A stretch of 64,000 nucleotides of DNA from Candidatus Annandia adelgestsuga (GTDB lineage Bacteria; Pseudomonadota; Gammaproteobacteria; Enterobacterales; Enterobacteriaceae_A), in NCBI RefSeq assembly GCF_003956045.1, contig NZ_CP026513.1:244363-308362 (forward strand), given 5' to 3'. Made by a program: the position numbers and the translations under genes. The stretch's first letter is position 1. The number at the start of each line of letters is the position of its first letter. Shown here in pieces: positions 1 to 64,000 of this stretch. The notes under the pieces were generated by a model that did no database searches, was not told where the DNA came from, and saw nothing but the letters and a program-made list of their open reading frames with translations.

Positions 1-170
1 TTTTAACAAATATTCCACCGTTACCTTCAGGTAAAATAAAAATTTTTATTAATTTTAAAATTGATCATAATGGTTTATTAAATGTAAAAATACAAGAAAA
101 ATCTACTGGAATAAAAAAAGAAATTAAAATTTATAATTTATATAAAAATAGATTATTAAATTATAAATAA
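1..170 (+). CDS. hscA: HscA (Hsp70-type Fe-S chaperone), 3' end only, lacking the lid
   Basis: This is the 3' end of hscA, read in the frame starting at base 3 and entering from the left edge. HscA is the specialised Hsp70 that, with HscB, releases Fe-S clusters from IscU. The visible residues match the beta-sandwich substrate-binding domain of E. coli HscA (IPPLPSGKIK, then GLLNVKIQEKSTG against GLLSVTAMEKSTG). The reading frame stops about 20 residues after this motif, whereas E. coli HscA continues for roughly 100 more residues as the alpha-helical lid. fdx begins 8 bases after the stop, so there is no room for the lid. The identification is firm because of both the motif and the hscA-fdx order. 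Confidence 0.88.
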   Translation, partial: LTNIPPLPSGKIKIFINFKIDHNGLLNVKIQEKSTGIKKEIKIYNLYKNRLLNYK

Positions 171-178
171 AGTATATT

Positions 179-508
179 ATGAATAAAATTTTTTTTTTAC
201 CTCATAAAAATATTTTACCTAAAGGTAAAATAATTTATTATAATAAAAAAGATAGTCTTTTAAATATAGCTTTAGAAAATGGTATTTATATTGATCATGC
301 TTGTGAAAAAGTATGTGCTTGTACAACATGTCATTGTATAATTAAAAAAGGATTTAATAATCTTAATAAAATAAAAGAATTAGAAGATAATATGTTAGAT
401 AAAGCATGGGGGTTAGATTATAAAAGTAGATTATCTTGTCAAACTATAATATTTAATCAAGAATTAATTGTTGAAATACCAAAATATAATATAAATTATG
501 TTAATTAA
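179..508 (+). CDS. fdx: ISC-type [2Fe-2S] ferredoxin
   Basis: This 109-residue protein is close to E. coli Fdx (111 residues), the electron donor for Fe-S cluster assembly on IscU. The cluster ligands are visible as HACEKVCACTTCHC (Cys-X5-Cys-X2-Cys) and, near the C-terminus, SRLSCQ for the fourth cysteine. It lies directly downstream of hscA, as in the isc operons of gammaproteobacteria. The ATG at 179 gives the expected N-terminus. Cytosolic; probably cotranscribed with hscA. Confidence 0.96.
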   Translation: MNKIFFLPHKNILPKGKIIYYNKKDSLLNIALENGIYIDHACEKVCACTTCHCIIKKGFNNLNKIKELEDNMLDKAWGLDYKSRLSCQTIIFNQELIVEIPKYNINYVN

Positions 509-552
509 AATAAATAATAAAATATATTAATATAAAATTAAATTTTAAATAT

Positions 553-1631
553 ATGAAAGTTAATTCAAAAAAAATTAATATTTTAAATTTAAATAAAAAT
601 GAAATTGAAAAATTTATAATTTCTATTAAAGAAAAAAAATTTCGTTTTAAACAAATAATGAAATGGATATATCATTATTTTTGTAATAATTTTGATTATA
701 TGATTAATATAAACAAAAAATTAAGAAATAAACTTAAAAAAAAATTAGAAATAAAATTAATTAAAATAAATAATATATTATATTCCAAAGACGGAACTAT
801 AAAATATTTATTTAATATTGATAAACAAATAATAGAAACAGTTTATATACCCCTGAAATTAATAGAAAAACAATTTGTATTTCATCTCAAATAGGATGTA
901 TGTTAAAATGTAAATTTTGTGCTACAGGAAAACAGGGTTTTAAAAAAAACTTAAAAATATCAGAAATTATAGGACAAATTTGGTATATATATAAAATATT
1001 ATATTATATAAATAAAAAAACAAAAATTTCAAATATAGTAATTATGGGAATGGGTGAACCATTATTAAATATAAATAATGTAATTAATTCAATAAAAATT
1101 ATATCAGATAATTATGGTTTTAATATAAAAAAAAAAAAAATTACTTTATCAACATCTGGTATTATACCTTCTTTTAAAAAAATTATTAATAATATAAATG
1201 TATCTTTAGCTTTTTCTTTACATGCTTCTAATGATACTTTAAGAAATAATTTAATGCCAATTAATAAAAAATATAATATAAATTCTTGTTTATTAAAAAT
1301 AAAAGAATATATAAAATTATCTAATATTAATAAAAATAAAGTAATGATAGAATATATTATGTTAAATAATATTAATGATAATATTTATAATGCTTATGAA
1401 TTAATAAATTTATTAAAAAATATACCAAGTAAAATAAATTTAATTCCATTTAATAAAATACCTAATACTATATATAAAAGTAGTTCTAAAAATAGAATAC
1501 ATAAATTTGCTGAAATATTAAAAAAAAATGGTTTTATTACTACCATAAGAAAATTACATGGAAATGATATAAATGCAGCTTGTGGTCAGTTATCAGGAAA
1601 AAATATTAAAAAAAATAAATATAATTATTAA
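553..1631 (+). CDS. rlmN: 23S rRNA/tRNA adenine-C2 methyltransferase RlmN, interrupted by an apparent frameshift
   Basis: RlmN is the radical-SAM enzyme that methylates A2503 of 23S rRNA and A37 of some tRNAs. The first part (553 to about 852) matches the N-terminal domain (KQIMKWIYHY, SKDGTIKYLFN, ETVYIP). The rest is in another frame and contains the mechanistic Cys of TICISSQIGC, the radical-SAM motif CMLKCKFC, GMGEPLLN, SLHASND and the second mechanistic Cys in AACGQLSG. The frames join at a CCCCT stretch (850-854): five bases stand where three or six would be needed. One missing C (giving Pro-Pro) or two extra ones explain it. Without correction the upstream frame ends at TAG 892-894. 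The ATG at 900 lies inside the conserved CxxxCxxC region and is not a credible start. It is either a recent pseudogene, a sequencing error, or a gene rescued by slippage. Confidence 0.85.
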
Positions 1632-1642
1632 TTTAATTTATA

Positions 1643-2950
1643 ATGAGATTAAAATTGTTAAATAATATAAAATCAGTACGAGGAATGCATGATTTTTTAC
1701 CTAAAACTACAACTATTTGGCAAAAAATTGAATATAAAATTAAAAAAGTATTAAATAGCTATGGATATAACGAAATAAAATTTCCAATTATAGAAAATAA
1801 TAAATTATTTAAAAGAGCTATTGGAAATATAACAGATATTGTAGAAAAAGAAATGTATAGTTTTTATGATAAAAATGGTAATTATTTAACATTAAGACCT
1901 GAAGGTACTGCTAGTTGTGTTAGAGCAAGTATCGAAAATGGAATATTATATAATCAAGAACAACGTTTATGGTATTTTGGACCAATGTTTCGTTATGAAA
2001 GACCTCAAAAAGGAAGATATCGTCAATTTAATCAAATAGGAATAGAAATATTTGGATTACCTGAATCTAATATAGAAATAGAATTATTAATGATTACGTT
2101 AAGATGGTGGAAAATATTAAATATTTCTAAATATATGAAACTAGAAATTAATTATATAGGTTCTATAAAAGAAAGAAAACAATATAAAAAAGATTTAATA
2201 ATTTTTTTAGAAAAATATAAAAATAAATTGGATTTAGAATGTAAAAATAGATTGTATAAAAATCCATTACGTATTTTAGATACTAAAAACATTAAAATTA
2301 TAAAAATTTTAAAAAAAGCTCCTAATCTTAAATATTATTTAAATAAAAAATCTATTTCTTATTTTAATAATTTATTATATTTATTAAAATTTTTTAAAAT
2401 TAATTATATTGTTAATAAAAATTTATTTAGAGGATTAGATTATTATAATAATACAGTATTTGAATGGAAAACTAATTTTTTTAAAAATAAATCAATTACA
2501 ATTTGTGCTGGCGGAAGATATGATAATTTAGTTAAAAAAATAGGTGGTTTTGATGTTCCTGCAATAGGTTGTGCTATGGGTTTTGAAAGATTATTAATGT
2601 TATTTTTAAAATGTAAAAAAAAAAAAAAAAATATTATTGATTATATAAATATTTATATTATTGTACATAATTTTAATAAACAAAATATTTTTATTAAATT
2701 TGCTGAAATATTAAGAGATTTATTACCAAAAATAAAAGTATTTTTAGATTTTAATTATAAAAAAAAAATAAAAAAAAAAATTATTAAAGCAAAAAAAATG
2801 AAATCATTATTTATATTAATTGAAAATAAAAACAAAATAAAAACTAATAAATTAATTATGAAAAATTTAATAAATGGAAATAAATTAATAAAAACAAAAA
2901 AACAAATAATTAAAATTTTATTAAAAAAATTATTAAATAATATCCATTAA
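1643..2950 (+). CDS. hisS: Histidyl-tRNA synthetase
   Basis: This 435-residue class II synthetase (E. coli HisS has 424) charges tRNA-His. The N-terminus IKSVRGMHDFLP, motif 2 (FGPMFRYERPQKGRYRQF), the histidine loop FRGLDYYNNTVFEW, GGRYDNL and motif 3 (AIGCAMGFERLLML) are all present. A lysine- and asparagine-rich anticodon-binding domain follows. A 17-base A run near 2616-2632 is kept in frame as five Lys codons plus the start of an Asn codon. It follows rlmN by 11 bases, a contraction of the E. coli rlmN-rodZ-ispG-hisS order. Confidence 0.97.
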   Translation: MRLKLLNNIKSVRGMHDFLPKTTTIWQKIEYKIKKVLNSYGYNEIKFPIIENNKLFKRAIGNITDIVEKEMYSFYDKNGNYLTLRPEGTASCVRASIENGILYNQEQRLWYFGPMFRYERPQKGRYRQFNQIGIEIFGLPESNIEIELLMITLRWWKILNISKYMKLEINYIGSIKERKQYKKDLIIFLEKYKNKLDLECKNRLYKNPLRILDTKNIKIIKILKKAPNLKYYLNKKSISYFNNLLYLLKFFKINYIVNKNLFRGLDYYNNTVFEWKTNFFKNKSITICAGGRYDNLVKKIGGFDVPAIGCAMGFERLLMLFLKCKKKKKNIIDYINIYIIVHNFNKQNIFIKFAEILRDLLPKIKVFLDFNYKKKIKKKIIKAKKMKSLFILIENKNKIKTNKLIMKNLINGNKLIKTKKQIIKILLKKLLNNIH

Positions 2951-3011
2951 TAAAATATTTTTAAATTATTGTTTTTAATAATATAAATTTTATTAATATT
3001 TAAAAAATAAA

Positions 3012-4387
3012 ATGTTACCTATAATTACTATTATTGGAAGACCAAATGTTGGTAAATCTACTTTATTTAATATTATAACTAATTCTAAAAAAGCTATTTT
3101 TTATAATATTCCAAATGTTACAAGAGATATAAATTATGAAATAGTAAAATATAAAAATTTTGAATTTATTATAGCAGATACTGCAGGCTTTAAAAAAAAA
3201 AAAAAAATAAAGAATTTTTAATATTAAAACAAATTTTAAATTTTATAAAAAAATCTAATATTGTATTATTTTTAGTAGATGCTTTAACTGGAATATTATA
3301 TGATGATTATGAAATTACGAAATATTTAAGATATATATATAAAAAAAAAATTTTTTTAATTGTTAATAAAGTTGATAATGAAAATTTAAAAAATTGTTCT
3401 TATGAATTTTATAAATTAGGATTTAAAAATATATCTTTTTTATCTACAGCACATCATTATGGTATAAAAAAATTTTTAGATATTAAATTAATTCCATATA
3501 TTAAAAATATAAAAAAAAAAAATAATTTAAATAAAAATTATGAATTTAAATTTTATTATAATAATATAAAAAAAAATAATATAAAAATTGCTATTATTGG
3601 ATCTCCTAATGTTGGAAAATCTACATTAATAAATTTTTTATATAAATCTAAAAGAATTATTGTTGATAATAAACCTGGTACTACAAGAGATAGTATATAT
3701 GTACCTATTAAATATAATAATAAATTATATACTTTTATTGATACAGCAGGTATTAAAAAAAAAAATAATATTGATAGTATTATAGAAAAATTTTCTATTA
3801 TTAGATCTTTTAAAGAAATAAAAATTTCAAAAATTATAATATTAATTATTGATGTAAAAATAAATATTTCTCAAAAAGATTTATCTTTAATATATAATAT
3901 AATAAAAAGTGGTAAAGCTATTATTATAGCATTTAATAAATCTGATAAAATTTCTAAATATCAAAAAATAAATATAAAAAATAACATAATTAATAAATTT
4001 AAATTTATTAATTTTATACCTATTTGTTTTATTTCTGCATTATATGGAAAAGGTATAAAATATTTATTTTTTTTAATACAAAAAGTACTTAATTTAAATA
4101 ATAAAAAAAAAATAAATACTTCATTATTAAATAAAATATTAAATGAATCTACTAGTAAACATCCACCTTCTATATATAAAAAATATAGAACAAAATTAAA
4201 ATATGCTCATATTGGTACTTATGATCCTTTTACTATAATTATTCATGGTAATCATATAAATGGTATTAATAATATTTATAAAAAATATTTAATTAATTTT
4301 TTTCGTATTAAATTAAATATAATTGGTATACCTATAAAAATAATATTTAAAGAAAGTAATAATCCATATATTAAAAATGATATTTAA
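3012..4387 (+). CDS. der: Ribosome-assembly GTPase Der (EngA), frameshifted at a 16-base A run
   Basis: Der is the tandem-GTPase factor needed for 50S subunit assembly. The first G domain starts with GRPNVGKSTLF and reaches the G3 motif ADTAGF. A run of 16 A (3192-3207) then breaks the frame, and the original frame stops at 3219-3221. In the other frame the protein continues without a stop from about 3203 to TAA 4385-4387. It shows IVLFLVDA, NKVD, the second P-loop GSPNVGKST, KPGTTRDS, DTAGI, NKSD and the C-terminal KH-like domain. Seventeen A (or fourteen) would restore the frame, and seventeen restores the E. coli spacing. The downstream part has no in-frame ATG, GTG or TTG that I found. 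It therefore cannot easily be a separate gene, and slippage rescue is the economical explanation. Confidence 0.88.
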
Positions 4388-4460
4388 AAATATATTATTA
4401 TTACAATAAATTTATTATAAATAAATAATAATAAAAGATATATATTTAAAGAGGTATATA

Positions 4461-5345
4461 ATGATTTTTACAGGAAGTATTGTTGCTTTAATAACACCTA
4501 TAAAAAAAAATAATACTATATGTAAAAAAGATTTAACAAAATTAATTAATTATCATATTAAAAATGGAACATCTGCTATAGTTTCCGTAGGAACAACTGG
4601 TGAATCTTCTATGTTAAGTAAAAAAGAACATTGTAATTTAATTATGATGACTTTAGATATTTCTGATGGAAGAATACCTATTATAGCAGGAACTGGTTCT
4701 AATACAACTTTAGAAAGTATTTCTTTAACCAAAAAATTTGAAAATTCAGGAATTTCTGGTTGTTTAACAATAACTCCATATTGTAATAAACCTACACAAG
4801 AAGGTTTATATCAACATTTTAAAGCAATTTCTGAAAATACTAATTTACCCCAAATATTATACAATGTTCCTTCTAGAACTGGTTGTGATTTATTACCAGA
4901 AACTATAGCTCGTTTATCTTATTTTAAAAATATTGTAGGAATTAAAGAAGCCACTGGAAATTTATCTAGAGTTAATCAAATATTATCTTTAGTAAAAAAT
5001 AAAAAATTTATTTTATTAAGTGGTGATGATATTACAGCTCTTGATTTTATACAATTAGGGGGACATGGAGTTATTTCAGTTACTGCTAATATTGCAGCTA
5101 AAAAAATCTCTAAAATTTGTTCTTTAGCTTTAAAAGGAAATTTTATTAAAGCACGTAAAATAAATGAAAAATTAATGTTTTTACATAAATCTTTATTTAT
5201 AGAATCTAATCCTATTCCTATAAAATGGGCAGCTTTTAGATTAGGTTTAATTAAGAACAATATTTTAAGATTACCTATGACTAAATTATCTAAAAAATTC
5301 GAATATATTATTGAAAAAGCTATAAATGAAGCTAATATTGTTTAA
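4461..5345 (+). CDS. dapA: 4-hydroxy-tetrahydrodipicolinate synthase
   Basis: DapA condenses pyruvate with aspartate semialdehyde, the first committed step to diaminopimelate and lysine. The 294-residue length is close to E. coli (292). The N-terminus [13 protein letters not shown], the GTTGESS pyruvate-binding loop, [10 protein letters not shown] (the catalytic Tyr) and GIKEATGN with the Schiff-base Lys are intact. A clear ribosome-binding site (AAAGAGG) precedes the ATG. Base composition is somewhat less extreme than in the neighbours, suggesting strong purifying selection. Lysine provision to the host is a plausible role. Confidence 0.97.
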
Positions 5346-5377
5346 ATAAAAAATATATTTTATATTTAATTTAATTA

Positions 5378-6508
5378 TTATAATAAAATATTTTTTATAA
5401 TATTTTGATAAATAACACTTAATTTTTTTAATTCTATTATATTAATATATTCATTAAATTTATGAATTGTTTTATTTTTTAAACCTAATTCTACAATTTG
5501 TTTACATATTTTATAAATAAACCTTCCATCAGATGTTCCTCCTTCAGTAGAAATTTTGGGATATTTTTTATTATATAAATATATAGATTTTTTTATTATA
5601 TCTAATAAATTATTTTTATTTGTATAAAATGGTTTTCCTAAAATTTTCCATTTCATATAATATTTTAAATTATTATTAATTAACATTATTTTAATTTCAT
5701 TAATAATTTTATTTATATTAATTTCATTATTAAATCTTAAATTAAAATTTATATTTATTTTATTAGGTATAATATTATTTAAATTATTAATATTATCAGT
5801 ATATATATTAGATATTTGTAATATAGTTGGTTCAAAAATAATATTTTTATAACCCCATTTATTTAATATTAAATTTTTAATAAAATTATTCGATTCATGT
5901 ATAGGATTTTTTGCTAAATTAGGATATGCTATATGTCCTTGCTTTCCATAAATTATTAAATTAACATTTAACGAACCTCTTCTACCATTTTTAATATTAT
6001 CTCCAATATATTTTTTACTAGAAGGCTCTCCTATAATACAATAATCTATTTTTTTTTTAATTTTTTTTAACTTTTTAATAACTTTTATCGTTCCATCTGT
6101 AGCGTCAGATTCTTCATCAGAAGTTAATATTAAAGAAATTTGTCCTTTATGATTAGGATTATATTTAATAAAATTTTCAATAGCTATTATTATAGCTGCT
6201 AAAGATCCTTTCATATCTGCAGAACCTCTTCCGAATATTTTTTTTTTTTTTAAAATTGGTATAAAAGGTAATGTTATCCAATTATTAATATTGCCTGAAG
6301 AAACAACATCTGTATGACCTGCAAATAATAAATTTTTACCAACTCCACGATAAGCCCAAGTATTTATAGTTTTATTAATATTTATATATTTTATATTAAA
6401 ACCAATTTTTTTTAAACGATTATTAATAATAATTTGACATCCTGAATCTAATGGACTTAATGATGGACATTTAATCAATTGTTTAAATAATGAAATAATG
6501 TTTAACAT
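5378..6508 (-). CDS. dapE: Succinyl-diaminopimelate desuccinylase
   Basis: This M20-family di-zinc amidohydrolase (376 residues, E. coli 375) hydrolyses N-succinyl-LL-diaminopimelate in the lysine and peptidoglycan pathway. Metal and catalytic motifs are visible: FAGHTDVV, GRGSADMKG, TSDEESDATDG with the catalytic acidic pair, GEPSS, and the C-terminal STEGGTSDGRF and HKFNE. It converges with dapA across 32 bases, which contain an A/T-only imperfect inverted repeat. Both genes serve the same pathway. Confidence 0.96.
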   Translation of the reverse strand: MLNIISLFKQLIKCPSLSPLDSGCQIIINNRLKKIGFNIKYININKTINTWAYRGVGKNLLFAGHTDVVSSGNINNWITLPFIPILKKKKIFGRGSADMKGSLAAIIIAIENFIKYNPNHKGQISLILTSDEESDATDGTIKVIKKLKKIKKKIDYCIIGEPSSKKYIGDNIKNGRRGSLNVNLIIYGKQGHIAYPNLAKNPIHESNNFIKNLILNKWGYKNIIFEPTILQISNIYTDNINNLNNIIPNKININFNLRFNNEININKIINEIKIMLINNNLKYYMKWKILGKPFYTNKNNLLDIIKKSIYLYNKKYPKISTEGGTSDGRFIYKICKQIVELGLKNKTIHKFNEYINIIELKKLSVIYQNIIKNILL

Positions 6509-6544
6509 AAATTTATAACAAACCTTACATTATAATAAAATTAA

Positions 6545-8281
6545 ATGAAAAATATTAAAAATATTATTTTGAAAATTAAAAAAAAAATAATATATTATGA
6601 TTATTTATATAGAAATTTAAGTTATTCTGAAATACCAGATTATGAATATGATAAATTGATAAATAAATTTAATATTCTAAAAAAAAAATATTTTTTTAAT
6701 GAAAAAAAATATTTAAATAAAATTAATTACAATTATTTTAATAATAATAAAATAAAAAAAAAAAAACATTTATATCCAATGTTATCTTTAAAACATTATT
6801 ATAACATAAATAAAATTTATTATTTTTATAAAAAAATATATAATATTGTAAAGATAAAATTTAATTTATGTTGTGAATTAAAAATTGATGGAGTATCAAT
6901 TAGTTTAATTTATAAAAAAGGAAATTTAATAAAAGCTATTACTAAAGGTAATGGTTATTTTGGAGATGATATTACTACAAATATATTGTCTATTAATAAT
7001 ATTCCATTAACTTTATATGGTTATAATATTCCTGAAAAAATAGATATTAGAGGTGAAATTTTTATAACATATAAAAATTTTAATAAAATTACAAAAAAAA
7101 ATGATATTTATTTTTTAAATACAAGAAATACAACATCTGGTGCTTTAAGAAATATAAATACAAAAATTACATCAAATAAAAATTTAACATTTTTATGTTA
7201 TGATATTGGTTTTATAAAACCTAATTTATTAAATGACAGCCATTTTAAAAATTTAAAAAAAGTTAATAAATGGGGAATTCCAATACATAATTTTATTAAA
7301 AAATTTTCTAAAATAGAAAATATTAAAAATTTTTTTTTAAATTCAAATATTAATAGAAAATATTTTGGTTTTGATAATGATGGAATAGTAATAAAAATAG
7401 ATTCTAAAAAATTACAAAATAAAGTTGGTTATAATAATAAATACCCAAAATGGGCTATTGCTATAAAATTTAAATCACAAGAAAAAATTTCTAAAGTTAT
7501 TAATATAATATTTAATGTAAGCAAATATGGTATCATAATACCTATAGCTATTATTAAAACAGTTAATATTTTAGGTAATAAAATTAATAAAATAACTTTA
7601 CATAATAAAAAAAATATTGAAACATTAAATTTATATATAGGTGATTTTGTTATAGTTAAATTATTAGGAGATGTTATACCTCAAATTACAAAAGTTATAT
7701 TATCTAAAAGAAATAAAAAAATTAAAAAAATTATTTTTCCTAAATTTTGTCCTTCTTGTAAATATAAATTAAAATTTATAAAAAATAAAAATATTTATAA
7801 ATGTATTGAAAATTTATCTTGTAAAATACAATTAGAAGAAAAAATAAAAAATTTTGTTTCTAAAAAAGGATTCAATATTACTATTATTAAAAAAAATATA
7901 ATACATGAATTAATAAAAAAAAAAATTGTTAAAAATATATTAGATATATTTAAATTAAATTATAAAATTCTTTTAAAATTAAATAAAATTAATAAAAATA
8001 TTTTATATAGAATTTTAATATCTATTAATAAATCTAAAAATATACATTTATCTAATTTTATATATTCTTTAGGAATTAAAAATATAGGTAGAATTTTATC
8101 TTTAAATATTGCTAAACATTTTAAATATTTAAAAAATATAATATATGCAGATTTAAAAAAATTAATTTTAGTTCCTAAAATAAAAAAAAAAACAGCAAAA
8201 AATATATTTAATTTTATGAAAAATAAAAAAAATAAAATAATAATTTCAAAAATAATAAAATATATTAATATATATAATTAA
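6545..8281 (+). CDS. ligA: NAD+-dependent DNA ligase without BRCT domain
   Basis: LigA seals nicks in replication and repair using NAD+. The adenylation lysine motif CELKIDGVSIS, RGEIF, TSGALRN, NDGIVIKI, the OB fold (KLLGDVIP) and a four-cysteine zinc finger (CPSC, then two further Cys) are present. Helix-hairpin-helix segments follow (SLGIKNIGR, LVPKIKKKTAKNI). The protein ends at 578 residues, while E. coli LigA has 671, so the C-terminal BRCT domain is absent. folD starts 40 bases downstream, so the loss is genuine and not a frameshift. BRCT-less LigA can retain ligase activity. Confidence 0.95.
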   Translation: MKNIKNIILKIKKKIIYYDYLYRNLSYSEIPDYEYDKLINKFNILKKKYFFNEKKYLNKINYNYFNNNKIKKKKHLYPMLSLKHYYNINKIYYFYKKIYNIVKIKFNLCCELKIDGVSISLIYKKGNLIKAITKGNGYFGDDITTNILSINNIPLTLYGYNIPEKIDIRGEIFITYKNFNKITKKNDIYFLNTRNTTSGALRNINTKITSNKNLTFLCYDIGFIKPNLLNDSHFKNLKKVNKWGIPIHNFIKKFSKIENIKNFFLNSNINRKYFGFDNDGIVIKIDSKKLQNKVGYNNKYPKWAIAIKFKSQEKISKVINIIFNVSKYGIIIPIAIIKTVNILGNKINKITLHNKKNIETLNLYIGDFVIVKLLGDVIPQITKVILSKRNKKIKKIIFPKFCPSCKYKLKFIKNKNIYKCIENLSCKIQLEEKIKNFVSKKGFNITIIKKNIIHELIKKKIVKNILDIFKLNYKILLKLNKINKNILYRILISINKSKNIHLSNFIYSLGIKNIGRILSLNIAKHFKYLKNIIYADLKKLILVPKIKKKTAKNIFNFMKNKKNKIIISKIIKYINIYN

Positions 8282-8321
8282 AATATATATTATAAAAATT
8301 TAAAATATTATTTCATATATT

Positions 8322-9188
8322 ATGAAAAAAATATTAGATGGTAAAAATTTATCAAATTATATAATTTATAATATTTATAAAAAAATTCAAAAATATAAAA
8401 AAATAGGATATAGATTACCAACTTTAGCTGTAATATTAGTTGGAAATAATAAATCATCTTTATTATATGTTAAAAGAAAACATATAGCATGTAAAGCTTC
8501 TGGTATAATTTCATTGGCTTATAATTTACCTTATTCAATTAATAATAATACTTTATTAAAATTAATAGATAAATTAAATAAAGACAATAAAATAGATGGA
8601 ATTCTTATACAATTCCCATTACCATTACATATAAATACTAATAAAATTTTAGAAATAATATCTCCAGAAAAAGATGTAGATGGTTTAAGTCCATATAATA
8701 TTGGTAGATTATGTCAAAGAATTCCCTTATTAAGACCATGTACTTCTCTTGGAATTATAACATTATTATCTAAATATAAAATTAATATTTTAGGTTTAAA
8801 TACTTTGGTAATAGGTGCTTCTAACATAGTAGGAAGACCTATGAGTATGGAACTTTTATTATCTGGTTGTACTGTTACTATTATTCACAGATTTACTAAA
8901 AATTTAAGTTATTACGTAAAAAAAGCAGATTTAGTTATAGTATCTGTTGGAAAGATAAATTTTATTTATGGAAATATTATTAAATATGGTGCTATTGTTA
9001 TAGATGTAGGTATAAATTATAATTATAATGGTGATATTAAAGGTGATATAAATTTTAATAGTGTATATAATAAATCGTCTTATATTACACCAGTACCAGG
9101 AGGTGTTGGGCCAATGACAATTTCTGCTCTTATGTATAATACATTTATTTCTTATAAAAAAAAAATAAATAATAATTATATATTATAA
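8322..9188 (+). CDS. folD: Bifunctional methylene-THF dehydrogenase / methenyl-THF cyclohydrolase
   Basis: FolD interconverts 5,10-methylene- and 10-formyl-tetrahydrofolate for purines and initiator fMet. The 288-residue length equals the E. coli protein. The catalytic region YVKRKHIACKASGI (Tyr and Lys), GILIQFPLP, PEKDVDG, RPCTSLG, the NADP-binding GASNIVGRPM and the C-terminal TPVPGGVGPMT are intact. It ends 4 bases from the convergent cysS, so no independent terminator separates them. Confidence 0.97.
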   Translation: MKKILDGKNLSNYIIYNIYKKIQKYKKIGYRLPTLAVILVGNNKSSLLYVKRKHIACKASGIISLAYNLPYSINNNTLLKLIDKLNKDNKIDGILIQFPLPLHINTNKILEIISPEKDVDGLSPYNIGRLCQRIPLLRPCTSLGIITLLSKYKINILGLNTLVIGASNIVGRPMSMELLLSGCTVTIIHRFTKNLSYYVKKADLVIVSVGKINFIYGNIIKYGAIVIDVGINYNYNGDIKGDINFNSVYNKSSYITPVPGGVGPMTISALMYNTFISYKKKINNNYIL

Positions 9189-9192
9189 ATAA

Positions 9193-10575
9193 TTATTTTT
9201 TATATAAAATTGTATTATTTATATTATCTTCAATTTTTAAATTTAATTTAATTAATTTATTTTTCATTTTATCAGCTATTTTCCAATTTTTATTAGTACG
9301 ATAATAATTACGTATTTTATTTATTTTATATATATATTTATAATAAAATTTTTTTTTATTTTTTGTTTGTAAAGGTTTTTTAATAATTTTTTTTAAAAAA
9401 ATATCTGGATTATTATTTAATAAACCTAATATTTTTCCTAATTGACGTAATCTTGCAGCAAAATTATGAACTTTAGAAGATTGTTTTTTTTTTAATATAT
9501 TTATTTCTTTAGATAAACTTAATAATACAGAATATGATTCTGAAATATTAAAATCATCATTCATTGCTTCAAAAAAACGTTTTTTAAATGTTTTACCTAA
9601 TAAAGTTTTAACATTAGGATTTGTATTTTGTAATGATTTATACATAAATCTTAAAATATTAGTATATTTTATTAAACTATTATTTTTATATATTAAAGGT
9701 TTTCTATAATGTCGTGATAATAAAAAACATCTAATAATTTCGTTATTATAATTATTTAACATTTTTTTAATTTTAAAATCATTTTTTTTTGACTTTGACA
9801 TTTTTTCATTATCTATCATTAACATTCCAATATGCATCCAATAATTTATTATATTATTTTTAAAAGCACATTGTGATTGTGCTATTTCATTTTCATTATG
9901 TGGAAACACTAAATCTTGTCCTCCACCATGAATATCAATTTTTGTTCCTAAATATTTATTATATATAGCTGAGCATTCAATATGCCAACCTGGTCTTCCT
10001 ATTCCCCAAGGTGATAACCAACCGGGTTCATTAATATTTGATTTTTTCCATAAAACAAAATCTATTTTATTATCTAAATTATTTATATTATTGTATTCTT
10101 TTTTTTTAAAAAAATAACCATATTGTTTATAAGTTTTAATAGAAAATAATACATCTCCATTATAACTGATATAAGCATTATTATTTTTTAATAATTTAAT
10201 TATTAATTTGATAATATTTTGTATATTATTTGTAACAAGAGGTTCTTTATTAGGATTTAATAAATTTAGATTTTTAAAATCTTTTTTCATTTTTAATATG
10301 TTATTTTTTGTTAATTTTTTTATTGATATTTTTTTTTTATAAGATTTATTAATTATTTTATCATCAATATCAGTAATGTTACGTACATAATTTATTTTAT
10401 AACCTAAATAAATTAAATATCTAATAATCATATCAAATGATATAAAAGTTCTTCCATGTCCAATATGACATGTATCATAAACAGTTACTCCACATACATA
10501 TATATTTACTTTGTTTTTTCGTATAGAAATAAATTTTTCTTTTTTATTATTAATAGAATTAAAAATTTTTAGCAT
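9193..10575 (-). CDS. cysS: Cysteinyl-tRNA synthetase
   Basis: This class I synthetase (460 residues, E. coli 461) charges tRNA-Cys. Zinc and signature motifs are visible: [18 protein letters not shown] (first zinc Cys plus HIGH), GWHIECSAI (second zinc Cys), [11 protein letters not shown] (zinc His) and EKMSKSKKN. The C-terminal helical and anticodon-binding portions are reduced to Lys/Asn/Ile-rich sequence but have normal length. In E. coli cysS lies near folD and argU, as here. Confidence 0.97.
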
Positions 10576-10720
10576 AACTATAATTTTATATAAATAATAA
10601 ATTTAAAATTAATATAATAAATGTTGATTTATTATATTATATATAATAATATATAATTTAATATTATATTTTCTTAAAATAAATTATTTATTATATTTAT
10701 TAATATTTATATTAATTTTA

Positions 10721-10794
10721 GCACCCTTAGCTCAGTAGGATAGAGCAATAGCCTTCTAAGCTATAGGTCACAGGTTCGAATCCTGTAGGGTGTA
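10721..10794 (+). tRNA. argU: tRNA-Arg (anticodon TCT)
   Basis: A 74-nt cloverleaf. The acceptor stem is GCACCCT / AGGGTGT with discriminator A, the D arm is AGCTCAGTAGGATAGAGC, the anticodon loop is CTTCTAA and the T arm contains GGTTCGAATCC. The anticodon UCU reads AGA, the dominant arginine codon here. CCA is not encoded. It abuts the stop codon of the convergent lipA with no spacer. E. coli argU sits in the same folD/cysS area. Confidence 0.97.
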
Positions 10795-11658
10795 TTATTT
10801 AATTAAAGATTGTTGTAAAGCAGCGTTATAAGATGATCTTATTAATGGACCACAAAAAACATTTTTAAAACCAATATTTTCAGCTATTTTTTTAATTCTA
10901 TTAAAATCTTTTATATTCCAAAATTTATATACAGATAAATTATTTTTATTAGGTTGTAAATATTGACCTATAGTTAACATAGTTACTTTATTTATATAAA
11001 GATCATATATTACTTCAACTATTTCATTGAAAGTTTCACCTAATCCTACTATTAAACCAGATTTAGTAGGTATATTAGGAAACATATTTTTAAATTTTTT
11101 TAATAAAAGTAAAGAATTTTTATAATTTGCTCCTGGTTTAATTTTTTTATATAAACGTGGTACATTTTCTATATTATGATTAAATATATCAGGAGGATAT
11201 AAAGATAAAATTTTTAAAGCTTTTTTTAACTTTCTTTTAAAATCTGGTACTAAAATTTCAATTTTAATTTTATTATTTTTTTTTTTTATAGCTTTAATAC
11301 AATTTACAAATTGTTGTGCTCCACCATCATATAAATCATCTCTATCAACAGATGTTATTACTACATATTGTAAACCTATTTTTTTTATAGCTTTAGCTAA
11401 ATTTTTAGGTTCATTAATTGATGGTTTTAAAGGTTTTCCGTATTTAATATTACAAAAAGGACATTTTCTAGTACATATAGATCCTAAAATCATAAAAGTA
11501 GCAGTATTTTTATTAAAACATTTTGTTAAATTAGGACAAGAAGCTTCTTCACAAACTGAATTTAAATTATATTTTCTTAAAATATTTTTTATATTATTTA
11601 TTTTTTTAAAATTATATGGTAATTTAATTTTTAATGAATAAATATTTTTTTTTTTCAT
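10795..11658 (-). CDS. lipA: Lipoyl synthase
   Basis: LipA is the radical-SAM enzyme that inserts two sulfurs into protein-bound octanoate. The auxiliary-cluster cysteines (CEEASCPNLTKC) and the radical-SAM CTRKCPFC motif are intact, as are VVITSVDRDDL, DGGAQQF, NHNIE, KSGLIVGLGE and the C-terminal RSSYNA with the serine ligand. Length is 287 residues (E. coli 321); the difference is a shorter N-terminal extension. The stop codon touches the tRNA-Arg gene on the other strand. It sits 17 bases downstream of lipB, probably in one transcript. Confidence 0.97.
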   Translation of the reverse strand: MKKKNIYSLKIKLPYNFKKINNIKNILRKYNLNSVCEEASCPNLTKCFNKNTATFMILGSICTRKCPFCNIKYGKPLKPSINEPKNLAKAIKKIGLQYVVITSVDRDDLYDGGAQQFVNCIKAIKKKNNKIKIEILVPDFKRKLKKALKILSLYPPDIFNHNIENVPRLYKKIKPGANYKNSLLLLKKFKNMFPNIPTKSGLIVGLGETFNEIVEVIYDLYINKVTMLTIGQYLQPNKNNLSVYKFWNIKDFNRIKKIAENIGFKNVFCGPLIRSSYNAALQQSLIK

Positions 11659-11675
11659 TTATTGTAATTATAAAA

Positions 11676-12302
11676 TTATATATATTTTATACATAATATA
11701 TATATTAAAAAATTTATTAATATTTTTGTTACTTTATTAATTTTAATATTATTTATAAAATTTTTAATTTGAGTCATTTTTAGATCTTTATAACCACATG
11801 GTTTTATATATTTAAATGGTAATAAATCCATATTAACATTTAATGCTAATCCATGAGAAGTATATCCTTTATATATTTGTAAACCTAAAGAACATATTTT
11901 TTTTTTTTTAACATATATACCTGGACGTTTTTTTAAATAATAAGATTTAATATTAAAATATGAAAGAGTATTAATAATAGATTTTACAATAATATCAATA
12001 AATTTTTTTATATTTATTTTTTTACGTTTTAAATCTATTAAAAAATATATAATTTGTTGACCTAAACCATGATAAGTAATATCACCTCCACGATCACTAT
12101 ACATTATAGGTATATTAATTATATTATTTATTTTTTTATATTTATTTTTATTTTTTTTACCAATTGTAAAAATTGGGTAATGTTCAACTAACCATATTTC
12201 ATCACAAGTATTAAATTTTCTTTTTTTATTAAATAAATTCATGTTATTAACTACTTTATACCATTCAAGTTTACCTAAATTTTTAATTATAATATTGTTC
12301 AT
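11676..12302 (-). CDS. lipB: Lipoyl(octanoyl) transferase
   Basis: LipB transfers octanoate from acyl carrier protein to lipoyl domains, supplying the LipA substrate. The motif RGGDITYHGLGQQIIYFLIDL, the AxxLKN-like loop, SHGLALNVN and KPCGYKDLKMTQI with the catalytic cysteine match the family. Length is 208 residues (E. coli 213). Gene order leuS-holA-lipB-lipA is a condensed version of the E. coli leuS-to-lipA region. Confidence 0.95.
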   Translation of the reverse strand: MNNIIIKNLGKLEWYKVVNNMNLFNKKRKFNTCDEIWLVEHYPIFTIGKKNKNKYKKINNIINIPIMYSDRGGDITYHGLGQQIIYFLIDLKRKKINIKKFIDIIVKSIINTLSYFNIKSYYLKKRPGIYVKKKKICSLGLQIYKGYTSHGLALNVNMDLLPFKYIKPCGYKDLKMTQIKNFINNIKINKVTKILINFLIYILCIKYI

Positions 12303-12343
12303 AAAATTTAATTTATTAATATATTTATTTAAAATTTATTATA

Positions 12344-13335
12344 TTATTTTAATATAATAATTGAAATATATTCAATTATATTCCATATATTATAATAAAA
12401 ATTATTATAATAACTAATTTCTATATTATATAATAAATTAATTATTATATATAATTTATTAATATTTAAATTATTAGTTATATTAATTAATAATAAACTA
12501 TCTTCATATTTTATATAATATTTTTTAAAAATTTTATATAACAAATTTTTATTATTTTTATTTATAAAAATTTTAATTAATATTATTATATAATATTGTA
12601 ATTCTTTTATTATAATTTTAATGTTATAATTTTTTAATTTTAATTGATATAAAATATTTATAGAAAAATTCAAATCATTTAATATTAAAGATTTTATCCA
12701 ACATTTATGAGTAAATATATTAATATTATTTAAAATAAATTTAATTTTATTTTTTTTTATATTTTTTTTTTTATATAATAAACATATATAATCTAATATT
12801 TTTATTAAATTTGACACATTATTTTTATAAAAATAAATAATTAAATTTATTGAAGATGTAGATAAATTAATTTTTTTAATTTTAATATAATTATTAATAA
12901 AATATTTTATTTGAGTATTTATAAATGTATTATCTATTATAATACCTATTAAATTTATTTTATTATACCAATCAAAATTTTTTATTTTTATATCATTTTT
13001 ATTATAAATTAAAACTAATATATTTTCTAAATTTGATAAATTTAATATTTTATTAATATTATAAAATATTTTTTTTTTAAATATATTTATATCTAAATTA
13101 ACTATAATTAATTTTTTTTTTTGAAAATATTATTTTGTTTTAATAAATTTAATACTATTGTAAAATCAAAAATTTTTTTAATCGAAATATAATAAATATT
13201 ATAAATATATTTTTTTTTTATAATGTTTTTTATTTTATTTTCTGTTTTTATTTTTAAAATTTCATTTTTACCAAATATTAAATACATTGAAAATATTTTT
13301 TTTATTTTTTTAAATTCAATAAAATTTGTTTTAAT
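12344..13335 (-). CDS. holA: DNA polymerase III delta subunit, with two apparent frameshifts and a probable AUU start
   Basis: HolA is the clamp-loader wrench that opens the beta clamp. Three consecutive reading-frame segments together align along E. coli HolA. The first runs from 13335 to about 13112 (MYLIFGKNEILKI resembles AYLLLGNDPLLLQ). The second runs to about 12900 (LIIVNLDINIF, then NINKILNLSNLENI). The third runs to 12344 (INLSTSSINLIIYFYKNN, FTHKCWIKSLILNDL). The first break is at a run of 11 T (13112-13122) and the second at a five-base A run (12899-12903). No ATG, GTG or TTG fits the N-terminus. An ATT at 13335-13333 lies 7 bases after AAGGA and gives a length matching the family. 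It may be decaying or rescued by slippage. Confidence 0.75.
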
Positions 13336-13342
13336 ATTAATA

Positions 13343-13347
13343 TCCTT
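13343..13347 (-). promoter_or_regulatory. Shine-Dalgarno supporting an AUU start of holA
   Basis: AAGGA on the minus strand, followed by a 7-base spacer and ATT (13335-13333). The downstream frame immediately encodes the N-terminus of the delta subunit. This is the only evidence that decides the start. E. coli infC and pcnB are the known bacterial precedents for AUU initiation. Confidence 0.5.
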
Positions 13348-13361
13348 ATTTTAAAATTATA

Positions 13362-15911
13362 TTATTTAATAATAAAATTAATAACTTTATTATTAATATA
13401 TATTATTTTTAAAATTTTTTTTTTTTTTAAATTTTTATAAATTATTTTTTTTTTAAAAATTGTATCTATTAATATTTTTTTTGAAATATTATTTGAAACA
13501 AAAATTTTATTTTTAAATTTACCATTAATTTGTATAATAATTAAAATATTTTCTTTAAAATATGATTTATCATTTATTGAAGGCCATGATTCATCATCTA
13601 TTTTTTTAACATTATTAATTTTTTTCCATAAATAAAAGCTTAAATGAGGTGTAAAGGGGTAAATTAATTTAATTATAACTAATAAACATTTTTGTATAAT
13701 TTTATAATTATAAATTATTTTTGAAATTTTAATAATTTTATTAAATAATATCATAATAGAAGATATAGCTGTATTAAATGATTGTTTTTTTTCTATATCT
13801 ATTGATACTTTTTTAATTGTTTTATTTAAACATAGTTTTATTTTATAATCATAAATATTTTTTTTAATAATTTTATTTTTATTTTTAAAATTTATATGAT
13901 TATATATAAAAATCCAAATTTTATTTAAAAATTTATAAATACCTTTAATACCATTATCATTCCATTTTAATTTCATACATACAGGTGCAGCAAACATAAT
14001 AAACATTCTTAATGTATCAGCTCCATATTTACTAATAATTTTTTGAGGATCTACTCCATTTTTTTTTGATTTTGACATTTTACTTATTCCAGCATAAAAA
14101 ACTTTAATACCTTTTTTAGTATATGCTTTTATAATATTATTTTTTTTATCTCTTTTAATAATTAAATCTTTATAAGATATCCATTTAATAATTTTATTTT
14201 TTAAAATATAAAAACTTTCGTTTACTACCATTCCTTGACATAATAATTTTTTAACCGGTTCTTTGGATTTAATTAATCCAGCATCTTTAAGTAATTTATG
14301 ATAAAAACGAAAATAAATTAAATGCATTGTAGCATGTTCAATACCACCAACATATTGGTCTACTGGTAACCAATAATTAGCTTTTTTAGAATCAACCATA
14401 CCATTATTAAATTTAGAACAAGTATAACGAATATAATACCAAGAAGACTCCATAAATGTATCAAAAGTATCTTTTTCTTTAAAATAAATTTTATTATTTA
14501 TGATAATTTTATTATTTTTTTTTTTTTTTTTATTTTTATCATATTTAGGTAATAAAACAGGTAAAAATTTTTCTGGTATAGATTTAATTATTCCTAATTT
14601 ATTTGTTATCATTGGTATTGGTGTACCCCAATATCTTTGTCTAGATACCCCCCAATCTTTCAAACGATATAAATATTTTATATTACCTATTTTTTTTATT
14701 AAAATAATATCAGTAATAATATTATTAATATTTTTTAAATTTAAATTATTAAATCTAAATGAATTACAAATAATACTATTTTTATTTATAACATATGGTA
14801 AATTTAATTTATATTTTTTATCATTAGATTTAAATATTCTTTTAATATTCAAAGAATATTTTTTTGAAAAAATAAAATCTTTTTTATTATGAGCAGAAAT
14901 AGAAATTGCAGATTTTATATTATAATCATTTAATAAAAAATTTGATATCCAAATTGGAATTTTACTTTTATCAAATGGATTAATTGCAAATAAATTAGTA
15001 TTAATTCCAATATTATTTAATTTATAATATGGATATTTAATATTTTTTAATTTTTTAATAATTTTTATAAATTTATAAATTTTTTTATTTTTTATACTAA
15101 TATATTTAGATAAACTATGATCTATAGATAATAAAATATATGTAGTACCTATAATTTTTGATGGATTTTTTGTATATATTTTAATTTTTTTTTTTTTATT
15201 TAAAATATTAAAATTAATTTTTATAAATTTTGATTTACCTATCCAATTTTTTTGCATTATCTTAACTTTTTCAGGCCAATATTTTAATTCTTTTAAACCC
15301 TTTAATAATTTATTAGCATATTTAGTTATTTTTATAAACCACTGTGATATTTTTTTCATAAAAACTAAATTATTACAACGCCAACAACGATTATTTATAA
15401 CTTGTTCGTTTGCTAAAACAGTTTTATCAAATTTACACCAATATACTTTAGTTTTTTTTTTATATACAAGTTTTTTTTTATATAATTTAATAAAAAACCA
15501 TTGTTCCCAACGATAATATTTCGAATCACATGTTGTTATTTCTCTACTCCAATCATAACCAAAACCTAATTTTTTTAATTGTTTTTTCATATAATAAATA
15601 TTATTATATGTCCATTTTTTAGGTTCTATATTATTTTCTATAGCAGCATTTTCTGCTGGAAGTCCAAAAGCATCCCAACCTATAGGTTGTAATACATTTT
15701 TTCCTAACATTCTATGATATTTAGAAATAACATCTGAAATAGTATAATTTCTTACATGACCTATATGTAAATTTCCAGAAGGATAAGGTAACATAGATAA
15801 ACAATAATATTTTTTTTTATTTTTTTCTTCTTTTACTTCAAAAGTTTTTTTTTTTTTCCAATATTTTTGAACATATTTTTCTATAATATGAGGAATATAT
15901 TTTTCTTGCAT
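13362..15911 (-). CDS. leuS: Leucyl-tRNA synthetase
   Basis: An 849-residue class I synthetase (E. coli 860). It contains MLPYPSGNLHIGHVRNY (HIGH), the zinc-binding cysteines CWRC, and the CP1 editing domain with a degenerate threonine-rich region. The editing aspartate region appears as STAHNKKD-like sequence (ISAHNKKDFIF). Also present are SWYYIRYTC, YVGGIEHATMHL and MSKSKKNGVDPQ (KMSKS). The protein is full length despite many A/T runs. It is the first gene of a minus-strand string leuS-holA-lipB-lipA. Confidence 0.96.
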   Translation of the reverse strand: MQEKYIPHIIEKYVQKYWKKKKTFEVKEEKNKKKYYCLSMLPYPSGNLHIGHVRNYTISDVISKYHRMLGKNVLQPIGWDAFGLPAENAAIENNIEPKKWTYNNIYYMKKQLKKLGFGYDWSREITTCDSKYYRWEQWFFIKLYKKKLVYKKKTKVYWCKFDKTVLANEQVINNRCWRCNNLVFMKKISQWFIKITKYANKLLKGLKELKYWPEKVKIMQKNWIGKSKFIKINFNILNKKKKIKIYTKNPSKIIGTTYILLSIDHSLSKYISIKNKKIYKFIKIIKKLKNIKYPYYKLNNIGINTNLFAINPFDKSKIPIWISNFLLNDYNIKSAISISAHNKKDFIFSKKYSLNIKRIFKSNDKKYKLNLPYVINKNSIICNSFRFNNLNLKNINNIITDIILIKKIGNIKYLYRLKDWGVSRQRYWGTPIPMITNKLGIIKSIPEKFLPVLLPKYDKNKKKKKNNKIIINNKIYFKEKDTFDTFMESSWYYIRYTCSKFNNGMVDSKKANYWLPVDQYVGGIEHATMHLIYFRFYHKLLKDAGLIKSKEPVKKLLCQGMVVNESFYILKNKIIKWISYKDLIIKRDKKNNIIKAYTKKGIKVFYAGISKMSKSKKNGVDPQKIISKYGADTLRMFIMFAAPVCMKLKWNDNGIKGIYKFLNKIWIFIYNHINFKNKNKIIKKNIYDYKIKLCLNKTIKKVSIDIEKKQSFNTAISSIMILFNKIIKISKIIYNYKIIQKCLLVIIKLIYPFTPHLSFYLWKKINNVKKIDDESWPSINDKSYFKENILIIIQINGKFKNKIFVSNNISKKILIDTIFKKKIIYKNLKKKKILKIIYINNKVINFIIK

Positions 15912-16009
15912 ATATTACAAAATATATTATTTTAATTTTTTTTAAATTTACTTAATTAATTAAAATAAATTAAAATAAATTTTAAATTTTTAATACTAAA
16001 ATATTATAA

Positions 16010-16468
16010 TCAAAAAAAATAAGGATTATTATATCCTATAAATTTCATAATTATAATTTCTAATTTAATCATATTAATTAAATCATTATATGATTTATGA
16101 TTATAACCAATTAAATGTAAAATACCATGTATAATATTATGTGCTAAATGATTTTCATATTTTTTTTTATATATTTTTGATTCTTTTACAATATTTTCAT
16201 AACATATAATTATTTCTCCCATTGTAATTATGTTAATATTCGGTATTTTAATATAATCAAATGTTATAATATTAGTAATTTTATTTTTTTTAAAATAAAT
16301 TTTATTTATTTTTTTTATTTCATTTTTATCTACTATAATAATATTTATTTCTTTATTAAATATATTATATTTTAATATAGAAATTATCCAATATTGTATT
16401 TTAGATATTAATAATATTCTTTTTTTATTTTTACATAATAATTTTAAATTACAAATAATTTTTTTCAT
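16010..16468 (-). CDS. ybeY: rRNA-maturation endoribonuclease YbeY
   Basis: YbeY is a zinc-dependent endoribonuclease for 16S rRNA 3'-end maturation and 70S quality control. The signature HGILHLIGYNH supplies the three zinc histidines. TMGEIIICYENI and the N-terminal region also match. Length 152 residues (E. coli 155). It ends in TGA, one of few non-TAA stops in the window. It follows miaB by 36 bases, as in the E. coli miaB-ybeZ-ybeY order after loss of ybeZ. Confidence 0.93.
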   Translation of the reverse strand: MKKIICNLKLLCKNKKRILLISKIQYWIISILKYNIFNKEINIIIVDKNEIKKINKIYFKKNKITNIITFDYIKIPNINIITMGEIIICYENIVKESKIYKKKYENHLAHNIIHGILHLIGYNHKSYNDLINMIKLEIIIMKFIGYNNPYFF

Positions 16469-16504
16469 ATTTATTATAATATTTAATAAATAATATTTAA
16501 ATTT

Positions 16505-17824
16505 TTATATTATTATTCCTTTTAGTGAATTAGGATTAATACTAGTTATTTTTACATATATTATTTTTCCTATTATATCTTTATTTCCAATAAAATTAAC
16601 TATTCTATTATTTTCTGTTCTTCCTGATAACTCAAAAAAATTTTTTTTTGAAATACCCTCAACTAATATTTTTTGAATACTACCAACCATTTTATTACTC
16701 CAAAATATAGTTTGTTTATTAATTCTTTTTTGTAATCTATATAATCTTTTTTTTTTTTCTTTAAAACTAATATTATCTCTAAATTCAGAAGCTGGAGTAC
16801 CTGGTCTTGGTGAATAAATAAAACTAAAACTTGCATCAAAATTTACTTCTTTTATTAATTTCATTGTATCTTCAAAATCATTTTCTGTTTCTCCTGGAAA
16901 ACCTACAATAAAATCAGAACTTATTTGTATATTAGGTCTAACTGAAATTAATTTTTTTAATATATTTTTATATTCTTCTATTGAATATATTCTTTGCATT
17001 AATTCTAATATTTTATTTGAACCACTTTGAACAGGTAAATGTAAAAAATTTACTAATTTTGGTATATCTTGATATGCTTCTATAATATCATCTTTAAATT
17101 CAATAGGATGACTTGTTAAAAATCTAATTCTTTTAATATTATTAATTTTAGATATTAAATATAATAAACTAGAAAAATTACATATACCACCATTATTTTT
17201 TTTACCATTATATGAATTAACATTTTGTCCTAACAAAATAATTTCTTTAACTCCATTTTTAGCAAAAAAATTAATTTCTCTAATTATATCATCACATGGT
17301 CTACTTATTTCAAAACCCCTTGTATAAGGAACTATACAAAAAGTACAATATTTATTGCAACCTTCCATAATTGATATTAATGCTGTTGTTTTTAAGTTTT
17401 TTTTTTTAGAATAATAATCAAATTTTTTTATTTTTCCAAAATTTATTTTAATAATTTTTTTTTTTACTTTTAAAAATTTATCTATCATATAAGGTAAATC
17501 ATGTATATTTTGTGGTCCAAATATAATATCTACATAATTTACTCTTTTAAAAATATCTTCTCCTTCTTGAGAAGCAACACATCCTCCTATACAAATAATA
17601 ACATTTTTTTTTTTTTTTTTTATTTTTTTCCATCTACCTAATTGATGAAAAACTTTTTCATGAGATTTATCTCTTATAGAACATGTGTTTAAAATTAATA
17701 TATCAGCCTTTAAATCTATTTTAGTAATTGAATAATTATTTTTTTCTAAAATATTAATAATTTTAGAAGAATCATAAATATTCATTTGACAACCCCAAGT
17801 TTTAATATATATTTTTTTATTCAT
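16505..17824 (-). CDS. miaB: tRNA-2-methylthio-N6-dimethylallyladenosine synthase
   Basis: MiaB is a radical-SAM methylthiotransferase acting on i6A37 of tRNAs that read UNN codons. The N-terminal auxiliary cluster cysteines ([29 protein letters not shown]) and the radical-SAM motif [15 protein letters not shown] are present. [16 protein letters not shown] and [11 protein letters not shown] follow, then a TRAM-like C-terminus ([10 protein letters not shown]). Length 439 residues against 474 in E. coli; the shortfall is mostly terminal. It sits beside the tRNA cluster. Confidence 0.96.
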
Positions 17825-17878
17825 ATAAAATAAATAATAATACTATTAGATAATTTAATAATATTTGAATTTAATAAA

Positions 17879-17952
17879 TGGCTACGACAGGAATCGAACC
17901 TGTGACCTCAGCGTTATGAGTGCTGTGCTCTAACCTTCTGAGCTACGTAGCC
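17879..17952 (-). tRNA. metT: tRNA-Met, elongator (anticodon CAT)
   Basis: A 74-nt cloverleaf with acceptor GGCTACG / CGTAGCC, discriminator A, and anticodon loop CTCATAA. Elongator rather than initiator identity follows from the fully paired first acceptor pair and the strong similarity to E. coli metT. The anticodon stem CAGCA / CGCTG has an A31-C39 mismatch at the loop-closing pair. CCA is not encoded. Confidence 0.96.
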
Positions 17953-17964
17953 TTAATTTTAATT

Positions 17965-18035
17965 CTGGGGTACCTGGATTCGAACCAGGGATGCCGGTAT
18001 CAAAAACCGGTGCCTTGCCACTTGGCTATACCCCA
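17965..18035 (-). tRNA. glnU: tRNA-Gln (anticodon TTG)
   Basis: A 71-nt tRNA with acceptor TGGGGTA / TACCCCA (weak first pair U-A, typical of tRNA-Gln), discriminator G, anticodon stem CCGGT / ACCGG and loop TTTTGAT. It is one base shorter than E. coli glnU in the variable loop. It sits upstream of glnS, which charges it, in the order Met-Gln-Leu seen in condensed form from the E. coli metT-leuW-gln cluster. Confidence 0.96.
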
Positions 18036-18043
18036 TTAAAATT

Positions 18044-18128
18044 TGCGGAGAACGAGATTTGAACTCGTATACCTTTAAAAGATACCAGATTCTAAATCTG
18101 GTGCGTCTACCTATTGCGCCATCTCCGC
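18044..18128 (-). tRNA. leuW: tRNA-Leu (anticodon TAG)
   Basis: An 85-nt class II tRNA with acceptor GCGGAGA / TCTCCGC, discriminator A, long variable arm, anticodon stem CCAGA / TCTGG and loop TTTAGAA. UAG reads CUN codons. The D loop with GGTAGACGC is typical of leucine tRNAs. It corresponds to E. coli leuW by position and sequence. Confidence 0.96.
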
Positions 18129-18224
18129 TAAGATTATTTTATTAAGTTTTATTATAAATATAATAATTATAAAATTTATATATTATTATTTTAATATTAA
18201 AATAAAATAACAAAAAATATAAAT

Positions 18225-19871
18225 ATGATTAAAATTAATAAAAACTTTATTTATAATATTATAAATAAAGATTTAAAAAAATGCAAACATAAAAAAATAT
18301 ATACAAGATTTCCACCGGAACCTAATGGTTATTTACATATAGGACATGCTAAATCCATATTTTTAAACTTTAGTATAGCAAAATTATTTAATGGAATATG
18401 TAATCTAAGATTAGATGATACAGATCCATTAAAAGAAAATAAAAAATATGTTAATTTTATTAAATATGATATTAAATGGTTAGGATATAAATGGCATAAT
18501 AATATATTTTATACTTCTCAATATTTTTCTTTATTATATAAATTTTCTATAAAACTTATTAAAAATGGTTTAGCTTATATAGATGAATTAAATAAAAAAC
18601 AAATACGTAAATATAAAGGAAATTTTAATAATATAGGAAAAAATAGCCCTTATAGAAATCGTAGTATAAAAGAAAATTTAATTATTTTTAAAAAAATGAA
18701 AAATGGTTTTTTTAATGATGGTAAAGCTTCCTTAAGAACTAAAATAAATATGTCATCAAATAATATTTTAATGAGAGATCCTATATTATATAGGATTAGA
18801 TTTAAAAAACATTATAAAACAAATTATACATGGTGTATATATCCTATGTATGATTTTGCACATTGTTTATCAGATTATTTTGAAAAAATAACTTATTCTT
18901 TATGTACATTAGAATTTCAAGATAATAAATACTTATATAAATGGTTTTTATATAATCTTAAAATTAATAAAAAACCAAAACAATATGAATTTTCTAGATT
19001 AAATATAGAATATAATATTATTTCTAAAAGAAAAATATTGATATTAATTAAAAAAAAAATTATTTTAGGATGGGATGATCCTCGTATATTAACTTTATCT
19101 GGTTTGCGTAATCGTGGTTATACACCGAAATCAATTTTAAATTTTTGTAATTATATAGGTGTTACTCGTAAAAATAATTTAATAAAAATAAATTTTTTAG
19201 AAAATTGTATCCGTAAAGAATTAAATTTAAAATCTCCTAGATTAATGGCTGTTTTAGATCCTATAAAAATAATAATAAAAAATTTTAAAAAAAAAAAAGA
19301 AGAAATTTTAATTCCAAATTATCCTAAAAATAAAAAAATAAATAAAAGAAAATATATTTTTAGTAAAGAATTATATATTGATAGAAAAGATTTTAAAGAA
19401 AAAAAAACAAAAAATTATAAAGGTTTAACAATAGGTAATAAAGTTAAATTAAGATATTCTTATATTATTAAAGCTAAAAAAATTAAAAAAGATAAAAATG
19501 GTAATATTATATATATATTATGTAAATATTATAACAATAAAAAAGAAGATAAATTAAAAATTAAAAAAAATATAAATGGTATTATTCATTGGATATCTAC
19601 ATTATATTCTATACCCTCTATATTTTTTTTATATAATAATTTATTTAATATTACTAACCCTGAAATTAAAAAAAATTTTATTAAATATATAAATAAAAAT
19701 TCTATTATTATTAATAAAGGTTTTGTAGAAAAAAATATAAAAAAAATAATTTATTCATCTTATCAATTTGAACGTAATGGTTATTTTTGTTTAAATAAAA
19801 AATTTAAAAATAATAAAATTTTCTATTTTAATAGAATTGTAAAATTAAAAAGTAAAATTTTAAAAAAATAA
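18225..19871 (+). CDS. glnS: Glutaminyl-tRNA synthetase
   Basis: A 548-residue class I synthetase (E. coli 554). PPEPNGYLHIGHAKS contains the HIGH motif, LRLDDTDP contacts substrate, IYPMYDFAHCLSD matches the family, and ISKRKILILI replaces KMSKS as usual for GlnRS. The C-terminal double beta-barrel anticodon domain is present but Lys-rich. GlnRS itself indicates direct tRNA-Gln charging without the GatCAB transamidation route, typical of Enterobacterales. Upstream lie 96 bases after tRNA-Leu on the other strand. Confidence 0.97.
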   Translation: MIKINKNFIYNIINKDLKKCKHKKIYTRFPPEPNGYLHIGHAKSIFLNFSIAKLFNGICNLRLDDTDPLKENKKYVNFIKYDIKWLGYKWHNNIFYTSQYFSLLYKFSIKLIKNGLAYIDELNKKQIRKYKGNFNNIGKNSPYRNRSIKENLIIFKKMKNGFFNDGKASLRTKINMSSNNILMRDPILYRIRFKKHYKTNYTWCIYPMYDFAHCLSDYFEKITYSLCTLEFQDNKYLYKWFLYNLKINKKPKQYEFSRLNIEYNIISKRKILILIKKKIILGWDDPRILTLSGLRNRGYTPKSILNFCNYIGVTRKNNLIKINFLENCIRKELNLKSPRLMAVLDPIKIIIKNFKKKKEEILIPNYPKNKKINKRKYIFSKELYIDRKDFKEKKTKNYKGLTIGNKVKLRYSYIIKAKKIKKDKNGNIIYILCKYYNNKKEDKLKIKKNINGIIHWISTLYSIPSIFFLYNNLFNITNPEIKKNFIKYINKNSIIINKGFVEKNIKKIIYSSYQFERNGYFCLNKKFKNNKIFYFNRIVKLKSKILKK

Positions 19872-19945
19872 AATTCATTATATAATAAAATATAATTATT
19901 TTAATTTAAAATAGTTATTTTAATAAAATTTTTAAAGGAATATTT

Positions 19946-20803
19946 TTGAAACAAAGAAAAATATGGCATGAAAATAAATATAAAAATTGTGGTCAATATT
20001 TAACTATCGATAAAGAAATATATAAAGGTTATACAAAATATCAAGATTTATTTTTTTTTAAAAATAATTTTTTTGGTAATGTTTTTTCATTAAATAATAT
20101 TATAAATACTACTGAATATGATGAATTTATATATAATGAAATTATTTCTCATATACCTATGATATCTCATGGACATGCAAAAAATATATTAATTTTAGGA
20201 GGTGGAAATGGAGGTATTTTAAGAGAAATATTAAAATATAAAAAAGTTAAAAAAATTACGATGATTGAATTAGATATTAAAATAATTAAATATTGTAAAT
20301 TATATTTACCTAATATTAGTTTAAATTCTTTTGAAAATCCAAAATTAAAATTAAAAATATATAATAATTTTAATTTTATTAAAAATAACAAAAAAAAATT
20401 TGATATAATTATTTCAGATTTTAATAATTATATAATACAAGAATTAAATTTTATTTTTTTAGAATTTTATATTAATTGTAAAAAATATTTAAATAAAAAT
20501 GGTATTATTATAATTAAAAATGGTGTTTTACCTATAGATAATAATTTAATAATTAAAAATTTTTTAGATATAAAAAAAATATTTAAAAAAACTATTATAT
20601 TTAAATCTTTTATACCTAGTTACTATGGGGGTATTATGACATTTTTATATGCTACTAATAATTTAAAAAAAAATAATAATAATTATTATAAAATTTATAA
20701 AAGATTTTTAAAAAATAAATTATTATGTAAATATTATAACCCATTAGTTCATATTAACAGTTTTATATTACCTAAATATATATCTAATATTTATAATTTA
20801 TAA
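19946..20803 (+). CDS. speE: Spermidine synthase-like protein with eroded active site
   Basis: By overall alignment (285 residues, E. coli 288) this is SpeE, the aminopropyltransferase making spermidine from putrescine. The TTG start at 19946 follows AAAGGA and gives the expected N-terminus with RKIWHENK. NTTEYDEFIYNE, HGHAKNILILGGG, MIELD and SYYGGIMTF are conserved. Three acidic positions are altered, however. GGGDG is GGGNG (residue 88), the IDDG region reads IYNN (residue 140), and DCTDP is DFNNY (Asp158 kept, Asp161 lost). I infer reduced or lost activity, or altered substrate use. speD, its usual partner, is not in the window. Confidence 0.85.
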   Translation: MKQRKIWHENKYKNCGQYLTIDKEIYKGYTKYQDLFFFKNNFFGNVFSLNNIINTTEYDEFIYNEIISHIPMISHGHAKNILILGGGNGGILREILKYKKVKKITMIELDIKIIKYCKLYLPNISLNSFENPKLKLKIYNNFNFIKNNKKKFDIIISDFNNYIIQELNFIFLEFYINCKKYLNKNGIIIIKNGVLPIDNNLIIKNFLDIKKIFKKTIIFKSFIPSYYGGIMTFLYATNNLKKNNNNYYKIYKRFLKNKLLCKYYNPLVHINSFILPKYISNIYNL

Positions 20804-20943
20804 AATAATTATAATAAAATTAAATTATTATTTATAAATATTAATTTTAAAAATAATATTTATAAAAATTAAAAATTTAATAAAAAATAAAATATAAAAA
20901 TTAATAAAATTAAAATATTATAAATAAGGTATATTAATTATAT

Positions 20944-21861
20944 ATGACTAAAGCATTAATATTAAAAAATATAAATAAAAATTATGGAAATAAAAAAATA
21001 ATTGATAATATAAATTTAACAATTAATGAAAAAGATTTTTATGCATTAATTGGACCAAATGGAGCTGGAAAATCTACTATTATTAATATTATCACTGGGT
21101 TAACTAAAAAAAATTCAGGAAAAGTATTTATATTTGAAAAAAATATAGATCATTATAAATTTATATCAAAATTTTTAATAGGATTAGTTCCACAAGAATC
21201 TAATTGTAATTTATTTGAAAATATAAAACAAATTTTATTATATAATGCTGGATATTATGGAATTAATTATGATATAGCAAATAAAAGAATAAATAAATAT
21301 TTAGTTAAATTAAACTTATGGAATAAACGTTTTTTGCATTTTAGAAAATTATCTGGTGGAATGAAAAAAAGATTAATGATCGCAAGATCGTTAATTCATA
21401 AGCCTAAATTATTAATTTTAGATGAACCTACTTCTGGAGTGGACATAGAATTAAGAAAATCAATGTGGTTATTTTTAAAAGAATTAAATATAAAAGGAAT
21501 GACAATTATTCTTATAACACATTATTTAGAAGAAGCAGAAAATTTATGTAATCGTGCAGGAATTATTTATAATGGATCTCTAATAGAAAATACTTCTATG
21601 AAAAAATTATTAAAAAAATTAAATTCAGAAATATTTATTTTAAATATAAATAAAAATACAAATAATATAAAATTAAATGAATTTAATTATAAAAAAATTG
21701 ATAAATATAGTTTAGAAATTGAAATAAATTATAAACAATCATTAAATGATATTTTTTTACAATTAAATTCACAAAATATAAATATTTTAAGAATACATAA
21801 TAAAGTAAGTAGATTAGAAAAATTATTTATAGATAAATTAAAAATTAAGGAAAAATTATAA
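20944..21861 (+). CDS. yadG: ABC-2 type exporter, ATP-binding subunit
   Basis: A 305-residue ABC ATPase with Walker A GPNGAGKST, Q-loop VPQES, signature LSGGMKKR, Walker B LLILDEPTSG and the His switch LITHYLEEAE. Length and C-terminal extension match E. coli YadG (308), and gene order speE-yadG-yadH follows E. coli. Its ATG is preceded by AAGG. The stop overlaps the yadH start by one base (TAATG), implying coupled translation. The substrate is unknown. Confidence 0.9.
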   Translation: MTKALILKNINKNYGNKKIIDNINLTINEKDFYALIGPNGAGKSTIINIITGLTKKNSGKVFIFEKNIDHYKFISKFLIGLVPQESNCNLFENIKQILLYNAGYYGINYDIANKRINKYLVKLNLWNKRFLHFRKLSGGMKKRLMIARSLIHKPKLLILDEPTSGVDIELRKSMWLFLKELNIKGMTIILITHYLEEAENLCNRAGIIYNGSLIENTSMKKLLKKLNSEIFILNINKNTNNIKLNEFNYKKIDKYSLEIEINYKQSLNDIFLQLNSQNINILRIHNKVSRLEKLFIDKLKIKEKL

Positions 21862-22625
21862 TGATAAAATTTTATTTTATATCTTTGATAAATATTATAT
21901 ATAAAGAAACATTTAGATTTTTAAAAATATGGATACAAACTATTATACCTCCTCTTATAAATATTACTTTATATTTTATAATTTTTGGAAATATTATGAA
22001 CAAAATAAATAAAATAGAAGGATTTAATTATTTACAATTTATTTTTCCAGGGTTAGTTACAATGATTATTATTAATAATTCCTATAATAATGTTTCTTCT
22101 TCTTTTTTTAGTTCTAAAATTCAAAAAAATATTGAAGAAATAATTTTATCTCCAATATCAACAAATGTTTTAATTATGGGTTACATAGGAAGTAGCATAA
22201 TTAGATCTTTAATTATTAGTTTATTAATAATAATAATATCTTTTTATTTTATAAAATATAAAATTTATTCATGGATTATAATATTTTTTATTATTACTTT
22301 AATTTCTATTTTATTTTCTTTAATAGGTTTATTAAATGCTATAATATCAAAAACATTTGATAATATTAGTTTGATACCAACTTTAATTTTAACCCCTTTA
22401 AGTTATTTAAGTGGTATATTTTATTCTATTAATAACCTATCTACTATTTGGAAAGATATATCTTTATTAAACCCGATAACATATATGGTAAGTGGTTTAA
22501 GATATGGTTTTATTGGTAATATTAATTTTATATCTTTTAAAATTATATTAATAATTTTATTATCTTTAATATTTTTATTTTATATTATAACATTTAATTG
22601 TTTAAAAAAAATACTTTCTAACTAA
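21861..22625 (+). CDS. yadH: ABC-2 type exporter, membrane subunit
   Basis: A 254-residue polytopic protein with about six hydrophobic segments and the ABC-2 permease pattern (QTIIPPLINITLYFIIFG, FIFPGLVTMIIINNSY, LSYLSGIFYSI, LLNPITYMVSGLRYG). It corresponds to E. coli YadH (256). It forms the inner-membrane half of the YadGH exporter. The 12-bp inverted repeat at its 3' end overlaps the last codons and the stop. Confidence 0.9.
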   Translation: MIKFYFISLINIIYKETFRFLKIWIQTIIPPLINITLYFIIFGNIMNKINKIEGFNYLQFIFPGLVTMIIINNSYNNVSSSFFSSKIQKNIEEIILSPISTNVLIMGYIGSSIIRSLIISLLIIIISFYFIKYKIYSWIIIFFIITLISILFSLIGLLNAIISKTFDNISLIPTLILTPLSYLSGIFYSINNLSTIWKDISLLNPITYMVSGLRYGFIGNINFISFKIILIILLSLIFLFYIITFNCLKKILSN

Positions 22626-22646
22626 TTATTTATAAATTAGTTAGAA
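22616..22646. terminator. Inverted repeat between convergent yadH and adk
   Basis: A perfect 12-bp stem (TTCTAACTAATT with its complement) around a 7-base loop. It begins inside the last codons of yadH and ends 22 bases before the adk stop. Its symmetry and convergent setting suggest a bidirectional terminator or a 3'-end protecting hairpin. It is followed by only a weak T tract on the plus strand. Confidence 0.55.
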
Positions 22647-22668
22647 GTTTATATTAATATATTAATAA

Positions 22669-23325
22669 TTATATATAATTATTAATTATTAATTCTATTC
22701 TTTTATTTATATCATACACATTACCATTACCACAAATTCTATTATATATTATTTTACCATGTTTATATTCTTTATTGTAATATGAAGATATTAAAATATT
22801 ATTTTTATGATAATTTATTAATCTTTTAATTAAAATTTCTTTTTTATCATCATTTCTTTTAATTAACGGTTCTCCGGTAAAATCATCTTTATTTTTATTA
22901 ATTGGTGGAAAATATTTAGTATTATATATTCTTCCAGATTTTGGATGTATAAGTCTCCCTTTTACTCTATCTATAATAATTGAATTATCAGTTATTAATT
23001 CAAAAACAAAATATATACATGAATTAAAAAAATTTTTAAAAAATATAGTTTGAAAAATATTTCTTGGAATACCATCCAAAATAAATTTTTTGAAATATTT
23101 TTTTTCTAATATTTTTTTTATTACCATAGAAATAACTTTTTCATTTTTAATTAATTTACCTTTTTTCATAATATTATTTATACTATTGTATTTTTTTTTA
23201 TTTTTGTAAAAATTAAATCTTAATAAATCACCTACAGAAATATGAGGAATTTTATATTTTTTAGAAATTATTTTTGATTGAGTTCCTTTACCAGAACCTG
23301 GAGCGCCTACTAAAATAATATACAT
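22669..23325 (-). CDS. adk: Adenylate kinase
   Basis: Adk converts AMP and ATP to two ADP. The 218-residue protein (E. coli 214) has the P-loop VGAPGSGKGTQ, the AMP-binding ISVGDLLR, LDGIPRN, and RVKGRLIHPKSGRIYN with the long LID domain (FTGEPLIKRNDD). It follows htpG by 19 bases on the same strand, as in E. coli, so htpG-adk is probably one transcript. Confidence 0.97.
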   Translation of the reverse strand: MYIILVGAPGSGKGTQSKIISKKYKIPHISVGDLLRFNFYKNKKKYNSINNIMKKGKLIKNEKVISMVIKKILEKKYFKKFILDGIPRNIFQTIFFKNFFNSCIYFVFELITDNSIIIDRVKGRLIHPKSGRIYNTKYFPPINKNKDDFTGEPLIKRNDDKKEILIKRLINYHKNNILISSYYNKEYKHGKIIYNRICGNGNVYDINKRIELIINNYI

Positions 23326-23344
23326 ATTATTAACCTACTTTATA

Positions 23345-25222
23345 CTATTTAATTAATAATAATTTATTTATAATTTTAATAAATTTATTAGGATTATTTA
23401 AATAACCTTGTTCAATTAATAAAGCTTGATTTAATAAAAATTCTATCCAATTTTTAAAAATTTTATCGTCTTTTATTTTACAAATTTTTTGTATTAATTT
23501 ATTATTTGGATTTATTTCTAAAATATATTTAATTTTTGGAGATTTTTGACCTACAGATTTTAATAATTTAGACATTTGAGTACTAATATCGTTTATATCA
23601 GTTTTTATCATTACAGGGTTAGTATCAACAATATTATAATTTATTTTTATATCTTTTACTTTGTTTTTTAATATAATTTTTATACGATTTAAAAAATTTA
23701 AAAAATAATTTTTTTCATTTTTATCAATTTTTTTACTTTTATTAATTAATTTTTCTAAAGAATCATCAGATATACTAATAGATTGAAATTTTTTACCTTC
23801 AAATTCTATTATATTATTTATAACCCATTCATCAATTCTATCAAATAATAATAAAACTTCTATTTTTTCTTTATAAAATAATTCTAAATGTGGACTATTT
23901 TTAGCAGATTTAAAATTATCAGCAGTAATAAAATATATTTTATCTTGATTAGTTTTCATTCTAGAAACATAATCTTTTAATGAAATTATTTTTGTACTAT
24001 CATCTTTGTTAAAAGAAGAAGAAAATCTTAATAAATTAATAATATCTTTTTTATTAATTAAATCTTCTACTACCCCTTCTTTTAAAATTAATCCAAACTT
24101 ATTCCAAAATATTTTAAATTTATTTTCATCTTTGGATAATTTTTTAATCATATTTATTATACGTTTAGTTAAAGATAATCTTATATTTTTTATTATATTA
24201 TTATTTTGTAATATTTCTCTAGATACATTCAAAGGTAAATCGTTAGAATCTATTATACCTTTTATAAAACGTAAATAATAAGGTAAAAATTGTTTTACAT
24301 CCTCCATAATAAATACACGTTGAACATATAATTTTAATTCTCCTTTATAATCTTTATTCCAAATTTGTCTAGGTAATGTTGAAGGTATATATATCAAATT
24401 TATATATTCAAATTTTCCTTCTACAAAATTATGACTCCATATTAAAGGTTCATCTATTTCATTAAATTTATTTTTATAAAAATCAATGTAATTTTCTTTT
24501 GAAATATTATTTTTATTAATTATCCATAAAGCTTTTGCTTTATTTATTTTTTTCCATTCTTTTTTTTTATTTTTTTTATCTTTTATTTCCATTTTAATAG
24601 GAATTGAAATATGATTAGAATATTTATTTATTATATTTTCAATAACATTATAATTTAAAAAATGTAATTCTTCTGGACGTAAATATAAATTTATTTCTGT
24701 ACCATTATTTTTTTTTTTAGTAGTTTCAATAGAATATTCTCCTTCTCCTTTTGAAACCCAAAATATAGCTTCTTGTTCATTCAATGCAGATTTAGTATAT
24801 ACAGAAACTTTATTAGCTACCATAAAAGATGAATAAAAACCAACACCAAATTTACCAATCATATTATTTTTTTTATTTTCTTTTTTATTTAAAGATTCTA
24901 TAAATTCTTTAGTTCCAGATTTAGCTATAGTTCCTAAATTATTAATTACTTCTTCTTTTGTCATTCCAATACCATTATCTTCTATTTTTAAAATTTTTTT
25001 TTTATCATCAATAGAAATTTTTATTAATGGTTTATCAATTTTTTTATATAAATTTGGATTAGAAATAGAATTAAATCTTAATTTATCAATTGCATCAGAA
25101 GAATTTGATATTAATTCTCTTAAAAATATTTCTTTATTAGAATATAAAGAATGTATCATTATATTTAATAATTGTTTAATTTCTGTTTTAAAACCATACG
25201 TTTTTATATTTTTTTCTTTCAT
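23345..25222 (-). CDS. htpG: Chaperone HtpG (Hsp90)
   Basis: A 625-residue Hsp90 (E. coli 624). The GHKL ATP-binding motifs are intact: LRELISNSSDAIDKLRF, IEDNGIGMTKEE, GTIAKSGTKEF and GKFGVGFYSSFM. The middle domain has LPRQIWNKDYKGELKLYVQRVFI-type sequence and DLPLNVSREILQ. The C-terminal dimerisation part is present. Retention of a full-length Hsp90 fits the high chaperone demand of proteins in AT-driven decay. Upstream lie 182 bases of nearly pure A/T with no recognisable heat-shock promoter. Confidence 0.96.
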   Translation of the reverse strand: MKEKNIKTYGFKTEIKQLLNIMIHSLYSNKEIFLRELISNSSDAIDKLRFNSISNPNLYKKIDKPLIKISIDDKKKILKIEDNGIGMTKEEVINNLGTIAKSGTKEFIESLNKKENKKNNMIGKFGVGFYSSFMVANKVSVYTKSALNEQEAIFWVSKGEGEYSIETTKKKNNGTEINLYLRPEELHFLNYNVIENIINKYSNHISIPIKMEIKDKKNKKKEWKKINKAKALWIINKNNISKENYIDFYKNKFNEIDEPLIWSHNFVEGKFEYINLIYIPSTLPRQIWNKDYKGELKLYVQRVFIMEDVKQFLPYYLRFIKGIIDSNDLPLNVSREILQNNNIIKNIRLSLTKRIINMIKKLSKDENKFKIFWNKFGLILKEGVVEDLINKKDIINLLRFSSSFNKDDSTKIISLKDYVSRMKTNQDKIYFITADNFKSAKNSPHLELFYKEKIEVLLLFDRIDEWVINNIIEFEGKKFQSISISDDSLEKLINKSKKIDKNEKNYFLNFLNRIKIILKNKVKDIKINYNIVDTNPVMIKTDINDISTQMSKLLKSVGQKSPKIKYILEINPNNKLIQKICKIKDDKIFKNWIEFLLNQALLIEQGYLNNPNKFIKIINKLLLIK

Positions 25223-25404
25223 TTTATTTTTTATTATAATTTAAAATAAATAAAATATTTATTATTTTAAAATATTATAATATTTTAAAAATATAATATT
25301 ATAATATAAATAAAAAAAATTTTATATATTTAAAATATTAAATTTATTTTTATTAAAAAAATAATATTATTTATATGTTTTTTAATATAAAAATTATGTT
25401 TATA

Positions 25405-26487
25405 TTAAATTGTTAATATTTCTAAAATAATCATTTCAAAACCAATTTTTAAATTAGGAGCTAAATATAAATTTTTACGACCTTTTATTAAAATTTTATA
25501 ATATAATTTTATTTTATTATATGATGATATTTTAGATATATTTTTAATTTTTTTATAATAAATATAATATTTATCATCTTTATTTATTTTAATATTAAAT
25601 TTAAATAAATATATTTTATGTAAAATATTAATAATATCCAACAAAAATAATTCCCAATTAACATTTTCTATATAAATATTATTTATAAAATTTATTAAAG
25701 TTTCATTTTTTTTATAAAAAATATATTCTAATATTTTTAAAGAAATATTAATATTAACAATACCTAACATTTTGTTTATATCATTAATCAATATTTTTTT
25801 TTTACCTAAAATAATTGATTGATCTACTAAATTTAAAGCATCTCTCATACTACCATTTGAATTATTTGATAATAACAAAATTGCTTCATTTTCAAAAAAT
25901 ATTTTTTCTTTTTTAAGAATTCTAATTATATTTTTATTTATTTCTTCTATGTTTATTTTATTTAAATAAAAATTTAAACATCTAGATAAAATAGTTTCAG
26001 GTATTTTATTTATTTCAGTAGTTGCTAATATAAATTTAATATATTTTGGAGGATTTTCTAAAATTTTTAACATAGCGTTAAAACTATATTTAGATAACAT
26101 ATGAACTTCATCTATAATATATATTTTATATCTTCCTATTATAGGAGGATATTTTGAATTTTCTAATATATCTTTTATATCTTCTATTTTAGTTTTAGAA
26201 GCTCCATCTATTTCTATAACATCTATAAAATTATTTTTCTCTATTTCAATACAATTATTACATTTTCTACATGGTTTAGAAGAAATTTTAATTTTACAAT
26301 TTAAACTTTTAGCTAATATTCTAGCTATAGATGTTTTTCCAATACCATGAGAACCTGAAAATAACCAAATATTATGAATATAATTCATATCTAAACTATT
26401 TTTAATTGCATTTACTGTATATTTTTGTCCTATAATTTCATTTAAAGATTGAGGTCTATATTTTAAAGATAATATTAAATTATTCAT
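25405..26487 (-). CDS. dnaX: DNA polymerase III gamma-like subunit (short DnaX)
   Basis: DnaX forms the clamp-loader motor. Walker A GSHGIGKTS, the zinc module with four cysteines (CKIKISSKPCRKCNNC), Walker B/DEVHMLS, sensor 1 LATTE and SRC, and the sensor 2 region GSMRDALNL are present. The protein stops at 360 residues, inside or just after domain III. E. coli tau is 643 and gamma 431 residues, so the DnaB- and polymerase-binding tau domains are missing. There is no further coding sequence before htpG (182 A/T-only-looking bases). Order dnaX-htpG-adk matches E. coli after loss of ybaB and recR. Confidence 0.93.
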   Translation of the reverse strand: MNNLILSLKYRPQSLNEIIGQKYTVNAIKNSLDMNYIHNIWLFSGSHGIGKTSIARILAKSLNCKIKISSKPCRKCNNCIEIEKNNFIDVIEIDGASKTKIEDIKDILENSKYPPIIGRYKIYIIDEVHMLSKYSFNAMLKILENPPKYIKFILATTEINKIPETILSRCLNFYLNKINIEEINKNIIRILKKEKIFFENEAILLLSNNSNGSMRDALNLVDQSIILGKKKILINDINKMLGIVNINISLKILEYIFYKKNETLINFINNIYIENVNWELFLLDIINILHKIYLFKFNIKINKDDKYYIYYKKIKNISKISSYNKIKLYYKILIKGRKNLYLAPNLKIGFEMIILEILTI

Positions 26488-26527
26488 ATTTTTTTATATT
26501 ATTAAAATTAAAATATAAATAATATAT

Positions 26528-28171
26528 TTATTTTTTATAAAAACTAATTATTTTATTAATTTGGTTTACATTAATTCTGTAATATAATTTTTTAAAATTT
26601 TTAATTTTATGATTTAATAAAGGATAATAAATACTATTCCAAGTTAAAGAAATATTTAAAAATTTTTCTATTTTAATAATTAATTCAGGAATAATAGGTT
26701 TTAAAAAAGTAACCAATATTTTAAATAAATTTATTCCCATAGAAGAAATATTATGTAATAAATTTTTATTTTTTATTATAGATAATTTCCAAGGTGATTT
26801 ATTATCTATATAATTATTAGCGATATCAGTTAAATCAATTATTTTATTTATAACATGATTAAATTTACGTAAATTAAATAGTTTTGATATTTTATAAGAT
26901 TCATTTACAAATTTTTTATATAATTTTTTATCTTCTATTACTTTAGATAATTTATTTTTAAAATAATTATTAATAAATTTAGAATTTCTAGAAGCTAAGT
27001 TAATAATTTTGTTAACTATATTACTATTAATTTTTTTCATAAAATCATATAAATTTATATTAATATCATTTATATTAATAGATAATTTACTAGCGTAATA
27101 ATAACGTAAACTATCTGAATCTAAAAATTTTAACCAATCATTAGCTTTTATAAAAGTTCCTCTAGATTTAGACATTTTATATTTATCGATTGTCAAATAT
27201 CCATGTACAAAAATATTATTTGGTTTTTTAAAATTTATACCTTCTAAAATAGCTGGCCAAAATAATCCATGAAAATAAATTATATCTTTACCAATAAAAT
27301 TATAAAATTTTAATTTAGAATCAGGTTTAAATAATTTTTTAAAATTAATGTTTATTTTAATTTTACAAAACTTATAAAAAGTACTAATGTAACTAATAGG
27401 TGCGTCTAACCATACATAAAAATATTTGTTTTTAAAACCTGGTATTTTAAAACCAAAATAAGGTTTATCTCTTGATATATCCCATTTTTTTAATCCTATT
27501 TTTAACCAATTATATATTTTATTATATATAATTTTTTGTAATTTTATTTTTTTAATCCATTTTTTTAATAAATTTTTAAAATAAGGCAAATCAAAAAAAA
27601 TATGATTTGATTTACGTATTATTGGTTCTGAATTAGATAATATAGATTTGGGTTTAATTAAATTAATAGCATTATAAGTAGATCCACATATTTCACAATT
27701 ATCACCATATTGATCTTTTGATTTGCATATAGGACACAAACCTTTTATAAAACGATCAGGTAAAAACATTTTTTTATTTTTATCATATAATTGAAAAATT
27801 TTTTTTATTTTAATAAATCCGTTTTCTTTAAGATTTAAATATACTATTTTAGACATTTTTTTATTATTTTTATTATTTGTAATATCATAATAATTATGTG
27901 TTATATTAAATTTTGAAAAATCTAATTTGTGTCTAATTTTTATTTTATTAATCATTTTTTTAGGTAAAATATTTATTTTTTTTGATTTTAACATAATTGC
28001 AGTTCCATGAGAATCATCAGAACAAATAAAATATACATTATTACCAACCATTCTTTTATATCTTACCCAAATATCTGCTTGTATTTGTTCTAACATATGT
28101 CCTAAATGAATTGGACCATTTGAATAAGGTAAAGCACATGTAACTAAAATTTTATTATTTTTAATTTTCAT
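26528..28171 (-). CDS. metG: Methionyl-tRNA synthetase without C-terminal dimerisation domain
   Basis: A class I synthetase of 547 residues that charges both Met tRNAs. It contains LPYSNGPIHLGHM (HIGH), the zinc knuckle CPICKSKDQYGDNCEICG, WLDAPISYI, FHGLFWPA and YKMSKSRGTF (KMSKS). E. coli MetG has 677 residues. The missing about 130 residues correspond to the C-terminal tRNA-binding/dimerisation domain. The 547-residue core is the size known to be active as a monomer for the E. coli enzyme. Confidence 0.96.
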   Translation of the reverse strand: MKIKNNKILVTCALPYSNGPIHLGHMLEQIQADIWVRYKRMVGNNVYFICSDDSHGTAIMLKSKKINILPKKMINKIKIRHKLDFSKFNITHNYYDITNNKNNKKMSKIVYLNLKENGFIKIKKIFQLYDKNKKMFLPDRFIKGLCPICKSKDQYGDNCEICGSTYNAINLIKPKSILSNSEPIIRKSNHIFFDLPYFKNLLKKWIKKIKLQKIIYNKIYNWLKIGLKKWDISRDKPYFGFKIPGFKNKYFYVWLDAPISYISTFYKFCKIKININFKKLFKPDSKLKFYNFIGKDIIYFHGLFWPAILEGINFKKPNNIFVHGYLTIDKYKMSKSRGTFIKANDWLKFLDSDSLRYYYASKLSININDININLYDFMKKINSNIVNKIINLASRNSKFINNYFKNKLSKVIEDKKLYKKFVNESYKISKLFNLRKFNHVINKIIDLTDIANNYIDNKSPWKLSIIKNKNLLHNISSMGINLFKILVTFLKPIIPELIIKIEKFLNISLTWNSIYYPLLNHKIKNFKKLYYRINVNQINKIISFYKK

Positions 28172-28271
28172 ATTTTTAAAATTTTATAATTATTTTTTTA
28201 TAAATTAATATCTATTTTAATTAAACAAATAAAATATTATTTTAAAATGTTTAAAATTTTTTAAATAATTA

Positions 28272-29405
28272 TTAATAATTTATAATTTTATTAATATTTT
28301 TATATGTAATTAATTGTACATAAGGAATTAATTTTTTTATAATTCCACCTCCTAAACATATTTCCTTATAGTAAAATACAATTGATTGTCCTGGAGAAAC
28401 AGCTATTAATTGATAAAAAAAAAATACTAATAATATTTTTTTTTTTTTAATAATATGACATGGTATATCTTTTTGTTGATATCTAATTTTTGCTGTACAA
28501 AATGATATATTTTTTATAAAATTATAATTAATCCAATTTATTTTATTTGCAATTAATCCATTTGACATTAAATATGGATGATAAAAATTTTGAGAAACTA
28601 TTAAATAATTATTTTTAAAATCTTTTTTTATTACATACCATGGATAATTAATCATTTTTTTTATACCTCCTATTTTTAAACCTTTTCTTTGTCCTAAAGT
28701 ATAATACATTAAACCTTTGTGTATTCCAATAAAATTCATTTTTGTATCTACAATAAACCCTGGTTTATAATAAATATATTTACTAATAAATTTATCAAAT
28801 TTTTTTTCTCCAATAAAACATATACCAAAAGAATCTTTTTTTTTAGCAACAGGTAAATTAATTTTTTCAGCAATTAATCTAATTTCTTTTTTTTTAAAAT
28901 AACCAATAGGAAACATACTTTTAGAAAGTTGAAAATTATTTAAAGTATATAAAAAATAACTTTGATCTTTAATTTTATCAATACCTCTTAATAAAAAAAA
29001 ATTATTTTTAACTTTATAACAACGAACATAATGACCAGTTGCTATATAATCCGCTCTTAAATTATTAATAGCAAATTTTAATAAACATTTAAATTTTATT
29101 TTTTTATTACATGCAATATCAGGATTTGGAGTAATACCTTTTTTATATCCATTAATAAATGGTTTAAAAACATTATTCCAATATTCTTGACTAAAATTTA
29201 TTTTATGTAATGGTATATTTAATAATTTACATACTAATTTAGTATCATAAAAATCTTTTGTAATATTATTTTCATTATCTTCCCAATTTTTCATAAATAT
29301 TCCTTCTACTTGATATCCTTTTTTTTTTAATATCCATGCAGCAACAGAAGAATCTACTCCTCCAGACATAGCAACAATTATTTTTTTATTATTATGTTTT
29401 TTCAT
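28272..29405 (-). CDS. mnmA: tRNA-uridine 2-sulfurtransferase
   Basis: MnmA makes 2-thiouridine at the wobble position of Lys, Glu and Gln tRNAs. The PP-loop AMSGGVDSSVAAW, the first catalytic cysteine (NPDIACNKKIKF), the second (SFGICFIGE), GHYVR and YTLGQRKGL are present. Length 377 (E. coli 368). It is especially relevant here because AAA and GAA/CAA codons dominate. Sulfur transfer depends on IscS, whose operon lies partly at the left edge. Confidence 0.96.
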   Translation of the reverse strand: MKKHNNKKIIVAMSGGVDSSVAAWILKKKGYQVEGIFMKNWEDNENNITKDFYDTKLVCKLLNIPLHKINFSQEYWNNVFKPFINGYKKGITPNPDIACNKKIKFKCLLKFAINNLRADYIATGHYVRCYKVKNNFFLLRGIDKIKDQSYFLYTLNNFQLSKSMFPIGYFKKKEIRLIAEKINLPVAKKKDSFGICFIGEKKFDKFISKYIYYKPGFIVDTKMNFIGIHKGLMYYTLGQRKGLKIGGIKKMINYPWYVIKKDFKNNYLIVSQNFYHPYLMSNGLIANKINWINYNFIKNISFCTAKIRYQQKDIPCHIIKKKKILLVFFFYQLIAVSPGQSIVFYYKEICLGGGIIKKLIPYVQLITYKNINKIINY

Positions 29406-29440
29406 AAATTTTATTTATATTTGTTTTTCATATTTAAATT

Positions 29441-30523
29441 TTAAATTTTAAAAAAATATTGTATAATATCTCCATCTTTTATAACATATTTTTTTCCTTC
29501 TAATTTAATTTTTCCCATTTTTTTGACACCATTTTCACCATTATATTTTATAAAATCTTTATAAGATATTACTTTTGCTCTGATAAAACCTTTTTTAAAA
29601 TCAGTATGAATTTTTTTAGAAGATTCTAAAGCATTAGTTCCAATTAAAATTGGTCTTGAACAAATTTCTTTTTTACCAACTGTAAAATAAGTATGCATAT
29701 TTAATAATTTAAAACTATAAGTTATTAATTTATTTAATTTTGATTCTTTTAATTTTAATTCAAAAAGTTTTTTTTTTTTTTTTTCATAATTATTTATTTC
29801 TGAAATTTCTAATTCTGTTTTAGCACAAATATTAATAAATATATTTTTTTTTTTAATAAATTTTTTTTTTAATTTTTTAAAAATTTTATCATTTTTAAAA
29901 AAATTTTTATCACTATTTATTACATACATCATAGGTTTTGAGGTTAAAAAGTTAATACTATTTATATATTTTGTTTCTTCTTTCTTAAAAATAATATTAT
30001 TTAACATTAAACCATTTTCTAAATTATATAAACATGTTTCTAATAAATATTTATTATTTTTATAATTTTTATTTTTTTTATTTAAATATAAAATATTTTT
30101 TTCACATAATTCAATATCTGATATTATTAATTCATCATTAATAATATTAATATCTTTTATTGGATCTATTCTATTATATATATGTTGTATATTTTGATCT
30201 TTAAAAAACCTAACAACATGTATTAATATATTTACTGATCTTACATCATTAAGAAATTTATTACCTAATCCGTTTCCTGAAGAAGCTCCTTTAACTAATC
30301 CAGCAATATCAATAAATTTTATATTAGTAGGAGTTATTTTTTTAGAATTAACAATTTTTTGTATTTCAATTAATCTATTATCAGGTAATAAAGAAAAACC
30401 TATATTAGGTTTAATAGTACAAAATGGAAAATTAGCAGCCATAGCTTTAGATTTAGTTAAAACATTAAAAATAGTAGATTTACCAATATTAGGTAATCCT
30501 AAAATACCACATTTTAATCCCAT
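29441..30523 (-). CDS. ychF: Ribosome-associated Obg-family ATPase YchF
   Basis: A 360-residue YchF (E. coli 363), a universally conserved P-loop protein that prefers ATP. GLPNIGKSTIFN, NFPFCTIKPN and DIAGLVKGAS match the G1-G3 motifs. The C-terminal TGS domain is seen in TYFTVGKKE, HTDFKKGFIRAKVI and YVIKDGDIIQYFF. It is transcribed after pth, in the E. coli order. Confidence 0.96.
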   Translation of the reverse strand: MGLKCGILGLPNIGKSTIFNVLTKSKAMAANFPFCTIKPNIGFSLLPDNRLIEIQKIVNSKKITPTNIKFIDIAGLVKGASSGNGLGNKFLNDVRSVNILIHVVRFFKDQNIQHIYNRIDPIKDINIINDELIISDIELCEKNILYLNKKNKNYKNNKYLLETCLYNLENGLMLNNIIFKKEETKYINSINFLTSKPMMYVINSDKNFFKNDKIFKKLKKKFIKKKNIFINICAKTELEISEINNYEKKKKKLFELKLKESKLNKLITYSFKLLNMHTYFTVGKKEICSRPILIGTNALESSKKIHTDFKKGFIRAKVISYKDFIKYNGENGVKKMGKIKLEGKKYVIKDGDIIQYFFKI

Positions 30524-30572
30524 ATTTTTACCTAAATTTATATTTTTAAAATTATTATATTTTAAATTATAA

Positions 30573-31154
30573 TTAATTAATTTTAAAATAATTAATTTTT
30601 TTTAAAATATTTATATCTTTTTTTTTAAAAAAAATTTTTGTATAATTAATTAATACATTTATAGAAGTATTAATTAAAAATTTTTCATATTTTAAAGGAT
30701 AACTTAAGACAAATTTTGATATTTTATTTATTTTTTTAGGACGTCCTATTCCTATACGTATTCTCATAAAATTATTATTTTTAATTTTATATATAAATTC
30801 TTTTAAACCATTATGACCGCCATGATAACCATTTTTTTGAAATTTGATTATTCCTGGAAATAAATCTAAATCATCATGTATTATAATAATATTACTAATA
30901 TCAATTTTATAATAATTAATAATATTAATTATTTGTAAATAATTAATATTCATATATATATTTGGTATAAATAAATATATTATATTATTAAAATATGTAA
31001 TTTTTCCTAAAAAATTATTTAAATTTCTTTTTTTTTTAAAATATTTTTTATAAATATTAATTATTTTATATATATACCAAGTACCAATATTATGTCTTGT
31101 AAATAAATATTTAATTCCAGGATTAGATAAACTTATAATTAATTTAATAATAAT
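30573..31154 (-). CDS. pth: Peptidyl-tRNA hydrolase, probable AUU start
   Basis: Pth recycles peptidyl-tRNAs released by drop-off. The frame is open from 31154 to 30573 (193 residues, E. coli 194). LIISLSNPGIKYLFTRHN contains the catalytic His region, followed by FIPNIYMN, IHDDLDLFPG (catalytic Asp), GGHNGLK and RIRIGIGRP. The first ATG (30951-30953) lies far inside the protein, after conserved residues. The N-terminus aligns with MTIKLIVGL only if translation begins at one of two adjacent ATT codons (31154 or 31151). AGGA stands 4 or 7 bases upstream. I prefer an AUU start over N-terminal loss because the upstream region is fully conserved. Confidence 0.9.
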   Translation of the reverse strand: MIIKLIISLSNPGIKYLFTRHNIGTWYIYKIINIYKKYFKKKRNLNNFLGKITYFNNIIYLFIPNIYMNINYLQIINIINYYKIDISNIIIIHDDLDLFPGIIKFQKNGYHGGHNGLKEFIYKIKNNNFMRIRIGIGRPKKINKISKFVLSYPLKYEKFLINTSINVLINYTKIFFKKKDINILKKINYFKIN

Positions 31155-31158
31155 TAAA

Positions 31159-31162
31159 TCCT
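31159..31162 (-). promoter_or_regulatory. Shine-Dalgarno for the AUU start of pth
   Basis: AGGA on the minus strand, 4 bases before ATT 31154-31152 and 7 bases before ATT 31151-31149. The second spacing is better, but the first gives the exact E. coli length. No ATG, GTG or TTG occurs in this frame in the region. Confidence 0.5.
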
Positions 31163-31181
31163 AAAATAATTTATAAATTTT

Positions 31182-31267
31182 GGTGAAGTGTCTGAGAGGA
31201 TTAAAGAATACGTTTGGAAAACGTATATATGTATTTCATATCAAGGGTTCGAATCCCTTCTTCACCT
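31182..31267 (+). tRNA. serW: tRNA-Ser (anticodon GGA)
   Basis: An 86-nt class II tRNA. The acceptor is GGTGAAG / CTTCACC, the anticodon stem TACGT / ACGTA has loop TTGGAAA, there is a long variable arm, and the T arm has GGTTCGAATCC. The anticodon GGA reads UCC/UCU. The discriminator position is T rather than the usual G. Four bases separate it from the stop of the convergent prs. It has been inserted between pth and prs relative to E. coli. Confidence 0.95.
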
Positions 31268-31270
31268 TTT

Positions 31271-32224
31271 TTATATAATATTTTTAAACATTTCTGAAAT
31301 AGATTTTTCACTATTAATTTTTATTATAGATTTTGCTAAAATTTTTGATACAGTAATAACTTTAATTTTATCTATATTATTTATTTTTTTTTTTAAAGGA
31401 ATAGTATCACAAACTATAATTTTATTAATATTAGAACATTTTAAATTTTTTATTGATATTCCTGATAATATAGGATGTGTTATATAAGCAAAAATGTTAT
31501 TTGCATTATTCTTTTTTAGGGTTTTAGCTACTTTACAAATAGTATTACCGGTATCTATAATGTCATCTACAATAATACAATCTCTATTATTAACATTTCC
31601 AATTATATGCATAATTTTTACTTTATTATTTTTAGGTCTACGTTTATGAATAATAGCCATATCTAAATCGTTTAATGATTTTGCAATTGTACGTGCGCGT
31701 ATTACACCACCAATATCAGGAGATATTATAATAGGATTTTTTAAATCTGTTTCAAACATATTTTTAGTTAAAATAGTTCCACTAAAAATATTATCTACTG
31801 GAATATCAAAAAAACCTTGAATTTGTTCTGCATGTAAATCTATTGTTAAAATACGATCAACTCCTACATTTGATAAAAAATCAGCTATAATTTTTGCAGT
31901 AATTGGTACTCTTGCAGAACTAGTTTTTTTATCTTGACGTGCATATCCAAAATATGGAATTACTGCAGTAATTCTACCCGCTGATGCTCTTCTTAATGCA
32001 TCAACCATAATTAATAATTCCATAATATTATCATTTGATGGATAACAAATAGATTGTATAACAAAAATATCTCCACCACGAACATTTTCATTAATTTTAA
32101 CACTAATTTCACCATCACTAAAACGACCAACAGTAGCTTTACTTAATTTAACTTTTAAATATTTAGATATTTTTTTTGATAATATAGTATTTGAATTTCC
32201 ATTAAATAAATAAATATTTTTCAT
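31271..32224 (-). CDS. prs: Ribose-phosphate pyrophosphokinase
   Basis: Prs makes PRPP for purine, pyrimidine, histidine and NAD synthesis. The 317-residue protein (E. coli 315) has [26 protein letters not shown], the catalytic-His region [20 protein letters not shown] and the PRPP loop [11 protein letters not shown]. It is one of the better conserved genes of the window. It diverges from prfA across 150 bases of A/T-rich DNA. Confidence 0.97.
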
Positions 32225-32374
32225 AACTATAATATATACCTTAAAATTGTAATTTATATTTTTATTTTAGAAAATATAAATATTTTAAAAATATTTTTTT
32301 TAATTTAATAAAATTAATACATATTAAAAAATATTTTAATTAAATTTAGTTATTAAAAATAAATATTAAAAAAA

Positions 32375-33442
32375 ATGAAAAATTTTATTATAAATAAATT
32401 AGAATATTTAAAAAAACGTAATATTAAAATTGAAAAATTATTTTTTAAAAAATTATTAATAAAAAATAAAAATAAATTTAAAACAGTTTCAAATGAATAT
32501 TACTATTTAAATAATATAAATATATTATTTGAAAAATGGAAAAAAAAAAAAAAAAAAATTAAAAAAATATTTTTATCTTTAAATAAAAATAAAAATAAAA
32601 ATAAAATAAAAATAATAAATAAATATATTAAAAATATTAAAAATAAAATATATGAGTTATTATTACCTAAAAATTATAAAGATAAACTAAATTGTTTTGT
32701 AGAAATTAGATCTGGAACTGGTGGAAATGAAGCATCCATATTTGCAGGTAATCTTTTTAAAATGTATAATAATTATGCAGGATTTAAAAAATGGAATGTT
32801 GAAATTATAAATATAAATAATGGAGATCATGGAGGTTTTAAAGAAATTTTGATCAAAATAATAGGAAAATGGGTTTATAAAAATTTAAAATTTGAATCTG
32901 GAGGTCATAGAGTACAAAGAGTTCCTGAAACAGAAACTCAGGGAAGAATTCATACTTCAACATGTATTATAGCTGTAATACCTATAACACCAGAAGTTAA
33001 TAAAATTAAAATAAATAATAAAGATTTAAAAATAGATACTTTTAGAGCTTCGGGGGCTGGTGGACAACATGTGAATACTACAGATTCCGCTATTAGAATA
33101 ACTCATTTACCTACAGGTATTATATCAGAATGTCAAGATGAAAGATCTCAACATAAAAATAAATCAAAAGCTTTATCTATTTTATATTTTAGAATTTATG
33201 CTGCTAAAAATGAAGAAATTAATAAAAAAAAAAATTTAATAAGAAAAAATCTTTTAGGTAGCGGTTCAAGATCAGATAGAAATAGAACATATAATTTTTC
33301 ACAAGATAGAGTAACTGATCATAGAATAAATCTAACTATATATCGTTTACATGATATTATAGAAGGTAAATTAGATTTATTAATTAAACCATTAATAGAA
33401 AAATATAAAAATAATAAATTAAAAAAAATATTTAAAATATGA
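32375..33442 (+). CDS. prfA: Peptide chain release factor 1
   Basis: RF1 reads UAA and UAG stops. The 355-residue protein (E. coli 360) has the GGQ motif within [11 protein letters not shown], the codon-recognition region [14 protein letters not shown] and [14 protein letters not shown]. An in-frame run of 19 A (32540-32558) encodes six lysines and the first base of an Ile codon, without breaking the frame. The gene ends in TGA that overlaps the prmC start (ATGA), so the two are translationally coupled. The TGA stop implies that RF2 is encoded elsewhere. Confidence 0.96.
32540..32558 (+). repeat. 19-base A homopolymer inside prfA
   Basis: The longest single-base run I found inside an intact gene. 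It lies in the N-terminal domain of RF1, a tolerant region, and is in frame. RNA polymerase slippage here would yield a fraction of frameshifted mRNAs. Confidence 0.9.
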
Positions 33443-34269
33443 TTAAAATAAAAAATTTTTTAAAAAAAATGTGTATTAAATTAAAATATATTAAAAATCC
33501 AATATTAAATTCTAAAATTATTTTAAGTAATATTATTAAAAAATCAATTAATTGGATTAAAATATTTAATAAAAATAAAATTAATAAAAAAAAAATAAAA
33601 AAAGTAAATAAAATTTTAAAAAGAAGAAATAATGGTGAACCTATTGAATATTTATTTTACAATTGTGAATTTTGGTCTTTATTAATAAAAATTTATCCTA
33701 TTACAATTATACCAAGAAAAGATACAGAAATATTAGTTGAAATTATATTAAGAAAAATATGTTGTAAAGATATAATATTAGATTTAGGGGTTGGTAGTGG
33801 TTCGTTAAGTTTATCATTAGCTAATGAAAATAAAAATATTAAAATAATTGGTGTTGATAATATTAAAAAAATCATTAAATTATCTAATAAAAATGCAATA
33901 AATTTAAAATTAAAAAATGTATTATTTTTACATAGTAATTGGTTTTCAATATTTAAAAAAGAAAAATTTAATATTATTATTGGTAATGTACCTTATATAA
34001 ATATATATGATTATAATTTAAATAATTTATCTTTAAAATTTGAACCTATTAATTCAATGATATCTAAAAATAAGGGTTTAAAAGAAATTAAATATATTAT
34101 AAAAAAATCTAAATTTTATTTATATAAAAATGGATGGTTATTTTTAGAACACGGTTTTAATCAAAAATTAAAAGTTAAATATTTTTTTAAAAAATATAAT
34201 TTTCTAAATATTAAAAGTTATAATGATTATAATAAAAAAAATCGTATTACATTAGGACAATATATTTAA
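33439..34269 (+). CDS. prmC: Release factor glutamine methyltransferase
   Basis: PrmC methylates the GGQ glutamine of release factors. The 276-residue length matches E. coli (277). [12 protein letters not shown] and the SAM-binding [16 protein letters not shown] are conserved. The catalytic NPPY motif reads NVPY, an unusual change in the substrate-glutamine pocket. The start overlaps prfA by four bases, so enzyme and substrate are co-expressed. hemA, between which they lie in E. coli, is absent. Confidence 0.94.
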
Positions 34270-34332
34270 AAAATATTAAAAATAAAAATAATAAATATTA
34301 TTTATAAAAATAATATTTTAAAAGGATAATTT

Positions 34333-35748
34333 ATGAGAAAAACTAAAATAGTTTGTACTATAGGGCCTAAAACAGAATCTATTTATATGTTAATTAAATT
34401 GTTAAATATGGGTATGGATGTTATGAGATTAAATTTTTCTCATGGAGATCATAAAGAACATAACTTAAGAATAAATAATCTTCGTAAAGCAATAAAAAAA
34501 ACTAATAAAAGAGCAGCTATTTTATTAGATACTAGGGGACCTGAAATTAGAACAATGAAATTAGTAAATGGTAAAGATGTTAAATTAAAAAAAGGTCAAT
34601 TTTTTAAATTTACTATTGATCAAAATTTTATTGGTAATAGCACTAAAGTGGCTGTAACATATAAAAAATTTTTAGATGATTTAAAAATAGGTAATTTAGT
34701 TTTATTAGATGATGGTTTAATTAAAATGAAAGTAATAAATGTTAATAAAAAATATGTTTTTTGTTCTGTATTAAATGATGGAGTATTAGGAGAAAATAAA
34801 GGTGTTAATTTACCTGAAATTTCTATTAAATTACCAACATTATCTGAAGTAGATAAAAAAGATTTGATATTTGGTTGTAAAAAAAAAATCGATTTTGTAG
34901 CAGTTTCATTTGTAAGAAAAAAATCTGATATATTAGAAATAAGAAAATTTTTAGATAATAATAAAGGTAAAGATATTAAAATTATATCTAAAATTGAAAA
35001 CCGAGAAGGTTTAAAAAATTTTTTAGAAATATTAAATGTATCAGATGGTATTATGGTAGCACGTGGAGATCTTGGGGTAGAAATACCTTTAGAAGAAGTA
35101 ATTTTTGTTCAAAAAATGATGATTAAAAAATGTAATGAATCATTAAAAGTAATTATTACAGCAACACAAATGTTAGATTCTATGATAAGAAATCCAAGAC
35201 CAACTAGAGCTGAAGCTGGTGATATTACTAATGCTATAATGGATGGAACTGACGCAGTAATGTTATCTGGAGAAAGTGCTAAAGGAAATTATCCATTAGA
35301 ATCTGTATCTACTATGAAAAAAATATGTATTAAAACAGATAAAATAATTAAACCTAAAATATATATTAAAAATAGTAAATATAAAAATTTAATATTTCTT
35401 GAAACTATTTGTTGTGGTGCTGTAGGTATATCAGAAAAAATAAAAATTAAACTTATTATAATTGAAACTTCAAGTGGTGTTTCAGCTATGGCTTTAAGAA
35501 AATATTTTCCTAAATCAATGATTTTAGCTTTAACTTACAAAAGAAGAGTAGCTAATCAATTAATATTAAGTAAGGGAATAATTTCTAGGGTTATTAAAAA
35601 AAAAATATCTCAAAATAATATTTATAATATAAGTAGAGAAGAATCATTAAAAAGTGGGTATGCTAAATTAGGTGATATTGTTATAATTATATCTGGAATT
35701 TGTAAATTAAATAAAAAAATTCATAATATTTCAATTCATACTTTATAA
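34333..35748 (+). CDS. pykF: Pyruvate kinase I
   Basis: A 471-residue pyruvate kinase matching E. coli PykF (470) better than PykA in MRKTKIVCTIGPKTES, LLDTRGPEIRTMKL and GENKGVNLPE. Catalytic and metal-binding motifs MRLNFSHG, IISKIENREG, VARGDLGVE, ITATQMLDSM and NPRPTRAE are intact. It makes ATP and pyruvate from PEP. A strong AAAAGGA ribosome-binding site precedes the ATG. Composition is less AT-biased than average, suggesting high expression. Confidence 0.96.
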   Translation: MRKTKIVCTIGPKTESIYMLIKLLNMGMDVMRLNFSHGDHKEHNLRINNLRKAIKKTNKRAAILLDTRGPEIRTMKLVNGKDVKLKKGQFFKFTIDQNFIGNSTKVAVTYKKFLDDLKIGNLVLLDDGLIKMKVINVNKKYVFCSVLNDGVLGENKGVNLPEISIKLPTLSEVDKKDLIFGCKKKIDFVAVSFVRKKSDILEIRKFLDNNKGKDIKIISKIENREGLKNFLEILNVSDGIMVARGDLGVEIPLEEVIFVQKMMIKKCNESLKVIITATQMLDSMIRNPRPTRAEAGDITNAIMDGTDAVMLSGESAKGNYPLESVSTMKKICIKTDKIIKPKIYIKNSKYKNLIFLETICCGAVGISEKIKIKLIIIETSSGVSAMALRKYFPKSMILALTYKRRVANQLILSKGIISRVIKKKISQNNIYNISREESLKSGYAKLGDIVIIISGICKLNKKIHNISIHTL

Positions 35749-35768
35749 AATATTTTAATATTTAAATT

Positions 35769-37136
35769 TTATTTTTTTTTATAATATTTTTTTGAAACAG
35801 GAAAATTTTGTAATTTATATATATGATAAGTCATCATTATTGCAGAAGAAGTTAACCCAATTATAAAACCATACCAAAAACCTTTTGGACCTAATGGTGG
35901 TATAATAATATTAGTTAATGATAATATGTATCCTAATGGTAAACCTAAAATCCAATAAGAAAAAAATGTTATTATAAATATTGATTTAGTATCTTGATAT
36001 CCACGTAAAATACCATTATTAATAACTTGTATAGAATCAGAAAAATGATAAACTGACGTAATTAACATTAATTCTGATGCTAAATTTATTATTATTGTAT
36101 TACTATTATAAAAAGATGCTATTTTATATCTATATAAAATAATTATTGGTATAACTAAAATAGTTGTTAAAAATCCTACAAATTGAGCTGCTAAAGATGA
36201 TATTTTTGCTAAATTAGTAGCTCCTCTACCTAAATGAAATCCTATTCTAATAGTTGCGCTTGTACTTATAGATAACGGTACAACAAATATTAAAGAACTA
36301 AAATTTAAAGCAATTTGATGACCTGTTACTTCTATTACTCCCATAGGTGATATAAATAAAGCAACTAAAGCAAAAAGAGTTACTTCAAAAAATAATGATA
36401 AAGCTATTGGAAAACCTTTTTTTATTAATTTATAAATTATATTTATATTTGGAAAAATTATTTTATAATTATTTATTTTTTTTTCTTCATAAAATATAAA
36501 CATCCATATTCTTAAAGAAATAAACATTATCCAATAAATTAAAACTGTAGTTAATCCACAACCTATTCCTCCTAATTTTGGAATAAAATAATATCCATTA
36601 ATAAAAATATAATTTATAGGTATATTTAATAAAAACCCTAAAAATCCTATTATCATATTAGGTGTGGTTTTAGATATACCCTCAAATTGGTTTTTTATTA
36701 CTTGAAAATATAAATACGCAGGAACTCCGAATACTAAAATTTTTAAGTATTCTAATGATTTTTTTTCTAAAACAGAATTAATATGATGCATAAAATTAAT
36801 AATATAACTAGAATTTAATATTATTAAAATCATAAATATTGAAATTAAAGTAGCAAACCAATAAGCTTGTGATATATAGTATCTAATAAGTTTAAATTTT
36901 TTTGATCCATAAAATTTAGAAATAATAGGGGTTACAGGTAATAATAAACCATGACCAAACAAAACTATAGGTATCCAAATTGATGATCCAATAGCAATAG
37001 CTGCTATATCAGTTGTTCCAGCATTACTAGCCATAATTGTATTTGTTATTCCTATAGCAGTTTGTGATAATTGTGCAAATATAACAGGTATTGATAACGT
37101 TACTATTTTACGTATTTCTATTAAAAAAATATTCAT
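35769..37136 (-). CDS. mdtK: MATE-family multidrug/cation efflux transporter
   Basis: A 455-residue membrane protein with about twelve hydrophobic segments in the MATE/NorM arrangement (E. coli MdtK 457). Family sequence is seen in PVIFAQLSQTAIGITNTIMAS, IWIPIVLFGHGLLLPVTPIIS, GHQIALNFSSLIFVVPLSIS and GRGATNLAK. MATE pumps export cationic compounds using a Na+ or H+ gradient. Gene order pykF-mdtK-grxD-rnt follows E. coli. Retention in so small a genome hints at a physiological substrate, not drug resistance. Confidence 0.93.
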   Translation of the reverse strand: MNIFLIEIRKIVTLSIPVIFAQLSQTAIGITNTIMASNAGTTDIAAIAIGSSIWIPIVLFGHGLLLPVTPIISKFYGSKKFKLIRYYISQAYWFATLISIFMILIILNSSYIINFMHHINSVLEKKSLEYLKILVFGVPAYLYFQVIKNQFEGISKTTPNMIIGFLGFLLNIPINYIFINGYYFIPKLGGIGCGLTTVLIYWIMFISLRIWMFIFYEEKKINNYKIIFPNINIIYKLIKKGFPIALSLFFEVTLFALVALFISPMGVIEVTGHQIALNFSSLIFVVPLSISTSATIRIGFHLGRGATNLAKISSLAAQFVGFLTTILVIPIIILYRYKIASFYNSNTIIINLASELMLITSVYHFSDSIQVINNGILRGYQDTKSIFIITFFSYWILGLPLGYILSLTNIIIPPLGPKGFWYGFIIGLTSSAIMMTYHIYKLQNFPVSKKYYKKK

Positions 37137-37217
37137 AATTATTTATTTAACATATTAAAATATATTTATAAAAAATTTTAAATATATTTATAAAATTATT
37201 TTAAATTAAGGAATAAA

Positions 37218-37529
37218 ATGAAAATTTTAGAAAAAATAAAAAACCAAATTTCTTCTAATAATATAATAATATATATGAAAGGTTCTCCAAATAACCCAAA
37301 ATGTGGATTTTCTTCAAAAGCTGTAAAAATAATTTCTTATTATACTAATAAATTTGTTTATATAGATGTATTAGAAAATGAAAATATTAGATCTTTTTTA
37401 CCTCAATATTCACATTGGCCAACTTTTCCTCAAATATGGATAAATGGTAAATTTATTGGAGGATGTGATATTATAGTTAAAATGTTCAATAATGGAGAAT
37501 TAAAAAAAATGATAAATAATAAAAAATAA
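37218..37529 (+). CDS. grxD: Monothiol glutaredoxin
   Basis: A 103-residue monothiol glutaredoxin (E. coli GrxD 115) with the CGFS active site (PKCGFSSKA), SHWPTFPQIWING and GGCDI. These proteins carry [2Fe-2S] clusters and pass them to target proteins with BolA-type or A-type partners. It fits with hscA, fdx and sufA in this window. AAGGA lies upstream of the ATG. Confidence 0.97.
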   Translation: MKILEKIKNQISSNNIIIYMKGSPNNPKCGFSSKAVKIISYYTNKFVYIDVLENENIRSFLPQYSHWPTFPQIWINGKFIGGCDIIVKMFNNGELKKMINNKK

Positions 37530-37544
37530 ATTTAATATAATAAT

Positions 37545-38159
37545 TTATTTTTTTTTTTTAAATTTAAATTTATTAATTAATTTACAAAATAAAGAAGCAG
37601 TTAAAAGAGAATCATATAAAGCAGAATGTGAATATTTCATATTAAAATATAATCCAATTTTTTTACATGCTTTGAAAAGTATATTTTGTCCTATTATAAA
37701 ACTACTAATAGTAGATGTATCAAAAGTTGTAAATGGGTGAAATGGATTAATTGTAATTCCTAATCTTTCTATAGAAGACATTATAAAATTATGATCAAAA
37801 ACTACATTATGTGCAACTATAATAGAACGATTACATAAATTTTTTTTCATTTTTTTAGTAATTAATTTTATAATTTTATTAAAAGCATTATATTCACTAA
37901 TAGCTCCTCTTAAAGAACTATTAATATTTATTTTATTATGAATTAATGATTCATAATTAATTTTAGAATTTAAAAAAGGTTTAATATGAAAATGAATTAT
38001 TTGATCTTTTTTTAACCATCCATTTTTATCAATTTTAAAAGTTATTAATGCTATTTCTAATATGGCATTTATATTTGAATCTAAACCAGATGTTTCTATA
38101 TCTATAACAATTGGATAAAAACCTTTAAATCTATAATATAAATGTTTTTTTTTATTCAA
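37545..38159 (-). CDS. rnt: Ribonuclease T
   Basis: RNase T is the DEDDh 3'-5' exonuclease that finishes tRNA 3' ends and 5S/23S rRNA. The 204-residue protein (E. coli 215) has RFKGFYPIVIDIETSG (Asp/Glu metal ligands), VAHNVVFDHNF, NPFHPFTTFDT and HSALYDSLLTA (catalytic His and Asp). It converges with grxD across 15 bases. Confidence 0.96.
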   Translation of the reverse strand: MNKKKHLYYRFKGFYPIVIDIETSGLDSNINAILEIALITFKIDKNGWLKKDQIIHFHIKPFLNSKINYESLIHNKININSSLRGAISEYNAFNKIIKLITKKMKKNLCNRSIIVAHNVVFDHNFIMSSIERLGITINPFHPFTTFDTSTISSFIIGQNILFKACKKIGLYFNMKYSHSALYDSLLTASLFCKLINKFKFKKKK

Positions 38160-38289
38160 ATTTAATTCCTAATTTTTAAAAAATATATTATAATTTATGA
38201 ACTTAAATATAATTTTTTAATTTAATATTAAAAAATTATATTTATATAAAATTTAACAAATTTAAATAGTAAAATTAATATAGGGTTTT

Positions 38290-39576
38290 ATGAGTTATAT
38301 AAATATTATTAAAATTTTTAAAATGCGTAACTTACTATTTCAAATAACAAATGAAAAAATTTTAAAAAAAATTTTAAAAAATAATTATATTAATTTTTAT
38401 TGTGGTTTTGATCCAACATCAAGTAGTTTACATATAGGACATTTATTACCATTAATTTCAATAAAAAGATTTCAAAAATTAGGACATAAACCTATATTAT
38501 TAATAGGAGAATCTACAGGATTAATAGGTGATCCAAGTTTTAAAAAAAATGAAAGAAAATTACAAAATAAAATAAAAATAAAAAAATATACTAAAAAAAT
38601 TATTTTTCAAATAAATTCAATTTTAAATAAAAATAAAAATAATAATTTAATTATATTAAATAATTATAAATGGTTTAAAAACATAAATATTATTAATTTT
38701 TTAGAAAAAATTGGTAAACATTTCTTTATTAATAATATGATTAATAAAGAAATTATTAAAAATAGAATTAAAAATATTAATAAAAATATATCCTTTACAG
38801 AATTTTCATATATTTTATTACAAAGTTATGATTTTTTACATTTATATAACAAATATAAAGTATTTTTACAAATTGGAGGTTCTGATCAATGGGGAAATAT
38901 TATTTCAGGTATAAATTTAATAAAAAAAATAAATAAAAATAAAGTTTTTGGTTTAACATTACCTTTATTAATTCAATCTAATGGAATTAAATTTGGTAAA
39001 ACAGAAAAAAATACTATTTGGTTAGATGAAAAAAAAACTAGTCCTTATAAATTTTATCAATTTTGGATAAATACTAAAGATTCTGATGTATATAATTTTT
39101 TAAAATTATTTACTTTTATAAACATAGCTAAAATATATAAAATAAAAAAACAAGATAAAAATAAAAAAAAACCTATCGCTCAAACTATTTTAGCTGATAA
39201 ATTAACTTATTTAATACATGGTAAAAATAATTTAATTTCTGCTAAAAGAATTACAAAAAGTCTTTTTAACAATAAATTATCAGAAATGACCGAATATGAT
39301 TTTTATCAATTAAAACAAGATGGAATTTTTACTATAAAAATAAATTTTAATAATATAAAATATCTTCAAGAAATTTTATTAATTTCTAATTTATCTTCAT
39401 CTTATAATAAAGCTAAAAATATGATTATTTCCAAATCTATAAAAGTAAATGGAAAAATAGAATCTAATATTTATTTTAAATTTAAAAAAAAAAATTTAAT
39501 ATTTAAAAAATATAGTTTAATTTGTAGAGGTAAAAAAAATTATTGTTTAATTTATTGGAATAATTCTAAAATTTAA
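38290..39576 (+). CDS. tyrS: Tyrosyl-tRNA synthetase
   Basis: A 428-residue class I synthetase (E. coli 424). YCGFDPTSSSLHIGHL holds the HIGH motif. FTEFSYILLQSYDFLHL, QIGGSDQWGNI and KFGKTEKNTIW (the KMSKS equivalent KFGKT) are intact, and a C-terminal S4 domain follows. The start at 38290 aligns with E. coli. It converges with the RsxB remnant at a spacing of 3 bases. Confidence 0.97.
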   Translation: MSYINIIKIFKMRNLLFQITNEKILKKILKNNYINFYCGFDPTSSSLHIGHLLPLISIKRFQKLGHKPILLIGESTGLIGDPSFKKNERKLQNKIKIKKYTKKIIFQINSILNKNKNNNLIILNNYKWFKNINIINFLEKIGKHFFINNMINKEIIKNRIKNINKNISFTEFSYILLQSYDFLHLYNKYKVFLQIGGSDQWGNIISGINLIKKINKNKVFGLTLPLLIQSNGIKFGKTEKNTIWLDEKKTSPYKFYQFWINTKDSDVYNFLKLFTFINIAKIYKIKKQDKNKKKPIAQTILADKLTYLIHGKNNLISAKRITKSLFNNKLSEMTEYDFYQLKQDGIFTIKINFNNIKYLQEILLISNLSSSYNKAKNMIISKSIKVNGKIESNIYFKFKKKNLIFKKYSLICRGKKNYCLIYWNNSKI

Positions 39577-39579
39577 AAA

Positions 39580-39795
39580 TTATATTTTAGTATACATATC
39601 AATACATTTAGTTGGACATTGTGATATACATAATGTACATCCAATACAATTTTTATTTATAATAGTATGTAAAAAACCTCGAGAACCTACAATAGCGTTA
39701 TTAGGGCATTTTTTTAAACATTTATTACATCCGATACAATTTTTTTCATCAATCCATGCATATATACGTAATTTTTTTTTTTTTTTATTATTCAT
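39580..39795 (-). CDS. rsxB: Minimal 2[4Fe-4S] ferredoxin derived from RsxB/RnfB
   Basis: A 71-residue protein with two complete CxxCxxCxxxCP motifs ([12 protein letters not shown] and [12 protein letters not shown]). Its best match from memory is the C-terminal ferredoxin domain of RsxB/Rnf[11 protein letters not shown] aligns with [23 protein letters not shown] with DAIVGATRAMHTV, and CPTKCIDM with CPTHCISL. In E. coli rsxB lies near tyrS, and here it is its direct neighbour. The N-terminal membrane anchor, the four-Cys domain and all other Rnf subunits are absent locally. I infer a free-standing soluble electron carrier. A generic bacterial ferredoxin is the alternative. Confidence 0.82.
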
Positions 39796-39902
39796 ATTTA
39801 ATTTATAATTTATAAATAATATAATAAATTATTAATTTATTTTAAAATAAATTAATATTAATTTATTTTTTAATATAAATTAATATTAATTTTAAAATAA
39901 AT

Positions 39903-40961
39903 TTATTTTTTTAATATAACTTTAGGTAAACCTTTATTAATAACTACAGATTTATCAATAATTATTTTATGAATATCATTTCTAGATGGAGTTTTATACA
40001 TAATATTAAGTAAAAAATTTTCTAATATTGATTTTAAACCTCTAGAACCAACATTTAGTTTTTTTGCTTTTTTAGCTATTTCATAAATAGCATCTGATTT
40101 AAATTTTAATTTAATATTTTCTATATTAAATAAAATTTTATATTGTTCTATTAAAGAATGATTAGTTTCATTTAAAATACTAATAAAATCCATAATATTT
40201 AAACTATTTAAACTAATAATTATTGGTAATCTACCTACAAATTCTGGAATTAAACCAAATTTTATTAAATCAGAAGTTTGTAAATAATTTAATAAATTTT
40301 TATTTAAATATTTTCTGTCATAAATTTTTGAATTAAAACCTATATAATTTCTTCTTTTAATTCTTTTTTTTATAATTTTTTTTATATTATTAAAAGCTCC
40401 TCCACAAATAAATAACATTTCATTTGTATTTATATATAAAAATTCTTGTTGAGGATGTTTTCTACCACCTTTAGGAGGTATAGAAGATATAGTTCCTTCT
40501 ATTAATTTTAATAATGATTGTTGTACTCCTTCTCCAGATACATCACGAGTTATTGAAACATTGTCTGTTTTTTTTGCAATTTTATCTATTTCATCTATAT
40601 ATATAATACCATGTTGTGCTTTTTCTATATCATAATTACATGATTGTAATAATTTATGAATTATATTTTCTACATCTTCACCAACATAACCAGCTTCAGT
40701 TAATGATGTTGCATCAGCAATTACAAATGGAACATTAAGAAATTTAGATAAAGTTTTAGCTAATAAAGTTTTACCACTTCCTGTAGGTCCAACCATTAAA
40801 ATATTACTTTTTTCTAATTCTATCTTACTTTGTTGATAAATAAATAATCTTTTATAATGATTATATACAGCGACAGATAAAATTTTTTTAGCTGAATTTT
40901 GACCAATTATATATCTATCTAAATATCTTTTAATTTGATAAGGTTTAGGTACATATTTCAT
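39903..40961 (-). CDS. clpX: ClpX ATPase without the zinc-binding domain
   Basis: ClpX unfolds substrates and feeds them to ClpP. The AAA+ core is complete: [23 protein letters not shown], Walker A GPTGSGKT, the pore loop GYVGEDVE, Walker [11 protein letters not shown], the RKH loop [13 protein letters not shown], and [16 protein letters not shown]. Length is 352 residues against 424 in E. coli. The N-terminal C4 zinc-binding domain (about 60 residues) is missing, with clpP only 41 bases upstream. The ClpP-binding IGF-type loop region reads YIGFNSK. Confidence 0.95.
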
Positions 40962-41002
40962 AATTTATCCATTTTTTTTAAAATAATAAAATTTGTTATA
41001 TA

Positions 41003-41590
41003 TTAAACTATTCTTTTTTTTAAAATTTTATCTATTATTCCATATTTTACAGCTTCTTTTGCTGAAAAAAAATAATCTCTTTCTATATCTTTTTCTATTT
41101 TTTTTATATTTTGACCAGTATTTTTTGATATTAATTTATTTAAATAATTTTTAGTTTTAATAATTTCTTTTGCATGAATTTCAATATCAGTAACTTGTCC
41201 ATTATAACCACCTAATGGTTGATGAATCATTATACGAGAACTTGGTAAACAAAATCTTTTTTTTTTAGTTCCGGATGATAATATAAAAGCTCCCATAGAA
41301 CAAGCTTGACCTATACATATAGTATTAACATCAGGTGTTATAAATTTCATAGTATCATAAATACACATACCTGAAGTTATAACACCACCAGGTGAATTTA
41401 TATATAAAAATATATCTTTTTTAGAATCTACAGATTCTAAAAATAACATTTGTGCCACAATTGTATTTGCAATACTATCTTCTATTGTTCCTGATAAAAA
41501 AATTATTCTATCTTTTAATAACCTTGAATATATATCATAAGAATTTTCTCCTTTAGAACTTTTTTCTATTACTATAGGTACTAAATTCAT
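41003..41590 (-). CDS. clpP: ATP-dependent Clp protease proteolytic subunit
   Basis: A 195-residue serine protease (mature E. coli ClpP 193). Catalytic Ser lies in GQACSMGAF, the His in [11 protein letters not shown], and the Asp in [22 protein letters not shown] forms the oxyanion region. The N-terminus starts close to the mature form, so no long propeptide is present. clpP-clpX are cotranscribed, after loss of tig and bolA relative to E. coli, and lon does not follow clpX. Confidence 0.97.
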
Positions 41591-41755
41591 AATATTTCCT
41601 TATATTTATTTTTAATAAAAATAATTTTATTAATATAAATAAAATTATTTAATTTTTTATATAAAAAATATATATTACATAATTATATAATATAATAAAT
41701 TATTAATATATAAATTATAATTTAAAATAAAAAAAATATAACTTAATAAGGATAT

Positions 41756-42619
41756 ATGAAAATATCTAAATTAAAAAATTATTTATTTTTACCAATAATA
41801 ATTTTATTAGTAAATTTTAGCACTAAATATTATATTTTAAACCCTAAAGGCCAAATAGCTTTTGAACAATCAAAATTAATTTTTGTTTCTTTTTTAATAA
41901 TGTTAATTATAGTTGTTCCAGTTATATTAATGTCAATAATTTTTTTATATAAATATAGTGAAAAAAATTATAATCATAAAAATTATAAACCAAATTGGGA
42001 TAATTCAAAAAATATTGAAATAGTAACTTGGACTGTACCAATAATAATTGTTTTTTTTTTAAGTATTATTACATGGAATTCTACTCATAAATTAGATCCT
42101 TATAAACCTATTATTTCAAATACAAAAACTATGGATATCGAAGCAATATCTTTAGATTGGAAATGGATATTTTTATATCCAAAACAAAATATAGCTTCTG
42201 TTAATGAATTAGCTATTCCAATAAATACTCCTATTCATTTTATAATTACATCAAGTTCAGTTATGAATTCTTTTTTTATACCAAAATTAGGAAGTCAAAT
42301 GTATGCTATGGCTGGTATGAAAACTCAATTATATTTAATATCTAATAAACCTGGTATATATACAGGATTTTCTTCTAATTATAGTGGTGTTGGTTTTTCT
42401 AATATGAAATTTAAAGTTATTTCATGTAAAAATATGAACTATTTTAATAAATGGTTAAAAAAAGTTAGACGTTCATTAAATTATTTAGATGCAGTAAATT
42501 TAATGCAAGAATCAATACCTAGTATTGATCATCAAATAGAATATTTTAATAAATGTGAATCAGGATTATTTAATAGATTAATTGACAAATTTAAAAATAA
42601 TAAAAATAATATTTATTAA
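41756..42619 (+). CDS. cyoA: Cytochrome bo3 ubiquinol oxidase subunit II
   Basis: A 287-residue subunit II (E. coli 315) with two transmembrane helices and a periplasmic cupredoxin-like domain lacking CuA ligands, as expected for quinol oxidases. LNPKGQIAFEQSKLI, YKPNWDNSKNIEIVTWTVPI and LDWKWIFLYPKQNIA match CyoA. The E. coli lipobox LLSGC is replaced by LVNFS, so the protein is no longer a lipoprotein. AAGGA precedes the ATG. First gene of cyoABCDE. Confidence 0.96.
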   Translation: MKISKLKNYLFLPIIILLVNFSTKYYILNPKGQIAFEQSKLIFVSFLIMLIIVVPVILMSIIFLYKYSEKNYNHKNYKPNWDNSKNIEIVTWTVPIIIVFFLSIITWNSTHKLDPYKPIISNTKTMDIEAISLDWKWIFLYPKQNIASVNELAIPINTPIHFIITSSSVMNSFFIPKLGSQMYAMAGMKTQLYLISNKPGIYTGFSSNYSGVGFSNMKFKVISCKNMNYFNKWLKKVRRSLNYLDAVNLMQESIPSIDHQIEYFNKCESGLFNRLIDKFKNNKNNIY

Positions 42620-42669
42620 TTAAAATAAAATATTATTAATTAATTTAAATAATAATATTTAAAAAAAAA

Positions 42670-44655
42670 ATGCTATTTGGAAGACTTACGTTAAACGCAA
42701 TTCCATTTAATGAACCTATTATAATGGTTGTTGGTTTTTTAATAATAATTGCTAGTTTTACTATTATTCTTAGTTTATCATATAATGATAAATGGAAATA
42801 TTTATGGTACAATTGGTTTACTTCAGTAGATCATAAAAAAATAGGTATTATGTATATAATATTAGCATTAATAATGCTAATGAGAGGATTTATTGATGCA
42901 ATTATGATGAGAAGTCAACAAGCATTATCTTCTGGAAAAAATCATATAAATCTTTTACCTCCACATCATTATGATCAGATTTTTACTGCTCATGGTGTTA
43001 TAATGATATTTTTCGTTGCAATGCCTTTTATTGTTGGTTTTATGAATTTTATAATTCCATTACAAATAGGAGCTAGAGATGTTGCTTTTCCTATTTTAAA
43101 TAATTTAAGTTTTTGGTTAACTTTTTCAGGAGCAATGTTGTTAAATTGTTCTTTAATAATAGGAGAATTTGCAAGAACTGGTTGGTTAGCTTATCCACCA
43201 TTATCAAATATATTATATAATAATGGTGTAGGTGTTGATTATTGGATATGGAGTTTACAATTATCTGGAATAGGTACTATTTTAACAGGTATAAATTTTT
43301 TTGTTACAATAATAAATATGAGAACATATAATATGATTATGTTTAAGATGCCAGTTTTTATATGGACTTCTTTATGTTCAAATATTTTAATAATTGCATC
43401 ATTTCCAGTATTAACTATTACTTTATTAATGTTGACTTTAGATAGATATTTAGATTTTCATTTTTTTACTAATGATATGGGTGGTAATATAATGATGTAT
43501 GTGAATTTAATATGGATTTGGGGTCATCCTGAAGTTTATATTTTAATACTTCCTATATTTGGTATATTTTCAGAAGTAGTTGCTACATTTTCTAGAAAAT
43601 ATTTATTTGGATATAATTCATTAGTATGGGCTACTATATCTATTACAATTTTATCTTTTATTGTATGGCTACATCATTTTTTTACTATGGGAGCTGATTC
43701 TAACGTTAATTCTTTTTTTGGTATTATGACTATGATTATAGCTATTCCTACTGGTGTAAAAATTTTTAATTGGTTATTTACTATGTATAAAGGAAAAATT
43801 AAAATAAATTCTATTATGTTATGGACTATAGGTTTTTTAATAACTTTTTCTATTGGTGGAATGGCAGGAGTATTATTAGCAAATCCAAGTATTGATTTTT
43901 TATTACATAATAGTTTATTTCTTGTTGCTCATTTTCATACTGTTATTATAGGAGGAGTAGTATTTGGTTGTTTCGCAGGTTTTAATTATTGGTTTCCTAA
44001 AGCTTTAGGTTTTAAATTAAATGATAATTTAGGTATTTTTTCTTTTTGGTTTTGGATTGTAGGTTTTTTTACAGCTTTTATGCCACTTTATATATTAGGG
44101 CTTATGGGGATGACAAGACGTTTAAGTCAAAATATAGAATATAAATTTCATAAACCTTTAGTAATAGCAGCTTTTGGTACTTTTATAATTACTATAGGAA
44201 TTATATTTCAAATATTACAATTATACAATTCAATAAAAAAAAAAAATAATTATGTTGATAAAACTGGTGATCCATGGAATGGAAGAACTTTAGAATGGTC
44301 TGTATCTTCTCCTCCACCATGTTATAATTTTGCAATAATACCAATTATATATGAAAAAGATGATTTTTGGAGATCTAAAATTACAGATAATATAAAAAAA
44401 ATTAAACGTTTTTTTTATAAAAGAATACATATGTATAATAATAATAATTTAGGAATTATTTTATCATGTTTTGGATTTATATTTAGTTTTTCTATTATAT
44501 GGTATATTTGGTGGTTATGTTCAATATCTTTATTTATATTATTATTAATTATTATTATTGATAGTTTTTTTTATAATAAAGGTTATTACGTTGAATCTTA
44601 TTATATAAAAAAAGAAGAAATTAAAAATATGAAAATGAGATTTTATTTATGTTAA
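42670..44655 (+). CDS. cyoB: Cytochrome bo3 ubiquinol oxidase subunit I
   Basis: A 661-residue catalytic subunit (E. coli 663) with about fifteen transmembrane helices. Heme and copper ligands are visible: [15 protein letters not shown] (low-spin heme His), [14 protein letters not shown] (CuB His and the cross-linked Tyr), [10 protein letters not shown] (two CuB His) and [13 protein letters not shown] (heme His pair). It reduces O2 to water and pumps protons. Its 3' end overlaps the true cyoC start at 44649. Confidence 0.97.
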
Positions 44656-45241
44656 ATAAATTTATAAAATTTAAAAAAAAAAAAAAAAAATAGATAAAAA
44701 TAAAATTTTAGGTTTATGGGTTTATTTAATGAGTGATTGTATAATATTTTCAATTTTATTTGTTACTTATTCAGTAATATTAAATAATGTTACAATTAAT
44801 TTTATAAACAATATTTTTAATATATATTTAGTTTTTATTGAAACTATTGTTTTATTATTAAGTTCTTTTAGTTATTGTATAATTAATATTTGTATTAAAA
44901 AAAAATATATATTTTTTACTATTTTTTTTTTATTTATTACTTTTTTATTAGGATCAGTATTTTTAAATTTAGAATTATATGAACTTTGTATTTTAATTAA
45001 TAAAGGATTAGGTCCTCAAAAAAATGGTTTTATGTCTATTATTTTTACTATATTATCAATACATGGAGTACATATATTTATTGGTTTAACATTTATATTA
45101 AATTTAATTACGCATGTAATATTAAATGGAATTAATAAAATAAATTATAATAAAATTATCAGATTAGGTTTATTTTGGCATTTTCTTGATATTATTTGGG
45201 TATTTATATTTACAATTATATATATTCAAAATTCATTATAA
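44649..45241 (+). CDS. cyoC: Cytochrome bo3 oxidase subunit III, frameshifted at an 18-base A run
   Basis: Subunit III with five transmembrane helices. The main frame ([23 protein letters not shown]-like [35 protein letters not shown]) is conserved. In that frame upstream codons [17 protein letters not shown] align with E. coli TKIFGFWIYLMSD, but the frame is closed by TAA 44672-44674 just before a run of 18 A (44673-44690). An ATG at 44649, overlapping cyoB as in E. coli, begins MLNKFIKF in the other frame and joins perfectly if the run had 19 (or 16) A. Initiation at ATG 44729 would delete half of the first helix. I favour the frameshifted full gene, rescued by slippage. Confidence 0.87.
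44673..44690 (+). repeat. 18-base A homopolymer at the cyoC frameshift
   Basis: A pure run of 18 A between the conserved overlapping start of cyoC and its first transmembrane helix. One extra A would put the two parts in frame. A natural slippery site for RNA polymerase. Confidence 0.9.
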
Positions 45242-45269
45242 ATAATTAATAATTTTATAGAGAAATAAA

Positions 45270-45560
45270 ATGAATCATAAATTTAAAAAAAATATAATTG
45301 GTTTAATTTTTTCTACATTATTAACAATTTTTCCATTAATTATTTTACATTTATTATATATAAATAAATTTTATAAAATAATATTTATATATTTTTGTTT
45401 ATTATTACAAACATTTATACATTTTTTTTATTTTTTAAATTTAAAATTAAAAATTAAAAATAATTGGAACTTAATTTCATTAATATTTGTTATTATAATA
45501 ATGACTATTATTGTAATAGGGACAAATTATATAATGTTAAGTTTACATCATAGAATGTAA
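45270..45560 (+). CDS. cyoD: Cytochrome bo3 oxidase subunit IV
   Basis: A 96-residue protein (E. coli 109) with three hydrophobic helices, including the family region FYKIIFIYFCLLLQTFIHFFYFLNL and a C-terminal helix ending in MLSLHHRM. The small subunit stabilises the oxidase and helps CuB insertion. It lies between cyoC and cyoE with 28- and 9-base spacers, preceded by AGAGAA. Identification rests on helix pattern, the LLQ..VHFFFFLH-like motif and position. Confidence 0.93.
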   Translation: MNHKFKKNIIGLIFSTLLTIFPLIILHLLYINKFYKIIFIYFCLLLQTFIHFFYFLNLKLKIKNNWNLISLIFVIIIMTIIVIGTNYIMLSLHHRM

Positions 45561-45569
45561 TATTAAAAT

Positions 45570-46436
45570 ATGAATAATATAAAAATTTTTTTAAAAATTA
45601 TTAAACCCGGAATTATATTAGGAAATATTTTATCTTTAATTACAGGTTTTTTTTTCACTGATCCAAAAAAAAACAATTTTAAAATACTAATAATAACCAT
45701 AATTTCAGTAATTTTTATAATTTCTTCTTGTAATATTTTGAATAATATTATTGATATTAATATTGATTGTAAAATGAAAAGAACAAATAATAGATTATTA
45801 GTAAAAAAAAAAAAATATATTAAAATTGTTTTTTTTATTTCTATAATTATAAATTTAATAGGTTTTATTTTATTATATTATAAAATAAATAATTTAGTTT
45901 TATTTATTTCTATAATAGGTTTTTTGGTATATGTTATTTTTTATAGTTTAATATTAAAAAGATATTCTATATATAGTACATTATTTGGAAGTATTTCAGG
46001 AGCAATAACTCCAATTATAGGTTATTGTTCTATTAATAATAAATTAGATTTAAAATCATTATTATTATTTATAGTTTTTTTTTTATGGCAAATACCTCAT
46101 TTTTATTCAATTTCTATAATTTATTTAAAAGATTATGAAAAAATTAAAATACCTATATTTGTTATTATAAAAGGAATTAAAAAAACAAAATATAATATTA
46201 TTTTTTATATAATATTATTTTCTATAATACATTTTTTTTTAATAACTAATTATTTTAATAATTTTAAATGTATATTAATTTCTATTTTGTTAGATATTTT
46301 ATGGATTATAATTTCAATTTTAAGTTTAATAACATTAAATAATAAATTATTATCACGTTTAATTTTTATTTTATCTATATTAATAATAATAACATTTAAT
46401 ATAACAAGTTTTTTAAATTATAATTTTAAATATTAA
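45570..46436 (+). CDS. cyoE: Protoheme IX farnesyltransferase (heme O synthase)
   Basis: A 288-residue UbiA-family prenyltransferase (E. coli 296) that makes heme O for the bo3 site. The first Asp-rich motif NNIIDINIDCKMKRTNNRLL and the second region FLWQIPHFYSISIIYLKDYE are conserved, with about nine membrane helices. Needs farnesyl diphosphate and heme B made or imported elsewhere. Confidence 0.95.
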   Translation: MNNIKIFLKIIKPGIILGNILSLITGFFFTDPKKNNFKILIITIISVIFIISSCNILNNIIDINIDCKMKRTNNRLLVKKKKYIKIVFFISIIINLIGFILLYYKINNLVLFISIIGFLVYVIFYSLILKRYSIYSTLFGSISGAITPIIGYCSINNKLDLKSLLLFIVFFLWQIPHFYSISIIYLKDYEKIKIPIFVIIKGIKKTKYNIIFYIILFSIIHFFLITNYFNNFKCILISILLDILWIIISILSLITLNNKLLSRLIFILSILIIITFNITSFLNYNFKY

Positions 46437-46471
46437 AATTTTATAAATAATTTTAATTATAGGATACAAAT

Positions 46472-47800
46472 ATGAATAAAATTGAACATAAAGCTATTAT
46501 TAGTTTAATAATAATATTTATTTTACGTATGTCTGGTATTTTAATGTTATTACCAATTATGAATATTTATTTACCATATTATCATATTAAAAGTAATTTA
46601 ATTCCAATTGCGATATCTATATATGGATTAATGCAAATTTTATTTCAATTACCATATGGTTTATTATCTGATATGATAGGAAGAAAACCAATTATAAAAT
46701 TAGGTTTATTAGTTTTTTCTTTAGGAAGTTTAATAGCCGCTTATGTAGATAATGTATATTTTGTTGTTTTAGGTAGAATTTTACAAGGATCTGGAATTGT
46801 ACATCTTAATATTGTATTATTAATGTCAGATTTAATTAGAGAAGAAAATATATCTAAATCTATGGCAATATTAAATATTTTTTTAATTTTTACATTTTTA
46901 ATATCTTTAATAATAGGTCCAATTATTGCATGTGTATATGGTTTAAAAATTTTATTTTTTTTAATGGCAATTTTATCTTTAATTGGTATAATTATTTTAT
47001 CATTTTTAGTTCCTGAAGAACATCCTATATGTCAAAAATTTAATTTTAGAAAACAATTTATGAATGTTATTAATAATTTACAATTATTAAAAATTAATTT
47101 TAGCGTTTTATTTTTACATATATTATTAAATATTACATTTTTAATTATGCCAAAAAAATTATTTGATGTTGGTTTTAATCTTGAACAACATTGGCAAATG
47201 TATTTAATAGAATTCTTTATATCTTTATTTTTGACTATTCCAATAATTATGATTTTAGAAAATTCTAATAAAATAAAAAAAACATTAAGAAATATTATAA
47301 TTTTAATTTTTATAATATATTTAATTTTATGGAAATTAGATAATTATTTTTGGATATTAATATTAGATTTACAAATTTTTTTTACAATATTTACTGTATT
47401 GGAATCAATGTTACCATCTATGATTAGTAGAGAATCATCATTATTAACAAAAGGTGTATCTATGGGTTTATATAATGTTTTTCAATTATTAGGATCTGTT
47501 TCTGGTTGTATAATTAAAAAATATATAGAAGAAAAATTTAATATTAATTATTTATTTATGCTAACATTTATATTAGTTATAATTTGGTTTTTATTAATAA
47601 TAACTATAGAAGAACCTTTTAATAAAAGTAATATATTTATTTTATTAGATAATAATAATTATAATTTATCTTTAAATAAATTATATAAAAATAAAGGTAT
47701 TTTAGAAGCTGTTATTTCATATAATAAAAAAAAATTATACTTAAAAATAGATAATAAATTAATAAAAAAAGAAAATATTAAAGATATAGTTTTAAAATAA
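46472..47800 (+). CDS. yajR: MFS transporter, YajR-like
   Basis: A 442-residue major facilitator with twelve hydrophobic segments, motif A (GLLSDMIGRKPIIKLG) and RILQGSGIVH. After the last helix there is a soluble tail ending in ILEAVISYNKKKLYLKI, resembling the ferredoxin-like YAM domain that distinguishes YajR (E. coli 454 residues). In E. coli yajR lies next to cyoE, as here. Substrate unknown. It is separated from convergent tgt by 6 bases. Confidence 0.92.
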   Translation: MNKIEHKAIISLIIIFILRMSGILMLLPIMNIYLPYYHIKSNLIPIAISIYGLMQILFQLPYGLLSDMIGRKPIIKLGLLVFSLGSLIAAYVDNVYFVVLGRILQGSGIVHLNIVLLMSDLIREENISKSMAILNIFLIFTFLISLIIGPIIACVYGLKILFFLMAILSLIGIIILSFLVPEEHPICQKFNFRKQFMNVINNLQLLKINFSVLFLHILLNITFLIMPKKLFDVGFNLEQHWQMYLIEFFISLFLTIPIIMILENSNKIKKTLRNIIILIFIIYLILWKLDNYFWILILDLQIFFTIFTVLESMLPSMISRESSLLTKGVSMGLYNVFQLLGSVSGCIIKKYIEEKFNINYLFMLTFILVIIWFLLIITIEEPFNKSNIFILLDNNNYNLSLNKLYKNKGILEAVISYNKKKLYLKIDNKLIKKENIKDIVLK

Positions 47801-47806
47801 AAAAAA

Positions 47807-48919
<1,113 letters not shown>

Positions 48920-48940
48920 TTATTACCTCTAAAATATTTT

Positions 48941-50002
48941 TTAATTAATTTTATCTAAAAAAGCTTTTGGATTATGTATAATAAACATGGAATCTCCATA
49001 ACTAAAAAATTTATATTTATTTTTAATTGCTATTCTATAAGAAGACATTATATTATAATAACCAGCAAAAGAAGATACTAATATAATTAATGTTGAACAA
49101 GGTAAATGAAAATTAGTAATTAGTGCATCTACTATTTTATATTTATAACCAGGATATATAAAAATATTAGTTTCTTTTTTTAATGAAATAATATATTTTG
49201 ATTTAAAAACTGTACTTTCTAAAGCACGTAAAGTACTGGTACCTACTGCAACTATTCTATTACCTTTTAATTTACATTTAATAATTTTCTTTATTACATT
49301 TTTTGTTACTATACATTGTTCTTTATGAATTTTATGATTTTTAATATTTAATGATTTTATAGATTGAAATGTTCCCGATCCTATATGTAAAGTAATAAAT
49401 ATTATTTTTATTCCTTTTTTAATTAAATTTTTAAATAAAATTTTATCAAAATGTAAACCAGCTGTAGGTGATGCAATAGAACCATATTTACTACTATATA
49501 TTGTTTGATATTCATTTTTATTTTTTTTATCAATTTTTTTTTTTATATATGGTGGTAAAGGTATTTTACCATAAATTTTTATTATGTTCCATACTGTAAT
49601 AGAAGATATAAATTTAATTTTATAAAAAATATTATATTTTGATTTTATAGTAGCATAAATATTATTTTCATAATTTATAATTAAAAAAGTATTAATTTTA
49701 ATTTTTTTATTAGATTTTATTTTTCCTAAAACCATATTATTGTTTAATATTTTTTCTATTAATATTTCTATTTTTCCACCACTTATTTTTTTAGCAAAAA
49801 TTCTTGCAGGTATAACTCTGGTATTATTTAATATTAATAAATCCCCTTTGTTTAAAATATTAATAATATTATTAAATTTACCATGATATACTTTTTTTTT
49901 TATACTATCTAAAATCATTAATTTTTTTTTATTTTTATTGATTATTGGATGTTGAGAAATCATATTTTTAGATAATTTAAAATAAAAATTTTTCAAATGC
50001 AT
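48941..50002 (-). CDS. queA: S-adenosylmethionine:tRNA ribosyltransferase-isomerase
   Basis: QueA builds the cyclopentene ring of queuosine from the ribosyl moiety of SAM. NNTRVIPARIFAKK, GKIEILIEK, PLPPYI, SIASPTAGLHFD, VTLHIGSGTFQ-like ITLHIGSGTFQ, GTSTLRALES and FIYPGYKYKIVDALITNFHLP are conserved. The ATG at 50002 (MHLKNFYFKL) aligns with the E. coli start. An upstream in-frame ATG at 50017 would overlap the last base of brnQ and add five residues. A GGA stands upstream of 50002. Confidence 0.95.
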   Translation of the reverse strand: MHLKNFYFKLSKNMISQHPIINKNKKKLMILDSIKKKVYHGKFNNIINILNKGDLLILNNTRVIPARIFAKKISGGKIEILIEKILNNNMVLGKIKSNKKIKINTFLIINYENNIYATIKSKYNIFYKIKFISSITVWNIIKIYGKIPLPPYIKKKIDKKNKNEYQTIYSSKYGSIASPTAGLHFDKILFKNLIKKGIKIIFITLHIGSGTFQSIKSLNIKNHKIHKEQCIVTKNVIKKIIKCKLKGNRIVAVGTSTLRALESTVFKSKYIISLKKETNIFIYPGYKYKIVDALITNFHLPCSTLIILVSSFAGYYNIMSSYRIAIKNKYKFFSYGDSMFIIHNPKAFLDKIN

Positions 50003-50016
50003 TTTTAAATTTTCCA

Positions 50017-51336
50017 TTAAAAAAAAATTTTAATATTAAAAAAAATTTTTTTTATTACATTAAAATAATAATATAATATTGAAATAAAAAATATAAAAAT
50101 AGTTGGTGTTACCCAAGATAATTCTTGTTTATTTAAAGGTAAATTTAATGAAATTATTTTTATTAAATTATTTTTTTGTATTACATCTATAAAACTAAAA
50201 AATAAACTTGTTATTACTGTAATAAATATAATATTAGTTTTATAAAATAAATTTGATAAAAAGCTCATTATAATTAACACCATACATGGTGGACAAATTA
50301 TTGTTAATATAGGAATAAAAAATTTTATTAATTTATCAAGTCCTATATTAGTAATTAAAATAGAAATTATAATTATAATATAAACTATTTTATTATAAGA
50401 TATAGGTAAATATTTATAAAAAAATTCTGCACAAGAACAAGTTAAACCTATAGAAGTTACAATACAAGTTATAAAAATTAAAAAACTTAAAAAAAAATTT
50501 CCAAAAATTCCAAATGTATTATTTACATAAATACTTAAAATTTCTATTCCATTAGTTTTTTGATTAATTATTAAATTACTAGTAGAACCAAGTTTAAATA
50601 AATTTAAGTAAACAAAAATTATACATAATCCTGAAATAAAACTAGTTATAATAGTATAATAAACTAATTTTTTAATTTTTTTTATACCTTTAGATTTTAA
50701 AGCATTTATTATAATATTTCCAAACATTAATGATCCTAATGTATCCATAGTTAAATAACCATTAATAATTCCATTAGAAAAAGCAGAATTTTTACAAATA
50801 TTTATTGTATTTGTAATTTTTCCTGATTGATAAAAAATTATTGATAAACTTAATATTAATAACGCAATAGTTTTTAAAGGAGCTAAAAAATATCCTATTG
50901 TATTTAATAATTTTCCAGGATATAAAGATATTATATTGATAATTAAAAAATAAATTATACTATAAATAAATAAATAAATATTTGAATTTCCTGTAAAAGG
51001 TAAAATATTTATTTCAAATGATACCGTAGCTGTTCTAGGAATAGCAAAAAAAGGTCCTACAGATAAATAACATATTGTTATTAATATTATTCCCATAAAT
51101 TTACCAATGGGAGATATTAATTTATTAATACTACCTCCTTTTTGTGCTAATGCAATAATTGATATAGTTGGAAGTATAGTTGCTGTAATTAAAAAACCTA
51201 TAGCCGCATACCATACAAGTTTACCAGATTGTAAACCTACCATAGGAGGAAATATTATATTTCCAGCTCCTACAAATAAAGCAAAATTCATAAAACTTAT
51301 TGCAATAATATCTTTATATAATAAATTATTTTTCAT
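50017..51336 (-). CDS. brnQ: Branched-chain amino acid:cation symporter (LIVCS family)
   Basis: A 439-residue protein identical in length to E. coli BrnQ, with about twelve transmembrane segments. Family sequence is visible as FALFVGAGNIIFPPMVGLQSG, GPFFAIPRTATVSFE, FSNGIINGYLTMDTLGSLMFG and CSCAEFF. It imports Leu, Val and Ile with Na+ or H+. The order brnQ-queA-tgt is E. coli-like. Its retention suggests the symbiont takes up branched-chain amino acids. Confidence 0.95.
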   Translation of the reverse strand: MKNNLLYKDIIAISFMNFALFVGAGNIIFPPMVGLQSGKLVWYAAIGFLITATILPTISIIALAQKGGSINKLISPIGKFMGIILITICYLSVGPFFAIPRTATVSFEINILPFTGNSNIYLFIYSIIYFLIINIISLYPGKLLNTIGYFLAPLKTIALLILSLSIIFYQSGKITNTINICKNSAFSNGIINGYLTMDTLGSLMFGNIIINALKSKGIKKIKKLVYYTIITSFISGLCIIFVYLNLFKLGSTSNLIINQKTNGIEILSIYVNNTFGIFGNFFLSFLIFITCIVTSIGLTCSCAEFFYKYLPISYNKIVYIIIIISILITNIGLDKLIKFFIPILTIICPPCMVLIIMSFLSNLFYKTNIIFITVITSLFFSFIDVIQKNNLIKIISLNLPLNKQELSWVTPTIFIFFISILYYYFNVIKKIFFNIKIFF

Positions 51337-51421
51337 TTTATATAACCTTAAAATTATTATTTTAAACTATTAAATTATATTATATATTAATTTAATATAA
51401 TATATAAAGGAATTTATTAAT

Positions 51422-52027
51422 ATGATTTTAGTATCTCAATCAGCACCAAATTTTATTTCTTCTGCTATATTAGGTAACGGAAAAATGACAAGTAATTTTA
51501 ATTTTAGAGAATTTACTAAAAATAAAACTGTAGTATTATTTTTTTGGCCTATGGATTTTACTTTTGTATGTCCTTCAGAATTAATTGCTTTTAATAACAG
51601 ATATCAAGATTTTAAAAATAAAAAAACTATTATTGTAGGAATATCAATAGATTCAATTTTTGTACATAATGCTTGGAGAAACACTCCTATTAAACAAGGT
51701 GGAATAGGTCAAATAAAATATATTATGGTGTCTGATATTAAAAGAAAAATACAAAAATCTTATGGTATAGAACATCCTAAATTAGGAATATCATTAAGAG
51801 GTTCTTTTTTAATAGATAAAGAAGGAATTATAAGACATCAAGTTATAAATGATTTACCATTAGGTCGTAATATTGATGAAATGTTAAGAATGGTTGATGC
51901 TTTACATTTTTATGAAAAATATGGTGAAGTTTGTCCAGCACAATGGTATAAAGGTAAAAAAGGGATAATACCTAATAATAAAGGTATTAAAGATTATTTA
52001 TCTAATTCTTATAAAGACTTAAATTAA
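51422..52027 (+). CDS. ahpC: Typical 2-Cys peroxiredoxin (AhpC/Tsa)
   Basis: A 201-residue peroxiredoxin reducing H2O2 and organic peroxides. The peroxidatic Cys lies in PMDFTFVCPSEL and the resolving Cys in GEVCPAQWYKG. The WRNTP, FLIDKEGIIRHQ and LPLGRN motifs are intact. It resembles the Tsa-type proteins of Buchnera more than E. coli AhpC. AAAGGA precedes the ATG, and a strong palindromic terminator follows, suggesting an independently regulated gene. Confidence 0.95.
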   Translation: MILVSQSAPNFISSAILGNGKMTSNFNFREFTKNKTVVLFFWPMDFTFVCPSELIAFNNRYQDFKNKKTIIVGISIDSIFVHNAWRNTPIKQGGIGQIKYIMVSDIKRKIQKSYGIEHPKLGISLRGSFLIDKEGIIRHQVINDLPLGRNIDEMLRMVDALHFYEKYGEVCPAQWYKGKKGIIPNNKGIKDYLSNSYKDLN

Positions 52028-52031
52028 TTTT

Positions 52032-52057
52032 AAAAAAGGAGAAAATTTTCTCCTTTT
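52032..52057. terminator. Bidirectional rho-independent terminator
   Basis: A perfect 26-base palindrome, an A5-GGAG-A4 arm followed by its T4-CTCC-T5 complement, between the convergent ahpC stop (52027) and the DUF2076 gene (stop at 52072). It has a GC core and a T tract on both strands, so it can terminate both transcripts. It is the clearest terminator in the window. Confidence 0.85.
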
Positions 52058-52071
52058 TAAATTTTTTAATA

Positions 52072-52707
<636 letters not shown>

Positions 52708-52814
52708 ATTTTAAAATCCTTATTTTAATTATTAATATTATAAAATAATATAAAATATTAAATATTTAATATTATAATTTTAAAAATAAATTTATATTCT
52801 ATAAAGAGTATTTA

Positions 52815-53345
52815 ATGAATCCAATAATATTATATTTAATAGGTATGAAAGGAACAGGTAAAAGTACAATTTGTAAAAAATTATCTAATAAAATTAATTA
52901 TTTTTATTTAGATATAGATGAATGCATTATAAAATTATATCGTAAAAATATATCAGAAATAATTAAAAATAATAATTGGAAAAAATTTCGTTATTATGAA
53001 AATTTTGTATTAAAAATTATTAATAATATAAAAAATATTATTGTATCGACTGGTGGTGGTATTATTTTATTAAATAAAAATAATTATTATATGAATAATA
53101 ATGGTAAAATAATATATTTATACGCAAATTCAAAATTAATTCTTAAAAGATTAAAAAATGATAAAAATTTAAAACAAAGACCTAAATTAACTAAAAAACC
53201 TTTTAAAGAAGAAATAATAGAAATTTTAAAAAAAAGAAAAAATAAATATGATAAAATATCAAATTATAAAATTTCATCAAATTTATCAATTATAAAAATT
53301 TTAAAAAATATATGTTCTTATATATTACATAATTTAATAAAATAA
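52815..53345 (+). CDS. aroK: Shikimate kinase I
   Basis: AroK phosphorylates shikimate in the chorismate pathway leading to aromatic amino acids. The 176-residue protein (E. coli 173) has Walker A GMKGTGKST, the shikimate-binding YLDIDECI, STGGGIIL and RPKLTKKPFKEE with the LID arginine. Continued with argS 28 bases downstream, an arrangement not seen in E. coli. Confidence 0.95.
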   Translation: MNPIILYLIGMKGTGKSTICKKLSNKINYFYLDIDECIIKLYRKNISEIIKNNNWKKFRYYENFVLKIINNIKNIIVSTGGGIILLNKNNYYMNNNGKIIYLYANSKLILKRLKNDKNLKQRPKLTKKPFKEEIIEILKKRKNKYDKISNYKISSNLSIIKILKNICSYILHNLIK

Positions 53346-53373
53346 TAAAAAATATATTTTTATAGGTAATAAA

Positions 53374-55104
53374 TTGAACATAAAGAAAAAAATTTCTTTA
53401 AAAGTAAAACAAATAATGTCCATTTTAAACATACCTAAATTTTATAAACCTATAATAATTTCTTCAAAAGATAAATTATTAATTAAATATCAAATTAATG
53501 GTATATTAAATTGTGCAAAACTATTAAATATATATTCTTTTTATTTATCTATAAAAATAGCAAATAAAATTAATATGTATAAAATATCTAATAAAATAGA
53601 AATTTATAAACCTGGTTTTATAAATATATATTTTAATAAAAAATGGTTATCAAAAAAAATATTATCACTATTTTCTTTATCAAGAATTGGAATAAAAAAA
53701 AAAAAAACTTCAAATATAATTATAGATTATTCTTCTCCTAATATTGCTAAAGAAATGCATGTTGGACATTTAAGGTCTACTATTATAGGAGATGCAACTT
53801 TTAAAATATTAAAATTTTTAGGATTTAATGTAATAAAAGTTAATCATATAGGTGATTGGGGTTATCAATTTGGTTTATTATTATCATATTATTTTAAAAA
53901 TAATGATAAATTTAAAAAAATTGATTTAAAAAATTTAGAATATTTTTATAAAAAATCAAATTTAATATATAAAAAAAATAAAAAATTGTCTAAATATTTA
54001 AATTATTGTTTATTACAATTATATAAAAAAAAGAAAAAATATAAAAATATTTGGAAAAAAATAATTAATATTACTATCAATTACAATCAAAAAATATATA
54101 AAAAATTAAATGTAAGTTTAAATAAAAAAGATATTGTAGGTGAAAGTTTTTATCATAAATATTTATCACAAATTGTTTTAGATTTAAAAAAAAAAAAAAT
54201 AGCTAAATTTATAAAAGGAAATTTGGTAATTAAATTAAAAGAATTTATTAATAGAAATGGAAATACTATGGGGATAGTTATTAAAAAAAAAAATGGTATT
54301 TTTTTATATAGTACTATTGATATAGCTTGTATCAAATATAGATATGAAACATTAAATGCCCAAAAAATAATTTATTATATAGATAACCGTCAAAAACAAT
54401 ATTTAAAACAAATATTTAAAATTGTATATAAAGCAAAATATATTAAAAATAAAATAAAATTAGAACATCATTATTTTGGAATGATATTAGATAATAAAGG
54501 AAAACCATTTAAAACAAGAGAAGGTAAAAATATTAAATTGAAACATTTAATTAAAAAATCTATAGAAAAATCTAAAAATATAATATTAAATAAAAAAATA
54601 AATATAAAAAAAAAAAAAATAAATTTTTTGTCTTCTATATTAGGAGTTGGTGCTATTAAATATTCAGATTTATCTAAAAATAGAATTAATAATTATATTT
54701 TTAATTGGAATAATATTTTTTCTTTTGAAGGAAATACTTCATTTTATATTCAATATGCTTATACAAGAATTTCCTCAATTTTTAAACGTACTAATTATAA
54801 TTATAATTATTTTTCTTCTAAAAAAGTAATATTAAAAAATATAGATGAATTAAATATTGCAATTAAAATTTTACAATTTGAAGAAAATATTATTAAAGCT
54901 TCTAAATTAGGAATGCCTAATATTATATGTAATTATTTATATGATTTAACAGTATTATTTTCTTTTTTTTATAGTAAATATTCAATATTATATACTAATT
55001 CAAATATAAAACAAATTAATCGTTTACAAATATCTTTGTTAATAGCTAAAACTTTAAAAATTGGATTAAATATGTTAGGTATTGAAACTGTTACATTAAT
55101 GTAA
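53374..55104 (+). CDS. argS: Arginyl-tRNA synthetase
   Basis: A 576-residue class I synthetase (E. coli 577). The TTG start at 53374 follows AGG and gives MNIKKKISLKVKQ, aligned with MNIQALLSEKVRQ. IIDYSSPNIAKEMHVGHLRST holds the HIGH-like motif, VNHIGDWGYQFG and VGAIKYSDL match, and RLQISLLIAKTLKIGLNMLGI closes the anticodon domain. As usual in ArgRS, no strict KMSKS is present. Confidence 0.96.
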   Translation: MNIKKKISLKVKQIMSILNIPKFYKPIIISSKDKLLIKYQINGILNCAKLLNIYSFYLSIKIANKINMYKISNKIEIYKPGFINIYFNKKWLSKKILSLFSLSRIGIKKKKTSNIIIDYSSPNIAKEMHVGHLRSTIIGDATFKILKFLGFNVIKVNHIGDWGYQFGLLLSYYFKNNDKFKKIDLKNLEYFYKKSNLIYKKNKKLSKYLNYCLLQLYKKKKKYKNIWKKIINITINYNQKIYKKLNVSLNKKDIVGESFYHKYLSQIVLDLKKKKIAKFIKGNLVIKLKEFINRNGNTMGIVIKKKNGIFLYSTIDIACIKYRYETLNAQKIIYYIDNRQKQYLKQIFKIVYKAKYIKNKIKLEHHYFGMILDNKGKPFKTREGKNIKLKHLIKKSIEKSKNIILNKKINIKKKKINFLSSILGVGAIKYSDLSKNRINNYIFNWNNIFSFEGNTSFYIQYAYTRISSIFKRTNYNYNYFSSKKVILKNIDELNIAIKILQFEENIIKASKLGMPNIICNYLYDLTVLFSFFYSKYSILYTNSNIKQINRLQISLLIAKTLKIGLNMLGIETVTLM

Positions 55105-55122
55105 TATATTTTATAATATATT

Positions 55123-55788
55123 TTAATAATTTATAAAATTATTTTTTAAATATAAAGGATATATATTTTTATTATAAAATAAATTATTTTTATTATAATA
55201 TTTTATAGTTAAATTTATTATGTCTTTTATATTAATTTCATTAAATAAATGAATATTAGATATATTTTTTTTAAATTTAATATTTGTATATCCTTTTAAA
55301 CCAACTATAAACCATAAATTATATTTTGAAGTAATTTTATTATTAAAAATTTTATTATTAAAAGTTATTTTTTTTTTATTTATTATCCATAATCCTTTAA
55401 TTTTTTGATATTTTCCTATATATATTTCATTTAAATCACTATTAATAACAGATAATATTTTTTTTAAAAAAAACATTTTATATATTTTATATGCTATTAC
55501 ATCTAAAATAGATATACTAATTAATGGTATATTCATACCAAAACTAAGACCTTGAGCAACACTAATATTAACCCTTACATTAGTAAAATGACCAGGTCCA
55601 TTTAAAAAAGATATAGCATTTATGTTTTTTATTGTTATATTGTTATAATTTAAAATTTTTTTAATCATAAATAATATATATTTATTTCCATTTTTATAAC
55701 ATGTTTTTTCTAAATAATAAATATTTTTATTTTTAACTAAAGCAACAGAACATATATTATGACTAATATTAATAATTAAAATTATCAT
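55123..55788 (-). CDS. tsaB: tRNA threonylcarbamoyladenosine biosynthesis protein TsaB
   Basis: TsaB is the inactive ASKHA paralogue that scaffolds TsaD in t6A37 synthesis. The 221-residue protein (E. coli 231) has CSVALVKNKNIYYLE, NAISFLNGPGHFTNVRVNISVAQGL and IPLISISILDVIAY, matching the NALAYGRGPGSFTGVR region. A family-typical degenerate ATP site. Converges with argS. Confidence 0.92.
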   Translation of the reverse strand: MIILIINISHNICSVALVKNKNIYYLEKTCYKNGNKYILFMIKKILNYNNITIKNINAISFLNGPGHFTNVRVNISVAQGLSFGMNIPLISISILDVIAYKIYKMFFLKKILSVINSDLNEIYIGKYQKIKGLWIINKKKITFNNKIFNNKITSKYNLWFIVGLKGYTNIKFKKNISNIHLFNEINIKDIINLTIKYYNKNNLFYNKNIYPLYLKNNFINY

Positions 55789-55979
55789 AAATATTTTTCA
55801 AATTAATTATAAAAAAGTTTAATATTTTATATTTAATAATAATTTTTATTATATACTAATATATAAAATAATACTTATATATTAGTATAATTTTAATTTT
55901 TTTTTAATTTTAAATTTTTTTAATTAAAATATTTTTAAATTTTTATTATTTTTTTTATTTTTTTATTATTATTTTATAT

Positions 55980-56753
55980 TTATTTTTTTTTATTAATAAT
56001 ATTTTTTTTTTTTATTTTTTTTATTTTTTTTTCTTTTATAATATTTTGACGCATTATAAAGTTAAAAAATTCAACTAAAGAAGCAAAACCAACAGCACTA
56101 TATAAATAAGTTTTAGAAACGTAAATATTTAGTCCATCTAACATTATAAAAAAACCAGTTAATAGTAAAAAACTTAAGAATAAAACAGTGATTGTAGGAT
56201 TATTTTCTAAAAATTTGATTAAATTTCTAGAAATAAAAAATATTAAAAACATTACTATAAAAATAGATAGTGATATTAACCAAATATTATTCATAATTCC
56301 AATTGCAGCGATAATTGCATCAATAGAAAATAAAGAATCTATTGCAACAATTTGAAACACTGCTTTTAAAAAAAATAATTTATTAAATTTTTTTTTATTA
56401 TTATCATTTTTTTTTTTGTTAATAAATTCATATATTTCTATAGAAGTTTTAATTATTAAAAAAATTCCTCCTATAAATAAAATTAAATCCTTTATAGAAA
56501 AACTTAAATTAAATATATTTAATATTTTTTTTTTAAATTTAGATATCCAATTAATCAGACATAATAATAGTATTTTAGCTATAAAAGCTAATGATATACC
56601 AATTTTACTTGCTTTTTCACGCTGTTCATTAGGAAGTTTTTTAATAATAATAGATACTAATATTAAATTATCAACACTTAAAACTACTTCTAAAATTATA
56701 AGAGTAAATAAACCTATAAATAAATTATATGCTTCCAATATTAAAAACTCCAT
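55980..56753 (-). CDS. yoaE: TerC-family integral membrane protein
   Basis: A 257-residue TerC-type protein with about seven transmembrane helices. The paired acidic motifs of the family are visible (ILEVVLSVDNLILVSI and IVAIDSLFSIDAIIAAIG). By position between tsaB and cspC it corresponds to the membrane half of E. coli YoaE (518 residues), with the C-terminal CBS/CorC-like half absent. The proteins are implicated in metal-ion handling, notably manganese export in some relatives. YgdQ is an alternative assignment. About 190 A/T-rich bases with no visible gene separate it from tsaB. Confidence 0.88.
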   Translation of the reverse strand: MEFLILEAYNLFIGLFTLIILEVVLSVDNLILVSIIIKKLPNEQREKASKIGISLAFIAKILLLCLINWISKFKKKILNIFNLSFSIKDLILFIGGIFLIIKTSIEIYEFINKKKNDNNKKKFNKLFFLKAVFQIVAIDSLFSIDAIIAAIGIMNNIWLISLSIFIVMFLIFFISRNLIKFLENNPTITVLFLSFLLLTGFFIMLDGLNIYVSKTYLYSAVGFASLVEFFNFIMRQNIIKEKKIKKIKKKNIINKKK

Positions 56754-56871
56754 TTATTAAATAATTTTTATAAAATTATTCAATATAAGTTAATAAATAA
56801 TTATGATAATATTTATTTATAATAATATTAAATATTATTTTTTTTTTTAAAAAAAATGTAAATAATAAAAT

Positions 56872-56971
56872 AGTCAAGACTCCGACATATACAATCATTA
56901 ATATTACATACATTATGAGTATTTTCGGGTCTAGACTTTATAATCCCAAAACATAAACTAAAGATGTTTAT
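56872..56971 (-). ncRNA. Candidate structured RNA element downstream of cspC
   Basis: The bases after the cspC stop are unusually GC-rich for an intergenic stretch here (about 25-28 %, against roughly 10-15 % elsewhere). On the minus strand they form first a 6-bp hairpin (ATAAAC / GTTTAT, 56953-56971). A long imperfect hairpin follows, whose base pairs AGTCTAGACCCGA (56937-56925) with TCGGAGTCTTGACT (56885-56872); an ATAC/GTAT inner stem extends it. An AT-rich tail ending in eight T follows. It could be the cspC terminator/3'UTR or an independent small RNA. I do not recognise a known family: tmRNA, RNase P RNA, 4.5S and 6S motifs were not found. Confidence 0.4.
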
Positions 56972-56984
56972 CCATTACTCTATT

Positions 56985-57194
56985 TTATAAAGAGACAACA
57001 TTTATAGCTGCTGGACCCTTTTGACCATCTTGAATTTCAAATTCAACATTTTGGCCTTCAGACAATGTTTTAAAACCATTACCTTGAATAGCAGAAAAAT
57101 GTACAAAAACGTCTTTGCTGCCATCAGATGGAGTAATAAAACCAAAACCTTTAGATTCATTGAACCACTTTACTTGACCTTTAATCTTTGTCAT
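56985..57194 (-). CDS. cspC: Cold-shock protein CspC
   Basis: A 69-residue OB-fold RNA chaperone nearly identical to E. coli Csp[41 protein letters not shown] and [18 protein letters not shown] differ at only a few residues. Both RNA-binding motifs (KGFGFI, VFVHF) are intact. Its GC content (about one third) is far above the rest of the window, reflecting extreme protein conservation and probably high expression. AAGGAAA lies upstream of the ATG. Its 5' flank (57195-57458) is A/T-rich with one small inverted repeat (57261-57278). Confidence 0.97.
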
Positions 57195-57458
57195 TTTATA
57201 TATTTCCTTGTTTCGTTATTATTTAAAAATAAAAAATTTTTAAATTGTATTAATTTTTAAAAATACATTTCTGTATTTATTATTAAATAAATTACTAATT
57301 ATTTAATTAAAATATTATTTAATATTTATAATAAAAAGATAATTCAAATATTATTATTACATAATTAAATTTTAAAATCAACATTTTATAAAAATACAAA
57401 AAAACACTGTTTTATGTTTTTTAATTGATAAAATATGACATTAAAATATTTAATTATT

Positions 57459-58874
57459 TTATAATGATAAACCAGAATGATATTTATATAATTTTTGATT
57501 ATTTATTTTCCAAAAATTAATAATATTATCTATCCATAACCATGACAATTCAATTTCTTTTTTGTCAACAAATAAATATTTACGATTATTAATTACTTCT
57601 AATAAAAGACATTCATATGAATCATAAATATATTTGTAATTAAATATTTTTTTATAATCAAATTTTAAATTTATTTCTTTTAATATTAATTTATGATTTA
57701 AATTTGGTATTTTATTAATTATATTTATATTTATACTTTCTTTTGGTTGTAAATTTATTATTAATTTATTATTTGGTAAATAATTTATATATTTTTTAAA
57801 TAAATTAACAGCTGGTTTTTTAAAATAAATAATAATTTCAGATTTTTTATTAATTAATCTTTTTCCAGTATTTAAATAAAATGGTACACCCATCCATTGA
57901 AAGTTATCTATATATGCACGTATTGATACAAAAGTTTCAGTTTTACTATTAACATTAGAATCTAATTCTTCTAAATATCCTGGTACTTTTTTATTTTCTA
58001 TTATACCATTTATATATTGGCCTTTTATAGTGTTTTTTTTAATACTATATATATTAATTTTTCTTAAAGATTTTAATATTTTTATTTTTTCTTTTTTAAT
58101 ATTTTTACTATTAAAAATATTAGGTGGTTTCATTGCTATAATAGTTAATAATTGCAATAAATGATTTTGTACCATATCTCTAGTTTGTCCAATTTTATCA
58201 AAATAATTCCATCTTCCTTCAATACCTATTTTTTCATATACATTTATATGAATACTTTCAATAAAATTATTATTCCAAATATTTAAAAATAATATATTAG
58301 AAAATCTTAAAATAAATAAATTTAATACCATTTCTTTACCTAAATAATGATCTATATAAAATATTTGTTTTTCTTTAAAAAATTTGTTTATTTTATTATT
58401 TATAATTTTAAAAGTATTTAATGAATTTCCAATTGGTTTTTCAACTATTATACGTACATTTTTATGATTTAAATTAATATATGATAGACCTTTACATATA
58501 TTTTCAAATATATTTGAAGGAACAGCAAAATAACTAATAATAATTTTATCATAATTATTAATTAATTTTTTAATTTTTATAAATTCTTTAATATTATTTA
58601 TATTTACATTTATAAATAATAATTTTTTACTTAATTTTTTCCATATTTTAATATCAATTTTATAATCAACAAAATTTATTAAAGATTTATACATATTATT
58701 AATATATTTTTTATTACTTAAATTTATTCTACCAATACATATAATATTTTCATTATTATTTAAACAATTATTTTTTTCTAAATTATATAAAGCAGGTAAT
58801 AATTTTCTTTTAGTTAAATCTCCATTAGCTCCAAAAATTAAAAAATCATAAAATTTATTTTTAAAAATTTTCAT
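57459..58874 (-). CDS. zwf: Glucose-6-phosphate 1-dehydrogenase
   Basis: Zwf oxidises glucose-6-phosphate with NADP+, the entry to the pentose phosphate pathway. The 471-residue protein (E. coli 491) has the dinucleotide-binding FGANGDLTKRKLLPALY, the substrate loop IDHYLGKEMV, EKPIG, VYEKIGIEGRWNYF-type EKIGIEGR, and WMGVPFYLNTGKRL. It supplies NADPH for biosynthesis and peroxide defence. A weak AAAAC/GTTTT hairpin lies downstream near 57400. Confidence 0.95.
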   Translation of the reverse strand: MKIFKNKFYDFLIFGANGDLTKRKLLPALYNLEKNNCLNNNENIICIGRINLSNKKYINNMYKSLINFVDYKIDIKIWKKLSKKLLFINVNINNIKEFIKIKKLINNYDKIIISYFAVPSNIFENICKGLSYINLNHKNVRIIVEKPIGNSLNTFKIINNKINKFFKEKQIFYIDHYLGKEMVLNLFILRFSNILFLNIWNNNFIESIHINVYEKIGIEGRWNYFDKIGQTRDMVQNHLLQLLTIIAMKPPNIFNSKNIKKEKIKILKSLRKINIYSIKKNTIKGQYINGIIENKKVPGYLEELDSNVNSKTETFVSIRAYIDNFQWMGVPFYLNTGKRLINKKSEIIIYFKKPAVNLFKKYINYLPNNKLIINLQPKESININIINKIPNLNHKLILKEINLKFDYKKIFNYKYIYDSYECLLLEVINNRKYLFVDKKEIELSWLWIDNIINFWKINNQKLYKYHSGLSL

Positions 58875-58991
58875 TTAATTTCCAAATTAATGTATAAATT
58901 ACTTATATTTTTATAATAAAAATAAAATATTATTATTTTATTTTATTTAATAGTATAATAATAAAATAATAAATTTTATTTAATATTAAAT

Positions 58992-60752
58992 TTATTTTAT
59001 TATAGATATTCCTAATTCTTTTAATAAAGAGTTATTAACATTACAAGGAGATTTACTTAATAAACAATTATAGTTTTGTGTTTTAGGAAAAGGAATAACA
59101 TCACGAATATTTTTAGTATTAGTTAATAACATAACTAAACGATCTAATCCTAAAGCAATTCCAGCATGAGGTGGAGTGCCATATTTCATAGCTTCTAAAA
59201 AAAAACCAAATTTATCTTTCATTTCTTTTTCTTTTATACCTATTAAATTAAATATTTTTTTTTGTATTTTAATATTATTAATTCTTGATGAACCTCCTCC
59301 TATTTCATGACCATTTATTATAATATCATAAGAATCAGAAATTACATTTTCTGGATTATTTTTTAAATTTTCAATATTTATTTTATTATTAATAGGTTTA
59401 GCAAAAGGATGATGTGTAGGAACTAATTTTTTTTTCTCATTTATTTTAAACATTGGAAAATTTATTACCCATAAAGGTTTTATAATTTTTTTATCAATTA
59501 TTTTTAAATCTTTACCTAATTTATTACGTAAATAACTAAAAGATTTATTAACTATATTTTCTTCATCTATACAAAAAAATATCAAATTATTTTTTTTTGC
59601 TTTTAAAAATTTTAAAATTTTTTTAATTTTTTTAAAAGATAAATATTTATTTAAATTATGTGTTATTTTTATAATTTTATTATTTTTTTTTAATTTTATC
59701 CAAAAAATTTTTTTTAAACCATATTTTAATAATTTTTTAGAATAAAAATTAATTTTATTTTTTAAAATTTTATAATTATTTATTAATATTGATGTTGCTC
59801 TAATTTTTATATTTTTATTAATTTTAGGAAAAATTTTTAAAATTTCATCAAAATTTAATAAATTATGAATATCTATTAATTTCAAAGGATTTCTTAAATC
59901 AGGTTTATCACATCCATATAATTTTATAGATTCATTAAATTTTAACACTTTAAATTTCTTTATTTTAATTTTATTTAAAAACAAAAATATTTTATTTATC
60001 ATATTTTCTATCAAATTTCTTATTTGGAAAGAATAACTAAATGAAGATTCAATATCTATTTGTGTAAATTCAGGTTGTCTGTCAAATCTTAAATCTTCAT
60101 CTCTAAAACATTTAGCAATTTGATAATATTTATCAAAACCTGAAATCATAAGTAATTGTTTAAATAATTGAGGAGATTGAGGTAAAGCATAAAATTTACC
60201 TTTATTTATTCTACTTGGAACTATATAATCACGAGCTCCTTCTGGAGTTTCTTTATTTAAAATTGGTGTATCAATATTTAAAAAACCATATGAATTCATA
60301 AATTTATGAATAAAAAAAATTAATTTAGATCTCATTTTAATTTTTTCTAACATATATATACTTCTTAAATCTAAATATCTATATTTTAATCTATATTTTT
60401 CATTGTTATAAGAATTTATATTAATTGGTAATATTTTAGATTTATTAAAAATTTTTAATTTTATCGCATATATTTCAATATTACCGTTAATTATTTTATA
60501 ATTTATATTTTTTTTTTTACGATGATGTATAATTCCTGTTATTTTTATACAAAATTCGTTTCTTAAAGTATTTGCTTTATTAAATAAATTTTTATTATTA
60601 TTATTAAATAATATTTGTACAATTCCTTCACAATCTCTTAAATTAATAAAAATAATATTTCCTAAATTACGATAATTATTTACCCAACCACATAACTTTA
60701 TTTTTAAACCTATTTTTTTATTTTTAATGTTATTACAATAATTAGTTCTCAT
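58992..60752 (-). CDS. aspS: Aspartyl-tRNA synthetase
   Basis: A 586-residue class IIb synthetase (E. coli 590). It has the N-terminal OB anticodon domain (KLCGWVNNYRNLGNIIFINLRD), DTPILNKETPEGARDY, motif 2 FRDEDLRFDRQPEFTQ, the GAD insertion domain (reduced to Lys/Asn-rich sequence), NGHEIGGGSSRI and motif 3 GIALGLDRLVMLL. Order aspS near zwf follows E. coli. Confidence 0.97.
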   Translation of the reverse strand: MRTNYCNNIKNKKIGLKIKLCGWVNNYRNLGNIIFINLRDCEGIVQILFNNNNKNLFNKANTLRNEFCIKITGIIHHRKKKNINYKIINGNIEIYAIKLKIFNKSKILPININSYNNEKYRLKYRYLDLRSIYMLEKIKMRSKLIFFIHKFMNSYGFLNIDTPILNKETPEGARDYIVPSRINKGKFYALPQSPQLFKQLLMISGFDKYYQIAKCFRDEDLRFDRQPEFTQIDIESSFSYSFQIRNLIENMINKIFLFLNKIKIKKFKVLKFNESIKLYGCDKPDLRNPLKLIDIHNLLNFDEILKIFPKINKNIKIRATSILINNYKILKNKINFYSKKLLKYGLKKIFWIKLKKNNKIIKITHNLNKYLSFKKIKKILKFLKAKKNNLIFFCIDEENIVNKSFSYLRNKLGKDLKIIDKKIIKPLWVINFPMFKINEKKKLVPTHHPFAKPINNKINIENLKNNPENVISDSYDIIINGHEIGGGSSRINNIKIQKKIFNLIGIKEKEMKDKFGFFLEAMKYGTPPHAGIALGLDRLVMLLTNTKNIRDVIPFPKTQNYNCLLSKSPCNVNNSLLKELGISIIK

Positions 60753-60780
60753 AAATTATACCAATTTTATATAATATTTA

Positions 60781-61125
60781 TTATGTTATATTATTAAAAC
60801 TAGAACCACAACCACATACATTTTTTGCTTGAGGATTTATAAAATTAAATTTTTTATTTAAACCTTCTTTTATAAAATCTATTTTAATACCATATATTAA
60901 AGGTATTATTTTTTTTTTTACAAATATATTTATTTTTTTAATATTAAATAAAACATAATTTTTACATTTTTTTTTTACAAATTTTAGTTCATATTTTAAA
61001 CCCATACATCCAGAATTTTTAATATTTAATTTAATTCCTATAAATTTATTATATAATAAATTTTGTATTTGAGATCTGGCTTTTTTAGTAATAATTATAA
61101 CATTTAAATTATTTTTTATTTTCAT
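60781..61125 (-). CDS. sufA: A-type Fe-S carrier (SufA/IscA family)
   Basis: A 114-residue A-type carrier passing Fe-S clusters to apoproteins. The three cluster cysteines are present: NSGCMGLKYELKFV and VCGCGSSF. The phrase DFIKEGLNKKFNFINPQAKN resembles SufA (FHNPQAQN) more than IscA (FTNPNVKD). sufA lies near pheTS in E. coli, so SufA is the likelier origin. No other suf genes adjoin it. ErpA and IscA are alternatives. Confidence 0.85.
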   Translation of the reverse strand: MKIKNNLNVIIITKKARSQIQNLLYNKFIGIKLNIKNSGCMGLKYELKFVKKKCKNYVLFNIKKINIFVKKKIIPLIYGIKIDFIKEGLNKKFNFINPQAKNVCGCGSSFNNIT

Positions 61126-61182
61126 TTATTTTTATTTAATTAAAATTTAATATTTTATTTATATAAATTTATAAAATAAATA

Positions 61183-63550
61183 TTAAATTTTATTTTTTAA
61201 ATAAGCGTTAAATTTATTTTTTAATAATATTAAACATTTTTGTATAATTTTATTTATTTGATTGTCTTCTAAAGTTTTTTTTTTTGATTGTAAAACTAAA
61301 TTTAATGTAATACTTTTTTTATTTTTTTCAATATTATCATTATAAACATCAATTAATTCTACATTAATTATTTTTTTTGTAATATTTTTACAAAATAAAA
61401 TAACATCTTCAGATAAAATATCTTTATTTATTATAATATTAATATTTCTATTATTTAATGGAAATTTAGAAAATTTTTTATATTTAATATTATTTTTTAA
61501 TAAAATTTTATCATAAAATAATTCAAAAATCATAGTTTTATTTATTATATTTAATTTTTTTTGTAATTTAGGATGTAATACTCCTAAAAAACCTATAATT
61601 TTATTATTTTGATGTATTATAGAACTTTGTCCAGGATGTAATAAACATTTGTATTTATTATTAAATAAAAATTTTATATTATAATTAAAATTTAATATAT
61701 CTAATATAGATTCAACATCTCCTTTTATATCATAAAAATCCATACACCTAGATTTTATAATCCAATTTTTATTAAAGTTATTTCCATTCAATAAACCTGA
61801 TATTATATTAATTTGATTTACTAATAATAAATTTTTTTTTTTAGGTATAAAACATGTTCCATATTCAAATAATTTAATTGATTTTTTTTGACGATTTTGA
61901 TTATGTAATAATGTTGAAATTAAACCATTTAACATAGTTGTTCTCATTACAGACATATCTTTAGATATATAATTATTTATTTTTAAAGGTATTATTTTAG
62001 GAAATAACATAGATTGTAATTTAGGATCTGTAAAACTATAATTTATAGTTTCATAATAACCTTTATTTAATAAAAAATTTTTAACAAAATTTATTTTTTT
62101 AATATTATTTTTATTTTTTTTTATTAATAGATTATTTTTTATAGGAATAATAGGAATATTATTATATCCATAAAATTTAATAATTTCTCTAACTATATTT
62201 TCTTTTATTAATATATCTTTTCTATTATTGGGAATAATTATATACCAATATTTTATATTAAATATAATATCACAACCTATTTTTTTTAATATTTTAATTA
62301 TTTTTTTTTTAGATATATTTATTCCAATAATTTTATTTATTTTTTTTATTTTAATTTTAATTTTATTATTTAACATTAATTTTTTATTTATTTCTTTTTT
62401 AATTAAACCTATTTTTCCTTTACAATTTTTTTTTATAAAATAAATTGCCTTCATAAAAAAATTTTCTATCATACTAAAATCAACATTTTTTGAAGAATAA
62501 ATATTCCATAAATTATTTTTAATTTTATAAATTTCTTTCTTTCCAATAATATATTTTGAATTAAAAATAGAACATAATAGTAAAATATTTTTAGATTTAT
62601 TACTAATTTTAACTTTTGGGTTAATACATATTCCAGCTAAAGATAAAATTTTACTTTTGTCTTTTATAATTAAAGTATTTTTTTTTAATTTAATTTTTTT
62701 ATTTTTATAAATATTAAATAAATCATTTTTTTTAGACATTTTAATATTTATAAAACTATCAATACAATCTAAATCAAAAGAATATAATGGTAGTCCTAAT
62801 TCTATAATTAAATAATTAATAATATTATTAATTATATTTTCTGATGATATACCATAAGAATAAATTTTTTTTTGAATCCATTTTGGAGTAATACATTTAA
62901 TATTAATATTTTTAATTATAACACTTATAATAATAGGGCAGTATTTTTTTTTAAAAATTTTTATAGAAATATCATCTTTAATTTCATTTAATATAATATA
63001 TTTTTTTTTTTTTCTAATAGATAAATTATCTAAAATAGATAAATCATTGGCTATACCTATTATTGATAAATGATCAAAACGATTAAAATTAGTATTAATA
63101 TGAATAACATAATTATCAAAATTAAAAAATTTATTCATATTAATACCTGTTGGAATACTATTATCTAATTCTATTATTTTATTATCTATTTTTTTTAAAC
63201 CTATATCTGAAAAAGAACATATTTTATTAAAATAATTAATATTTTTTTTTTTTTTTAAAATTTTTAATATTTGATTTTAAAATAGCTATTTTAAGCCCTA
63301 AATAACAATTATTAGCATTACAACTAATTTTTATATTTTTTTTACATCCTATATCTACAGATAATAAATATATATTTTTTTTATTAATATTACATTTTAT
63401 TATTTTACCTACAATTATTTTAGAAAATATTTTTTTTATTTTAATAATTTTTTTTATTTCTATACCTAAAATTAATAATTTTTTACATAATAATTTTATG
63501 GGTATTTTTTTTTTAAAAAATTCATTTAACCAATTTGTATTTATTATCAT
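61183..63550 (-). CDS. pheT: Phenylalanyl-tRNA synthetase beta subunit, frameshifted at a 15-base T run
   Basis: PheT carries tRNA binding and editing in the (alpha-beta)2 PheRS. The first segment (63550 to about 63250) is the EMAP/tRNA-binding N-terminus (NTNWLNEFF, VGKIIKC, ISCNANNC). The rest is in a second frame: ICSFSDIGLKKID, IPTGIN, then NRFDHLSIIGIANDLSIL, YGYNNIP, INYSFTDPK, NQNRQKKSIKLFEYG, HPGQSS and RFPLNNRNINIIIN-type sequence through the B5 and FDX-ACB domains. The frames join at a run of 15 T on the plus strand (63242-63256). Fourteen or seventeen would restore a normal-length protein of about 790 residues. Essential in all bacteria, so rescue by slippage is likely. Confidence 0.88.
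63242..63256 (-). repeat. 15-base homopolymer at the pheT frameshift
   Basis: A pure run of 15 T on the plus strand (A on the coding strand). One base fewer or two more would join the two conserved pheT frames. Confidence 0.9.
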
Positions 63551-63563
63551 AAATATAATTATA

Positions 63564-64000
63564 TTAAAATTGAGTTAAAAAGTTTAAATCATTTTCAAAA
63601 AACAATCTAATATCATCTATATTATAATATAACATAGTTATTCTTTCTATACCTAAACCAAACGCAAAACCTGAATAAATGTTATAATTTATTTTACAAT
63701 ATTTTAAAATATTTGGATGTATCATCCCACAACCTAATATTTCTAACCAATTACCATTTTTTTGTTTTATATCTATTTCTGCAGATGGTTCAGTAAAAGG
63801 AAAATATGATGGCCTAAAACGTATTTTTAAATTTTTATCATTAAAAAAAAATTTTATAAAATTATATAATATATATTTTAAATTAGAAAAACTTATTTTT
63901 TTATCAATTACAAATCCTTCCATTTGATGAAACATAGGGGTATGTGTACTATCATAATCTTTTCTATATACTTTTCCATAAGATATACATTTAATTGGAG
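63564..64000 (-). CDS. pheS: Phenylalanyl-tRNA synthetase alpha subunit, C-terminal part
   Basis: The 3' part of pheS, entering from the right edge. The frame is open from base 64000 to the stop at 63564. It shows [21 protein letters not shown] (motif 2 region), [29 protein letters not shown] and [19 protein letters not shown] (motif 3), as in E. coli PheS, which ends similarly. It catalyses Phe adenylation with PheT, 13 bases downstream. The N-terminal two fifths or so lie outside the window. Confidence 0.96.

Follow-up and report, generated by a model that had tools for sequence, protein, structure and literature searches.

Genomic setting of the element downstream of cspC

The gene cspC of "Candidatus Annandia adelgestsuga" is followed, from the base right after its stop codon, by a structured element, which raises the question of whether this DNA serves the cspC message as a terminator or a stabilizing 3' untranslated region (UTR), encodes a separate small RNA, or belongs to the gene farther downstream. 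The genome is a single contig of 334,746 bp with 17.8% G+C; for the chromosomes of adelgid symbionts, the lower end of the range is 0.34 Mb and 17.8% G+C (PMC8857208). The features found within the analyzed window, a 64,000-nt stretch of this contig, are listed in Table 1. One sister genome from the same genus (G001, 348,580 bp) was available for comparison.

The next gene downstream of cspC belongs to the yoaE/terC family. In Escherichia coli, rlmA, mntP, yobD, and manZYX are located between cspC and yoaE; all six are missing here, so the adjacency of cspC and yoaE/terC arose by deletion. The yoaE/terC product here consists of the TerC membrane part alone (257 amino acids, compared to 518 in E. 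coli), and the respective open frame in the sister genome has about 390 to 415 codons. Elsewhere in the window (positions 3018 to 4351), the gene for the EngA/Der GTPase is broken in two: the frame shifts at a long poly-A tract near positions 3192 to 3208, which places residues 1 to 63 and 63 to 432 in different frames; the sister genome has a single open frame. This frameshift could reflect transcriptional slippage, recent decay, or an assembly error.

Table 1. Features of the cspC 3' flank and the adjacent genes (positions in the window)
Feature	Positions	Strand	Evidence
yoaE/terC family gene, next downstream	55980..56753	(-)	tblastn with E. coli YoaE, 39% over 236 aa
U-rich tail, AUUUUAUUAUUUACAUUUUUUUU...	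56840..56871	(-)	Sequence, tail counts, terminator scan
Conserved 66-nt hairpin, proposed terminator-derived 3'-end stem-loop of cspC	56872..56937	(-)	z -4.42; 67-nt sister counterpart
Hairpin 3' arm, UCGGAGUCUUGACU	56872..56885	(-)	Fold
Hairpin 5' arm, AGUCUAGACCCGA	56925..56937	(-)	Fold
3' UTR spacer, 47 nt, cspC stop to hairpin	56938..56984	(-)	Folds, local alignment
cspC	56985..57194	(-)	ORF, 69 aa; tblastn with E. coli CspC, 89.9% identity over 69 aa

Base composition and structure

The first-pass annotation had described positions 56872 to 56984 as a segment with about a quarter G+C and complementary arms in nearly pure A/T surroundings. This description holds on both counts. The G+C content of these 113 nt is 28.3% (31.8% in the hairpin part), as against 9.1% for all intergenic DNA of the genome. 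Among 5,040 other intergenic windows of 113 nt, selected with the exclusion of rRNA, SRP RNA, and stretches of unrecognized or broken genes, the median was 2.7% and the maximum 12.4%. The fold includes 9 G-C pairs, the most of any intergenic region in the genome, followed by the SRP RNA region. Other "intergenic" stretches of high G+C were traced to unrecognized or broken genes and to the SRP RNA.

The arms, at exactly the coordinates originally assigned to them, form the basal stem of a hairpin, in which three blocks of 4 bp are separated by a U-U mismatch and a bulged A. The structured unit is the segment from 56872 to 56937, with a folding energy of -18.9 kcal/mol that was not reached by any of 200 shuffled sequences (z -4.42). 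Folding with flanks gave a z of -3.38 (1 of 200 shuffles), and folding of the whole 113 nt gave -2.19 (8 of 200); the latter is less exceptional because the spacer contributes just a weak 6-bp hairpin. Also in the spacer is UUUUGGGA, with UUUGGGA as its counterpart in the sister genome.

The RNA that follows the stem has 6 U residues among its first 8 nt, and an 8-U run begins 16 nt past the stem, so that there is no canonical U-tract; in the sister genome, the tract is even weaker (3 to 4 U per 8 nt), in both cases against a background of about 91% A+T. A strict terminator scan of the cspC 3' flank was negative. Where an intrinsic terminator combines a short loop with a stem of 6 bp or more that is rich in G+C, this hairpin has a mismatch, a bulge, and a structured loop of ~40 nt. 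A promoter scan returned 8 sites, compared to 6.4 expected, and a search for tRNA and tmRNA found none at the site.

Conservation in the sister genome

Contrary to the lack of conservation that would have spoken against the first-pass annotation, the hairpin is retained in the sister genome as a 67-nt structure (G001:160063-160129) with a z of -7.21. It starts 57 nt past the cspC stop codon, compared to 47 nt here, and is separated from the yoaE/terC ORF by 121 nt, compared to 118 nt here. The similarity of the two 3' flanks exceeded that in all 100 shuffles (z 4.4), and their alignment retains both arms (AGUCUA.AC ... AGU.U.GACU) and the AUUU that follows. Nine basal pairs are in register, with 8 of them formed here and all 9 in the sister genome: seven are invariant, one shows a two-sided change from G-C to A-U, and the U-U mismatch seen here is replaced by a U-A pair. 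Shifting the 3' arm by a single column lowers the pairing from 94% to 28 to 50%. Of the compensatory changes that the first-pass annotation would count as support in the 56872-56885/56925-56937 stem, there is one two-sided change, which is suggestive but no proof: it is a single pair in two genomes, was equaled in 241 of 500 shuffles, and could not reach significance with two sequences.

The upper stem and the loop have been rewritten between the two species, with the basal stem and the spacing unchanged. Because the sister hairpin has a G+C content of only 13%, it is the structure, rather than G+C, that is conserved between the two Annandia genomes. The element after cspC is a real and conserved hairpin that probably has a function. 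When a covariance model built from the two Annandia hairpins was run over 296 genomes of the order, it recovered only these same two, whose E-values carry no meaning, as they are the sequences behind the model. Given that this model found no further member, the hairpin sequence is private to the genus, although its position is general. Searches for additional copies in either Annandia genome returned just short A/T-rich chance matches.

Terminators of csp genes in related bacteria

A canonical intrinsic terminator is found at the corresponding place in 75 of 79 related csp genes. The automatic hairpin picker often took outer structures, and a stricter counter was used for these terminator counts. 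Among the loci whose CspC is at least 88% identical, 28 of 30 carry a compact intrinsic terminator, at a median of 44 nt past the stop codon (45 nt in E. coli cspC); at the other csp loci, the canonical terminator is present in 47 of 49, at a median of 20 nt. Four genomes of the same family have AAAGCCCG...CGGGCUUU 12 to 16 nt past the stop. Two further loci fell short of the strict thresholds, one in the Ctenarytaina secondary symbiont (L058) and one in Xenorhabdus (L072), the terminator of the latter being visible by eye. In Annandia, Westeberhardia, and Wigglesworthia, long-loop hairpins replace the compact terminator. The gene that comes after the hairpin is rlmA in E. coli, a convergent rpmG-like gene in the four same-family genomes, and yoaE/terC in Annandia; since the downstream gene differs among genomes, the hairpin belongs to cspC. 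A contig labeled Streptomyces pinistramenti (L033, NZ_JAJCXB010000031.1) also encodes a CspC of the enterobacterial type, 88% identical to that of Annandia, as a result of either contamination or transfer.

Similarly to the intrinsic terminators of enterobacterial cspC and cspE, the Annandia hairpin lies 15 to 65 nt past the stop codon of the same gene, is the G+C-richest local hairpin, and is followed by RNA with many U residues, albeit in a background of about 91% A+T. Unlike those compact structures with loops of up to 10 nt, it spans 66 nt with a long structured loop, has a mismatch and a bulge in the stem and an interrupted U-tract, and its stem sequence cannot be aligned with theirs; base-level homology is not demonstrable. 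The csp 3' hairpins of Wigglesworthia and Westeberhardia (L098 and L063), also long-loop structures from small A+T-rich symbiont genomes, differ in having 13-bp stems with at most one mismatch, and Westeberhardia keeps a seven-U tract. A trend toward distant and less stable symbiont terminators is already known from Buchnera, whose predicted terminators are farther from the stop codon and less stable than those of E. coli (PMC3091783).

RNA decay and termination machinery

Searches with E. coli queries in tblastn identified PNPase (49 to 51% identity), DeaD, and RNase III in both Annandia genomes, and a profile search identified Rho in both. The same tblastn searches found no RNase E, RNase II, Hfq, ProQ, or NusA in either genome, and profile searches of both confirmed that NusA and RNase E/G are missing. 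The matches to RNase R were confined to a short stretch inside pnp. The sole match to poly(A) polymerase (pcnB), with 27 to 28% identity over about 220 aa, is what would be expected from the tRNA nucleotidyltransferase (Cca), and the polymerase itself is probably missing from both genomes. PNPase is the only large 3' exonuclease detected; neither RNase II nor the hairpin-tolerant RNase R was found. In the sister genome, rho (G001:262339-263826) is represented by two matched stretches within one 527-aa open frame, with an apparent insertion between them.

PNPase is blocked by hairpins at 3' ends, except where polyadenylation offers it a grip (PMC7509114). In Salmonella, the cspE 3' UTR is a stability-control site and a substrate of control by PAP I, ProQ, and RNase II (PMC12086684). 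Where these factors are missing from the cell, such a hairpin would be expected to hold back PNPase for long.

Proposed function and alternatives

The cspC transcript most likely ends in this hairpin, a remodeled terminator that would also act as a barrier to PNPase. Under extreme A+T bias, the enterobacterial cspC terminator would have become longer and its U-tract weaker. On reaching this hairpin and its U-rich tail, the polymerase that transcribes cspC would be partially released, or Rho would stop it farther on. By either route, the hairpin would become the structured 3' end of the mRNA and block its 3'-to-5' decay by PNPase, and the cspC RNA, abundant, would be kept apart from, and more stable than, that of yoaE/terC. 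The descent from a terminator, the termination efficiency, the blocking of PNPase, and any effect on RNA level are all inferred. The initial suggestion of a terminator or stabilizing 3' UTR thus survives as the best-supported reading, albeit with negative strict terminator scans and a weak U-tract. As with the 3' stem-loops known to block exonucleases (REP/PU elements and terminator hairpins), a stable, conserved hairpin lies soon after the stop codon of a gene that is likely highly expressed, and the genome encodes the hairpin-sensitive 3' exonuclease PNPase. In contrast to REP/PU elements, it is a single copy that belongs to no repeat family, and its protective role is putative.

The length, stability, and exceptional composition of the hairpin would also suit a small RNA, separate or processed from the cspC 3' UTR and acting in trans, and 3' UTR-derived small RNAs are common in free-living enterobacteria. 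Such an RNA is nevertheless unlikely here. Neither of the chaperones Hfq and ProQ was found in either genome, which makes an RNA dependent on them an unlikely candidate; the 296 genomes of the order hold no other copy; and a rewritten upper stem and loop on a kept basal stem with constant spacing is not the pattern expected of a trans-pairing seed. A comparison with Rfam, proposed in the first-pass annotation along with the unnamed small RNA, yielded no family for the 3' flank on its coding strand, either at the gathering score or at E-values up to 10, and a full-text literature search found no paper that combines Annandia with a small RNA. The cspA thermoregulator (RF01766) matched the cspC coding region and its 5' side and not the 3' element, with 49.6 bits against a cut-off of 78. 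A role as a 5' leader (riboswitch or attenuator) of yoaE/terC is somewhat less likely still. The yybP-ykoY manganese riboswitch is found with TerC-family genes elsewhere and with E. coli mntP, which in the ancestor lay between cspC and yoaE, judging from the E. coli gene order, and the distance from the hairpin to terC is conserved. However, yybP-ykoY (RF00080) gave no match on either strand at E-values up to 10, nor did any other riboswitch match even at an E-value of 10; relatives have a hairpin after cspC with no yoaE downstream; and no mutually exclusive pairing is shared by the two genomes, the GGG/CCC alternative seen here being absent in the sister genome.

A slightly lower probability attaches to an RNase III processing site, at which cleavage of the duplex would separate the two messages of a cspC-terC cotranscript. 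The RNase III gene is retained, the U-tract is weak, and the sister stem is a long near-perfect duplex; but the stem here, interrupted into short helical blocks by the mismatch and the bulge, would be a poor substrate, and its position fits a terminator. It is very improbable that the element is what remains of one of the deleted genes (rlmA, mntP, or manXYZ), or an overlooked small gene, and has yet to drift to A+T. The loss of six genes from this very place and the higher G+C would fit such an origin. Still, RlmA and MntP, the two lost-neighbor proteins compared, showed no similarity to it, the two intergenic regions share no convincing conserved reading frame, and a gene remnant would not retain, in the two species alike, a hairpin at matching distances.

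Conserved hairpins after other Annandia genes

Among 82 orthologous 3' intergenic regions, which include a few rRNA-region or broken-gene calls, about ten have a strong folding z in both species. They follow dnaK, rplL, groEL, ackA, tktA, fldA, gnd, frr, and the gene after cspC (names read off the protein sequences). Several of the genes with such hairpins (dnaK, groEL, rplL, tktA, and others) are, like cspC, expected to be highly expressed. With a strong combined z, the cspC region takes the tenth place; its 150-nt flank in this genome alone has a z of just -1.18, because the signal sits in the 66-nt hairpin. Most of the other conserved 3' hairpins likewise have no canonical U-tract, and the cspC hairpin is distinguished by its G-C pairs. 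A terminator-like hairpin (3 or more G-C pairs, 5 of 7 U) no farther than 80 nt past the stop was found at only two protein genes per genome.

A tentative and rather doubtful extension is that the long 3' hairpins of abundant messages (cspC, dnaK, groEL, rplL, and others) serve mainly as PNPase barriers and not as terminators; if true, a minimal, structure-only system would set mRNA levels without regulators after the loss of NusA and most decay enzymes. Even in a genome of 335 kb whose intergenic G+C is about 9%, a 3'-end structure after the gene of an RNA chaperone appears to be maintained by selection as its sequence drifts. Combined with the enzyme inventory, this suggests a way in which such cells could adjust the amounts of their mRNAs relative to one another with no need for regulators.

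Conserved, long A/T-rich hairpins were seen directly after the dnaK-, rplL-, and groEL-like genes in both genomes (in this genome, G000, at 129181-129297, 174003-174092, and 109021-109170).
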